DNA of 46,175 nucleotides, taken from assembly GCA_012964665.1 (NCBI GenBank), contig DTTO01000011.1, forward strand, positions 1-46,175, in the 5' to 3' direction. The number at the start of each line of letters is the position of its first letter. The first letter of the stretch is position 1. Positions 1-46,175 of the stretch are shown one piece after another. The position numbers and the translations under genes are program-made. Origin of the DNA: Fidelibacterota bacterium. GTDB taxonomy: Bacteria > Fidelibacterota > Marinisomatia > Marinisomatales > TCS55. Below the pieces are notes generated by a model. That model did not search any database, was not told the DNA's origin, and saw nothing but the letters and a program-made list of their open reading frames with translations.

Positions 1-415
1 CTGCTTTAGCTGCTACTGCGGCGGCTTCTTCAGCTTTCAATTTAGCTTCCTGTGCCTTTTTTTCTGCCTTTTCAGCGCGATTATTTAATGTTTCTTCACG
101 AGTCAGAACCCATTTTTTCATTTCCTTTTCAATCGCATTTTCATCCAAGCCCTGTTTGGTCAAATGCCAACGATGAGCCAGGCCACTGCGTTTCATTAAC
201 CCATGGGCAGCTTCAGAAGGCTGTGCACCCAATTTCATCCAATGCAGGATACGTTCTTCATTTAAGCTGTATGGTTTATCTGCTTCAATAGGGTTGAACC
301 AACCCAATTCTTCGATTGCAGCACCATCGCGCTTGTTACGTGAATCCATCACTACCATACGGTAAAACGGTTTGTTTCGCCGTCCAATGCGTTTTAGTCT
401 AATCTTTGTCGCCAA
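1..415 (-). CDS. rpsP: 30S ribosomal protein S16 (partial, C-terminus off left edge)
   Basis: S16 is a small-subunit ribosomal protein needed for 30S assembly. Translating the minus strand from a TTG codon at 415-413 gives MATKIRLKRIGRRNKPFYRM, the classic S16 N-terminus, followed by the S16 core (DGAAIEELGWFNP, then a GAQPSEA region). The TTG start is chosen because an AAGGAG ribosome-binding site lies at 430-425, 9 bases upstream, and no ATG or GTG fits the conserved N-terminus. After the core of about 80 residues the protein continues with a Lys/Glu/Ala-rich helical tail that is still open at the window edge, at least 138 residues in all. It follows ffh by 13 bases and is surely co-transcribed with it. 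Extended S16 tails occur in several phyla; the full tail length cannot be seen here. Confidence 0.95.
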   Translation of the reverse strand, partial: MATKIRLKRIGRRNKPFYRMVVMDSRNKRDGAAIEELGWFNPIEADKPYSLNEERILHWMKLGAQPSEAAHGLMKRSGLAHRWHLTKQGLDENAIEKEMKKWVLTREETLNNRAEKAEKKAQEAKLKAEEAAAVAAKA

Positions 416-428
416 TTCGTCGTTCTCC

Positions 429-1760
429 TTAGTTTAATCCAATCATTTCATGTTTCAAATTTTTCGGCAATTTCATTTTGCCCATTTTTTTCATCATTTT
501 TTTCATTTGAGCAAATTGCTTTAAAAGCTGGTTTACTTCCTGCACGGTCCGGCCCGAACCTTGGGCAATGCGCATCCTGCGGGAGCCGTTAATTATTGTT
601 GGATCCCTCCGCTCTACCGGTGTCATAGAACTGATAATTGCTTTCGTCCACACCAACTGCCTGTCATCCAAATCCAATACCTTCATCATCTTCTGATTCA
701 CACCCGGCATCATACCCATGATCTGGTTCAAAGGACCCATATTCTGGAGCTGCTTCAACTGGTCACTGAAATCTTCCAGGTCAAAGGTTGCATCTTTGAG
801 TTTTTTCTCCAGCTTGGCTGCTTCATCTTCACTAACCCCCTCCTGGGCTTTTTCTACCAGAGAAACCACATCCCCAAAACCCAGAATCCGATCCACGATC
901 CGTTTTGGGTCAAATACTTCAAGGCCGTCCGGTTTTTCCGACACACCGATAAACTTGATCGGCACACCAATCGCTTCGCTAATGCTTACAGCTGCACCAC
1001 CACGAGCATCGCCATCCAGTTTAGTAAGAATAATTCCAGTCAATTTAAGGGCGGCGGAAAATGCTTCAGCTGAATTCACTGCATCCTGACCAGTCATCCC
1101 ATCCACAACAAAAAGAATTTCATGTGGGTTTACCGCTACAGCAATTTCTTGCACTTCAGACATCATTTCACCATCTACGTGTAACCGGCCAGCTGTATCC
1201 AGGATAACTACATCGGTATTGGAAGCACCTGCTTCTTCAACTGCACTTTGACAAATAACTACCGGATCTCCCGCACCTTGCTCATAGACAGGCACATCCA
1301 CCGTTTCACCCACCTGCTGCAGTTGCGCTATCGCAGCCGGACGGTAAACATCCGCAGCGGTCAAAAGGACTGATTTGCCCTGTTTTTTCAAAAGGGCAGC
1401 CAATTTTCCGCAGGTAGTGGTTTTACCCGACCCCTGGAGGCCTGCTATCAAGATCACTGCCGGTTTTTTCGAACCGAGTTCAAGCGGCTTGGCTTTCTCA
1501 CCCAGTAATTTTACAAGTTCATCATGAATAATTTTGATGAATTGTTCCCCGGGCTTCACCGATTTTAAGACTTTGGTCCCTTCGGCACGATCTTTCACCC
1601 TCTTCACAAATGCTTTAGTCACCTTGAAATTCACATCCGCTTCTAAAAGAACACGGCGAATTTCCCGTGATGTCTGCTGAATATTGGAATCAGTGATCTT
1701 CCCTAAACCACGAAGGTTACGGAATATCGTGTCGAACCGGTCTGCCAGCTGATTAAACAT
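429..1760 (-). CDS. ffh: Signal recognition particle protein Ffh (SRP54)
   Basis: Ffh is the GTPase of the signal recognition particle. It binds 4.5S RNA and signal peptides of nascent membrane proteins and docks with FtsY. The 443-residue protein has the full layout: N-terminal helical bundle (about 1-85), G domain with P-loop GLQGSGKT at 107-114 and DTAGRL at 188-193, and a Met-rich M domain from about residue 300 containing MGMMPGVNQ and an MRIAQGSGRT stretch typical of the RNA-binding part. Length is normal for the family. It heads a unit with rpsP, a common ffh-rpsP pairing. Its receptor ftsY lies about 15 kb away in this window. The 92-base divergent gap to the GNAT gene must hold its promoter; no convincing -35/-10 pair was recognised. 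Confidence 0.98.
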   Translation of the reverse strand: MFNQLADRFDTIFRNLRGLGKITDSNIQQTSREIRRVLLEADVNFKVTKAFVKRVKDRAEGTKVLKSVKPGEQFIKIIHDELVKLLGEKAKPLELGSKKPAVILIAGLQGSGKTTTCGKLAALLKKQGKSVLLTAADVYRPAAIAQLQQVGETVDVPVYEQGAGDPVVICQSAVEEAGASNTDVVILDTAGRLHVDGEMMSEVQEIAVAVNPHEILFVVDGMTGQDAVNSAEAFSAALKLTGIILTKLDGDARGGAAVSISEAIGVPIKFIGVSEKPDGLEVFDPKRIVDRILGFGDVVSLVEKAQEGVSEDEAAKLEKKLKDATFDLEDFSDQLKQLQNMGPLNQIMGMMPGVNQKMMKVLDLDDRQLVWTKAIISSMTPVERRDPTIINGSRRMRIAQGSGRTVQEVNQLLKQFAQMKKMMKKMGKMKLPKNLKHEMIGLN

Positions 1761-1852
1761 AATTTATCGGCTCAATAAAAGCTTGCAAAATTAATTGTAC
1801 TTTCTCTGCGAATCAATAAAGAAAGAGGTTATTAGGTGCCTTAAATTTCAAT

Positions 1853-2350
1853 ATGAAATTCACTATTTCCCCGACGGAATCAGTACACCTGCCAGCCATA
1901 GTTAAAATTAATCAGGAAGTCCTCCCGGCTGTAAGCAGTGTTACTTTAAAGGATATGGAACACTTTCTTTCGATTGTAGATTATTTTCGCATGTTACAGC
2001 TGGATGATATTATTGCCGGATTTTTAATCGCCCTCACCCCGGGCAAGGATTACCATAGCCCAAATTATAAATGGTTTGAAAAAAAGTTTGATTCATTCAT
2101 GTATGTCGATCGAATTGTGATTGATCCCGCTTACCAGAGCAATGGCCTTGGCTGGGCTTTCTACAATAATTTGAGAGATTTTACAAGAGGAGGCTCACCC
2201 CGCATCACCTGCGAAGTGAATTTGAGGCCTCCTAATGAAGGATCTATTATTTTTCATGAAAAATATGGCTTCAGGCAAGTTGGAAAACAGGAAACAGAAG
2301 GAGGTAAAAAAGAAGTCTCCCTAATGGAATATAAAATAAATCTCAACTAA
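1853..2350 (+). CDS. GNAT family N-acetyltransferase
   Basis: This 165-residue protein belongs to the GNAT fold, which transfers an acetyl group from acetyl-CoA to an amine; the substrate cannot be told. The beta4-alpha3 pyrophosphate-binding motif A is visible as DPAYQSNGLG at 91-100 (Q95, G98, G100 match Q/R-x-x-G-x-G/A). A C-terminal EKYGF segment matches the usual motif B strand. It resembles the COG3818-type predicted acetyltransferases in length and in the VDRIVIDP stretch. It is a single-gene unit, divergent from ffh and convergent with the small secreted-protein gene at 2392. A weak hairpin follows the stop. No close partner suggests its role. Confidence 0.85.
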   Translation: MKFTISPTESVHLPAIVKINQEVLPAVSSVTLKDMEHFLSIVDYFRMLQLDDIIAGFLIALTPGKDYHSPNYKWFEKKFDSFMYVDRIVIDPAYQSNGLGWAFYNNLRDFTRGGSPRITCEVNLRPPNEGSIIFHEKYGFRQVGKQETEGGKKEVSLMEYKINLN

Positions 2351-2372
2351 TTCTATATTACCTTTAGAATTA
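2348..2372 (+). terminator. Weak AT-rich hairpin between convergent genes
   Basis: TAATTCTA at 2348-2355 pairs perfectly with TAGAATTA at 2365-2372 around a 9-base loop and is followed by TTTTACTT. It sits between two convergent genes (stops at 2350 and 2392), where a terminator is expected. The stem is only 8 bp and AT-rich, so it may be weak or a chance match. Confidence 0.35.
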
Positions 2373-2391
2373 TTTTACTTAGTAGGGTAGA

Positions 2392-2823
2392 TCAGGGTTT
2401 ATACCGTTTCTGTGCTTTCAACAAATACAGGTCTGCTTTTTCCGTATTCCCGTCTTGAGCCAAAGATACAATCCGTACCGCTTCCAGTAAAGGAATGGCC
2501 GTATTATCATAATTGGAATAAAAAGCATCCATGGCCTCTGCCACTAAATTGACCTGATAGCCAGCCTTTTTTGATCGGTGTTCATCCACAATTTCATAAA
2601 AGCGTTCGATATAGTAGGGCTCAACCCAGTTAGGATCCTGGTTATACTGCTTTTTTACTTCCTGCCTGTGATGGAATTTTAGTTTGGCACCGGCAGCATA
2701 AACGCCGTTGACAAACGCGACTTTTTCATTCATTTCCAGTGATTCCCAGTACATCGCCGGTGTACGTTTTTGCCCCAATGAAAAAGAGACCAGTAAACTT
2801 AAGATCAGGATAGGTTTAATCAT
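2392..2823 (-). CDS. Small secreted protein of unknown function
   Basis: A 143-residue protein that I do not recognise. Residues 1-17 form a clear signal peptide (MIKPILILSLLVSFSLG) with likely cleavage before Gln18, so it is exported. The rest is mostly charged and predicted helical, with many Tyr, Lys and Glu; no catalytic motif or Cys pair is evident. It is the last gene of the run that begins with uvrB. Its start overlaps the end of nadE by 8 bases, suggesting translational coupling. The helical C-terminal half (roughly 85-140) could be a TPR-like repeat unit, but this is a guess. Confidence 0.7.
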   Translation of the reverse strand: MIKPILILSLLVSFSLGQKRTPAMYWESLEMNEKVAFVNGVYAAGAKLKFHHRQEVKKQYNQDPNWVEPYYIERFYEIVDEHRSKKAGYQVNLVAEAMDAFYSNYDNTAIPLLEAVRIVSLAQDGNTEKADLYLLKAQKRYKP

Positions 2824-4435
2824 GGTTCAGCTCATCAAATTGATTAACAATCGGCACTCGGCGGCCGATGCCAAATGCTTTAGAAGTTACCCTCAAACCG
2901 GGTGCCGCCTGGCGTCTTTTATACTCGTTGATGCGAATCCTCCGAGAAATATCTTTAATGAGCTCCGGATCTGCCCCTTCTGCGATTAATTCAATGGGAG
3001 ATTTTTCATCTTCAATGAGGGCTGATACGAGGGGACTTACCACGTCATAATCAAAGGGATCCACCTGGTTGGGCCGCAGTTCAGCCGATGGTGGTTTCTC
3101 AATGGAATTAATAGGAATACGTTCGGAGCCCGCTTCTTTATTTACCCAGCGCGACAGAGCATAAACATCTGTTTTGGATAAATCCGAAATGACGGACAAC
3201 CCACCATTCATATCGCCATAAAGGGTACAATACCCCATAGCTAATTCTGTCTTATTACCGGTAGATAATACAAGCCAATTAAATTTATTGGAAAGGGCCA
3301 TCAAAAGGCTTCCCCGCACCCGGGCCTGAATATTTTCTTCCGCAACACCCGTTTCACTTCCATTAAAACTTTCCTGTAGCGATTCATCAAATTCTCCTAT
3401 GATCGATTCAATGGAGATTGTGCGATAGTCAATACCGAGGTTTTTTGCCAGCGTTTTAGCATCATCCCTGCTATGATCGCTGGAATACCGTGAAGGCATG
3501 GAAACACCATGCACATTATTTGGCCCTAATGCGTCCACTGCGATACAACCAGTGAGGCTGGAGTCAATTCCACCGCTTAAACCCAAAACTGCCTTTTTAT
3601 ACCCTGTTTTACGGAAATAATCCCGAACGCCTAAAACCAGGGCATGGTAAATCTTTTGTTCACGCTGTACGGTCTTTAGTTTGATCGGTACTGGATTCTC
3701 CAGATCAACCAACACAATATCTTCCTCAAATGCGGGCCCTTGCCCTATCAGATTTCTCTTCCCATCATAGGCCAGGGATTGACCATCAAAGATCAGCTCA
3801 TCCTGGGCACCAACCATATTGCAATAAAAAAACGGCAGGGCTGTTTCAGCAACTTTGCTTGCTATTAATTTACTTCGGTCTGCCAGCCTGCCTACACGGT
3901 AAGGAGATGCGGAAATGTTTACGATGCATTCCGCCCCTTTTTCTTTCAGTGATTTTACCAGATTACAGGCATAATCTTCATCCCAGAGGTCTTCACAAAT
4001 CTGCATCCCGATTTTAACCGATTTATTTTCGAACTTAACTTCAATTACTTCCGTGGAGTCTCCGCTTGTAAAATAGCGATCTTCATCGAATACATCGTAT
4101 GTAGGCAGAAGCCTTTTTTTATAATGCCCAGTGATTTCACCATGGCCGCAGACAAAAGCGCAATTATAGAGCTCCCCATTTTCCCGCATTGGATTACCAA
4201 TGATCATGGGAATAGTTGTTTTTTCTGCAATCGACTTTAATGCCATTTCAGCCTTATCTAAAAAGCGTCTACGTAGTAACAAGTCCTGGGGCGGATAGCC
4301 AACCAGCACCAATTCAGGAAAAACGGTCAGTTCTGCACCAGCTGCCACCGCCTTTTGGTACCATTTCATAATCAGATCCATATTCCGTTCAATGGCACCC
4401 ACGGTTGGATTAATCTGGCAAAGAGAAACTTTCAT
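2816..4435 (-). CDS. nadE: Glutamine-dependent NAD+ synthetase
   Basis: Catalyses the last step of NAD+ synthesis: deamido-NAD + glutamine + ATP to NAD+. The 539-residue protein fuses an N-terminal nitrilase-type glutaminase domain (about 1-250) with the C-terminal synthetase domain (about 260-539). The glutaminase triad is visible as E41 (FPELVLVGYPPQD), K107 (KRLLPTYDVFDE) and C147 (QICEDLWDED). The synthetase P-loop SGGIDSS is at 287-293. The glutaminase domain means it can use glutamine rather than depend on free ammonia. It overlaps the next small secreted-protein gene by 8 bases and directly abuts the acylphosphatase gene upstream, so it belongs to the uvrB-to-2392 run. Confidence 0.97.
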   Translation of the reverse strand: MKVSLCQINPTVGAIERNMDLIMKWYQKAVAAGAELTVFPELVLVGYPPQDLLLRRRFLDKAEMALKSIAEKTTIPMIIGNPMRENGELYNCAFVCGHGEITGHYKKRLLPTYDVFDEDRYFTSGDSTEVIEVKFENKSVKIGMQICEDLWDEDYACNLVKSLKEKGAECIVNISASPYRVGRLADRSKLIASKVAETALPFFYCNMVGAQDELIFDGQSLAYDGKRNLIGQGPAFEEDIVLVDLENPVPIKLKTVQREQKIYHALVLGVRDYFRKTGYKKAVLGLSGGIDSSLTGCIAVDALGPNNVHGVSMPSRYSSDHSRDDAKTLAKNLGIDYRTISIESIIGEFDESLQESFNGSETGVAEENIQARVRGSLLMALSNKFNWLVLSTGNKTELAMGYCTLYGDMNGGLSVISDLSKTDVYALSRWVNKEAGSERIPINSIEKPPSAELRPNQVDPFDYDVVSPLVSALIEDEKSPIELIAEGADPELIKDISRRIRINEYKRRQAAPGLRVTSKAFGIGRRVPIVNQFDELNHD

Positions 4436-4717
4436 TTAATACCGGATCTCAAAATCAATGAATTTTTCAGTGTAATCAAGCCAGGAGATTTTTACATCAT
4501 CTACCTGCGACATGGCAGGTCCTTGTTTTACTTGGTCGATTAAAGAATCGCAGTCAACCTTTCTGCCTACAGCTTGCACCTCAACCGTACCATCAGCCCG
4601 ATTCTTGGCGTATCCATTTAAACCCAATTCCCTTCCGGCCCTAACAGTAAACCAGCGAAAACTGACACCCTGAACTTTACCTTTAACAATCAACGAAATA
4701 GAGGAATTATCGTTCAT
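4436..4717 (-). CDS. acyP: Acylphosphatase
   Basis: A 93-residue cytosolic enzyme that hydrolyses acyl phosphates such as carbamoyl or acetyl phosphate. The signature GKVQGVSFRWF is at 13-23, with the phosphate-binding Arg at 21. The second signature, GYAKNRADGTVEV, holds the catalytic Asn at 39. Length is normal for the family. It overlaps the upstream LOG-like gene by 11 bases and is immediately followed by nadE, so the three are probably translated from one message. Its physiological substrate is not indicated by context. Confidence 0.93.
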   Translation of the reverse strand: MNDNSSISLIVKGKVQGVSFRWFTVRAGRELGLNGYAKNRADGTVEVQAVGRKVDCDSLIDQVKQGPAMSQVDDVKISWLDYTEKFIDFEIRY

Positions 4718-5168
4718 TTAATAATTTTTTAACTCTATATAATACTTTTGATACAGTTTTTTCCTTATGTATTCCTTTTATATCCCATGTTCCGTATCCC
4801 ACCACAGGTTTATCCAGTGAAAGTGCGTAAGCAATTTCACTCAGAGTACCGAACTGTCCGGATATTGCCACAGCCACATCACAGTTGTAAGCCAGGATCG
4901 CATTGCGCCCGATTCCAATACCGGTAGAAATGGGAATTTCAATATATTCATTGGCTTCGGATCTATCCATGCCTTTCAAAACCCCGATACAGGTTCCGCC
5001 AGCGGATTTTACCCCTTTTGCCACTGCTTCCATGACCCCTTCTCCGCCTCCACAGTAAACCAAATAATTTTCTGCCGCAAGCTGTTTGCCAATCTCAACC
5101 GCATCGACAAAAGTTTGTTCATCAATATCCCGGCCGCCAAAAACGGATATCCTGGCCATATAATTCAT
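4707..5168 (-). CDS. TIGR00725/LOG-like Rossmann protein
   Basis: A 153-residue Rossmann-fold protein of the TIGR00725 group, related to LOG/lysine-decarboxylase-like and molybdenum-cofactor-carrier-like proteins. Visible markers are the N-terminal SVFGGRDID, the glycine-rich YCGGGEGVMEAVAKG at about 38-52, and the nucleotide-loop stretch SGQFGTLSEIAYAL at about 114-127. The canonical LOG catalytic PGGxGTxEE is replaced by SGQFGTLSE, so phosphoribohydrolase activity should not be assumed. Its ATG shares one base with the asnS stop (TGATG), implying coupling; a second in-frame ATG at codon 4 (MARISVFGG) is a possible true start. It overlaps acyP by 11 bases. Confidence 0.85.
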   Translation of the reverse strand: MNYMARISVFGGRDIDEQTFVDAVEIGKQLAAENYLVYCGGGEGVMEAVAKGVKSAGGTCIGVLKGMDRSEANEYIEIPISTGIGIGRNAILAYNCDVAVAISGQFGTLSEIAYALSLDKPVVGYGTWDIKGIHKEKTVSKVLYRVKKLLNER

Positions 5169-6466
5169 CAGGGCTCGATGCGGTAAATAGTTCGTGGATA
5201 TGGTATGGTCTCACGGATGTGTTTTGTACCGCAGATCCAACCCACTGTACGCTCTAATCCCAAGCCAAAACCAGAATGTGGAACAGAGCCATATTTGCGA
5301 AGGTCCAGATACCATTGGAGGGGTTCAACCGGCAGGCCGTGCTCATTGATACGTTTTAAGAGGATATCATGGTCATCCTCGCGCTGACCGCCACCAATAA
5401 TCTCCCCAAATCCTTCCGGGGCAATCATATCCACACCCAGAGCTAATTCTTCATTTTCAGGATCCCGTTTCATATAGAATGCCTTGATTCCCGCCGGCCA
5501 GCGATGAATCATTACAGGACGGTCAAATTGTTCCGATATGATCGTTTCATCCTTACCGCCGAAGTCACTGCCATAATTGAAATCAACACCCTTTTTTGAA
5601 AGGATTTCGGCCGCTTCATCATAAGTAATTCTCGGGAAAGGAGGCACCACTTTCTTCAAACTAGCTGTATCCCGTTCCAGCACATTCAATTCTTCCTGGC
5701 AATGCTCCAAGCACCACTGCACCACATAACTGACATATTTTTCTGCCCATTCCATATTTTCATTCAGATCACAGTAGGCCATTTCCGGTTCAATCATCCA
5801 GAATTCAGTCAAATGCCTGCGGGTCTTGGATTTTTCAGCTCGGAATGTGGGTCCAAATACATAGATTTTTCCGAATGCCATGGCACTGGCTTCCCCGTAG
5901 AGCTGCCCGCTTTGTGTCAAGAATGCAGACCGCTCAAAATAATCCAATTCAAAAAGTGTACTGGTACCTTCCACTGAATTTGCTGTCAAAATTGGAGAAT
6001 CCATCAAGGTAAAGCCATTGTCATCAAAAAAGTCCCGCGTGGCCTTGACTACCTGATGCCGCACGCGCAAGATGGCATTCTGAGATTTGGATCGCAACCA
6101 CAAATGTCTATTGCTCATCAGAAAATCGGTACCATGCTCTTTTTTAGAAATTGGATATTCGTCAGCAATCTGGTGGACATCAATGTGCTTGACACCCAAC
6201 TCAAATCCACCCACCGAGCGCGGCTCTTTTCTAACAGTACCCGTTACGGTTACTGAAGATTCTTGCGTTAATTCGCTCTCCAATTTAAAAATGGTATCAT
6301 CTGTCTCAGCTTCGACTACCACGCATTGCAAAAGCCCGGTACCGTCACGAAGAATTAAAAACCATATTTTTCCGATGGAACGGGTATTGTAAACCCAACC
6401 ATTTATGGTTACTTCTTGCCCCTCAAAATCTTTTAATTGTTGAATTGTTGTGGTCATATCACTCAC
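5168..6466 (-). CDS. asnS: Asparagine-tRNA ligase
   Basis: Charges tRNA-Asn with asparagine. The 432-residue protein has the N-terminal OB-fold anticodon domain (about 15-105, VTINGWVYNTRSIGKIWF) and a class II catalytic domain with the motif 2 segment (FRAEKSKTRRHLTEFWMIE) and motif 3 (GFGLGLERTVGW) near the C-terminus. The asparagine-type residues and length favour AsnRS over AspRS, which is longer. The open frame begins with GTG at 6466; an in-frame ATG at 6457 gives MTTTIQQLKD and could be the real start. It lies 25 bases after lptE, and its stop overlaps the next gene by one base. Confidence 0.96.
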   Translation of the reverse strand: MSDMTTTIQQLKDFEGQEVTINGWVYNTRSIGKIWFLILRDGTGLLQCVVVEAETDDTIFKLESELTQESSVTVTGTVRKEPRSVGGFELGVKHIDVHQIADEYPISKKEHGTDFLMSNRHLWLRSKSQNAILRVRHQVVKATRDFFDDNGFTLMDSPILTANSVEGTSTLFELDYFERSAFLTQSGQLYGEASAMAFGKIYVFGPTFRAEKSKTRRHLTEFWMIEPEMAYCDLNENMEWAEKYVSYVVQWCLEHCQEELNVLERDTASLKKVVPPFPRITYDEAAEILSKKGVDFNYGSDFGGKDETIISEQFDRPVMIHRWPAGIKAFYMKRDPENEELALGVDMIAPEGFGEIIGGGQREDDHDILLKRINEHGLPVEPLQWYLDLRKYGSVPHSGFGLGLERTVGWICGTKHIRETIPYPRTIYRIEP

Positions 6467-6491
6467 ATTTTAAATTAAATAAGACAAGAAA

Positions 6492-7061
6492 TTACCATGA
6501 TGTCATAATCTCGTTCAAAACATCTTCCGCAATTTTTATTACAGCCACAGAGGTTGCGAATTCTCGGGGATCACCAAATTCATCATTATCATCGCCATCA
6601 ATCAGGCCATCCCCATCATTATCAATACCATCGGTGCTAATATCACCGGATAATCCATAAGCACCCCAGCCGGAAAAATTCTTTTTCATCAATACCTTAT
6701 CATCTCTTACATCATACCATTCTACATCCATATGGATAGTAAAACGATATTCGGTCACTGCTTCTTGCTTGGTAAATGTATAAGGCGCATCGCTCACGCG
6801 GGTGATGATGCCACGAAGCACCGATGTGGCCTGGTCTTCATCGGTAACACGGAGGATATTCTCTTCATTAAATTTAGTGAGCAGATTCTCCGTAACCGAT
6901 TCACTCATTCCAAATTCAGCCGTTTGATTTTCCACGATAGGGATAGCAATAGAATTGATATGGGAAGGTATACTCCCAGCCATTGAGTAATACATGCAAC
7001 CCGTAAGGGTACACAAAAAATACAAAAGGAAAAGAGATGGGGCTTTTTTGTACTTAATCAT
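6492..7061 (-). CDS. lptE: LptE-like LPS-assembly lipoprotein with Asp-rich insert
   Basis: LptE plugs the LptD barrel and helps place LPS in the outer leaflet. This 189-residue protein has a lipoprotein signal ending in LTGC (lipidated Cys22), then the LptE-type start YYSMAG and the segment IPSHINSIAIPIVENQTAEF. The AxxxLxGxI-like stretch TSVLRGIITRV follows near 79-89. Unusually, residues 143-160 are an Asp/Gly-rich run (TDGIDNDGDGLIDGDDND) like a thrombospondin type 3 calcium repeat, not expected in classical LptE. It overlaps the upstream regulator gene by 4 bases (ATGA). LPS transferases elsewhere in the window support the role. Assignment to the LptE family is good; the insert's function is unknown. 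Confidence 0.85.
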   Translation of the reverse strand: MIKYKKAPSLFLLYFLCTLTGCMYYSMAGSIPSHINSIAIPIVENQTAEFGMSESVTENLLTKFNEENILRVTDEDQATSVLRGIITRVSDAPYTFTKQEAVTEYRFTIHMDVEWYDVRDDKVLMKKNFSGWGAYGLSGDISTDGIDNDGDGLIDGDDNDEFGDPREFATSVAVIKIAEDVLNEIMTSW

Positions 7062-8260
7062 GATCTAATTTTAATTTTGCGTTCTAATCCGTACTGGTCA
7101 ATTTTACGATATAAGGTTCTTTCACTCATCCCTAAAGATTTGGCCGTAGCTCTGCGGTTATTATTAAAAAGCTTCAATGTTCGCTCGATCGCTTCCCGCT
7201 CTAAATCATCCATATTCATTTCACCGATGGAACTATTTTTAATAAATAGTGCCGATTCTTCATCGATATGGAGGCTGGGGGTAAACTGTTCACTGCTATG
7301 GCTCATAATAGGCATTCCAATCTGATCAGATACCATCGGTCCCTGTGTTGCCAATTGCTTCAAAAATTCCACATCCTGACGTAGAAGAAACAATTGACGC
7401 AGTATAAGTTCCCGTTCCGCAGCTTCTGGAGGCTGCTGCATTACGACTGGTAGAGCCAAGTTGGCCCCCGTTTCATTAGGACTAAAACCCATATGCTTTT
7501 CCACCATTTCCACTGTGATACGCTCTCCTTTTTCAAGAACAATAATGCTATCGACAAAATTCTTTAATTCCCGGACATTTCCTTTCCAGGGATGATTTTT
7601 CATCACACGGATCGCGTCCGGCATGAAACCGCGGTAAACCATATCATTGGATCGTGTAAATTCTAATGCAAAGCGCTCCACCAATAAACTTATGTCTTCA
7701 ACACGTTGACGCAGGGCCGGTATATGAATTGTCACTGTTTTTAAACGATAGTATAAATCCTGTCTAAACTGACCTTTTTCAACGAGATCAGCCAAATTCT
7801 TATTAGTGGCGGCAAATACACGTACATCCGTCTTTTTTGTTTTCGAAGCCCCCACTGGCATTAATTCTCCGGTTTCAAGAACACGAAGTAGTTTTACCTG
7901 AGTTTCCAGGGGTGTTTCAGCGATTTCATCCAGAAAAATAATCCCTTTGTGCGCCGTTTCAAAATATCCTTTACGATCCTCCCGTGCATCGGTGTAGGCA
8001 CCTTTTTTATGGCCAAACAACTCACTTTCTATGATTCCTTGGGGAATTGCACCACAATTCACGGTAACCAACTGTTCATGTGACCGCTTACTGACCTGAT
8101 GGAGCGCTTTGACTACAATTTCTTTACCTGTTCCAGATTCACCTGTAATCAGTACCGAAATATCCACCGGTGCCACTTGGGCGACCATCTCCAATACCTG
8201 TTGAATAGCATCAGATCTACCAACGATACCGGATTTTTTTTGGATTTGTTCAATATTCAT
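7058..8260 (-). CDS. Sigma-54-type AAA+ transcriptional regulator with Fis HTH
   Basis: A 400-residue regulator built from an AAA+ sigma-54 interaction domain starting almost at residue 11, a linker, and a C-terminal Fis-type helix-turn-helix (about 357-396, RATAKSLGMSERTLYRKI). Walker A is GESGTGKE at 40-47 and Walker B is GIIFLDEIAE at 106-115. There is no N-terminal receiver, GAF or PAS domain, so control is not by a fused sensor. The loop that contacts sigma-54, normally GAFTGA, reads GAYTDA at 87-92, with Asp in place of the second Gly. It sits between uvrB (32 bases upstream) and lptE (4-base overlap). It may control envelope genes, but targets cannot be read from the sequence. Confidence 0.9.
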   Translation of the reverse strand: MNIEQIQKKSGIVGRSDAIQQVLEMVAQVAPVDISVLITGESGTGKEIVVKALHQVSKRSHEQLVTVNCGAIPQGIIESELFGHKKGAYTDAREDRKGYFETAHKGIIFLDEIAETPLETQVKLLRVLETGELMPVGASKTKKTDVRVFAATNKNLADLVEKGQFRQDLYYRLKTVTIHIPALRQRVEDISLLVERFALEFTRSNDMVYRGFMPDAIRVMKNHPWKGNVRELKNFVDSIIVLEKGERITVEMVEKHMGFSPNETGANLALPVVMQQPPEAAERELILRQLFLLRQDVEFLKQLATQGPMVSDQIGMPIMSHSSEQFTPSLHIDEESALFIKNSSIGEMNMDDLEREAIERTLKLFNNNRRATAKSLGMSERTLYRKIDQYGLERKIKIRS

Positions 8261-8292
8261 GATTCAATTCCTATCAAATTTCTAAAATGCTA

Positions 8293-10293
8293 TTAAAAGG
8301 CCTTTTGCAACTCTTTTTCCATTTTTGTGATTTCATCCCGTAATTGGGCAGCTCGTTCAAAATCGAGATTTTCAGCCGCCTCAAACATTTCCTGCCGCAT
8401 CATATCCACGGCCAAACGTTGATCCATCGTACTGAAATCATCCCCTTTCCGGCTCACATAAGAATCACTTCCCAGTTCATGAATGGAATCCGCAACAGTT
8501 GTTGAGCCCATGATTTGATCGATCGATTTATATACAGATTTCGGTATAATACCATGTTTTTTATTAAATTTTTCCTGGATTTTTCTGCGCCGGGTTGATT
8601 CTTTAATCAAGTAGTCCATAGCATCTGAAATGCGGTCACCATACAATATGACTTGCCCATTAATATGACGGGCTGCCCGGCCGGCAACCTGCATTAAGGC
8701 ACTCCTCGATCGAAGAAAACCTTGCTTGTCTGCATCAATCACTGCCACCAATGACACTTCCGGTAAATCCAATCCTTCCCTTAATAGGTTAATCCCTACC
8801 AATACATCAAATTCACCCAGTCGCAGGTCTCGCAGTATTTGCACACGTTCCAGAGTATTAATTTCGCTATGGAGATACCGGACACGAAGATTTACCCCGC
8901 GGAGATATTCGCTTAAATCTTCGGCCATACGCTTGGTGAGGGTAGTCACCAAGGTGCGCTCATTCTGTTCTGCGCGGGTACGTATTTCACCGATTAGGTC
9001 GTCAATTTGACCATGAGTGCCCCGAACTTCTACCAGTGGATCCAATAAGCCCGTTGGACGGATAACCTGCTCAACGACTACTCCCTTGGCTTTTTCCATT
9101 TCACGATGAGCTGGTGTAGCCGACACATAAATCACCTGATTCTGAATGGCGTGAAATTCTTCAATTTTCATTGGCCGGTTATCCAGTGCACTGGGTAATC
9201 GAAATCCATGTTCCACTAGAACTTCTTTCCGGGAACGATCACCATTGTACATCGCTTGAATCTGGGGAAGTGAAACATGCGATTCATCGATGATAGTCAT
9301 GAAATCATCGGGGAAAAAATCAATCAATGTGTAAGGACGTTCACCCGGTTTTCTCCCAGAAAAATAACGGGAATAATTCTCAATCCCAGAACAGTATCCC
9401 ACCTCCATCATCATTTCCAGATCAAAATTGGTACGCTGTTCCAATCTCTGGGCTTCCAGTAATTTGTCCACAGATCGAAGTTCTTCCAGGCGATGGATAA
9501 GTTCAAGCCTAATATCTCCAATAATACGATTGATCGTTTCCTGATCAGTGACAAAATGTTTTCCCGGGTAAATAAACTCCGAATCCATCTCTTTCTGTAC
9601 TTCTCCTGTCAAGGGTTGAAAACGCGTGATTTGATCTATTTTAGTACCAAATAATTCAATCCGAATACCTACATCTTCATAGGCCAGGTAGATCTCAATA
9701 ACATCCCCGCGGACGCGGAAAGTACTGCGTTCAAAAACAGTGTCATTCCTGAGATAGTGGATATCAACCAGACTTTTTAAAAACTGCTTACGATTGAGCT
9801 GTTTGCCTCGCTTTAAGCGAATGACCTTGTTTTTATATTCGTCTGGAGATCCAATGCCAAAAATACACGAGACTGAACTGACCACAATGACATCTCGGCG
9901 CTCAAGGAGAGAACTGGTGGCTCTTAGACGCAAGATGTCAATTTCCTCATTGATAGACATATCTTTTTCAATAAAAGTGTCTGTCACCGGTAAGTAAGCC
10001 TCTGGCTGATAATAGTCGTAGTAACTGATAAAGTATTCCACAGCATTGTTGGGAAAAAGCTGTTTGAATTCTCCGTATAACTGGGCCGCCAGCGTCTTGT
10101 TGTGGGAAATGATCAAAGTCGGTCGCTGTACCTTCTGGATTACGTTACCCATAGTAAAGGTTTTTCCTGAGCCGGTAATGCCTAGCAGGACCTGGTGTTT
10201 GTCCGTGTTTTCTATGCCTTGAACCAAGCTTTCAATTGCCTGCGGTTGATCCCCTTGCGGTTGGAAGTCAGAATAAATTTTAAACTCTGTCAT
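8293..10293 (-). CDS. uvrB: UvrABC system protein B
   Basis: UvrB is the damage-verifying helicase-like subunit of nucleotide excision repair; it is loaded by UvrA and recruits UvrC. The 666-residue protein has Walker A GITGSGKT at 38-45, the YYDYYQPEAYLP beta-hairpin that clamps damaged DNA at about 91-102, a DESH Walker B, SF2 motif VI (QVAGRAARH), and a C-terminal UVR motif (ENLDFERAAQLRDEI) that binds UvrC. Length is typical. It is the first gene of the long minus-strand run ending at 2392. The 218-base divergent gap upstream must hold its promoter; no LexA-like operator was recognised. Confidence 0.98.
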   Translation of the reverse strand: MTEFKIYSDFQPQGDQPQAIESLVQGIENTDKHQVLLGITGSGKTFTMGNVIQKVQRPTLIISHNKTLAAQLYGEFKQLFPNNAVEYFISYYDYYQPEAYLPVTDTFIEKDMSINEEIDILRLRATSSLLERRDVIVVSSVSCIFGIGSPDEYKNKVIRLKRGKQLNRKQFLKSLVDIHYLRNDTVFERSTFRVRGDVIEIYLAYEDVGIRIELFGTKIDQITRFQPLTGEVQKEMDSEFIYPGKHFVTDQETINRIIGDIRLELIHRLEELRSVDKLLEAQRLEQRTNFDLEMMMEVGYCSGIENYSRYFSGRKPGERPYTLIDFFPDDFMTIIDESHVSLPQIQAMYNGDRSRKEVLVEHGFRLPSALDNRPMKIEEFHAIQNQVIYVSATPAHREMEKAKGVVVEQVIRPTGLLDPLVEVRGTHGQIDDLIGEIRTRAEQNERTLVTTLTKRMAEDLSEYLRGVNLRVRYLHSEINTLERVQILRDLRLGEFDVLVGINLLREGLDLPEVSLVAVIDADKQGFLRSRSALMQVAGRAARHINGQVILYGDRISDAMDYLIKESTRRRKIQEKFNKKHGIIPKSVYKSIDQIMGSTTVADSIHELGSDSYVSRKGDDFSTMDQRLAVDMMRQEMFEAAENLDFERAAQLRDEITKMEKELQKAF

Positions 10294-10511
10294 ATCGGCA
10301 AATTTACCTCGGTTAAATCATACGATACAATGGCAGAGATTGCTTTTTATCCATTCAAATATTGCATTGGAATTCTGATTTATCCTTACCGTAAATTATT
10401 ACAAATGAATATGCAAATTAAATTCCTTCAAAAAAGTATCTCATGGGCCAATTCAATCAACGTGGTCTATATTTTAAACTCACCTTGATTAACAAGTAAA
10501 TGATCGATTAA

Positions 10512-10955
10512 ATGCGATCCTTGTGTGTACTTTCAATTTGTTTATGTCTCCATATTGCCTGCACCAATAAACCGGATTCCGATCTAATAATCTGGCAAAA
10601 TAACTGGAATAAATGGCAATCTATGAATATGACAAAGTATTCATTTGGTTTCCGTGCCAGTTGCAATTGCATTGACGAATGGATCCGGGAAGTCAATGTA
10701 TCAGTCTCAAATGAAACCATTACCTCTGTTATCTTTATCGATGATAGTCTTCCACCAAAAAAGTTGCAGTTTGATCAATGGCACACCATCAACGCATTAT
10801 TTGATTTTTCAAAAAGCTTCATTGAAGAAGCTTATCAATTTGAAATTCAATACGATGATACCTATGGCAATCCAAAATTAATGTCAGTCGATTGGGATAG
10901 TGACGTTGCTGATGATGAAGTGACCTTTTTTGTGAATAATGTAATAAAATATTGA
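10512..10955 (+). CDS. DUF6174-like exported protein
   Basis: A 147-residue protein with an N-terminal hydrophobic signal (MRSLCVLSICLCLHIAC) and a possible lipidation Cys at 17, though the lipobox is imperfect (HIAC). The body has the pattern of DUF6174 proteins: WQSMNMTKYSFGFRASCNC, then alternating strands with VNVSVSNETITSVIF, and a C-terminal GNPKLMSVDWDSDVADDEV. The function of DUF6174 is unknown; members are usually secreted or lipoproteins. It opens a four-gene plus-strand group of exported proteins, with 24 bases to the next gene. Confidence 0.75.
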   Translation: MRSLCVLSICLCLHIACTNKPDSDLIIWQNNWNKWQSMNMTKYSFGFRASCNCIDEWIREVNVSVSNETITSVIFIDDSLPPKKLQFDQWHTINALFDFSKSFIEEAYQFEIQYDDTYGNPKLMSVDWDSDVADDEVTFFVNNVIKY

Positions 10956-10979
10956 CATGACCATAACGAAAGACAAATT

Positions 10980-11450
10980 ATGAAAAACATCCTTATCATA
11001 TTTTTTGTATCAACAGGTATAGGGCAAAATATTGGCTCTACCGATGCGGTTGAAAATGTATTAGATAATCTCCATTTGTATGCTTCGGAAGCAAATGGGG
11101 AAAAATATTTTGATTTATTCGCTGAAAAGGCTGTTTTCTTTGGTACGGATATAAGTGAGCGATGGGATAAGAAAGCATTTCAAGAATACGGTATGGCGCG
11201 TTTCGCAAGTGGAACTGGTTGGACGTATTTCATGAAAGAGCGTAATGTATTCTTTTCGGATGATGGAAAGACCGCCTGGTTTGATGAAATATTGATTAGC
11301 AAAAAGTACGGTGAATATCGCGGTACCGGGGTATTGATATTTTTAGAAACTGAATGGAAGATCGCCCAATATAACCTCCTCCTTCCTATACCTAACAATC
11401 TCATGAAAAAATATGCGGCGGAGATAAAAAATTATTACAAACAAAAATGA
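10980..11450 (+). CDS. Exported NTF2-like (SnoaL-type) protein
   Basis: A 156-residue protein with a signal peptide (MKNILIIFFVSTGIGQ) and a cone-shaped NTF2-like fold inferred from the layout: an N-terminal helix pair (VLDNLHLYASEANGEKYFDLF), then AVFFGTDISERWDKKAFQEY and three to four strands ending VLIFLETEWKIAQYNL. This pattern is typical of SnoaL_3/DUF4440 proteins, which range from isomerases to simple ligand binders. No catalytic residue can be assigned. It sits between the DUF6174 gene and an S9 peptidase gene; no shared pathway is evident. Confidence 0.8.
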   Translation: MKNILIIFFVSTGIGQNIGSTDAVENVLDNLHLYASEANGEKYFDLFAEKAVFFGTDISERWDKKAFQEYGMARFASGTGWTYFMKERNVFFSDDGKTAWFDEILISKKYGEYRGTGVLIFLETEWKIAQYNLLLPIPNNLMKKYAAEIKNYYKQK

Positions 11451-11496
11451 ATTGGGTTAAAGATATGGAGTATCAATTAAACTAATTCTCATTAAT

Positions 11497-13383
11497 ATGA
11501 AAGACATACAAATGAAGATCAAACTCTTTACAGCCACATTTATTCTCGTAACAGGATGCGCCAATGATCATAAAGAATATTCTATAGATGAATTTATGAA
11601 AACTACATCTTTTAGTGGTGCCAGCTTTTCCCACGATGAAAAATCAATTCTTATTCGAAGTAATCAAACCGGTATTTATAATGCGTATAAAATTGAAATT
11701 GAATCCGGTGAAATCATCCAACTAACCCATTCAGAATCAAACTCCATTTACACTTTATCCTACTTTCCCCAAGATAAACGCATCCTCTACCGTAGTGATC
11801 AAGGCGGCAATGAAATTTGGCATATTTATGTCCAAAATGAAGATGGTTCTACACAAGACCTTACTCCTGGAGAAAATGCCCGATCTTTATTTTCTGGATG
11901 GGCCTTCCACGAAAAAAGTTTTTACTATACATCCAATAAGCGCAACCCGAAATATATGGATGTATACGAAATGGATATCCAGTCATTTGAATCTAAAATA
12001 ATCTTTCAAAATGATGGTGCGCTCAATTACGCTGATGTATCCAATGATGGTCGTTTTCTTGCTCTAAGTAAAACCCACACCAGGGATAATTCAGATATGT
12101 ATCTTTATAATGTGAAAAGCGGCGAATTAAAGTTGCTCAGCTCACATGTAGGAAATATCAACCATAGTCCAGCGGGTTTTTCAGTAGATTCTAAATCCCT
12201 CTATTTTTTAACCGATCAGGATAGTGAATTCAATTTCCTTAAACGGTATAATATTCCATCCGGTGAGATTGAGACGATTCAAAAGGAGGATTGGGATATC
12301 TGGTATAATTACTTTTCTCATACGGGTCGATACCGGGTAACAGGTATCAATGTAGATTCACAAACCGAGATCAAAATTTATGATGATGAGAAAAATAGGC
12401 ATGTAAGGCTCCCGAACCTACCAGCTGGAAATGTCTCTTCTGTATCGATTTCTAAAAGTGAAAAATATATGGCCCTCTACCACGGCGGTGCTAAATCACC
12501 ATCGGATCTATATCTATTGGATGTAACATCCAAAGCATATCAAAAACTTACGGATTCCATGAATCCAAATGTGGATCCTGCCTATTTAGCAGATGCAAAG
12601 GTGATTCGATTCAAATCCTTTGATGGATTGGAGATCCCAGCTGTTTATTATAAGCCACCCCATGCTTCGAGCAAGAACCGCGTCCCGGCCCTTGTCCGTG
12701 TCCATGGCGGTCCCGGTGGACAGGCCCGAGTTGGATACCGTGCATCTAATCAATATCTACTGAATCATGGATACGCAATCCTTGATATCAACAACCGGGG
12801 CAGCAGCGGATATGGAAAAACATTCCAGACCTTGGATGACCAGGCCCACGGTGAAGGAGACCTGGACGATTGCGTTTGGGCTATCAATTGGTTGCAAAAA
12901 CAAAATCATGTTGATGGAGAAAAGATCGGTATCGTGGGCGGTAGTTATGGTGGATATATGGTCATGGCGGCTTTGGCATTTCGACCTGATGCTTTTGATG
13001 TAGGAGTTAATATTTTTGGCGTGACTAATTGGCTCCGTACATTAAAAAGTATACCTCCATGGTGGGAATCCGCAAAAGAATCATTATATAAAGAGATGGG
13101 AAATCCGAATACGCAAGAAGATTACCTTTATTCAATCTCGCCTCTATTCCATGCCAAAAATATTAAAAAGCCGGTTTTGGTATTGCAAGGTGCTAATGAT
13201 CCACGCGTTCTACAAGTCGAGTCAGACGAAATGGTGGAAGCAGTTAGAAAACAAGGTGTACCTGTTGAATATATAGTATTCCCTGATGAAGGTCATGGAT
13301 TTGCAAAAAAGAAGAATCAAATAACTTCTAACGAGGCAATTCTCAAATTCTTGGATCAATATTTAAAAGGTGTATCAGAATAA
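11497..13383 (+). CDS. Prolyl oligopeptidase family (S9) peptidase, lipoprotein
   Basis: Hydrolyses short peptides at the cell envelope. The 628-residue protein starts with a lipoprotein signal whose lipobox VTGC gives Cys21. Residues about 30-365 form a beta-propeller made of WD-like blades (TDQDSEFN, SDQGGNEIW repeats). Residues about 375-628 form the alpha/beta-hydrolase domain, with nucleophile S483 in GGSYGGYM, acid D568 (GANDPRV) and H600 (DEGHGF). An HGGPGGQ oxyanion segment precedes it. This layout matches S9C-type acylaminoacyl/oligopeptidases. The start could be ATG 11497 or the in-frame ATG at 11512 (MKIKLFTATF), which gives a more normal signal. It lies 12 bases before the sulfatase gene. 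Confidence 0.95.
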   Translation: MKDIQMKIKLFTATFILVTGCANDHKEYSIDEFMKTTSFSGASFSHDEKSILIRSNQTGIYNAYKIEIESGEIIQLTHSESNSIYTLSYFPQDKRILYRSDQGGNEIWHIYVQNEDGSTQDLTPGENARSLFSGWAFHEKSFYYTSNKRNPKYMDVYEMDIQSFESKIIFQNDGALNYADVSNDGRFLALSKTHTRDNSDMYLYNVKSGELKLLSSHVGNINHSPAGFSVDSKSLYFLTDQDSEFNFLKRYNIPSGEIETIQKEDWDIWYNYFSHTGRYRVTGINVDSQTEIKIYDDEKNRHVRLPNLPAGNVSSVSISKSEKYMALYHGGAKSPSDLYLLDVTSKAYQKLTDSMNPNVDPAYLADAKVIRFKSFDGLEIPAVYYKPPHASSKNRVPALVRVHGGPGGQARVGYRASNQYLLNHGYAILDINNRGSSGYGKTFQTLDDQAHGEGDLDDCVWAINWLQKQNHVDGEKIGIVGGSYGGYMVMAALAFRPDAFDVGVNIFGVTNWLRTLKSIPPWWESAKESLYKEMGNPNTQEDYLYSISPLFHAKNIKKPVLVLQGANDPRVLQVESDEMVEAVRKQGVPVEYIVFPDEGHGFAKKKNQITSNEAILKFLDQYLKGVSE

Positions 13384-13395
13384 GCATAAAATAAA

Positions 13396-14946
13396 ATGGT
13401 AAAAACATCAATTATGAAAAAGCTTATCTATTTGTCTTGCCTTTTCTTATGTACATGCTCAACAAAAATTCATCAGAACAAACCCAATATTATTGTTATC
13501 ATGGCTGATGATCTGGGCTACGGCGATGTGGGTGTCTATGGTGCGAAACCAGAAAATGTAAAAACGCCTAATATTGATAAACTTGCCGAAGGCGGATTAA
13601 AATTTACCAGTGGCTATTGTTCCGCCTCCACCTGCACCCCAACACGATATTCATTCCTCACCGGATCCTATGCATTTCGGAAAAAGAATACAGGCATCGC
13701 ACCACCCAATAGTCCTGCTATTATCCAACCCGGGACCGAAACTATTGCCTCCCTTTTAAAAAAGGCCGGGTATAAAACTGCCGTTGTGGGAAAATGGCAT
13801 TTGGGATTAGGCGGACCTGAAGGGCCAGATTGGAATGGAGAATTAAAACCGGGACCACAGGAGATCGGATTCGATTATAACTTTCTACTTCCAACTACAA
13901 ACGATCGCGTACCACAAGTTTACGTTGAAAATCATCGAGTTCGTGATCTGGATCCAAATGACCCATTATGGGTGGGTCAGAAGAAACCAAGCCCAGATCA
14001 CCCTACTGGTATCACGCACCGAAACACTTTAAGAATGAACTGGAACGATGGTCACAACAATACAATCCACAATGGGATTGGGCGAATCGGTTTTTATACG
14101 GGAGGTCATACGGCTCGCTTTCGTGATGAGGACTTGGCCGATGCATGGATGAAACAATCTAATAAATGGATTGAAGAAAATAAAGATGAACCTTTTTTCC
14201 TATTTTTCTCTTCTCACGATATTCATGTGCCCCGCATGCCCCATGAGCGTTTCCAAGAAAAATCCGGTATGAGTTTCCGGGGTGATGCCATTGTTCAACT
14301 GGATTGGAATGTAGGTGAAATTATGAAAACATTAGATCGCCTTGATTTGACAGAGAAAACGCTGGTCATTTTCTGTTCAGATAATGGTCCTGTTTTGGAT
14401 GACGGTTATGATGATAAAGCCAATGAAGCGCTTGGAGAACACAATCCGGCGGGTCCATACAGCGGTGGAAAATACACAGTTCGGGAGGGTGGTACTCGAA
14501 CGCCATTCATCACCTATTGGAAAGGTAAAATCATTCCGGGAATTTCTGATGAAATGGTCTCCACAATTGACCTGGCCGCCAGCCTTGCCGCTTTAACAGG
14601 TGTCGATTTACCCGAAGAGGGAATGCTTGATAGTTTTAATATTCTAAATGCTCTACTCGGTGAAAAAAGCGCTAAAGGTCGGGATCACATTGTTTCTCAG
14701 GATAATGGTCTTCGCGGTAATTACGGATTGCGAGTTGGCAATTGGAAACTCCAGCGCCATGATTCGGAAAGAATGTATAACGGCAACCTTCAAATGGAAG
14801 CATGGACTGTACCCCAATACACCCTTTTCAACCTTGCAGAAGATATAAGAGAAATGAATGATGTATATGAAAAATTTCCTGAAGTGGCCATACGAATGAA
14901 AAATCAACTTCAATCAATTATCGACAATGGATATACCCGCAAATAA
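13396..14946 (+). CDS. Sulfatase (type I, formylglycine-dependent)
   Basis: Hydrolyses sulfate esters, probably of polysaccharides or other organic sulfates in the periplasm. The 516-residue protein has the N-terminal metal site MADDLGYGDVG and the active-site motif C80-T-P-T-R84 that fits C-x-P-x-R, where Cys80 would be converted to formylglycine. The downstream VVGKWHLG and FFLFFSSHDIHVP segments also match family S1. Residues 7-22 form a signal; M7 (MKKLIYLSC) is a better start than M1, and Cys20 or Cys22 might be lipidated, though the lipobox is not standard. A formylglycine-generating enzyme was not found in the window. It is the last gene of its plus-strand group. Confidence 0.94.
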   Translation: MVKTSIMKKLIYLSCLFLCTCSTKIHQNKPNIIVIMADDLGYGDVGVYGAKPENVKTPNIDKLAEGGLKFTSGYCSASTCTPTRYSFLTGSYAFRKKNTGIAPPNSPAIIQPGTETIASLLKKAGYKTAVVGKWHLGLGGPEGPDWNGELKPGPQEIGFDYNFLLPTTNDRVPQVYVENHRVRDLDPNDPLWVGQKKPSPDHPTGITHRNTLRMNWNDGHNNTIHNGIGRIGFYTGGHTARFRDEDLADAWMKQSNKWIEENKDEPFFLFFSSHDIHVPRMPHERFQEKSGMSFRGDAIVQLDWNVGEIMKTLDRLDLTEKTLVIFCSDNGPVLDDGYDDKANEALGEHNPAGPYSGGKYTVREGGTRTPFITYWKGKIIPGISDEMVSTIDLAASLAALTGVDLPEEGMLDSFNILNALLGEKSAKGRDHIVSQDNGLRGNYGLRVGNWKLQRHDSERMYNGNLQMEAWTVPQYTLFNLAEDIREMNDVYEKFPEVAIRMKNQLQSIIDNGYTRK

Positions 14947-14978
14947 TCTTTAGCAAATAAAAATAAAAAAACTATTCG

Positions 14979-15039
14979 TATTATTTCTGGTACATATCAT
15001 TAGTTTATTGCGACACATTATAATCATACCGAAATAATA
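14979..15039. terminator. Inverted repeat between convergent sulfatase and rimO genes
   Basis: TATTATTTCTGGTA at 14979-14992 and TACCGAAATAATA at 15027-15039 are inverted copies with one unpaired base, separated by 34 bases of AT-rich sequence. It lies between two convergent stops (14946 and 15044). It could act as a two-way terminator or be a chance AT-rich match. Confidence 0.3.
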
Positions 15040-15043
15040 AGCA

Positions 15044-16327
15044 TCAAGCGGGGGTGCCAATCAGTTCAAATTCATTGGACGATTCAATTTTTACATCTAT
15101 GAATTCTCCTTTTTCTACCGGTGATTTAATATGGACAATATTATCTATTTCAGGAGAGTCAAATTCTGTTCGCCCTACAGAGACAGTATTTCCTTTTTTA
15201 TCTACTAAGACTTTATAGGTTTTTCCGACCATTGCCATATTTTTTTCAGCACTGATTCCGGCCTGCAAATCCATAATTCGTGCTTTACGTTCGTTCTTTA
15301 CTTCCGCCAACACATTATCTTTCAGGTCCGCAGCAATAGTGCCTTCTTCCTCCGAGTAAGTAAATACACCTAAACGATCAAACCGTATTTCTTTGACAAA
15401 GTCATATAATTCTTGGAATTCAAACTCGGTTTCGCCAGGATAACCAACAATCAGGGTCGTCCGTAGTCGGATATTAGGGATTGTATCTCTCAATTTTTTT
15501 ATCCGGTTTCGTATTCCTTCTTTACCTAATCCTCTGCGCATGGATTTTAAAATTGAATCAGAAGCATGCTGAATAGGCATATCCAAATAGTGGCATACCT
15601 TTTCTGAAGCAGCCATACCTTCAATAATGCGCTGGGATAAATGGGCTGGGTGTGCATAATGCAGACGAATCCAATCCACATTTAGATTTCCTAGTTCTTT
15701 AATCAATTTATCAAGATACACTTTTGGTTTCAAATCCCAACCATAACTGGTAGAATCCTGAGCAATCACTAGTAATTCTCTAATTCCCTGATCTACTAGT
15801 TTTTCTGCTTCCCACATAATTGATTCAATCGATCGACTTTTTTGTAGACCGCGCATAATTGGAATACTGCAGAACGAACAGCCATTATCGCAACCTTCAG
15901 CAATTTTAAGATACGCATAATGGTTTGGAGTCATAAGTGAGCGAAAAAATAAAGGGTCATCCTGCGCAAAATCTTTTCCAGTAAGAAAAGACACAATTTG
16001 CTTGTGATTGTTACTGCCAAAAAAACGATCCACTTCGGGAATTTCCGCAGCCAATTCTTCCGGGTGCCTTTCAGATAGACAACCCATTACTACCAATTGG
16101 TTGAGGTTACCGGATTTCTTTAATTCAGCAGCCGCTAGTATCGTTTCAATTGATTCTTCCCGAGCCATTTCCAAAAAGCCGCAGGTATTTACCACAATTG
16201 TATCTGCCTCTTCCGGTTCTTGAGTAATTTGAAATTGACTCTTTATTAATCCACCCAAAAGTATCTCAGAATCAACTAATGCTTTGGCACATCCCAGGCT
16301 TATTATCGTCAATTTAGGATCAGGCAT
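15044..16327 (-). CDS. rimO: Ribosomal protein S12 methylthiotransferase RimO
   Basis: A radical-SAM enzyme that adds a methylthio group to an Asp of ribosomal protein S12. The 427-residue protein has all three domains: N-terminal UPF0004 with cluster cysteines C13, C49 and C83; radical SAM core with C146-x3-C150-x2-C153 (CDNGCSFC); and a C-terminal TRAM domain from about residue 365. The opening LTIISLGCAKALVDSE is diagnostic for RimO rather than MiaB. It is the last gene of the ten-gene minus-strand run and starts 3 bases after the ftsY stop. Confidence 0.96.
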   Translation of the reverse strand: MPDPKLTIISLGCAKALVDSEILLGGLIKSQFQITQEPEEADTIVVNTCGFLEMAREESIETILAAAELKKSGNLNQLVVMGCLSERHPEELAAEIPEVDRFFGSNNHKQIVSFLTGKDFAQDDPLFFRSLMTPNHYAYLKIAEGCDNGCSFCSIPIMRGLQKSRSIESIMWEAEKLVDQGIRELLVIAQDSTSYGWDLKPKVYLDKLIKELGNLNVDWIRLHYAHPAHLSQRIIEGMAASEKVCHYLDMPIQHASDSILKSMRRGLGKEGIRNRIKKLRDTIPNIRLRTTLIVGYPGETEFEFQELYDFVKEIRFDRLGVFTYSEEEGTIAADLKDNVLAEVKNERKARIMDLQAGISAEKNMAMVGKTYKVLVDKKGNTVSVGRTEFDSPEIDNIVHIKSPVEKGEFIDVKIESSNEFELIGTPA

Positions 16328-16330
16328 ATA

Positions 16331-17224
16331 CTACGATGCTGGGATACCCAGCAGTCCCTGAATATATTCTTGCCGATTAAACACATATAGATCATCCAAA
16401 TCTTCCCCCACACCGATAAATTTCACAGGAATACCCAATTCCTTATATAATGGAAAAATGATACCACCTTTGGCTGTGCCATCCATTTTAGTAAGAATCG
16501 CACCATCCATTTGCACGCGGTCCGAAAATTCACGGGCTTGAATAAGAGAGTTTTGGCCCAAGCTGGCATCCAACGTAATTAAAGAATGAATATTGAAATT
16601 CGGAAATCGAGATTCAGCCACAAGGTACATTTTTTCCAGTTCCCGCATAAGATTTTTGTAAGTATGCAGTCGCCCAGCTGTATCAATAATAACCATATCC
16701 ATTGATCTATTCTGCGCCGCAGATAACCCATCAAACAATACTGCAGAAGGTTGTTGCGACTTTTCATTATAAATAATTTTGACATCTAAACGATTGGCCC
16801 AAATTTTTAGTTGTTCCACCGCTGCTGCTCGATAAGTGTCCGCACCAATCAACAATACTTTTTTACCTAATGATTTATAATATTGTGCCAATTTTGCAAC
16901 GCTAGTTGTTTTACCGGTACCATTCACACCTACAACCATAAGAGCTGTTGGTTTTTTGTGTAATATTTCTCCATTATTATTTTGAGGTAAAATAGAAATT
17001 AAGTAATCGGAAACTTTGTGAATTAGATTATTCATTCGGTGCTTCTCCACCACTTTCAAAATCGCTTGAACTGTAACAAAACCCATGTCAGCCGAAATGA
17101 GTGTATTTTCCAGTTCTTCAAGTGATTCTGGACTGACTTTGCGTTGTATCACTGTATCAAAGGCTTTAGAAACGGATTTTCTTGTCCGGCGCAGAGCCTG
17201 AAATATTTTTCCTATCAGGGCCAT
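16331..17224 (-). CDS. ftsY: Signal recognition particle receptor FtsY
   Basis: FtsY is the membrane-associated GTPase that receives Ffh-ribosome complexes and hands them to the Sec translocon. The 297-residue protein contains the N domain and G domain only, with P-loop GVNGTGKT at 99-106, DTAGRL at 181-186 and TKMDGTAKGG near the C-terminus. It lacks the long acidic A domain of the E. coli protein, as many bacteria do; the basic N-terminus (LRRTRKSVSK) may help membrane contact. It is directly joined to pgsA upstream (no intergenic base) and rimO downstream. Its partner Ffh is encoded at the left end of the window. Confidence 0.97.
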   Translation of the reverse strand: MALIGKIFQALRRTRKSVSKAFDTVIQRKVSPESLEELENTLISADMGFVTVQAILKVVEKHRMNNLIHKVSDYLISILPQNNNGEILHKKPTALMVVGVNGTGKTTSVAKLAQYYKSLGKKVLLIGADTYRAAAVEQLKIWANRLDVKIIYNEKSQQPSAVLFDGLSAAQNRSMDMVIIDTAGRLHTYKNLMRELEKMYLVAESRFPNFNIHSLITLDASLGQNSLIQAREFSDRVQMDGAILTKMDGTAKGGIIFPLYKELGIPVKFIGVGEDLDDLYVFNRQEYIQGLLGIPAS

Positions 17225-17791
17225 CTAGGACATTTTCTTATATTCTTTGACAAATGTTCTGATGTAGGTCACCCAGCTTACAGTCAACAAAAAGGTTGCG
17301 ACATAAATTGTGAACTCCTTTAGCCAAGGAAAAGCTTGCCAAGGCCATATATGCACCAGCAAAGCCAGGGCAGTAACACCAGCAGCCCACTTTCCCCACC
17401 AGTTAGCACTCGATATAAAATCAGAATGATTCAAAAGATAAATAGCTGGTATTGCAATGACAACATAGCGTACCAGATAAAAGGTAAAAAACCAGCCTGG
17501 GAAACGATCCACAAGAGTAAGATAAGCTGCGACAGATAAAATGCAGGCAAAATCAGCGATTGGGTCAATCCATTTTCCAAAATGAGTAACTTCATGTGCT
17601 TTGCGCGCAACCCAACCGTCCAAAGCATCAGAAAGTATAGCAATTATAATTAGCACAAATGTAATAGTACCCAAAGCTGGATCCCTTAGAGTATAAATGA
17701 TTGGTACAGCCAAAAGCGCACGGCCAAGACTTATTATATTTGCCAGTGTTAAAATACGAGTCGGATCTGTTATTTTAATTTTATTTTTCAT
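17225..17791 (-). CDS. pgsA: CDP-alcohol phosphatidyltransferase (PgsA-like)
   Basis: Likely makes phosphatidylglycerophosphate from CDP-diacylglycerol and glycerol-3-phosphate. The 188-residue membrane protein carries the family motif D58-G59-x2-A62-R63-x8-G72-x3-D76-x3-D80 with every key residue present, plus about five hydrophobic helices. The opening TLANIISLGR matches PgsA-type members, but the CDP-alcohol substrate is not proven by the motif; phosphatidylinositol or other headgroups are alternatives. It overlaps the ABC ATPase gene by 11 bases and touches ftsY, so it is part of the envelope operon. Confidence 0.88.
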   Translation of the reverse strand: MKNKIKITDPTRILTLANIISLGRALLAVPIIYTLRDPALGTITFVLIIIAILSDALDGWVARKAHEVTHFGKWIDPIADFACILSVAAYLTLVDRFPGWFFTFYLVRYVVIAIPAIYLLNHSDFISSANWWGKWAAGVTALALLVHIWPWQAFPWLKEFTIYVATFLLTVSWVTYIRTFVKEYKKMS

Positions 17792-19097
17792 TAATTAAGA
17801 CAGTTTTATTTCGTGTCACAATTTGTGCATCTATATCATAAATATAATCACAATGATCTGATACAAAAACTTTATCATGAGAAATAAGTATCAGATATTT
17901 ATTGATTAAAATTTCTTGAAAAAAACGGCTTAAATTCATTTTTTGCTTCCACCCCAGTCCAAAGGTAGGTTCATCCAATATAAGTACATCATATTCACAG
18001 TGAGCCAGAATGATAATTAATGCCAAACGTAGGCTTGACCATGGAATATCTAATGCGGATTGATCTTTAATTATTTCCCAATTGATTTGATATTTGTAAA
18101 GTCTATTGATGCATTTATTGACCAAATGTGAATTCATTTTTTGGTTCACCACTAAATTTGATACAAGTGATTCTAATGTATTGGCGCCTAACATCCGTTC
18201 CGGGAATTGATCTAGCACGGCGATTCGAGGAACTTTCTTTTTTAGGTGTATTTGAATTTCTCCTTTTTCTGGTAAAATCAATCCAGTAATCAATTTTGAT
18301 AAGGTTGTTTTTCCTTTTCCGTTTTTACCAATTAATCCGATCGACCTTGCCTGACTAATATTACAATTCCAATTATCGATAACAGGATAATCACTTTTGC
18401 TATAACTGAATAAAAGATTGTTAAACTTTATGGCCAGATCTCCTTTTGGATGTTGGTAACTATATCGGTTTAAATCAGGTATCATATCTAATGATTGGAA
18501 GCTGGATAAACTTAACTCCCATTTGGTATCGCCAAATGCCAAATCCGTGGGATCAGAAGTAAACCATAAAACTATTTTTCCTCTGGAAATTTTGTTTCTG
18601 ATCCAGTCTACCCAATTCTCTTTAGAATCATCATTTAAAAATGAAAGTCCATCATCAATAAATACCAACCGAGGATTTGTACTAAATGCCGTCACCAGGT
18701 TCAGCATTTCCATTTGACCGCCACTTAGTGTTTCAGGATGCCGATTCCAATTATTAACAAAGGGTAAATCGGACTTCAATAGCGCAAGTTTTTCTTGAAG
18801 TTCCTGAGGATGAATCGATTGACATTCGGAGGCAAAGGCTAATTCTGACTCGAGGGTATTAGATAAAATTTGATTTTCAGGATTTTGAAAAACAATCTGG
18901 CAAGATTCTGGGATAACGATATTTGTAAATGTGAAATTGGATTCTTGCTCATCTTTTAAACCCGAAAGTGAATAAATAAATTGCGATTTTCCACTTCCAC
19001 TTTCGCCATAAATAACATGGAGACCAGGAGGGAATGAAATATGCATTGAATTTTCGAATTTCTGAAAATTCAAATTAAAGGAAATATGATCAGTCAT
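17781..19097 (-). CDS. Double-NBD ABC ATPase, ECF/CbiO-like, one degenerate site
   Basis: A 438-residue protein made of two fused ABC ATPase domains and no membrane segment. The N-terminal half has Walker A GESGSGKS (31-38), Q-loop VFQNPENQ as in EcfA/CbiO proteins, signature LSGGQ (124-128), but a Walker B ending D148-D149 instead of D-E and Ser181 in the switch-His position. The C-terminal half has Walker A GKNGKGKT (257-264), Walker B LDEP (D375, E376) and switch H407, but a lost signature (SSLRLAL, 354-360). It would therefore form one canonical and one degenerate site. No EcfT, S component or other permease lies nearby. It overlaps waaA by 8 and pgsA by 11 bases. Substrate unknown; vitamin or metal uptake is typical for the ECF type. 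Confidence 0.85.
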   Translation of the reverse strand: MTDHISFNLNFQKFENSMHISFPPGLHVIYGESGSGKSQFIYSLSGLKDEQESNFTFTNIVIPESCQIVFQNPENQILSNTLESELAFASECQSIHPQELQEKLALLKSDLPFVNNWNRHPETLSGGQMEMLNLVTAFSTNPRLVFIDDGLSFLNDDSKENWVDWIRNKISRGKIVLWFTSDPTDLAFGDTKWELSLSSFQSLDMIPDLNRYSYQHPKGDLAIKFNNLLFSYSKSDYPVIDNWNCNISQARSIGLIGKNGKGKTTLSKLITGLILPEKGEIQIHLKKKVPRIAVLDQFPERMLGANTLESLVSNLVVNQKMNSHLVNKCINRLYKYQINWEIIKDQSALDIPWSSLRLALIIILAHCEYDVLILDEPTFGLGWKQKMNLSRFFQEILINKYLILISHDKVFVSDHCDYIYDIDAQIVTRNKTVLINEK

Positions 19098-20367
19098 GAA
19101 TTAGGTTACGAACAACCCGCGTAGCAGAACCAAGATTACGATGGATCACTTCAGTTGCTGCATAGCTTGCTTTGATAAATGCAACTCTGTTTTCAAATAA
19201 ATTTTTGATACCTTCATAGAGAGCCGTCCCATTTTCAATAGAGAATCCACCGCCATCGGCAATCAGTTCTTTCGCTTCATTAAAATTTTTGTGATAGGGA
19301 CCAAAAAATACAGGTAGACGTGCAATCGCCGGTTCCATCACATTGTGTACGCCACTTGAAAATCCGCCCCCAATGTATGCAACTTGACCATCCCAATAAA
19401 GCTGAGATAACTTTCCAATGGAATCAACAATGATTACCCTTGTTTCAATTTGATCGGGATTGTTTAAACCTAATCTAGCTGTCGTAAAATGCTTTAATTG
19501 AAAAAAGGATTCGGCTTCAGATACAATCCTATCGCTAGGTTCGTGTGGCACCCAAACCAGAGTTAAATCCTTAATATCCCGCATTAAATTTACAATTGAA
19601 TCCAAAATAACATGTTCATCTTCTGTGTGGATACTGCCGGCAATCAATCGTTTTGGTCTTAAAAGCACAGATTCTGTCCGTTCTGTGGTGAAATTATCGG
19701 ATTTCTGTTTGACTTGATCATAACGAGGATTCCCTAAGACGCGAACAATCGGACGTTTCATCGGATGCAAGATGCGCTGAAGTCTTTTATTATCCTGTTC
19801 AGAAATCGTATAAATTGCCGATAGAGATCCATAAACATTTCGGTAAAAATTTCGTATTACTGGGGAAAGTTTTGAAGTGCCTTCTGAAAATTGAGCGGCA
19901 AACAAAGCGGAATGTATACCCATAGACCTTGATACCCAAATCAGGTTTGGCCAGACATCGTAAGCTGCCAGAATTATTTTTTTGGGTTGGACAAGATTTA
20001 AGCATTTTCGTATTAACCAGGGAAAATCGAATGGTAAATAGATTTTGCAATCAATATGCTCATCATTTACATGGTTATAGCCCGATGGTGAAAAAAAACT
20101 CACCACAGAAAATGACAAAGGCTCTACTTCCTTTAAGCCTGCAAGGACTGGTTTTACTTGCTCAAATTCCCCATGGGAAGACGCGTGGAACCAATAGATA
20201 GTTTTTCCTGTACCAGTACGCTCCATAAAGGATTTTAAATCCTGATAAGATCTGAAGCGCCCAATCATTCCTAATCGTATTTTTTCTAGGAATAAACTGC
20301 CAGTGCAAAACATAGCAAACAATAGCGGAAGAAGAATAAGATTATATATTATTTTCCAAAAAATCAT
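19090..20367 (-). CDS. waaA: 3-deoxy-D-manno-octulosonic acid (Kdo) transferase
   Basis: Transfers Kdo from CMP-Kdo to lipid A precursors at the inner face of the cytoplasmic membrane. The 425-residue protein starts with a hydrophobic anchor (about 5-22) and has the catalytic-base region HASSHGEFEQ with Glu67, followed by the CMP-binding C-terminal domain containing GGGFSSGVHNVMEPA at about 345-359. This is the GT30 layout. One to three Kdo additions are possible and cannot be told from sequence. It overlaps waaF-like by one base and the ABC gene by 8. With the heptosyltransferase-like gene it is direct evidence for LPS in this organism. Confidence 0.95.
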   Translation of the reverse strand: MIFWKIIYNLILLPLLFAMFCTGSLFLEKIRLGMIGRFRSYQDLKSFMERTGTGKTIYWFHASSHGEFEQVKPVLAGLKEVEPLSFSVVSFFSPSGYNHVNDEHIDCKIYLPFDFPWLIRKCLNLVQPKKIILAAYDVWPNLIWVSRSMGIHSALFAAQFSEGTSKLSPVIRNFYRNVYGSLSAIYTISEQDNKRLQRILHPMKRPIVRVLGNPRYDQVKQKSDNFTTERTESVLLRPKRLIAGSIHTEDEHVILDSIVNLMRDIKDLTLVWVPHEPSDRIVSEAESFFQLKHFTTARLGLNNPDQIETRVIIVDSIGKLSQLYWDGQVAYIGGGFSSGVHNVMEPAIARLPVFFGPYHKNFNEAKELIADGGGFSIENGTALYEGIKNLFENRVAFIKASYAATEVIHRNLGSATRVVRNLIHD

Positions 20368-21392
20368 CAGCCCAATACTTTCGAAACTGCTGATATAACT
20401 TGATCAGGCTGAATTCTAGTCATACAATATTGTTCTTTGCGATAACAGGGAATGCTACCATTTTGGGAACAAGGCCGACACCATAAACTTTTTTCTTCTA
20501 CAACTTGAGAATTTTTTAAGAACACGCCAGCACCAGTTTCCCGTGATGTTGGTCCCAATAAGGTAATCGCAGGAATACCCAAGGCCTCCCCTGCGTGGAG
20601 AAATCCGGTGTCACTTCCAAGGACAAATTCAGCTTGACTAACTATAGCTAAAGATTCTCTTAAATTTGTTTTCCCATGGAAATCGACTACAGGCGAATCT
20701 GCAATATTTTTTATCCAATTACAAATGTCATCACCTAACCCACCAATCAATACAGGATACATCTGAAATTGATGAACGCAATCATCAATCACTTTTGCAT
20801 AACGGTCCGCTTTCCATCGCTTTTGTGACCAAGCCGCTCCTGGAGTGACAACAAAATATTTTCCCTTTAAGTCATACTTATATAAAAATTCACGGACATC
20901 ACTTTTTTCAGCCTCCGAAACAAATAAATGGGTGCCCTTAACGGAAAAATTTTCCGGTAGAAAATCTTGAATTGGTTCATGGAGCCAAGATCGGATTGAA
21001 AAATTTTCCTGAAAATCATTTTTATGAAATGCAAATAATTTGAAACGTTTCCAACGTGGTTTTTTTATATGAACATTTTTTGTATTGATAAACCCTCTTC
21101 GAATCACCTGGGAACGAGTTGTATTATGAAGATCAATCGCGAGATCATAACCCATCATTTCCATTTCATAACCAATTTGCCTTAGTCTTTTATAACCAGC
21201 ATTTATGTCCACTGCATGGACTTTATTAATATGTGGATGCCCTTCTAACAAAGGTGCAAATTTAGAGAGTGTCATGAAATCAATCTTCGATTCAGGGAAA
21301 TATTGCATTATTGTGTTGACTAATGAGGTAGTCTGCACAATATCTCCAATCGAACTGAAACGCAGGACCAGAATGGTCCGAGGGAGGTTCAT
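20367..21392 (-). CDS. waaF: Family 9 glycosyltransferase (heptosyltransferase-like)
   Basis: A 341-residue GT-B enzyme of family GT9, which adds ADP-heptose to the LPS core. Visible markers are the N-terminal RTILVLRFSSIGDIVQTTSL, the central VTPGAAWSQKRWK acceptor-side motif, and the donor-site stretch VLGSDTGFLHAGEALGIP with GPTSRE following it. GT9 covers heptosyltransferases I, II and III and some other sugars, so the symbol is a best guess from context beside waaA. Four cysteines near the C-terminus (WCRPCSQNGSIPC, QYC) are also seen in other GT9 proteins. It overlaps waaA by one base and is 6 bases from the polyprenyl synthase gene. Confidence 0.88.
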   Translation of the reverse strand: MNLPRTILVLRFSSIGDIVQTTSLVNTIMQYFPESKIDFMTLSKFAPLLEGHPHINKVHAVDINAGYKRLRQIGYEMEMMGYDLAIDLHNTTRSQVIRRGFINTKNVHIKKPRWKRFKLFAFHKNDFQENFSIRSWLHEPIQDFLPENFSVKGTHLFVSEAEKSDVREFLYKYDLKGKYFVVTPGAAWSQKRWKADRYAKVIDDCVHQFQMYPVLIGGLGDDICNWIKNIADSPVVDFHGKTNLRESLAIVSQAEFVLGSDTGFLHAGEALGIPAITLLGPTSRETGAGVFLKNSQVVEEKSLWCRPCSQNGSIPCYRKEQYCMTRIQPDQVISAVSKVLG

Positions 21393-21398
21393 AATGAA

Positions 21399-22391
21399 TC
21401 AGCCTGTACGCTGAACGTTGAAACTAATCAGGTCCACCATAGATTGCTTATATGGAGAATCTGGATAAGGCGAGATGGCATCCAATGCCTGGTGATTAAA
21501 TTCTTCTATTTTTTGTTTAGCATAATTAAACCCACCAGCAGAATGAACCATCTCTTTTAAATCATTTAAATCGCTGATGGATTTTCTTTTTTGGGATAAT
21601 ATTTTTTTAACGTGACGTGTTTCTGATTTTGAAAGCGTCTCATAACAGTGAATAAGTGGCAGAGTTAGCATATTTCGCTTTACATCCGCACCCATATCTT
21701 TTCCTGTTTGTTTTTCGTTTCCTAATAAGTCAAATAAATCGTCTTTCACTTGGAAAGCCATTCCCAATTTAGTACCGTAGATCATCATCGCTTTTCGGTC
21801 TTTTGCCTTTCCAGTGGATGTAATGGCACCCAATTCACAACTTGTTGAAACCAGTGAAGCCGTTTTCTGGTAGATCATTTCATAATACACTTTTTTTGTC
21901 ATAGATTTTGTTAATGATTTTTCAATTTGAAGAATTTCACCTGCACTAAGTTTTTCGGCGGTGTCTGCAATCAACTGTAAGGCAGAAAAATCTCTTAGAC
22001 CCACCATATTGATTAGCGCCTTACTTAACATAAAATCACCCATAAGTACTGCAATTTTATTTTTCCAAAGACGGTTAATAGATGGGAATCCACGACGTTT
22101 TTCCGCTTCATCAACTACATCATCATGAATTAATGTGGCAATATGAAGTATTTCAATCAATGCTGCCGCGCGATAACTATTTAGGGTAGGCTGGCCACAA
22201 ATACGCGAAGCTAAAATCGTTAACACAGGGCGAATATGCTTTCCTTTGTGGCGAAGAATATATTTACCAATAATATTAATCAACCGTACCTCAGAGCGAA
22301 GTGCATTGCGGAATTCTTCTTCGAATAGCTTGATATCATCGAATATTGGCTCGGTAATATGTTGTAAAGATTTGAGTTCTTTTTTCATCAA
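21399..22391 (-). CDS. Long-chain polyprenyl diphosphate synthase
   Basis: A trans-prenyltransferase that extends farnesyl or geranyl diphosphate with isopentenyl diphosphate; the product may serve as the quinone tail. The 330-residue protein shows both Asp-rich motifs: first DDVVD at 90-94 with RRG at 99-101, second DDLFD at 217-221 in the VKDDLFD context. The fifth residue before the first motif is Ala85, a small side chain that usually allows long products (C30 or more) rather than GPP/FPP. Octaprenyl/heptaprenyl type (IspB/HepT-like) is the best reading, exact length unknown. It lies between tatC (6 bases) and the LPS transferases. Confidence 0.92.
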   Translation of the reverse strand: MMKKELKSLQHITEPIFDDIKLFEEEFRNALRSEVRLINIIGKYILRHKGKHIRPVLTILASRICGQPTLNSYRAAALIEILHIATLIHDDVVDEAEKRRGFPSINRLWKNKIAVLMGDFMLSKALINMVGLRDFSALQLIADTAEKLSAGEILQIEKSLTKSMTKKVYYEMIYQKTASLVSTSCELGAITSTGKAKDRKAMMIYGTKLGMAFQVKDDLFDLLGNEKQTGKDMGADVKRNMLTLPLIHCYETLSKSETRHVKKILSQKRKSISDLNDLKEMVHSAGGFNYAKQKIEEFNHQALDAISPYPDSPYKQSMVDLISFNVQRTG

Positions 22392-22397
22392 GATAAA

Positions 22398-23132
22398 TTA
22401 CTCTTTTTTCTTTCGATTAACCAACCAACTCACAACAATACTGATTTCATATAAGGCCATTAGAGGAATTGACATCAGGAGCAAGCTTATCGGATCCGGC
22501 GGTGTGATAAATGCGCTCAATATTAAAATAACGATAGCAGCATGGCGACGATAATGCCTCATAAATGTTGGTGTTAATAAACCAATTATGGATAGAATAA
22601 AAACCAAGACAGGTAATTCAAAAATGAGCCCGCTTCCTATCATTAGCCAAGTAATAAAATTGAAATAATAATTAATTGAAAAATTATTTTGTATTCCGGG
22701 CATGCCAACAGATGTAAAGAAATCCAATGAGAAAGGGATAGTAATAGTGTAAGCGAAAACCAGTCCAGTCAAAAATGAGAGATAGGTAAAAATAATCAGC
22801 GGCGTTACGTATTTCTTTTCATTCATATATAAACCAGGAACAATGAATTTCCACAATTGATATGTTAAAACAGGAATAGCTAAAACAAAACCACCAATCA
22901 GGGCGATCCCCCACTTGATCATAAACATTCCTTGAACTTTCAACACTTGCAAATCCATCGGTGTTGTTAAGTCTCTGGTGGGTCTTATTAAAAAATCTAT
23001 GAGTGGATCAATATAGAAAAATGTTATCAGTGCCCCCACTAACACCGTTCCCAGCGATTTAATAAGTCGCCAACGTAATTCCTCCAAATGGTCTAGGAAA
23101 GGCATGGACTTTGAAAGCTTATTCATTGGCAC
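22398..23132 (-). CDS. tatC: Sec-independent protein translocase TatC
   Basis: TatC is the signal-peptide receptor of the twin-arginine export system for folded proteins. The 244-residue protein has the conserved cytosolic N-terminal motif FLDHLEELRWRL at 12-23, six hydrophobic helices, and the typical FVLAIPVLTYQLWKFIVPGL segment. No tatA or tatB gene is in the window, so they must lie elsewhere. The start overlaps meaB by 14 bases; the in-frame Met3 (MNKLSKSMPF) or Met10 could also be used. Location beside ftsY and envelope genes makes an export/envelope operon. Confidence 0.97.
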   Translation of the reverse strand: MPMNKLSKSMPFLDHLEELRWRLIKSLGTVLVGALITFFYIDPLIDFLIRPTRDLTTPMDLQVLKVQGMFMIKWGIALIGGFVLAIPVLTYQLWKFIVPGLYMNEKKYVTPLIIFTYLSFLTGLVFAYTITIPFSLDFFTSVGMPGIQNNFSINYYFNFITWLMIGSGLIFELPVLVFILSIIGLLTPTFMRHYRRHAAIVILILSAFITPPDPISLLLMSIPLMALYEISIVVSWLVNRKKKE

Positions 23133-24060
23133 TGTCTAGAAGTCTTTTGACCACTTTGTACGGCGATTCATTGGTCATACTTAAATTATGAACAGAGGCC
23201 TCCAATTGATCCAATCGTTCTTGCGACCAGAATTTACCAAGAAGTCGATCTTGAATTAAATTCAATACTCTATTACGGTGGCGATCCGAATATTTCTGAC
23301 TCATCAACCCTTTTTCTATCATTACTTCGGTTAAATTGGTTAATCCTTTGTAGAGTTCCGAAATTCCTTCATTTCGATCTGCAGATGTATTATAAATCGG
23401 TGGTTCCAAATGGTCTTTCTTGGTAGTCGAATGTAGAATACTTTTTAAAGATTGAGCCAATCGATCAGCTCCTTGACGGTCAGATTTATTTACTACGAAA
23501 ATATCAGCAATTTCAATCAGGCCCGCTTTCATCAGTTGAACCTCATCTCCCGATTCGGGCACCAGGACAACTATCGTTAAATCAACAGCTTTGGCTACAT
23601 CGAGTTCTCCTTGGCCCACACCAACTGTTTCAAAGATTACCACATCTTTACCGCTAGTGGCAAGAATATCACCCACATCCTGGGCTTTGCGGGCCAACCC
23701 ACCTAAATCGCCATGGGATGCCATACTTCTGATAAATACATTATCATCCCATATATAATGATTCATCCTCACACGATCTCCTAGAAGCGAACCCCCGGTA
23801 AAAGGACTGGTGGGATCTACAGCCACAACTCCAACACTTTTACCATCTGATATAATCTGCTGGATTAACTGATCAGTAAGTGTACTCTTTCCTGCGCCGG
23901 GAGGGCCGGTAACACCAAGCCTTAATGCTTGGTTAGCATGGTCATGTAACTGCTGGAAAAATGTATCCGGTATTTCAGCGTTATTTTCTATCTGGCTGAT
24001 GACCCTTGAGAGGTAACGGTGATCGTTCGATCGAATTCGATCCAGCGTATCAAAATCCAT
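23119..24060 (-). CDS. meaB: MeaB/ArgK-type G3E P-loop GTPase
   Basis: A chaperone GTPase that protects and loads adenosylcobalamin into methylmalonyl-CoA mutase. The 313-residue protein has P-loop GPPGAGKST at 52-60, VVAVDPTSPFTGGSLLGDRVRM just after it, and a FETVGVGQGE switch segment, all diagnostic for the MeaB family. The C-terminal dimerisation helix segment is present. The mutase genes are not in the window; the family is most likely tied to propionate or methylmalonyl-CoA metabolism elsewhere on the genome. It follows the crp-like gene by 16 bases and overlaps tatC by 14. Confidence 0.95.
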   Translation of the reverse strand: MDFDTLDRIRSNDHRYLSRVISQIENNAEIPDTFFQQLHDHANQALRLGVTGPPGAGKSTLTDQLIQQIISDGKSVGVVAVDPTSPFTGGSLLGDRVRMNHYIWDDNVFIRSMASHGDLGGLARKAQDVGDILATSGKDVVIFETVGVGQGELDVAKAVDLTIVVLVPESGDEVQLMKAGLIEIADIFVVNKSDRQGADRLAQSLKSILHSTTKKDHLEPPIYNTSADRNEGISELYKGLTNLTEVMIEKGLMSQKYSDRHRNRVLNLIQDRLLGKFWSQERLDQLEASVHNLSMTNESPYKVVKRLLDSANE

Positions 24061-24076
24061 TATAATGCAGTATTAT

Positions 24077-24763
24077 TTAGGAAAATACTCGACGGAAAGC
24101 ATCAAAATTATAAATCGTAAGATTCTTATTTTTCCGTCTAACCAATTTTTTATCTTCTAGCAGTTTTAAGGTGCGCGATACTGTTTCTCTGGATGTGCCT
24201 GCCATGTTGGCAATATCTTGCTGATAAGGTAGGTTTTTTACAGTAACATGACCTTGTTTTATTGTACCTAATTCTCCTGCCAGTCGAATCAGAGTAATTC
24301 CAATACGATGTTCGGAATCACTGAGTGAAAGGCTTTCAATCTGCTGGTCACTTTTCCGTAAACGAATTGCCAATTCTTCTAATAATGCAATGGCTATTTT
24401 TGGATACGATTCTAAACAATCCAGGAAATCACTGCGAGAAAGGGTTAGTACTTTTGCGTATTCATTGGCAACAATATTGGCTGAACGTCCCTCGCCATCC
24501 AAAAGAGACATTTCACCAAAAAAATCACTTTCTCCTAACATAGCCAGAATAACTTCCCTGCCATCAGCACTAAGGCGAGTAACTTTGACGGCACCTTGAG
24601 TAATAATAAAAAATGTTTCACCCATACTTTCTTCTAAAAGGATCATCTGTCCTTTTTCATAAACCCGGGGCACCATATTTGATGCAATCTTTGTTAAATC
24701 TGAATCTGTTAAGTCAGTAAAGATAGGAACATTGCGAAGATGGTCGGTTTTACTCATATCCAA
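24077..24763 (-). CDS. Crp/Fnr family transcriptional regulator (CRP-like)
   Basis: A 228-residue regulator with an N-terminal cyclic-nucleotide-binding beta-roll (about 12-120), a dimer helix and a C-terminal winged helix. The phosphate cassette keeps GEMSL at 83-87 and RSA at 93-95, as in cAMP-binding CRP; there is no N-terminal Cys cluster, so it is not an FNR-type iron-sulfur sensor. The recognition helix reads SRETVSRTLKLLED (191-204), keeping Arg192, Glu193 and Arg197, equivalent to the base-contacting R180, E181 and R185 of E. coli CRP. The frame opens with TTG at 24763; ATG at 24757 (MSKTDHLR) is a likely alternative. It heads the ten-gene envelope run; a matching operator lies about 65 bases upstream. 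Confidence 0.93.
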   Translation of the reverse strand: MDMSKTDHLRNVPIFTDLTDSDLTKIASNMVPRVYEKGQMILLEESMGETFFIITQGAVKVTRLSADGREVILAMLGESDFFGEMSLLDGEGRSANIVANEYAKVLTLSRSDFLDCLESYPKIAIALLEELAIRLRKSDQQIESLSLSDSEHRIGITLIRLAGELGTIKQGHVTVKNLPYQQDIANMAGTSRETVSRTLKLLEDKKLVRRKNKNLTIYNFDAFRRVFS

Positions 24764-24793
24764 AAATACACTTTAAAAGACAATAGATGAAAA

Positions 24794-24889
24794 AGGTAAA
24801 ATTAAGACAATTCCAATTAACCAGCTGTGATCAATGTCACAGAATTAGTGTTTATTTTCCTTCTGAAAACTGATTGGTTAATTTTACCT
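24794..24889. repeat. Perfect 12-bp inverted repeat flanking the CRP-type site
   Basis: AGGTAAAATTAA at 24794-24805 is the exact inverse of TTAATTTTACCT at 24878-24889, with 72 bases between that contain the TGTGA-N6-TCACA operator. A second copy of part of the arm (AATTAACC at 24815-24822) also pairs with GGTTAATT at 24876-24883. This nested symmetry could place two further protein-binding sites around the operator, or reflect AT-rich chance. Confidence 0.55.
24826..24841. promoter_or_regulatory. CRP-type operator TGTGA-N6-TCACA
   Basis: TGTGATCAATGTCACA at 24826-24841 is a perfect match to the CRP half-sites TGTGA and TCACA with a 6-base spacer. It lies in the 220-base divergent region between a CRP-like gene (start 24763 or 24757) and rpsT (start 24984). 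The regulator's recognition helix keeps the residues that read TGTGA in E. coli CRP, so autoregulation is the simplest reading; control of rpsT is also possible. Confidence 0.75.
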
Positions 24890-24983
24890 CATTCCTCCAA
24901 ATCTACCAATAATTTTACTAGTAGAGTAGCATCATTTTCAATAATTTTGCCACCGAATTTTTAATAAATACTTAAGGATTAAA

Positions 24984-25241
24984 ATGGACAGACATCCGCA
25001 ACAGATCAAACGAGAACGCCAGGATAAAAAACGTCATGAATTTAATGTGGCCAAAATATCACATATGAAGACAGCAATCAAACGTGTATTAGAGTCCAAT
25101 AATGCAAGTGAAGCGGAAGGTCTTTACAAAAATGCCGTCAAAACTATCGATAAGATGGTAAGCAAAGGTCATTTAAAGAAAAATACCGCTGCCCGCAGAA
25201 AATCTCAGATTACCCGGCATTTTAATTCTTTATCTAATTGA
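24984..25241 (+). CDS. rpsT: 30S ribosomal protein S20
   Basis: S20 binds 16S rRNA early in 30S assembly. The 85-residue, strongly basic helical protein matches S20 throughout: opening HPQQIKRERQDKKRHEFN, the central MKTAIKRVLESNNASEAE segment and the closing KGHLKKNTAARRKSQITR. Length is normal. An AAGGA ribosome-binding site lies at 24974-24978, 5 bases before the ATG. It is a single-gene unit with a strong terminator 27 bases after the stop and a CRP-type operator about 145 bases upstream. Confidence 0.97.
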   Translation: MDRHPQQIKRERQDKKRHEFNVAKISHMKTAIKRVLESNNASEAEGLYKNAVKTIDKMVSKGHLKKNTAARRKSQITRHFNSLSN

Positions 25242-25268
25242 ATAATTATTAGAATATAATCTATATAT

Positions 25269-25300
25269 AAAAACCCCCTGCATTTGCAGGGGGTTTTTTA
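25269..25300. terminator. Strong rho-independent terminator after rpsT, probably two-way
   Basis: AAAAACCCCCTGC at 25269-25281 pairs perfectly with GCAGGGGGTTTTT at 25286-25298 around an ATTT loop, giving a 13-bp stem with a U-run. The A-run on the left side makes a U-run for transcripts coming the other way, so it can also end the hutH-guaB message, whose last stop is at 25386. Confidence 0.93.
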
Positions 25301-25385
25301 TTTTTTCTTATCGTGTTATGGTAAGCCTGAAAATCCAAGACAGATTATAATATTTTCTGCCTCAGACTCAAAACGACAAAATTAT

Positions 25386-26858
25386 TTAGCTATCCGAAAC
25401 CTGATAATTGGGTGCTTCTTTCATGATTTTCACTTCATGAGGATGGCTTTCCTTCACTCCGGCTGAAGTGGTTTGTATAAATTCAGCCTTACGGTGGAAA
25501 TCCCTAATATTCTTAGCACCACAATAACCCATGGATGACCTTAGCCCTCCCATAAGCTGGTGTATTGTATTGCGAACAGATCCACGATAGGGCACCATCC
25601 CTTCGATCCCTTCTGGCACTAGTTTGGTCGCCTCAGCTCCTTCCTGAAAATAACGGTCACCACTTCCCTGCTGCATTGCTCCTAGTGAGCCCATACCACG
25701 GTAAGATTTATATTGACGACCTTCAAAAAGGATAAATTCGCCGGGGCTTTCATCCATTCCTGCTAAAACACTACCCATCATTACAACTTCAGCACCAGCA
25801 GCGATGGCTTTGGCTAAATCACCACTGTATCGAATTCCTCCATCGGCAATCACGGGTATATTATGGTTATTTGCTTCATCAACACAATCCATTACACTTG
25901 AAAGCTGGGGCACACCCACTCCGGCAACAACGCGAGTAGTGCAGCTAGCACCTGCACCAATGCCCACTTTTACACAATCCACACCAGCGTCAATAAGCGC
26001 TTTTGTTCCGCTGGCAGTGGCCACGTTTCCAGCTATGATTTGTGTATTTCCCACGGACTTCTTTATATTTTTCACAAATTTTAATACGCTTGCCGAATGA
26101 CCATGGGCAGTGTCAATCACAATTATATCTACTTCTGCATCAGCTAAAGCCTTGGCCCGTTCCTTGGCATTTTCATTCACGCCAATTGCAGCACCAACCC
26201 TTAGGCGACCATTTTCATCTTTACAAGCATTTGGAAAATCTTCTTTTTTCTGGATATCTTTTACAGTAATTAATCCGGCCAAACTGCCTTTTTTATCCAC
26301 CACTAATAGTTTTTCGATTCTATGTTTCTGCAATACTTCTTTGGCTTCATCCAGGGTAGTCCCTTGAGGTACAGTTACCAATTTTTCTACTGTCATGCGG
26401 TCCCGTATTGACAGACTATCATCTGTCTCAAAACGAATGTCTCGGTTGGTGATAATTCCAATCAGTTTTCCCTTCTCTACTACAGGTAATCCGCTGATGT
26501 GATAATTTGCCATGATATCCTTTGCATCCCGAATGGTCTTATCAGCAGAAAGAGTTACTGGATTCACAATCATACCGCTTTCGGAACGCTTCACTCGGTC
26601 TACCATTACAATTTGCTTTTCGATCGATAAATTTTTATGAATAATCCCGATACCACCTTCTCGGGCCAAAGCAACAGCCATATCGCTCTCTGTTACTGTA
26701 TCCATCGCGGCGGATAGTAAGGGTATATTCATAGTAATATGATTTGTCAATCGGGTCTGTAATTCAACATCCCTAGGTAGAACGTGGGATTCCTGAGGGA
26801 CCAGCAAGACATCGTCAAAAGTTAATGCTTGTATAAATGGAGGTCTGTTCTTCATCAT
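25386..26858 (-). CDS. guaB: Inosine-5'-monophosphate dehydrogenase
   Basis: Oxidises IMP to XMP with NAD+, the committed step of GMP synthesis. The 490-residue protein has the TIM-barrel core with a pair of CBS domains inserted at about 96-210. The catalytic loop is [13 protein letters not shown] with Cys306; the usual family text is GIGPGSICTTR, so the residues just before the Cys are slightly changed but CTTR is intact. The flap (GMGSLGAM) and the Arg-rich RYFQEG region are present. Its ATG lies only one base after the hutH stop, so translation is probably coupled. Length is normal. Confidence 0.97.
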
Positions 26859-26859
26859 G

Positions 26860-28386
26860 CTATAAAACGTTTATACGCCGAGAGACACTGTTTACAATTT
26901 TACCGGATTGAATAAGATCATTAATAGTTTCAATATCATCTGCCAGAGGATGATCATCTGTTGTCAGCATGTGATGGCGTCTTAATAGATTCATCATTGG
27001 AACCAAGCCTTTACCCGAAGACATTTTTTTATGAAAACGGTGGTTCACATTCGCAGCGGTTAATAACTCAATCGCTAAAATAGCCCTCACATTATTTAGA
27101 ATACGCAAACATTTCCGCCCTGCCCAAGGCGCCATGCTGACAAAGTCTTCCTGTCCAGCCGAAGTTGAAATGGAATCTATGCTTGCTGGATGAGCCATAG
27201 TTTTATTCTCCGAAGCCAATGCTGCAGCCGCTACTTGAGCTATCATAAAGCCAGACTCCAACCCAGGATTGACCGCGGCAAACATGGGGATCCTGTCTCC
27301 AATTCCTTTCATGATATAATTGATACGCCGCTCTGCTATTGCACCAATTTCGGCCATAGCAATGGATAGGGTGTCCAAAGCCTGGGCTACAGGTTCCGCA
27401 TGAAAATGACCGGAATTCATCACCTCTCCATTCGGAAATATCAGTGGATTATCTGAAACAGAATTCAATTCATTATCAATAATTTTTTCAGCATTAGTAT
27501 ACACCTCACGGCTGGAGCCATGAACATGAGGAATACATCGGATAGAATATGGATCTTGAATGTTTCCACAATCCTCATGGGATTTAACAATTTCACTATC
27601 GACAAGCATTTGATAAACATTAGTGGCAGATTGAACTTGTCCTTTATGTTTTTTTAATCGATGAATTTTAGGATTAAATACGGTTCGGGTTGAAAGACTT
27701 GCCTCTGTTGTTAAAGCACCGGTGATATCGGCTGTTTTCAGAATGATGTAAGATTCGGCTAAGGCACGGATACCTAGTGCAACAGAAACTTGTGTTCCAT
27801 TAACAAGGCTCAAACCCTCCTTTGCTTCCAATACAATTGGGTTCAAATTGGACTCCTTCAGAGCGATCATTGCTGGAACAATTCTGTCCTGATAGTGAAC
27901 ATCCCCTTCGCCTATCATACCTCTGGCCATATGTGCCAAGGGCGCTAAATCGCCTGAAGCCCCCACCGATCCTTTCCTTGGGATTATAGGAAGAATATCA
28001 TGGTTAAGCATATCTACCAAAAGTTGAGCCAATTTAGGCCGTACACCGCTATAACCTTTCGCGTAAGTCATTAACTTGAGCACCAACATAAGTCTCGTAA
28101 CACCTAGATCTAATGGCTTACCGATACCACATGAATGGGAACGGACCAGATTCAATTGAAGCTGTTTGAGATCCTTAACACTAATAGATACATTGCCGAG
28201 TTTTCCAAAACCAGTATTTACTCCGTAAACCTTGCGTTCTGTTTTGAGGATTTGCTTTAATACTTTATTGGATTCACGAATAGATTTTTTTGCACCTGGA
28301 GAGAGGCGGACGCGAATAGGACCATCTAAAAACGGCGCGAGTTTTTGCCAGGAAATTGATTCCTGAGAAATAAGTTGTGTTCCCAT
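26860..28386 (-). CDS. hutH: Histidine ammonia-lyase
   Basis: Deaminates histidine to urocanate, the first step of histidine breakdown. The 508-residue protein contains the self-cyclising A143-S144-G145 triad (GSVGASGDLAPLAHM) that makes the MIO cofactor, Tyr54 in YGVNTGFG, and His84 in VRSHSCG, which favours histidine over phenylalanine or tyrosine. Glu413 in GQEDFVSM is the HAL-type residue; the next-but-one position is Phe where many HALs have His. No hutU, hutI or hutG neighbour is on the same strand, though an arginase-family gene lies 2.3 kb away. It is followed by guaB after one base. A purely catabolic role is likely but not proven. Confidence 0.92.
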   Translation of the reverse strand: MGTQLISQESISWQKLAPFLDGPIRVRLSPGAKKSIRESNKVLKQILKTERKVYGVNTGFGKLGNVSISVKDLKQLQLNLVRSHSCGIGKPLDLGVTRLMLVLKLMTYAKGYSGVRPKLAQLLVDMLNHDILPIIPRKGSVGASGDLAPLAHMARGMIGEGDVHYQDRIVPAMIALKESNLNPIVLEAKEGLSLVNGTQVSVALGIRALAESYIILKTADITGALTTEASLSTRTVFNPKIHRLKKHKGQVQSATNVYQMLVDSEIVKSHEDCGNIQDPYSIRCIPHVHGSSREVYTNAEKIIDNELNSVSDNPLIFPNGEVMNSGHFHAEPVAQALDTLSIAMAEIGAIAERRINYIMKGIGDRIPMFAAVNPGLESGFMIAQVAAAALASENKTMAHPASIDSISTSAGQEDFVSMAPWAGRKCLRILNNVRAILAIELLTAANVNHRFHKKMSSGKGLVPMMNLLRRHHMLTTDDHPLADDIETINDLIQSGKIVNSVSRRINVL

Positions 28387-28623
28387 TAGTAAATTTAGGC
28401 TATTTCACGAACATGTAACAAGCAGAGACAAAACCAGTTTTTCTTGTTTGTCTTTCCCCTAACTTTAACTTTACAATGGAATCTAGAGAACTTAAGATAA
28501 GATTAAGCTTATGAGATTTTTTCCTCATTACTACCATAACATTTTTTGTTAATTAAATTAAATCCTTAGCTTTATAAATGCCCTCATTGATATTTTTTCA
28601 TTTAACACAGGAGACTGTTTACT

Positions 28624-30669
28624 ATGAAGTCCAAATCCATAAACCTGGCAATTCTAGCGCTTACAATTCCATTGTATTATTTAGGATGTTCAATGGGTAA
28701 TACCGAAGATTTTAAGGTCCGAGTAGACCGTTTTGCCGATATAGAGATTCTTCGTTACCAAGTACCAGAGTTTGAAAAACTTTCTTTACGCCAGAAAAAA
28801 TTTGTCTATAACCTTTCCGAGGCAGCGTTGAGTGGTCGAGATATTCTATATGACCAAAACTATAAACATAATTTGACCATTCGACAAACAATTCATAACA
28901 TCGTTGAAGGCTATAAAGGTGATAAAAACACAAAGTTTTGGAAGCAGTTCATAGTCTACGCAAAACGCATTTGGTTTTCTAATGGTATACATCACCATTA
29001 TTCAACACTGAAAATCATTCCAGAATTTAATAAGTCCTACCTTGCTGAACTGATCAATAACACCAATGGAAAGTTTCCACTGAAGAACGGTGAGAGCACG
29101 GATGAATTTATCGAATGGCTTACACCAATCCTTTTCGATCCTGAAATTGATGGGAAACGTGTTAACCTCGACCCTGAAGTAGATATTATTTCTACGTCAG
29201 CTAATAACTATTATGATGGCGTTTCTCAGGATGAGGCGGATATGTTTTATTCAAATATGAAAGATCCCAATGACTCTACACCTATCTGGTACGGACTTAA
29301 TTCCCGTCTTACAAAAAAGGAGGGCAAGGTAGTGGAAAAGGTCTGGAAGTCCGGAGGCCTTTACGGCGATGCCATTGATCAGATTGTCATGTGGCTAGAA
29401 AAAGCCAAAGAGGTCGCTGAGAACGATTCTCAAACTAAGGAGTTGGAAATCCTGATTGATTACTATCGCTCGGGTGACCTTAGGACTTGGGATAAATATA
29501 ATATGGCCTGGGTAAAAAATACAGAAATTGACATCGATTACATAAACGGATTTATAGAGGTCTATGGCGACCCTAAGGGTATTAAGGCATCTTATGAATC
29601 GGTTGTGGAGATAAATGATTTTGAAGCAACAGCCCGTATGAAGACCCTTTCAGCAAACGGACAGTGGTTTGAGGATAATGCTCCTATTATGGATTCCCAC
29701 AAACGGGCAAAAGTTCAGGGTATCACTTACAATGTGGTAAGTGTGGCCATGCTCGGAGGTGATGTGTCACCCAGTTCACCGATTGGGATTAATTTACCCA
29801 ACTCCAATTGGATTCGATCCAATTTTGGATCAAAATCTGTGAGTCTGGGAAATATTACGGCAGCATACGATAAGGCCCGAAGTGGCGGTTTTGTAGATGA
29901 GTTCGCCTACACGGATAAAGAAAAGGAACGGTCCAAAGAGTACGGATCATTCGCAGGAAAGATGCATACAGCTATGCATGAGGTATTAGGACACGCCTCA
30001 GGCAAACTTGAAGAAGGAGTTGGAACACCAAAAGAGACACTGAAGAAATATGCTTCTACTATTGAAGAAGGTCGCGCCGATCTTTTCGGATTGTATTATA
30101 TCATGGATCCCGAACTTATAGAAATGGGTTTGGTGGACTCAGACGAAGTAGGTAAGGCGGAATATGATGGATATATTAGGAATGGACTCATGCTCCAGCT
30201 TAGGCGTCTGCAACCTGGTGAAAAAATAGAACAGTCGCATATGAGAAACAGAGCATATATTTCACATTGGGCTTTTGAACAAGGGCAACCAGATAATGTC
30301 ATTGAAAAGAAAATAAGTGATGGCAAAACCTATTTTGTAATAAACGACTATGAGGCACTGCAGAAGCTTTTTGGTGAGCTACTGCGAGAGATTCAGCGGA
30401 TAAAATCACAAGGTGATTATGAAGCGGCAAAACAATTAGTAGAAAAATATGGCGTAAATGTGGATCAGGCTATTCATGAAGAGGTACTTGAACGAAGTAA
30501 AGCACTGAACATTGCACCGTACGCTGGGTTTATGAACCCTCATTATCAACCTGTGACTGACGAAAATGAAGCAATCACAGATATTATGATAACCTATCCG
30601 GATAACTTCCTAGAACAGATGCTCTATTATGATAAGCATTATGCATTATTACCATTAGAGAACAATTGA
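28624..30669 (+). CDS. Dipeptidyl-peptidase III family (M49) lipoprotein
   Basis: A zinc peptidase that removes dipeptides from the N-termini of short peptides. The 681-residue protein has a lipoprotein signal with LGC giving Cys22, so it is membrane-anchored, probably in the periplasm. The zinc motif HEVLGH (HExxGH) is at 452-457 and the second motif EEGRAD at 481-486; the close spacing is like bacterial (Bacteroides-type) enzymes rather than human DPP III. Length also fits that group. A good AGGAG ribosome-binding site at 28609-28613, 10 bases before the ATG, fixes the start. The arginase-family gene follows after 41 bases. Confidence 0.93.
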   Translation: MKSKSINLAILALTIPLYYLGCSMGNTEDFKVRVDRFADIEILRYQVPEFEKLSLRQKKFVYNLSEAALSGRDILYDQNYKHNLTIRQTIHNIVEGYKGDKNTKFWKQFIVYAKRIWFSNGIHHHYSTLKIIPEFNKSYLAELINNTNGKFPLKNGESTDEFIEWLTPILFDPEIDGKRVNLDPEVDIISTSANNYYDGVSQDEADMFYSNMKDPNDSTPIWYGLNSRLTKKEGKVVEKVWKSGGLYGDAIDQIVMWLEKAKEVAENDSQTKELEILIDYYRSGDLRTWDKYNMAWVKNTEIDIDYINGFIEVYGDPKGIKASYESVVEINDFEATARMKTLSANGQWFEDNAPIMDSHKRAKVQGITYNVVSVAMLGGDVSPSSPIGINLPNSNWIRSNFGSKSVSLGNITAAYDKARSGGFVDEFAYTDKEKERSKEYGSFAGKMHTAMHEVLGHASGKLEEGVGTPKETLKKYASTIEEGRADLFGLYYIMDPELIEMGLVDSDEVGKAEYDGYIRNGLMLQLRRLQPGEKIEQSHMRNRAYISHWAFEQGQPDNVIEKKISDGKTYFVINDYEALQKLFGELLREIQRIKSQGDYEAAKQLVEKYGVNVDQAIHEEVLERSKALNIAPYAGFMNPHYQPVTDENEAITDIMITYPDNFLEQMLYYDKHYALLPLENN

Positions 30670-30710
30670 TACAGATCCCATAACGTGGTAAAACGGCGTC
30701 CTTAAACTGT

Positions 30711-31502
30711 ATGATTTCTATCCTTGGAATCCCTTTAGATCAGAATTCATCTTTTCTCAGAGGGCCCGCTAAAGCACCTCAACTGATTATGGAAGCTTTT
30801 TATTCCGATGCTTCCAACATGTTTGCAGAAAATGGGATCGATTGCGGGGATCAGTCAAAATTCACTAACCTTGGAGACATGCAACTGCCATCAGGGAATT
30901 CGGCCATGAATTTGATCAAAAAAACAGTCGCAAAACAACTCGATAAAGATCAGATGGTGCTTTCCTTAGGTGGCGATCATTCTATTACATTTCCAATCAT
31001 ACAGGCCTATGCACAAAAATATAATAATTTGAATATTTTACACTTTGACGCTCACCCTGATTTATACGACAATTTTGACAATAACCCTTATTCCCACGCA
31101 TCTCCATTTGCCCGCATCATGGAAAATAATCTTGTGGATCGACTGGTCCAGGTAGGTATCAGAACATTAAATACCCATCAAAAATCTCAGGCCGAACGCT
31201 TCGGGGTAGAAATCATAGAAATGATAGATTTTAACCCCGAGGCCGTATTTATATTCGATGGCCCAGTTTACATTTCAATTGATATGGACGGTCTTGATCC
31301 AGCCTTTGCACCAGGCGTATCTCATTTTGAACCAGGGGGACTGTCCACACGCGATATTATTCGGATCATTCATCAGCTAAAAGGTAATGTTATTGGCAGC
31401 GATGTTGTAGAATACAACCCTGACAGAGACATCAATAACATGACAGCCATGACAGCAGCCAAACTGATGAAAGAGGTCCTCGGAAAAATGGTGTTATTAT
31501 AG
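30711..31502 (+). CDS. Arginase/agmatinase family (ureohydrolase) enzyme
   Basis: A binuclear manganese hydrolase of the ureohydrolase fold, which covers arginase, agmatinase, formimidoylglutamase and relatives. The 263-residue protein keeps all six metal ligands: H90 (GGDHS), D113, H115 and D117 (DAHPD), D191 and D193 (SIDMDGLDP). It is shorter than classical agmatinases (about 300 residues), mainly at the N-terminus. Substrate cannot be chosen from the motif; the nearby hutH makes formimidoylglutamase (HutG) an attractive option, while agmatinase is the commoner annotation. It is 41 bases after the M49 gene and only 3 bases from the converging GH1 stop. Confidence 0.9.
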   Translation: MISILGIPLDQNSSFLRGPAKAPQLIMEAFYSDASNMFAENGIDCGDQSKFTNLGDMQLPSGNSAMNLIKKTVAKQLDKDQMVLSLGGDHSITFPIIQAYAQKYNNLNILHFDAHPDLYDNFDNNPYSHASPFARIMENNLVDRLVQVGIRTLNTHQKSQAERFGVEIIEMIDFNPEAVFIFDGPVYISIDMDGLDPAFAPGVSHFEPGGLSTRDIIRIIHQLKGNVIGSDVVEYNPDRDINNMTAMTAAKLMKEVLGKMVLL

Positions 31503-31505
31503 ATT

Positions 31506-32918
31506 TTACTGCGAAAAGCGTGCGACAATATCCATGTACCGCTTTGACCCTTCCCGCAGTGTCCTTACCTGAGTAGTAAAATCGACTTCATATAATCCAA
31601 ACTTCATTTCGTAACCCTCTGACCATTCAAAATTATCCATTAGAGACCAGTAATAATAACCGCGAATATCCGCACCTTCTTTGATAGCTTTAGACACTGC
31701 ATAAAGATAACGCTCAATATATCTTCTACGACGGTCATCTTTTTTATCGGCAATACCGTTTTCTGTAATAATTATAGGCACATCGATGTCCTTAGCCCTT
31801 TTAATTGAGCGATAAATTGCTTCCGGATAAATGGGATAGAACATATCGGTCATTTCTTCATCAGGATAAAATTCAAAGCGGAAAAATTCCTTGGTATTTA
31901 ATCGGGATTTTACCCGCTGGTGAGAATAGTTATTAAGACCAATAAAGTCTAAAGTACCGAGACCACTTTTATTAATGTATTTTACTTTATCCATGCCCGG
32001 CATACTGAACAAAAATTTACCGGTTTGAAAGTAATCTAGAGCACTTTGATTAAATACCTCATCTAATATGCTGCAAACAAACCAATCCAGGGGATTCCAG
32101 CGGTTATAAGGATCAAAAGGAAAAACATTTTTAACAATACCCACTTGATAATTTTTTCCATCTACATGGCTTTTCAATGCTTCATACACCCTTGTGTGTG
32201 CAACTAGTAAATTTTTCATGACTTCACCGGCCAGTTGAGGATCCTTCTTCCCGGGAGGCCAGACACCATTGAAATACCCCTGGCTGGTATAGACGGCCGG
32301 TTCATTTATCGTACACCATATTGCCACATGATCTTTAAGCGAATCGAACACGCGTTGACTGAACCGGACGAAATACCGAATATTTGCTTCATTTTCAAAG
32401 GCGCCCATATCTTCGAACCACAGGGGGTTGGTAAAATGGTGTAAAGTGACTACCGGTGTGATTCCGGCGGCTTTCAAGGCGAGACATACATCGCGATAAT
32501 GCTGGATTGCAGACTCATCGAAATTTCCTGCTTCCGGTTCAATTTTACTCCATTCAACCGAAAAACGATAAACACCAACCCCTAAAGCCTTGATCAGCTC
32601 AATGTCTTCTTTATAACGGTTCCAGTGATCGCATGCTACTATTGAACGGTCACCATTATGGATTCTCGGAGTGCCATCTTCCTTGAGGCCCCCTTCCCAA
32701 CGGGACCAATTATTATTGCAATTACCTTCTACTTGATGGGAAGATGTGGCCACACCCCACTGGAACCCTGGGGGAAAATCTATTGTATCTACTTCAATTT
32801 CATTCCAGTCCCAACGAGTTTCAGGGTGACGAACCTGCATAGTTATAACATAGATAAAAATCAAAGCAAACGGAGCTGCCAGTATCAAAAGCCATGGTTT
32901 AGTTTTAAATGATATCAA
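31506..32918 (-). CDS. Glycoside hydrolase family 1, membrane-anchored
   Basis: A retaining glycosidase (beta-glucosidase/galactosidase type). The 470-residue protein has an N-terminal hydrophobic segment (about 7-28) that is a signal anchor or signal peptide, unusual for GH1 enzymes, which are mostly cytosolic. The barrel begins at about 48 (FPPGFQWGVATSSHQVEG). The acid/base Glu206 is in CTINEP and the nucleophile Glu386 in ITENG. The aglycone-side WSLMDNFEWSEGY segment near the C-terminus is intact. Sugar specificity is unknown. It is the last gene of the minus-strand run from the barrel gene and follows dinG by 7 bases. Confidence 0.94.
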   Translation of the reverse strand: MISFKTKPWLLILAAPFALIFIYVITMQVRHPETRWDWNEIEVDTIDFPPGFQWGVATSSHQVEGNCNNNWSRWEGGLKEDGTPRIHNGDRSIVACDHWNRYKEDIELIKALGVGVYRFSVEWSKIEPEAGNFDESAIQHYRDVCLALKAAGITPVVTLHHFTNPLWFEDMGAFENEANIRYFVRFSQRVFDSLKDHVAIWCTINEPAVYTSQGYFNGVWPPGKKDPQLAGEVMKNLLVAHTRVYEALKSHVDGKNYQVGIVKNVFPFDPYNRWNPLDWFVCSILDEVFNQSALDYFQTGKFLFSMPGMDKVKYINKSGLGTLDFIGLNNYSHQRVKSRLNTKEFFRFEFYPDEEMTDMFYPIYPEAIYRSIKRAKDIDVPIIITENGIADKKDDRRRRYIERYLYAVSKAIKEGADIRGYYYWSLMDNFEWSEGYEMKFGLYEVDFTTQVRTLREGSKRYMDIVARFSQ

Positions 32919-32925
32919 TATTGAA

Positions 32926-35757
32926 TCAGTTTAATTCATCCACACTGCTAAATACGGTCATGTCTACCGGAATGGCTTCGCTGAAAGCTATTCCATAGCG
33001 TTTGTTGACCACTCGATCATCCATCACGATAAAGATACCCTCATCATAACTTGTACGGATCAGCCGGCCGAAACCCTGGCGGAAGCGTATCACCGATTCT
33101 GGCAGCGCATAATCCATAAAACTGTTACCCCCCTGTGACTGGATCAAATTACCATACGCTTTGACCAGAGGTTCTGTTGGAACATCAAATGGCATCTTGA
33201 CAATAATAAGGATCTCCAATAGTTCACCAGGTAGATCTACACCCTCCCAGAAGGCGTTCGTACCCAATAAAATTCCGTTGGCAGATTGATGCATACCTCG
33301 AATAAGACCTGTGCGGGATGATTGTCTTTTCTGCGCAAATATTGGCAAGCCTCTACTACCCGCTTGCCGCTGTAATAATTGATATGTGCTTTCCAACTGG
33401 GCCCGGGATGTAAACAGGACCATCATGCGTTTATTATAGCGTTGATGACAAGAATAGATCATATTTGCTAAAGCATCGGGGGTTTGTCCATCCGTACCAG
33501 AATATTGATAATAGGTAACCTGTTCGTTAAAATGGAAGGGGCTTTCAAATACGGCTGTTTTCAAGTCGTCGAATTCCACACCGTTTAGACCTGTCCTTTG
33601 GAGAAAATAATCAAATGATAAATCGGTACGAAGGGTTGCACTTGTCAGTATTGAATGATCCAATTCTTTAAATAATCCACTTGACAGGTCAGGCCCGATA
33701 TCGACTGGTGCTCCCTGGACCATAAGGATCAATTGGGTCTGGCCACGGATATTTTTGAAACTGCCTTCATACCAGTACACCCAATCATCGTCTTGGTTTG
33801 TCGTTAAAGCCTGAATAAGAAGTAAAGAATCGGTCATTAAACCTTCTCCACGATCGAATAATTGATGAAGTTCCAGAAAATCTTCCCTGGTTTCGTCAAT
33901 ATCCAGTAATGCTTCCCGCAACCTGCGTACCTGGTTTCTGGCACCATGGAAACCACGATTCACTTGTTCGATATCACCTTCCAACGGTCCAAATTCTTCT
34001 GCCAGATTCTCAATAATAAGCTTCGTTGAATATTTTGCTTCCGGATTAAATCTATGTAGACTGTTTCCAACAAGTTTTTCGAAGAATATTTTCATTGATT
34101 CCCGACATTTTTTAATAGCTCTCCCAAGTTCATTCCTTAACCCTTCAAAATCAGGGTGGAGCGCTCCTAGGGATTTCAATTGATTATTCCAGCGCCCAGA
34201 ATGGGAATGCTCAGGATCAATTCGGTCCAGAAAATACCCTAGGGACCGCTGATCTAATACGGCGGTTAACTGGCGATAAGCTATCTTGGCTACGTTGTGT
34301 GCTTCATCAATGACCACCAACTGGTGTTCTGGAAGAAAACCCATCCCTTCTCCTGCTTCCACCCGTGCTTTAGCTTCCGAAACTAATAGGGCATGGTTTA
34401 CAACAATTAAATTAGCGTTGTAGACCATTTTTCTTAAGGGGCCAAAAAAACACCCGTTATTACGAGCACAAATTGGTGAAGTGCAAAACCCGGGTTCACT
34501 TTGAACCAGTGCCATGAGCCTGAAAGTATATCCATTGGTAAACCCGGGGCACTCATCCATATCCCCAGTCTGGGTCCATTCCAGCCAAACCATTAACGGG
34601 ACGAGGTACATAGCTTCCTCAGCGTTTAACATTTTATCGAAACTGCCAATCAGCCAGTTCAATCTGGACTTACAAATATAATTATTTCGGCCTTTCAGCA
34701 CTACGGCCTGGACCGGCGCATTAATAGCTTTCGTTAATTGCGGTAAATCTTTATTAAATAATTGATCCTGAAGATGCTTGGTATAACAGGATATAATTAT
34801 GGGTCCATTTTCCGGATTGGAAATATTACTTTTAATCACAGGAAATAAATAGGCCATACTTTTACCCAAACCTGTCCCCGCTTCTACCACGCCGATCCCA
34901 CCAGGGCTGGTTATAATGTCATCGATAAACTGACTATAGTTCACCTGGTTTGGGCGATCTTCATAATTGTCATAAGATTGGCTCAGGTATCCGTTCGGAC
35001 CAAATACTTCCTCACTATTCATAGATTTGATATCATTCTTACCTTCGCGGATAAAGATATTGGTATTCTCCGGCTTGGAAATTTTAGACTGGATCAGTCC
35101 ATTTTTTAAATCACCTGTTTGGGTAAGAGCGTTGGCAATATCTATGAATAATTCTTTATTATGGACTTGAAATGGCTTGAGCAAGGCCACAATTCTTGAT
35201 ATTAAATCAAGGTTATAGCTGGCTGCTTCCTCGATGAATTTCACAAAAATTTTACCGCAGTTCTCTGTATCATATTCAGCCCGGTGTGCTCCTTCCGTAG
35301 ATAAACCAAAATAATCGGAAACAGCGCTTAAATTATGTGTTGGCTGGAAAAACAGTAATGCCCGTGATAAAGTGAGCGTATCATATAATTTTCGATCGCT
35401 TAATTCTTTCTGATGTCTTAAGGCCATTTCCTGGAGAAATGAAAAGTCAAATGGCATATTATGGGCCACTAATGGATAATCACCTATAAATTCGAAAAGG
35501 TTATCCAAAATATTATTTTCAGCAGGTGCATCTGCTACCATTTCATTTGTGATTCCCGTGATTTCCTCAATCAGTTTGGGAATTGGTATACCGGGATTGA
35601 TCAGTGTTGTAAATCGATCTGCAGGGACTCCATCTTTAAATAGAATGGCTGCTACCTCCATAACCCGATCAACCTCAACCTGCAGGCCAGTCGTTTCAAA
35701 ATCGAGGGCGATAAATGCTTCTAAGTGAAGTACTTTTAAAAGGTCCGAACGGTCCAT
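32926..35757 (-). CDS. dinG: DnaQ-like exonuclease fused to iron-sulfur DinG/XPD helicase
   Basis: A 943-residue DNA repair protein joining a 3'-5' exonuclease and a 5'-3' superfamily 2 helicase. The exonuclease (about 14-175) has DFETTG at 19-24, Asp104 in HNMPFDFSF and the ExoIII pair H158/D163. The helicase has Walker A EAGTGLGKS at 292-300 and DEAH at 484-487. Between them four cysteines, C362, C425, C430 and C436, have the spacing of an XPD/DinG 4Fe-4S cluster. The C-terminal motif QGFGRLIR is motif VI. The exonuclease fusion resembles Bacillus-type DinG, while the cluster is like E. coli DinG. It lies between GH1 and the unknown membrane protein. Confidence 0.93.
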   Translation of the reverse strand: MDRSDLLKVLHLEAFIALDFETTGLQVEVDRVMEVAAILFKDGVPADRFTTLINPGIPIPKLIEEITGITNEMVADAPAENNILDNLFEFIGDYPLVAHNMPFDFSFLQEMALRHQKELSDRKLYDTLTLSRALLFFQPTHNLSAVSDYFGLSTEGAHRAEYDTENCGKIFVKFIEEAASYNLDLISRIVALLKPFQVHNKELFIDIANALTQTGDLKNGLIQSKISKPENTNIFIREGKNDIKSMNSEEVFGPNGYLSQSYDNYEDRPNQVNYSQFIDDIITSPGGIGVVEAGTGLGKSMAYLFPVIKSNISNPENGPIIISCYTKHLQDQLFNKDLPQLTKAINAPVQAVVLKGRNNYICKSRLNWLIGSFDKMLNAEEAMYLVPLMVWLEWTQTGDMDECPGFTNGYTFRLMALVQSEPGFCTSPICARNNGCFFGPLRKMVYNANLIVVNHALLVSEAKARVEAGEGMGFLPEHQLVVIDEAHNVAKIAYRQLTAVLDQRSLGYFLDRIDPEHSHSGRWNNQLKSLGALHPDFEGLRNELGRAIKKCRESMKIFFEKLVGNSLHRFNPEAKYSTKLIIENLAEEFGPLEGDIEQVNRGFHGARNQVRRLREALLDIDETREDFLELHQLFDRGEGLMTDSLLLIQALTTNQDDDWVYWYEGSFKNIRGQTQLILMVQGAPVDIGPDLSSGLFKELDHSILTSATLRTDLSFDYFLQRTGLNGVEFDDLKTAVFESPFHFNEQVTYYQYSGTDGQTPDALANMIYSCHQRYNKRMMVLFTSRAQLESTYQLLQRQAGSRGLPIFAQKRQSSRTGLIRGMHQSANGILLGTNAFWEGVDLPGELLEILIIVKMPFDVPTEPLVKAYGNLIQSQGGNSFMDYALPESVIRFRQGFGRLIRTSYDEGIFIVMDDRVVNKRYGIAFSEAIPVDMTVFSSVDELN

Positions 35758-35772
35758 TAACGCGCAGCCGTT

Positions 35773-36570
35773 TTAATTATTTTGACCGGCGTGTATATCA
35801 ACTTTAAATGAAGGATGTACGGTTCCGTGACAGAAATAATGATAATAGCGTAAAATCCAAAATAAAAGAATTACGGGAAATAAAAACCAAGGAAATCGCA
35901 TGGCCAAAAACATGGCCGGGATAAAGACAACATACATACGGCAACGCTGCAAATGCCTGACTGCAGCTGGAAATATCAGCGCCACGAGCGGAAAAGGAGA
36001 ATAAACAGCGGCAATTGTGCTAATCATGGGGTCATTATTGTATGTTCCTGCAACCGTGGCCAAAAATGTCAGAAACACAATAATTGATAGCATAGTCGCC
36101 ATTTTTACTTTCAATGGTACTGACTTTTCACCCACATCATTTATCATGATTGGAATTGCATAAGTTAAATGGCCAACGATAAAATAAATCAAGTAGGGCA
36201 GCCCATAAGTCAAAACCAAATAATCAAACCCTTTTGGAATGGTGCCCAGTAAAAACAGTATAAACCCCATCAAAAACATCCATAATCCTGACTTTACTGA
36301 ATCAATCTTTTGTGTTAAGACTGGAAACCGTTTATCCCAATAGGTAGCAAAAGCAAGAATTACTAACAATACATACGATAATGAGGACCAATCCCAATAA
36401 AACCATCGGTCTTCAATATGGTGAGTCACATTGGCACCGGCCAGGACCATGCACCACACTCCGAACCACCGTTCCGGATTCAGAGCCGCAAATCCATCTA
36501 ATTTGCGAAATGTATTCGATAAGGTCTGGTATCGGTTTGATCCTCGGGGGAAATACTTTTCTGCCAGCAA
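35773..36570 (-). CDS. Multi-spanning membrane protein, unknown function
   Basis: A 265-residue protein I do not recognise. It has about six or seven hydrophobic stretches (roughly 62-77, 94-110, 117-139, 157-175, 182-203 and 212-243) and a C-terminal tail rich in His, Tyr and Phe (RYYHYFCHGTVHPSF), which could bind metal but shows no known motif. The first 55 residues are amphipathic and probably cytosolic. It is tightly placed between the sodium symporter (3 bases upstream) and dinG (15 bases downstream), so it is probably co-expressed with them; an accessory role to the transporter is possible. Confidence 0.7.
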   Translation of the reverse strand: MLAEKYFPRGSNRYQTLSNTFRKLDGFAALNPERWFGVWCMVLAGANVTHHIEDRWFYWDWSSLSYVLLVILAFATYWDKRFPVLTQKIDSVKSGLWMFLMGFILFLLGTIPKGFDYLVLTYGLPYLIYFIVGHLTYAIPIMINDVGEKSVPLKVKMATMLSIIVFLTFLATVAGTYNNDPMISTIAAVYSPFPLVALIFPAAVRHLQRCRMYVVFIPAMFLAMRFPWFLFPVILLFWILRYYHYFCHGTVHPSFKVDIHAGQNN

Positions 36571-36573
36571 AAA

Positions 36574-37950
36574 TTATCCAATCAAAGCCTTGCCAAAGAT
36601 TTCGGCATATACTTCATTAAAAATGATAAATGCTACCACGGCGGCCGCGATTGTTAATACTATTTGAACTAACCCGGATGAAATATTGGTATCTTCCATA
36701 CCAATTTTAAGCTCTGCCATAAAATTGGGAATACCCCATTTTCTTAAAATGAAAATCGCTGTAAGCATTCCACCAATTGGCAACATATATTTTGCGGATA
36801 AATAATCCATTACATCAAAAAATGTCATCCCAAGAAATTCTGTGATATTGACTCCACCCCCCATTGATAAGGAACAGAATACACCTACGACCGTTATAAC
36901 GGCACCGAATTGTATCGTGGCTTTTTTTCTTGACCACCCTTTCTGATCAATGAAATAAGCGGTAACTACTTCAAGAATTGAAATTGCCGATGTGAGAGCT
37001 GCCATAAAGAGCAAGACGAAGAACATTGTTCCCCATAAAGTACCCCCAGCCAATTGTGAAAATACGGAAGGTAAAACGACAAAGATCAGACCCGGACCTT
37101 CTGCAGGATTTGCACCTAAAGCAAAAACAGTAGTAAAAATAGCTATGCCTGCCAGCATGGCGATTGCCGTGTCAAGTGCAATGACCCATACGGCTGAGTT
37201 CAATAAATTTTGTTTTCTATTCAGATAACTGCCATAAGTGATCATGGTTCCCATACCGAGGCTTACTGTAAAAAAAGAGTGTCCTAATGCTAAAACAATG
37301 GAATTAGCCGTCAAGTCCTCAAAGCGTGGGTTAAATAGAAAGGAAATCCCTTTCATGCCTCCTGGAAGCGTCATACCGCGGACCGCAAGTACAGCTAGCA
37401 AAACTACAATAAGCGGCATCATTATTTTTGACCATTTTTCAATTCCGCCCTTTACGCCATTCACAATAACCCAAACACAAAAGGCCATGAAGAATACTTG
37501 ATATATAATTGGGCTCCACGTATCCGTAATAAAAGTATTGAAAACTTTCCCAGCAGCATCAGGATCCCCTGCTAATTCATTGAAACCACCAGTGATAGAA
37601 ACAATAACGTATTTCAAAACCCATCCACCGACCACACCATAGAATGAAAGAATAACAAAAGCTGATGCTACACCAAGAAAACCAACCCATTTCCAGTTCG
37701 TGCTAGGAGCTAATTGCTCGAAAGCACCAACCGGGCTTAATTGTGTTTTTCTTCCAATGACAAATTCGGCAATAACGATTGATAGACCAACAACGAGAAT
37801 ACATGCCAAGTATACTAGGGTAAAGGCCGCCCCGCCATTTTGCCCAGCCATATGGGGATATTTCCAAATATTTCCAATTCCTACCGCTGAACCTGATGCG
37901 GCTAGGATAAATCCCAACTTTGAACCCCATTGTTCACGATTCTGACTCAT
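36574..37950 (-). CDS. Neurotransmitter:sodium symporter family transporter
   Basis: An inner-membrane Na+-coupled transporter for amino acids or related amines, LeuT fold. The 458-residue protein starts with GSAVGIGNIWKYPHMAGQNGG, the TM1 signature holding the sodium and substrate sites (usual text GNIWRFP). About eleven to twelve helices follow. The EVVTAYFIDQKGW region matches TM8-9 of bacterial members. Substrate is unknown. It overlaps the DUF5683 gene upstream by 4 bases (ATGA). With the peptidases encoded elsewhere in the window it fits amino-acid uptake by a marine heterotroph. Confidence 0.95.
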   Translation of the reverse strand: MSQNREQWGSKLGFILAASGSAVGIGNIWKYPHMAGQNGGAAFTLVYLACILVVGLSIVIAEFVIGRKTQLSPVGAFEQLAPSTNWKWVGFLGVASAFVILSFYGVVGGWVLKYVIVSITGGFNELAGDPDAAGKVFNTFITDTWSPIIYQVFFMAFCVWVIVNGVKGGIEKWSKIMMPLIVVLLAVLAVRGMTLPGGMKGISFLFNPRFEDLTANSIVLALGHSFFTVSLGMGTMITYGSYLNRKQNLLNSAVWVIALDTAIAMLAGIAIFTTVFALGANPAEGPGLIFVVLPSVFSQLAGGTLWGTMFFVLLFMAALTSAISILEVVTAYFIDQKGWSRKKATIQFGAVITVVGVFCSLSMGGGVNITEFLGMTFFDVMDYLSAKYMLPIGGMLTAIFILRKWGIPNFMAELKIGMEDTNISSGLVQIVLTIAAAVVAFIIFNEVYAEIFGKALIG

Positions 37951-38360
37951 TTTTCCTGATTACCTTCCTTATTAGGCTGCTCTAAATCCTCATTCATTAC
38001 TTCTTTAAATGGATGTAAATGTGCTTCTACTATGGCATCTAAAAGACCGTAAATATAGACAAAACCAATCCACCATCCATATTTGTTTCTTTGTTCTAAA
38101 TAGTCTTGTTTTATCGCACTGTCCGTACCAGAATAATTGTTATACTTATTGGCATTATCTGCATAAAAGTAGGCTGATCCAATCGTTAAACCAACAAATA
38201 GAGCCCCCTTGATTGTTTCGCCGTTATAAAACTGTCCACCTCCAGGAAACATAAGTGCTCTTTTCATAGCTTGCTGAGGTGTTCTTTTTGAAAGACTGTC
38301 CACTTCCTGGCCAAACAATGGTAAAATGATAACAAAGATCAGAAAACGCTTTTGTTTCAT
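37947..38360 (-). CDS. DUF5683-type membrane protein
   Basis: A 137-residue protein with a signal peptide (MKQKRFLIFVIILPLFGQ) and the pattern ALMFPGGGQFYNGETIKGAL followed by a hydrophobic helix (about 52-66), as in DUF5683 proteins of Bacteroidota-like phyla, where P-G-x-GQ-x-Y-N marks the family. A second hydrophobic segment is at about 96-113 (WWIGFVYIYGLLDAIVEAH). Function unknown. It overlaps the symporter gene by 4 bases and follows ridA by 7. Confidence 0.8.
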   Translation of the reverse strand: MKQKRFLIFVIILPLFGQEVDSLSKRTPQQAMKRALMFPGGGQFYNGETIKGALFVGLTIGSAYFYADNANKYNNYSGTDSAIKQDYLEQRNKYGWWIGFVYIYGLLDAIVEAHLHPFKEVMNEDLEQPNKEGNQEK

Positions 38361-38367
38361 CTAATAA

Positions 38368-38751
38368 CTATAATGCAGCAATACACTCAATTTCCACATC
38401 GGTCCCAACCGGCAATCCGGAAACCTCTACCGTTGACCTTGCCGGTGCATTATCTTCATTCAAATATTGATTGAAAACTTTATTCACTTCAGCAAATCTG
38501 CCCATATCCGTCAGGAAAACTGTAAATTTGACCACTTTGGATAGATCGGATCCAGCTCGTTCTAAAATTGCAGATAGATTACGAAAAACCTGTTCAACCC
38601 GAGACGTAAGATCACCTTCAACCAACTGGCCCGTATCCGGATCAATGGCAATCTGTCCAGCAGTGAATACAAACCCATTGGAAATTACTGCTTGGTTATA
38701 AGGACCAATCGGGTTCGGTGCATGAGCGTCAGAGATAACTTTGCGATCCAT
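38368..38751 (-). CDS. ridA: RidA family enamine/imine deaminase
   Basis: Hydrolyses reactive enamine/imine intermediates made by PLP enzymes, protecting the cell from 2-aminoacrylate. The 127-residue protein shows the RidA markers: GPYNQAVISNGFVFTAGQIA at about 16-35, and the carboxylate-binding Arg105 in NAPARSTVEV, followed by the conserved VEIECIAAL end. Length is normal. It is 14 bases downstream of the PPC-domain gene. It acts in the cytosol as a trimer, from family knowledge. Confidence 0.95.
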   Translation of the reverse strand: MDRKVISDAHAPNPIGPYNQAVISNGFVFTAGQIAIDPDTGQLVEGDLTSRVEQVFRNLSAILERAGSDLSKVVKFTVFLTDMGRFAEVNKVFNQYLNEDNAPARSTVEVSGLPVGTDVEIECIAAL

Positions 38752-38765
38752 TTTATTCCTCCAAA

Positions 38766-39188
38766 TTAATTGAACGCAGCACAGGCAAGGCCGATTGCAG
38801 GGTCAAACTCTCTTTTTCCATCGGTATTTATCTTTCTGAGGATGAATTCACCAACAACACCAACTTGCGCTTCAAAGAGATGCCCACCTTTTACATCCAT
38901 ACTGTGATTACTGATTGTAATGTGGGCATGAATGAATGGCTCCCCGTCTTTTAGTAATACATTACCCTGATAGGATGTTAATTCCCATATTTCATCAAAT
39001 TTTTTGGTTACATATTCTTTTTGTGCCAAGTCATAGGCACCCACTTCAATTTCTTTGATTGCACCGATACCTGAGAGTTGTCCATTAATAATACTTTGAT
39101 CCTTGCAAAACTGAGTTAAGGTAGCCATAATCGGCTCGTCCTGCTCGAGGTAAATGATGTAAGTGTCGCCATCTTGCCTGTACTGCAT
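38766..39188 (-). CDS. PPC-domain (DUF296) protein
   Basis: A 140-residue single-domain PPC/DUF296 protein. In plants this domain is joined to AT-hooks and helps bind DNA; in bacteria it occurs alone and its role is unclear. Markers are LSGIGAIKEIEVGAYD at about 38-53 and the HAHITIS...GGHL block with His87, His89 and His103, which could bind a metal. It starts 9 bases after the alaS stop and is followed by ridA. No DNA-binding extension is present. Confidence 0.88.
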   Translation of the reverse strand: MQYRQDGDTYIIYLEQDEPIMATLTQFCKDQSIINGQLSGIGAIKEIEVGAYDLAQKEYVTKKFDEIWELTSYQGNVLLKDGEPFIHAHITISNHSMDVKGGHLFEAQVGVVGEFILRKINTDGKREFDPAIGLACAAFN

Positions 39189-39197
39189 TTTTCTGAA

Positions 39198-41783
39198 TCA
39201 TTCCTGTATTACTTTTTTAATGATACCTAAACTTTTAGCCATAGCACTTTTTAAGCCTTTGGCATCTTGTCCACCAGCAGTTGCCAGGTGAGCTTTTCCG
39301 CCGCCGCCGCCGCCCATCTCATTGCCGATTAATCCAGCCAAATCTCCCGCATTTACGCCTCTTTTTACCAGATCCTGACTTACAACAATAACAACCAATG
39401 GTTTTTCAGCTTCAGCTCCAAGCACGCCCACACCACTTTTAAGTACCGTTAATAAGGAATCTCCATATCCTTTCAATTCATCCATAGATCCTGCATCCGT
39501 CATTTGTATTACAATACTTTGGTCACCAACCAATTTGGCCTTTTGAACCAGTGATTTGGCATTAAATGCTGTACCCGATTTCTTTTGGCGTTTTAATTCT
39601 TTCTCTATTTTCTTTTTCTGCGCCAATAGTTGATCGATACGTTCAGAAACTTGTTCTATACCAGAATTTAGCTGGCTTTGAATATTGCCAAGGGCAGCAG
39701 CCTGCTCCTGGATATATTCCACTGCTTTCGGTCCGGTAACAGCAACGATCCGGCGTACACCGGATGCCAGAGAGCTCTCTTCTGTTATTTTGAATAAACC
39801 AATATCCCCCGTGCGTTCCACATGGGTTCCACCGCACAGTTCCATGGAAAAATCAGCCACAGTGACTACCCGTACTTCATCTCCATATTTTTCGCCAAAC
39901 ATGGCAACAGCGCCTTGTTTTTTCGCTTCATCAAAATTTTTCACTGAAATATCTAAAGCATTATTCAATAGGATTTCACGATTTACCATGGTTTCTATTT
40001 CACGAATTTGTTCAGCAGTCAATTTTTCAAAATGGGTTAAGTCAAATCTGAGATAATCGGGATGCACAAGAGATCCTGCCTGGTGGACGTGATCACCCAA
40101 TATTAACTTCAAAGCCTGATGCATCAAGTGTGTTGCCGTATGGTTCTTACGAATATTCTGCCGACGATCGACATCAACCAAACACTGGACTTTTCCTTTT
40201 ACTTTTTCATCGATTGTACCCTGGCAGTAATGAATCGATGTACCACCATTATTTGTTACATCTTCGACAACAAGTTCAACATCATTACCTTTAATAGTGC
40301 CTGTATCGCCAATCTGTCCGCCGGACTCTGCATAAAAAGGTGTTTTATCCAGTATAACCAGAATCTGATCATTTTGATTGGTATAACGGCGAATCTGAGA
40401 ATCGGTGGATAAAGTTTCATACCCTTTGAAATCTGAGTCCTTTCCCTTGGAAACATGTTTCCATTTTAGCTCATCCACTTCTGCAACAAATTTACCAGAG
40501 GCTTTGGCACGTTTTTTCTGTTGATCCATTTCAGCAATATAGCCTTTTTCATCTACATCTAGCCCTTTTTCCCGAGCCATAAGCTGAGTGAGGTCCAATG
40601 GAAATCCATACGTGTCGTACAAACGAAATGCCTCCACACCTGAAATCTTATTACCAGAAACATTTTTTAGTACTTTATCGAAATGAATCAAACCACGATC
40701 CAATGTATCATTAAAAGACGACTCCTCTGCTTTAACCACTTTTTCAATATGGGCTCGTTTTTCAACCACTTCAGGAAAAATATCGCCCATTATTTCACCT
40801 ACGATATCGATCAGATTATAAATAAAAGGCTGATGCTGATCCAGCATCCGACCAAAGCGGGCTGCCCGACGCAAAATCCTTCGAAGAACATATCCTCTTC
40901 CTTCATTCCCCGGCATACCTCCATCGGCAATGGAAAAACTGAGCATCCGAATGTGGTCAGAAATCACTTGAAATGGGACAGGATTATCCTGATATGATTT
41001 TCCAGTTAAATTTTCTACTTTTTGAATAATAGGCATAAATAAATCAGTAGCATAATTACTCGTTTTATTTTGCAAGACCGAAACGATCCGTTCGAACCCT
41101 GCACCCGTATCTACATGTTTGGCCGGCAGATCCGTAAGACTCCCATCTTCCATGCGATTATTCTGAATAAAAACTAGGTTCCACAGTTCCCAGTATTGAT
41201 CAGAAACATTAACACTTTCTGACCGCTGTTTATTCAGGTCCTCTCCAATGAAATAATGAATTTCTGAGCAAGGACCGCAGGGACCCGTTTCACCCATTTC
41301 CCAAAAATTATCTTTTTTGTCAAATTTGAGCACTCGGCTAGAATCAATATCAGTTACTTTAGGCCAAAGCTGAAATGCTTCTTCATCATCATTATACACC
41401 GTAGCCCATAACCTGTTTTTATCCAGACCCCACACTTCCGTAAATAATTCCCAAGCCCATTGTATCGCTTCGGCTTTGTAATAATCGCCAAAAGACCAGT
41501 TACCCAGCATTTCAAAAAATGTATGATGAAATGTATCCAAGCCCACCTCTTCGAGGTCATTATGCTTTCCGCTCACACGGATACATTTTTGGCTGTTGAC
41601 GACACGGAGGTGTTCTGCTTCCTGCTGACCAAGAAAAATCGGTTTAAATTGGTTCATACCTGCGTTTGTAAAAAGCAGCGTCGGATCATCAATTGGAACT
41701 ACGGGAGAACTGCGAATAAACCGGTGATCTTTCTCTTGAAAAAAATCGATAAAAGCGTTTCGTATTTCCTGGCTGTTCATCAT
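39198..41783 (-). CDS. alaS: Alanine-tRNA ligase
   Basis: Charges tRNA-Ala and removes mischarged Ser/Gly. The 861-residue protein has the class II catalytic domain at the N-terminus (FLGQQEAEHLRVVNSQKCIR, MLGNWSFGDYYK), the editing domain with zinc ligands H548, H552 (HTATH) and C650, H654 (CGGTH), and a C-Ala domain with the glycine run GGGGGGKAHLATAGG. Length is typical. Two ATGs open the frame; the second, one codon in, is equally possible. It is 46 bases downstream of the outer-membrane barrel gene. Confidence 0.98.
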   Translation of the reverse strand: MMNSQEIRNAFIDFFQEKDHRFIRSSPVVPIDDPTLLFTNAGMNQFKPIFLGQQEAEHLRVVNSQKCIRVSGKHNDLEEVGLDTFHHTFFEMLGNWSFGDYYKAEAIQWAWELFTEVWGLDKNRLWATVYNDDEEAFQLWPKVTDIDSSRVLKFDKKDNFWEMGETGPCGPCSEIHYFIGEDLNKQRSESVNVSDQYWELWNLVFIQNNRMEDGSLTDLPAKHVDTGAGFERIVSVLQNKTSNYATDLFMPIIQKVENLTGKSYQDNPVPFQVISDHIRMLSFSIADGGMPGNEGRGYVLRRILRRAARFGRMLDQHQPFIYNLIDIVGEIMGDIFPEVVEKRAHIEKVVKAEESSFNDTLDRGLIHFDKVLKNVSGNKISGVEAFRLYDTYGFPLDLTQLMAREKGLDVDEKGYIAEMDQQKKRAKASGKFVAEVDELKWKHVSKGKDSDFKGYETLSTDSQIRRYTNQNDQILVILDKTPFYAESGGQIGDTGTIKGNDVELVVEDVTNNGGTSIHYCQGTIDEKVKGKVQCLVDVDRRQNIRKNHTATHLMHQALKLILGDHVHQAGSLVHPDYLRFDLTHFEKLTAEQIREIETMVNREILLNNALDISVKNFDEAKKQGAVAMFGEKYGDEVRVVTVADFSMELCGGTHVERTGDIGLFKITEESSLASGVRRIVAVTGPKAVEYIQEQAAALGNIQSQLNSGIEQVSERIDQLLAQKKKIEKELKRQKKSGTAFNAKSLVQKAKLVGDQSIVIQMTDAGSMDELKGYGDSLLTVLKSGVGVLGAEAEKPLVVIVVSQDLVKRGVNAGDLAGLIGNEMGGGGGGKAHLATAGGQDAKGLKSAMAKSLGIIKKVIQE

Positions 41784-41829
41784 GTGTTAATCAATTATTA
41801 TGTATCGTTTACCAACTTTAATAATATGT

Positions 41830-43395
41830 TCAAAATGAAAATGAAGTTTCGATTGTTGTAATATCAATCGTTTCATTATCTCCGCTAATCTGCCCGTCAC
41901 CATTCATATCCCGGAAAGATCGCCGAAAAGTGTAATTCAACACCAATCCCTGACCAAAGGAAATACCCAATCGATAGCCTAAGATTGTGCTTTCAGTATA
42001 CTCGAATTTAAATGGATCCGGTACATTTCTCTGCTGATAAAACGCACGGGCTGATTGAATTTTGCTGATTGCTTTTTTCAGACGTAGGGATGCTAAAAAA
42101 GTTTGATTTTTATTATCAATAAAATCTTGCTCTCCAACTGACCATATTTCCCCCAGCATATCATGGTATGATGCACTGGCTTCCATGGGTCCCATACTCA
42201 ATATCATGCGGGTAAAATACCCTTTTTGTTCTCCAAAACGTCCTAATTTTGATTCCTTGGTCTTTAAATTGATTTGGTTATTTATGCCGGATGAAAAACT
42301 AACCCGTTCAATTTCATAAAGTCGGTTCCAGTAATTGAATTCAAAACGGCCATCTGGAATCATGCGGTATTCGAAATTCAACCGCGCTGGTCCAAACCGG
42401 GACGAAATACCAAACGGCACCAACCCCATACCCAGGCTCCATGATTCACCTGATTGAGGGTGAACCGTTTCACCGATCATTTGGGCCATTTGCGCATAAA
42501 GAGAAACAGATAAATTTTCCTGCGTTACCAAGGGATAACCGATGTCCATAGCAATGGCCATAATGCCATCAGAATCTTCGCTCAAATTCAGTGGGTTCCC
42601 TTTTCGAGCGATATCCTTATCCAAAATCACCGTTTCACCATTCCAATTTGGTATGCGGCTATCCAGTGTATCGGTAATACCATCACCATCAATGTCCCAC
42701 TCAGCCGGATCGTTATCAGCCAATCCATCGCTATCGGTATCCACCCACCAGGATTTATCATTAGGAAAATCATCTACCACGTTTGGGCGCCCATCTCCAT
42801 CACTGTCCTTCAGTCCCAAATATTGATTTCGGTCTGTGACAAATGAAATACCAATCGGTAAACCCATGATTTTTCGGGTCGCTATCCGTGATCCAAATAA
42901 TCCTATGTTTTCCTTGAAGTCATTTACGAATCCTTCTATATTTATAGATTTAGGGTTATATTCAAAATTAAATCCCGTTTTTCTAACCTGGGGATAAAGC
43001 ATCGTATTGGAATAACCACTGACTAAAATACCATAACCTAAATCAACCTGATCTAATGCGCCGATTTTTCCGTAAACATTATCTCCTGGAAAACCATAAC
43101 GGATATAATATATTTTATCAATTAATGTATTCTTAATCGCGTTAGGAGAAGAGAAATCCCATTCATCCTTATGAATGTTTCCTTCCGCATCAAAATAAAT
43201 CACCAGATCAAGTGCTACACCCCATTTTCCAAAAGGGAAAACGGGCCGCATGGCAACCTGATTCCAAACCTGACCATCAATGGTCACCGCACCAACAGCG
43301 CCCTGATTCTTAATCTGAGCTATCAAAGGTAGAGACAGAAGGGAAATAAGGAGAAAAATGAGAAATTGGTTCCGAGGCATTCTCATAAGATGCAT
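41830..43395 (-). CDS. Outer-membrane beta-barrel protein with internal Asp-rich repeats
   Basis: A 521-residue exported protein of unknown function. A signal peptide occupies about 8-26 (NQFLIFLLISLLSLPLIAQ); the true start may be Met4 or Met6. Alternating short strands through the chain and a final aromatic residue (ETSFSF) fit an outer-membrane barrel. Residues about 197-245 form three Asp-rich DxDxDG units (DSDGDG, DTDSDG, DIDGDG) of thrombospondin type 3 calcium-repeat type, set between barrel parts. A further EF-hand-like DMNGDGQISGDNETID lies near 494-509. It heads the minus-strand run to GH1, and is divergent from the right-hand unknown genes. It may be a porin or a surface adhesion barrel. 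Confidence 0.75.
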   Translation of the reverse strand: MHLMRMPRNQFLIFLLISLLSLPLIAQIKNQGAVGAVTIDGQVWNQVAMRPVFPFGKWGVALDLVIYFDAEGNIHKDEWDFSSPNAIKNTLIDKIYYIRYGFPGDNVYGKIGALDQVDLGYGILVSGYSNTMLYPQVRKTGFNFEYNPKSINIEGFVNDFKENIGLFGSRIATRKIMGLPIGISFVTDRNQYLGLKDSDGDGRPNVVDDFPNDKSWWVDTDSDGLADNDPAEWDIDGDGITDTLDSRIPNWNGETVILDKDIARKGNPLNLSEDSDGIMAIAMDIGYPLVTQENLSVSLYAQMAQMIGETVHPQSGESWSLGMGLVPFGISSRFGPARLNFEYRMIPDGRFEFNYWNRLYEIERVSFSSGINNQINLKTKESKLGRFGEQKGYFTRMILSMGPMEASASYHDMLGEIWSVGEQDFIDNKNQTFLASLRLKKAISKIQSARAFYQQRNVPDPFKFEYTESTILGYRLGISFGQGLVLNYTFRRSFRDMNGDGQISGDNETIDITTIETSFSF

Positions 43396-43479
43396 GAAAT
43401 TACCTTGAGCCTCCTTTGGGGTTCAATCTCTAAATCCCCATTCCGCACATCATAGTTCTCCCCTAAATTCTCACCTCAC

Positions 43480-43788
43480 ATGTCCAAAAATACAAGTCCT
43501 ACAACAGAAGAATTACTTTCCTTTTCCCGTTCGGAAACAAAAGCGTATATCTTTTCTTTACAGGAAAGCCTTCAGAAAAAACTCAACAGCGGCTTAACAA
43601 TGGATGACATTCTTGATGAAGAAGATCCTTTTGATGCTCTCGAGCTCCTTCTTCCTCAAGAAGTATATCCTATCTTAGTTTTGGCAATGATAAATAATAT
43701 CCGTTCTAATACGGTTATAGAGGCAATTTTGGAAGGCCTTGAAAGAGGTATTGAGGAATATCGGAACAGAACCAGCCAGGATTTGTAA
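43480..43788 (+). CDS. Unknown 102-residue acidic protein
   Basis: A small, soluble, probably cytosolic protein I do not recognise. It is Glu/Leu-rich and predicted helical, with LSFSRSETKAYIFSLQESLQKK near the N-terminus and an acidic middle (DDILDEEDPFDALELLLPQE). There is no signal peptide, Cys or catalytic motif. It is the first gene of the plus-strand group running to the metalloprotease, divergent from the barrel gene with an 84-base gap. Coding status rests on its position and operon-like packing, 7 bases before the next gene. Confidence 0.65.
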   Translation: MSKNTSPTTEELLSFSRSETKAYIFSLQESLQKKLNSGLTMDDILDEEDPFDALELLLPQEVYPILVLAMINNIRSNTVIEAILEGLERGIEEYRNRTSQDL

Positions 43789-43795
43789 CTTTACC

Positions 43796-44401
43796 ATGCG
43801 CTTTATTCTGATTTTGTCCATCACCATACTCCAAGCCCAATCTACTTGGATATCGGATTTAATCATTTCTGATAAAAAGAATGGAGTATTTATCAAAGTG
43901 CGTTCCAATACCCCCTTAAAGCCAGCCCAGGTAACAGGCTGGTTTAATGAATCCACGTCATGGTATTATATGACCCTACACCAGACTATTGGTGATACCG
44001 CTCAATTAGAATCGTCAAAGTTATCTTACCCGGTTACACGTATTGAATGTGTAAAGGCAGGCGAATCACTTCAAATTGGATTTAAAATGGCAAAACCAAT
44101 AGAACAATTTGAATTTTATTATGCCAACGACCCGCCCGAATTGCTGGCCTCTCTTCGATTTCCCCTTTCGGATGTATTAGTGGCAATGGAACAAGAGAAA
44201 CCGAACATATCCCCTTTTCAAACCCAATCTTCAATACAAAGACCACTATGGATTAAAGCAGTCTATTTTATTGGCGCAGGGCTTACAGGAGCAGGATTCC
44301 TTGCCGGTGAGACCCAAAAAGGGTGGGAAGTTCCTATAGGTATGGGTTTAATCGCCTTTGCATATGTTTATGAAAACTTCATCGTAAAGAAAATAAAATG
44401 A
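43796..44401 (+). CDS. Unknown exported protein with C-terminal membrane segments
   Basis: A 201-residue protein when started at ATG 43796, chosen because it gives a clean signal peptide (MRFILILSITILQAQ); a longer frame from 43739 would bury it behind 19 unrelated residues overlapping the previous gene. The middle (about 20-125) is a beta-rich domain, loosely like AMIN-type domains (VFIKVRSNTPL, then SLQIGFKMAKPIEQFEFYY). Two hydrophobic segments follow (about 153-168 and 178-192) before a basic tail. Function unknown. Its TGA overlaps the ATG of the next small gene (ATGA), indicating coupling. Confidence 0.7.
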   Translation: MRFILILSITILQAQSTWISDLIISDKKNGVFIKVRSNTPLKPAQVTGWFNESTSWYYMTLHQTIGDTAQLESSKLSYPVTRIECVKAGESLQIGFKMAKPIEQFEFYYANDPPELLASLRFPLSDVLVAMEQEKPNISPFQTQSSIQRPLWIKAVYFIGAGLTGAGFLAGETQKGWEVPIGMGLIAFAYVYENFIVKKIK

Positions 44402-44520
44402 AAGAGCTCTTACCCTATTTTGCTTATTTTTACGTAGCCGGCCTCATATTGATGGCTATATTCATTCGTTTCTATTTGTATAAAAAAAGAAAGCGCAATC
44501 ACCAGAAAGGTCATGAATAG
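44398..44520 (+). CDS. 40-residue single-pass membrane peptide
   Basis: A very small gene coding for 40 residues: MKELLPYFAYFYVAGLILMA, then IFIRFYLYKKRKRNHQKGHE. It has one hydrophobic helix (about 7-28) and a strongly basic tail, so the N-terminus probably faces out. The start overlaps the previous stop (ATGA) and its end overlaps the metalloprotease ATG at 44513 by 8 bases, so it is sandwiched in frame-coupled fashion. That packing is the main evidence that it is real. No family recognised; similar one-helix peptides serve as assembly factors in other systems. Confidence 0.6.
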   Translation: MKELLPYFAYFYVAGLILMAIFIRFYLYKKRKRNHQKGHE

Positions 44521-46175
44521 GTCCATTGTCATATATTTACTCTTTCCTTTTTTATTGTCGGCAGAAATACCTCAAAAATCTGCAGAAGCTGTTATTTCAG
44601 CATTCTCAGGCCTATCTGTAAGTAAGCGACATCTTACGCCTCATTTATTGGAGATTGCCAAAAATGGGATGAATTTGCCCGTAAATGACCGTATTCAATT
44701 AGAGGCCTTGGGCTTCAATTTTAGTTCTTCTCTTGTTTCAAGAATCGGGATCCAACGTCCGGAAGCAAGTGGCCTAGATGAATTCTATGATAGTGGTTTT
44801 TTTCGTTTTCATTATACAACTACTGGTTGGCAACATGCTGTGCCCCTAACTGACGCTAATGCCAGTGGTATCCCGGACTATATAGAATCCATGGCAAATA
44901 TATTTAACCATGTTGCCCAAGAGCTCCATGAAAACCAGGGTTATATAAGACCGCCAGGAGATGGTTATTACTCTGGAAACCTAGATAAAGGTGGTTCTGA
45001 TCATTATGATATTTATGTACGTGAATTACCCTCTCGTTACTACGCCTATACTCAACCAGAGGACTTCGCACAGGGAAAAGGTGATAATGAAAAGTCTAAA
45101 CTGATTGTTGAAATGAATGCATTTACCAGTTACATGGCCATGCGAAATAATTATAAGAACTTCCCCTTGGAAGAAATGGAAAATATAAAAGTATCCGCCG
45201 CCCATGAATATTTTCATGCCATCCAGTTTGGTTATGATGGCTGGGAAATGCCTTGGATTTTGGAAGCTTCTGCTGTTTGGATAGAAGAAGAAATTTATGA
45301 TGAAATCAATGATTGCTACCAATATATGCAAGATTGGTTTGAGCAACCAGACCGCGCATTAGATGAAAGTGGTTTTCATTGGTATGGATCATTCATCTTT
45401 TTCGAATATATTGAACAACATATGGGTGGTACGGAACCCATCAGAATAATCTTTGAAGAATCTGTAAAAGCAGACAGTCGCAAAAGAGATGGAAGCCATG
45501 CAGCTATCGACGCTTCTTTAAATCAGCAGGGATATTCTTTTCAGCACGCCCTGAATGGGATGTCTATAGCAAACAAAATCATGTCTTCATTGCCTGCGGA
45601 GGGCGATTACATCTATGAAGAAGCGGAAGCTTATCCCGTGGATGGTCCTGCCATTTTTCGTACAGTGAGCTTTCAAACCAGTAAACAGGATACCGTATAT
45701 TCGACCAGTTTGGATCGATTTTCCAGTCAATATATTCAAGTAATAACCCAATTGCCGGTTTTAATTGATTTGATCAATAATAGTGGTTCTTTATCCGATT
45801 TGCAACTGAACGCAATCCTGAGAAAAAAAGATGATTCATTTACCGTCATATCAAGTCCCTCAATTAATATTGATCCTGTTGATTTAAAATCAATCCATCT
45901 ATCCGTTGTAAGTCAGGATACGTTCAGTGGGAATTGGGATTATATCTTAGCGATACAGGATGGAAAACCTGGTATTACAAATGCAAATATTCCGGTAGAA
46001 TTCAAAATAGTAAATCCTTATCCGAACCCCTTTAATGGCGGGGTGCAATTCGCGGTATATATGATGAAAGAAGTACCTGTTTCCATTAATATTATCGACT
46101 TAAGTGGAAAACAGGTAAAACAGTTACATAACGGTAAATTAACAGCCGGAAATCATAATTTCAGCTGGTATGGAA
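44513..46175 (+). CDS. Secreted metalloprotease (MXAN_6640-like) with PNPFN sorting domain, partial
   Basis: At least 554 residues, open at the right edge. A signal peptide (MNRSIVIYLLFPFLLSA) leads to a large domain with FHYTTTGWQHAVPLTDANAS and DHYDIYVRELPSRYYAYT, typical of MXAN_6640-like putative metalloproteases. The zinc motif is HEYFH at 231-235, with E251 in WILEASAVW a likely third ligand. A C-terminal beta domain begins at PYPNPFNGG (502-510), followed by INIIDLSGKQVK and GNHNFSWYG, the type IX secretion/FlgD-like sorting pattern, so the protein is probably exported to the surface. The start overlaps the 40-aa gene. Protease activity is inferred from the motif only. Confidence 0.88.
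   Translation, partial: MNRSIVIYLLFPFLLSAEIPQKSAEAVISAFSGLSVSKRHLTPHLLEIAKNGMNLPVNDRIQLEALGFNFSSSLVSRIGIQRPEASGLDEFYDSGFFRFHYTTTGWQHAVPLTDANASGIPDYIESMANIFNHVAQELHENQGYIRPPGDGYYSGNLDKGGSDHYDIYVRELPSRYYAYTQPEDFAQGKGDNEKSKLIVEMNAFTSYMAMRNNYKNFPLEEMENIKVSAAHEYFHAIQFGYDGWEMPWILEASAVWIEEEIYDEINDCYQYMQDWFEQPDRALDESGFHWYGSFIFFEYIEQHMGGTEPIRIIFEESVKADSRKRDGSHAAIDASLNQQGYSFQHALNGMSIANKIMSSLPAEGDYIYEEAEAYPVDGPAIFRTVSFQTSKQDTVYSTSLDRFSSQYIQVITQLPVLIDLINNSGSLSDLQLNAILRKKDDSFTVISSPSINIDPVDLKSIHLSVVSQDTFSGNWDYILAIQDGKPGITNANIPVEFKIVNPYPNPFNGGVQFAVYMMKEVPVSINIIDLSGKQVKQLHNGKLTAGNHNFSWYG

Follow-up and report, generated by a model that had tools for sequence, protein, structure and literature searches.

The window, a stretch of 46,175 nucleotides from a Fidelibacterota draft genome (1.59 Mb, 75.6% complete; contig DTTO01000011.1 of assembly GCA_012964665.1), carries a gene for a CRP-type regulator at the head of a run of ten minus-strand genes. 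From the first gene to the last (24757 to 15044), neighbours overlap or are separated by at most 16 bp. A 220-bp gap leads from the regulator (minus strand) to the divergent gene rpsT (plus strand), and within it lies the sequence TGTGATCAATGTCACA (Table 1). The initial annotation had described an exact CRP-type site beside the gene of its own regulator, and we confirm it at this position.

Table 1. Genes and regulatory features of the locus, in window coordinates.
Feature	Coordinates	Strand	Remarks
rpsT, ribosomal protein S20, divergent neighbour	24984..25241	+	ATG at 24984; probably not the target of the operator
CRP-type operator TGTGATCAATGTCACA, read toward crp as TGTGACATTGATCACA	24826..24841	-	Exact match; -84 to -69 from the crp ATG
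TAATTTTA, putative -7 box of CRP-dependent promoter P1	24797..24804	-	37 bp from site start, 21 bp past site end
TTCA, replacing the -33 box TTTG of other genera	24788..24791	-	23 bp upstream of the P2 -7 box; -33 element lost
TATTTTTG, -7 box of the presumed ancestral short-leader promoter P2	24761..24768	-	11 bp upstream of the ATG
crp-type regulator	24077..24757	-	226 aa from the ATG; cNMP_binding and HTH_Crp_2 over cut-off
meaB-type GTPase	23119..24060	-	TIGR00750 over cut-off; begins 16 bp past the crp end
tatC	22398..23132	-	TIGR00945 over cut-off
Polyprenyl diphosphate synthase (ispB/hepT-like)	21399..22391	-	
Heptosyltransferase-like, waaF family	20367..21392	-	Below cut-off
KDO transferase-like, waaA family	19090..20367	-	Below cut-off
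Double ABC ATPase, ECF/CbiO-like	17781..19097	-	
CDP-alcohol phosphatidyltransferase, pgsA-like	17225..17791	-	
ftsY, SRP receptor	16331..17224	-	TIGR00064 over cut-off
rimO, final gene of the run	15044..16327	-	TIGR01125 over cut-off

The regulator and its operon

Matches above cut-off to PF00027 (84.8 bits) and PF13545 (49.7 bits) place the regulator in the CRP/FNR superfamily. A TTG codon 6 bp upstream of the ATG would extend the protein to 228 residues; we prefer the ATG at 24757 because all orthologues align from it. Identity to E. coli CRP is 29% (60 of 208 aligned residues), which rules out an E. coli-specific origin, and the nearest named relatives, the closest at 81-88% identity, all come from Candidatus Neomarinimicrobiota or Marinimicrobia.

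Set against the E. coli CRP sequence, R190, E191 and R195 correspond to R180, E181 and R185 and are invariant among the aligned family members, whereas G81 E82 and R91 S92 of the GE...RSA cassette correspond to G71 E72 and R82 S83. The equivalent of R123 is also kept. Both the contact residues and the cyclic-nucleotide cassette had been pointed out in the initial annotation and are indeed present, although its numbering of the former (Arg192, Glu193, Arg197) counts from the upstream TTG. Other positions differ: T127/S128 are replaced by Ser136/Asp137 and G184 by Ser, and the AR2 residues H19, H21 and K101 are not retained, so that contacts with polymerase would differ from those in E. coli. 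The protein scores 105.6 bits against the NCBIfam Crp equivalog (PRK11753), below its cut-off of 266. Among the closest full-length solved relatives are actinobacterial CRP-family structures (4byy, 4cyd, 3d0s and others), those of GlxR and Mycobacterium CRP; they have the same domain layout, whereas their regulon and genomic setting are unrelated.

For comparison we used 40 genomes of the same family, labelled g1 to g8 by genus, with the window in g1. The regulator is the sole HTH_Crp_2 match over cut-off in the window's genome, and likewise in most family genomes, which makes it, with fair confidence, the reader of the operator motif. Two g2 genomes encode a second copy (G006:C45:10970-11641 and G001:C55:19258-19932), 56-58% identical to the window's regulator and adjoining a gene for a long cNMP-domain protein.

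Gene order downstream of the regulator is conserved across the phylum as crp-meaB-tatC-ispB-waaF: of 80 named loci, 65 have meaB close behind crp and 62 have tatC next. As judged from its layout, the run is a tight, conserved operon, in which internal promoters may also act. The SRP gene it contains is ftsY, with ffh located away from the run at 429-1760. The initial annotation had tied LPS, Tat and SRP genes to the regulator through this run. That tie is reasonable given the operon, but most genera carry the operon without the site, so the link to CRP would be an addition made in one lineage, not a trait of the operon in general.

Conservation and history of the operator

From base composition, about 0.00015 perfect TGTGA-N6-TCACA motifs are expected in the 220-bp gap. 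Over the window's genome the perfect motif occurs twice, against about 1.8 by chance and two for a letter-reversed control, and the one-mismatch motif 53 times against 20 for the reversed pattern. A genome-wide motif search, to which the initial annotation had looked, therefore yields only a chance number of perfect places in this genome; the count by itself is no proof and we dropped it as an argument, the proof lying in position and conservation. Scans for sigma-70 promoters and terminators returned only chance-level numbers.

The comparison of orthologues, together with the DNA upstream of them, covered 32 family genomes. All 16 orthologues from g1, g3 and g6 keep the site, 15 of them perfectly and one, in g1, at 9/10. 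It stands exactly at -84 from the crp ATG in g1 and g3 and at -90 or -92 in g6, and its half-sites have mean identities of 1.00 and 0.98 against 0.72 for the six-base spacer. Where rpsT has moved away, to about 743-745 bp in four g1 genomes (G016, G021, G025 and G018) and to 319 bp in another (G024), the distance of -84 is unchanged; thus the site belongs to crp. Among the family orthologues compared, it is absent upstream of crp in g2, g4, g5, g7 and g8, most of which retain the crp/rpsT arrangement and the recognition helix. This helix, SRETVSR, is common to orthologues with and without the site and so is not a signature of it. The initial annotation had hung its proposal on conservation in relatives with the same gene pair, and this survives in all 16 cases within the clade and ends at its borders. 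The operator upstream of crp is real, and the comparison supports it well.

In a tree of 45 regulators, 18 rows from g1, g3, g6 and g7 form one supported clade (100/99). Sixteen of these bear the site, no site-bearing row falls elsewhere in the tree, and shuffled labels never cluster as well. The two g7 rows are fast-evolving and have neither the site nor the TTTG element discussed below. The simplest history would be a single gain of the site followed by one later loss, in g7. Outside the family, an Ignavibacteriae relative (L239) carries a perfect site, TGTGATGCTAATCACA, 40 bp upstream of the start of its own regulator gene, possibly an independent gain of autoregulation.

Promoter geometry and other targets

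Siteless genera and outgroup families mostly carry TTTG-N19-TAnnTTTG, or a close match, ending a few bases before the crp ATG. TTTG and TAnnTTTG are the -33 and -7 consensus elements reported for Bacteroides (PMC7366714), and the -7 part is as in Flavobacterium, where the box is numbered -12 to -5 (PMC9723704). By the flavobacterial numbering, the P2 transcript would start at or beside the ATG. The position of the P2 -7 box is constant throughout the family, including the site-bearing clade, where the -33 element is replaced by TCCA, ACCA, TTCA, TTCT or TGTT. None of the 16 site-bearing crp genes has TTTG-N19-TAnnTT at the start codon; of the Bacteroidetes-type sigma-A promoter that most siteless relatives possess, the window's genome keeps the -7 part only. 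The association between gain of the site and loss of TTTG is suggestive, but the two changes each took place once, so that it amounts to one event and is not statistically independent; a correlated-evolution test was uninformative, with too few independent events.

A TAnnTT(T) box lies exactly 37 bp from the site start in all 16 site-bearing crp genes, those of g6 included. This putative P1 box reads TAnnTTTA or weaker, short of the full TAnnTTTG. With the box at -12, the site would be centred at -41.5, the class II position of CRP (PMC5957442). An alternative placing of the CRP-dependent promoter at the P2 box, close to the ATG, was dropped: the site lies 73 or 79 bp upstream of it according to genus, with no common phase, whereas the box at offset 37 fits all genera with one distance.

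The same spacing recurs at other targets. Over 29 target families the summed fraction of TAnnTT peaks at offset 37 (5.0, against a mean of 0.34 and sd of 0.56 at other offsets), and this offset is still the top one with crp left out (a random-offset test without crp matches it in 0.0001 of trials). The box is found in six of six cases before a large secreted protein that has a transporter-cNMP protein nearby, in six of six before a cyclase-adjacent lipoprotein and in two of two before one g4 gene; the capD, 105-112-aa protein and fliL targets have none at this offset. Since the offset was first noticed in the same family data, a scan of 130 genomes across the order is the fairer test. There the N21 arrangement occurs at 59 places in 39 genomes, against six places in six genomes for a spacing 5 bp longer (N26, the single control spacing, the remaining offsets being covered by the family-only profile) and three for the letter-reversed pattern. 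Nineteen of the 59 places fall outside the family, and seven of eight class II matches examined there are intergenic, several of them before genes for lipoproteins or other secreted proteins. The fixed 37-bp offset and the N21 excess both agree with class II geometry relative to a predicted transcript start.

Perfect sites are enriched before genes in genomes that carry the regulator: 73 of 109 examined in the family are intergenic, with an excess in g1-g4, g6 and g7, and the family-wide sum is about 110 places against 29 for the reversed pattern. In g5 (G013, G014) and g8 (G034-G039), seven of seven and four of six perfect sites lie inside genes; despite the invariant recognition helix, these genera seem to have lost the regulon or to read another motif. 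The recurrent targets are crp itself, capD (g1), a secreted protein of 105-112 residues followed by one of about 309 (g1, g3, g6 and g7), a large secreted protein (g3, g6 and g7), a lipoprotein behind a CHASE2 cyclase (g2 and g4) and a fliL-fliM locus (g7).

Several of these loci deserve description. The second perfect site in the window's genome (L002 1501-1516; G000:C73:3322) lies 74 bp upstream of a CapD/FlaA1-like nucleotide-sugar/polysaccharide gene and is conserved in g1. The 105-112-residue protein (L116 1621-1938, L038 1088-1411, L039 1605-1937, L118 2135-2461, L144 1643-1972, L148 1562-1894, L150 2078-2416) is of low complexity and had no Pfam match where tested, in L116; its promoter-like box lies about 55-60 bp from the site and so would not be class II. 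A class II-spaced site precedes the secreted-protein gene in L149 (2009-2024) and L145 (2060-2075), near a gene for a transporter-like protein of 1040-1052 residues (L149 5337-8459, with a C-terminal cNMP domain; L145 5413-8571) that resembles NTT-HEAT-cNBD fusions (PMC5381601). In g7 a perfect site (1501-1516 in both L090 and L091) lies 99 bp upstream of genes that we named by eye as fliL-like and then fliM-like, which suggests control of motility. In four g1 genomes a perfect site falls 20 bp within the predicted start of a 322-residue gene (L125 2060, L142 2032, L096 1501, L057 345); either this start is misannotated or the site acts intragenically.

The cyclase search that the initial annotation had in mind was productive. 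Class III cyclase domains (PF00211) are present in 36 of the 40 family genomes, and the window's genome has three, two with CHASE2 and one with TPR repeats. The CHASE2 cyclases read KYIGD and YTMMGDTVNLAAR, carrying the Lys and Asp/Thr substrate residues in the Lys/Thr pattern expected of adenylate cyclases, which makes cAMP a likely ligand. In g2 and g4, where crp has no site, a perfect class II site stands behind the gene for a CHASE2 class III cyclase (L070 3921-3936, L071 1939-1954, L072 1869-1884, L073 3641-3656, L074 2043-2058, L075 1894-1909, L076 1395-1410), 66-68 bp upstream of the gene for a lipoprotein of 312-313 residues, which in L073 lies past the contig end.

Interpretation and significance

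We propose that the regulator, probably loaded with cAMP that CHASE2-type class III cyclases supply, occupies the palindrome ahead of its gene and would activate transcription from the -7 box 21 bp downstream, taking the place of a -33 element in a class II arrangement. Such positive autoregulation would also raise the co-directional operon crp-meaB-tatC-ispB-waaF-waaA-ABC-pgsA-ftsY-rimO. The clade would have acquired P1 once, during the decay of the -33 TTTG in the older short-leader promoter, and the same regulator may govern other envelope genes via like sites. For this reading as a whole, in which a probably cAMP-responsive CRP activates its own gene in class II mode and serves a wider envelope regulon, our confidence is about 0.6. 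Its parts differ in strength. Binding and autoregulation are very probable, given the fixed upstream position in the clade, the fidelity of the site to crp when rpsT moves and the promoter box at fixed spacing; here the suggestion of the initial annotation is well supported. Activation in class II mode has a good chance of being correct, and cAMP as the ligand only slightly less. On a broader statement our confidence is a little better than even: that a CRP-type class II activator works on Bacteroidetes-like -7 promoters across an envelope regulon, and that in one clade the crp promoter was rewired from a constitutive form (TTTG at -33) to a CRP-dependent one, with a positive feedback loop carrying LPS, Tat and SRP-receptor genes.

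The pocket keeps the phosphate and ribose residues of cAMP-activated Crp (E82, R91 and S92, for E72, R82 and S83), yet Ser/Asp at the positions of the adenine-contacting T127/S128 may alter the choice of ligand. The cyclic-nucleotide connection drawn in the initial annotation is thus strengthened by the cyclases and weakened by this substitution and by the low Crp equivalog score. These two features would also fit the same site and autoregulation with an effector other than cAMP, be it a different nucleotide, some other small molecule or none at all, as in SdrP of Thermus, a CRP-family member that reportedly acts without a ligand; 4ev0, among the best solved-structure matches, is itself annotated merely as a Crp-family regulator. 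We regard such an effector as a lesser possibility, because the equivalents of E72, R82, S83 and R123 are retained, CHASE2 cyclases with the Lys and Thr expected for ATP occur across the family, and, in g2 and g4, a cyclase gene is directly followed by a CRP site.

Autoregulation of E. coli crp includes a negative component, and the site-bearing clade retains the P2 -7 box. The bound regulator might accordingly repress crp, for instance through looping or by obstructing the P1 -33 region, with P2 as the working promoter. This is improbable: it is precisely the site-bearing clade that has lost the TTTG of P2, P2 and the site do not overlap, and the distance from site to box matches class II activation and turns up at unrelated promoters across the order. 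A site acting on rpsT, or one recognised by a different DNA-binding protein, is suggested by the divergent intergenic region and is highly improbable: the distance of -84 from crp is kept where rpsT has left the neighbourhood, and neither the window's genome nor most others yield a second CRP-type helix-turn-helix over cut-off. A chance palindrome or short terminator-like hairpin might be read into the chance number of two perfect motifs per genome and into the terminator scan, which lists the site as a 7-bp stem, but half-sites that stay invariant over 16 species while spacers change, and the minute expectation for the gap, make its probability negligible.

In common with E. coli CRP and the class II promoters it serves, the locus has the TGTGA/TCACA half-sites, the equivalents of R180/E181/R185 and E72/R82/S83 and the predicted centre at -41.5. 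It differs in the protein substitutions given above, in the TAnnTTTG-type -7 box and in heading an envelope/export operon. In proteobacterial autoregulated crp genes a CRP site likewise precedes the gene itself; here the regulation would be simple class II activation, gained in one clade in replacement of a -33 element. The ancestral crp promoter is like the sigma-A promoters of Bacteroidetes and Flavobacterium, a likeness of promoter sequence alone, whereas the phylum is Neomarinimicrobiota and the derived promoter has a CRP site in place of TTTG. The autoregulated CRP-type activator is thus of a kind already known. The apparent novelty lies in the phylum, in the type of promoter and in the documented replacement of the promoter, and in the literature open to search we found no description of a CRP regulon in Marinimicrobia.

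Marinimicrobia (SAR406) abound in the dark ocean, and since hardly any have been cultured, their regulation is known from sequence only. The conserved operator, the fixed promoter geometry and the list of targets together provide a testable second-messenger regulon for this group. In addition, the states before and after the replacement of a promoter's -33 element by an activator site can be clearly compared within the family.
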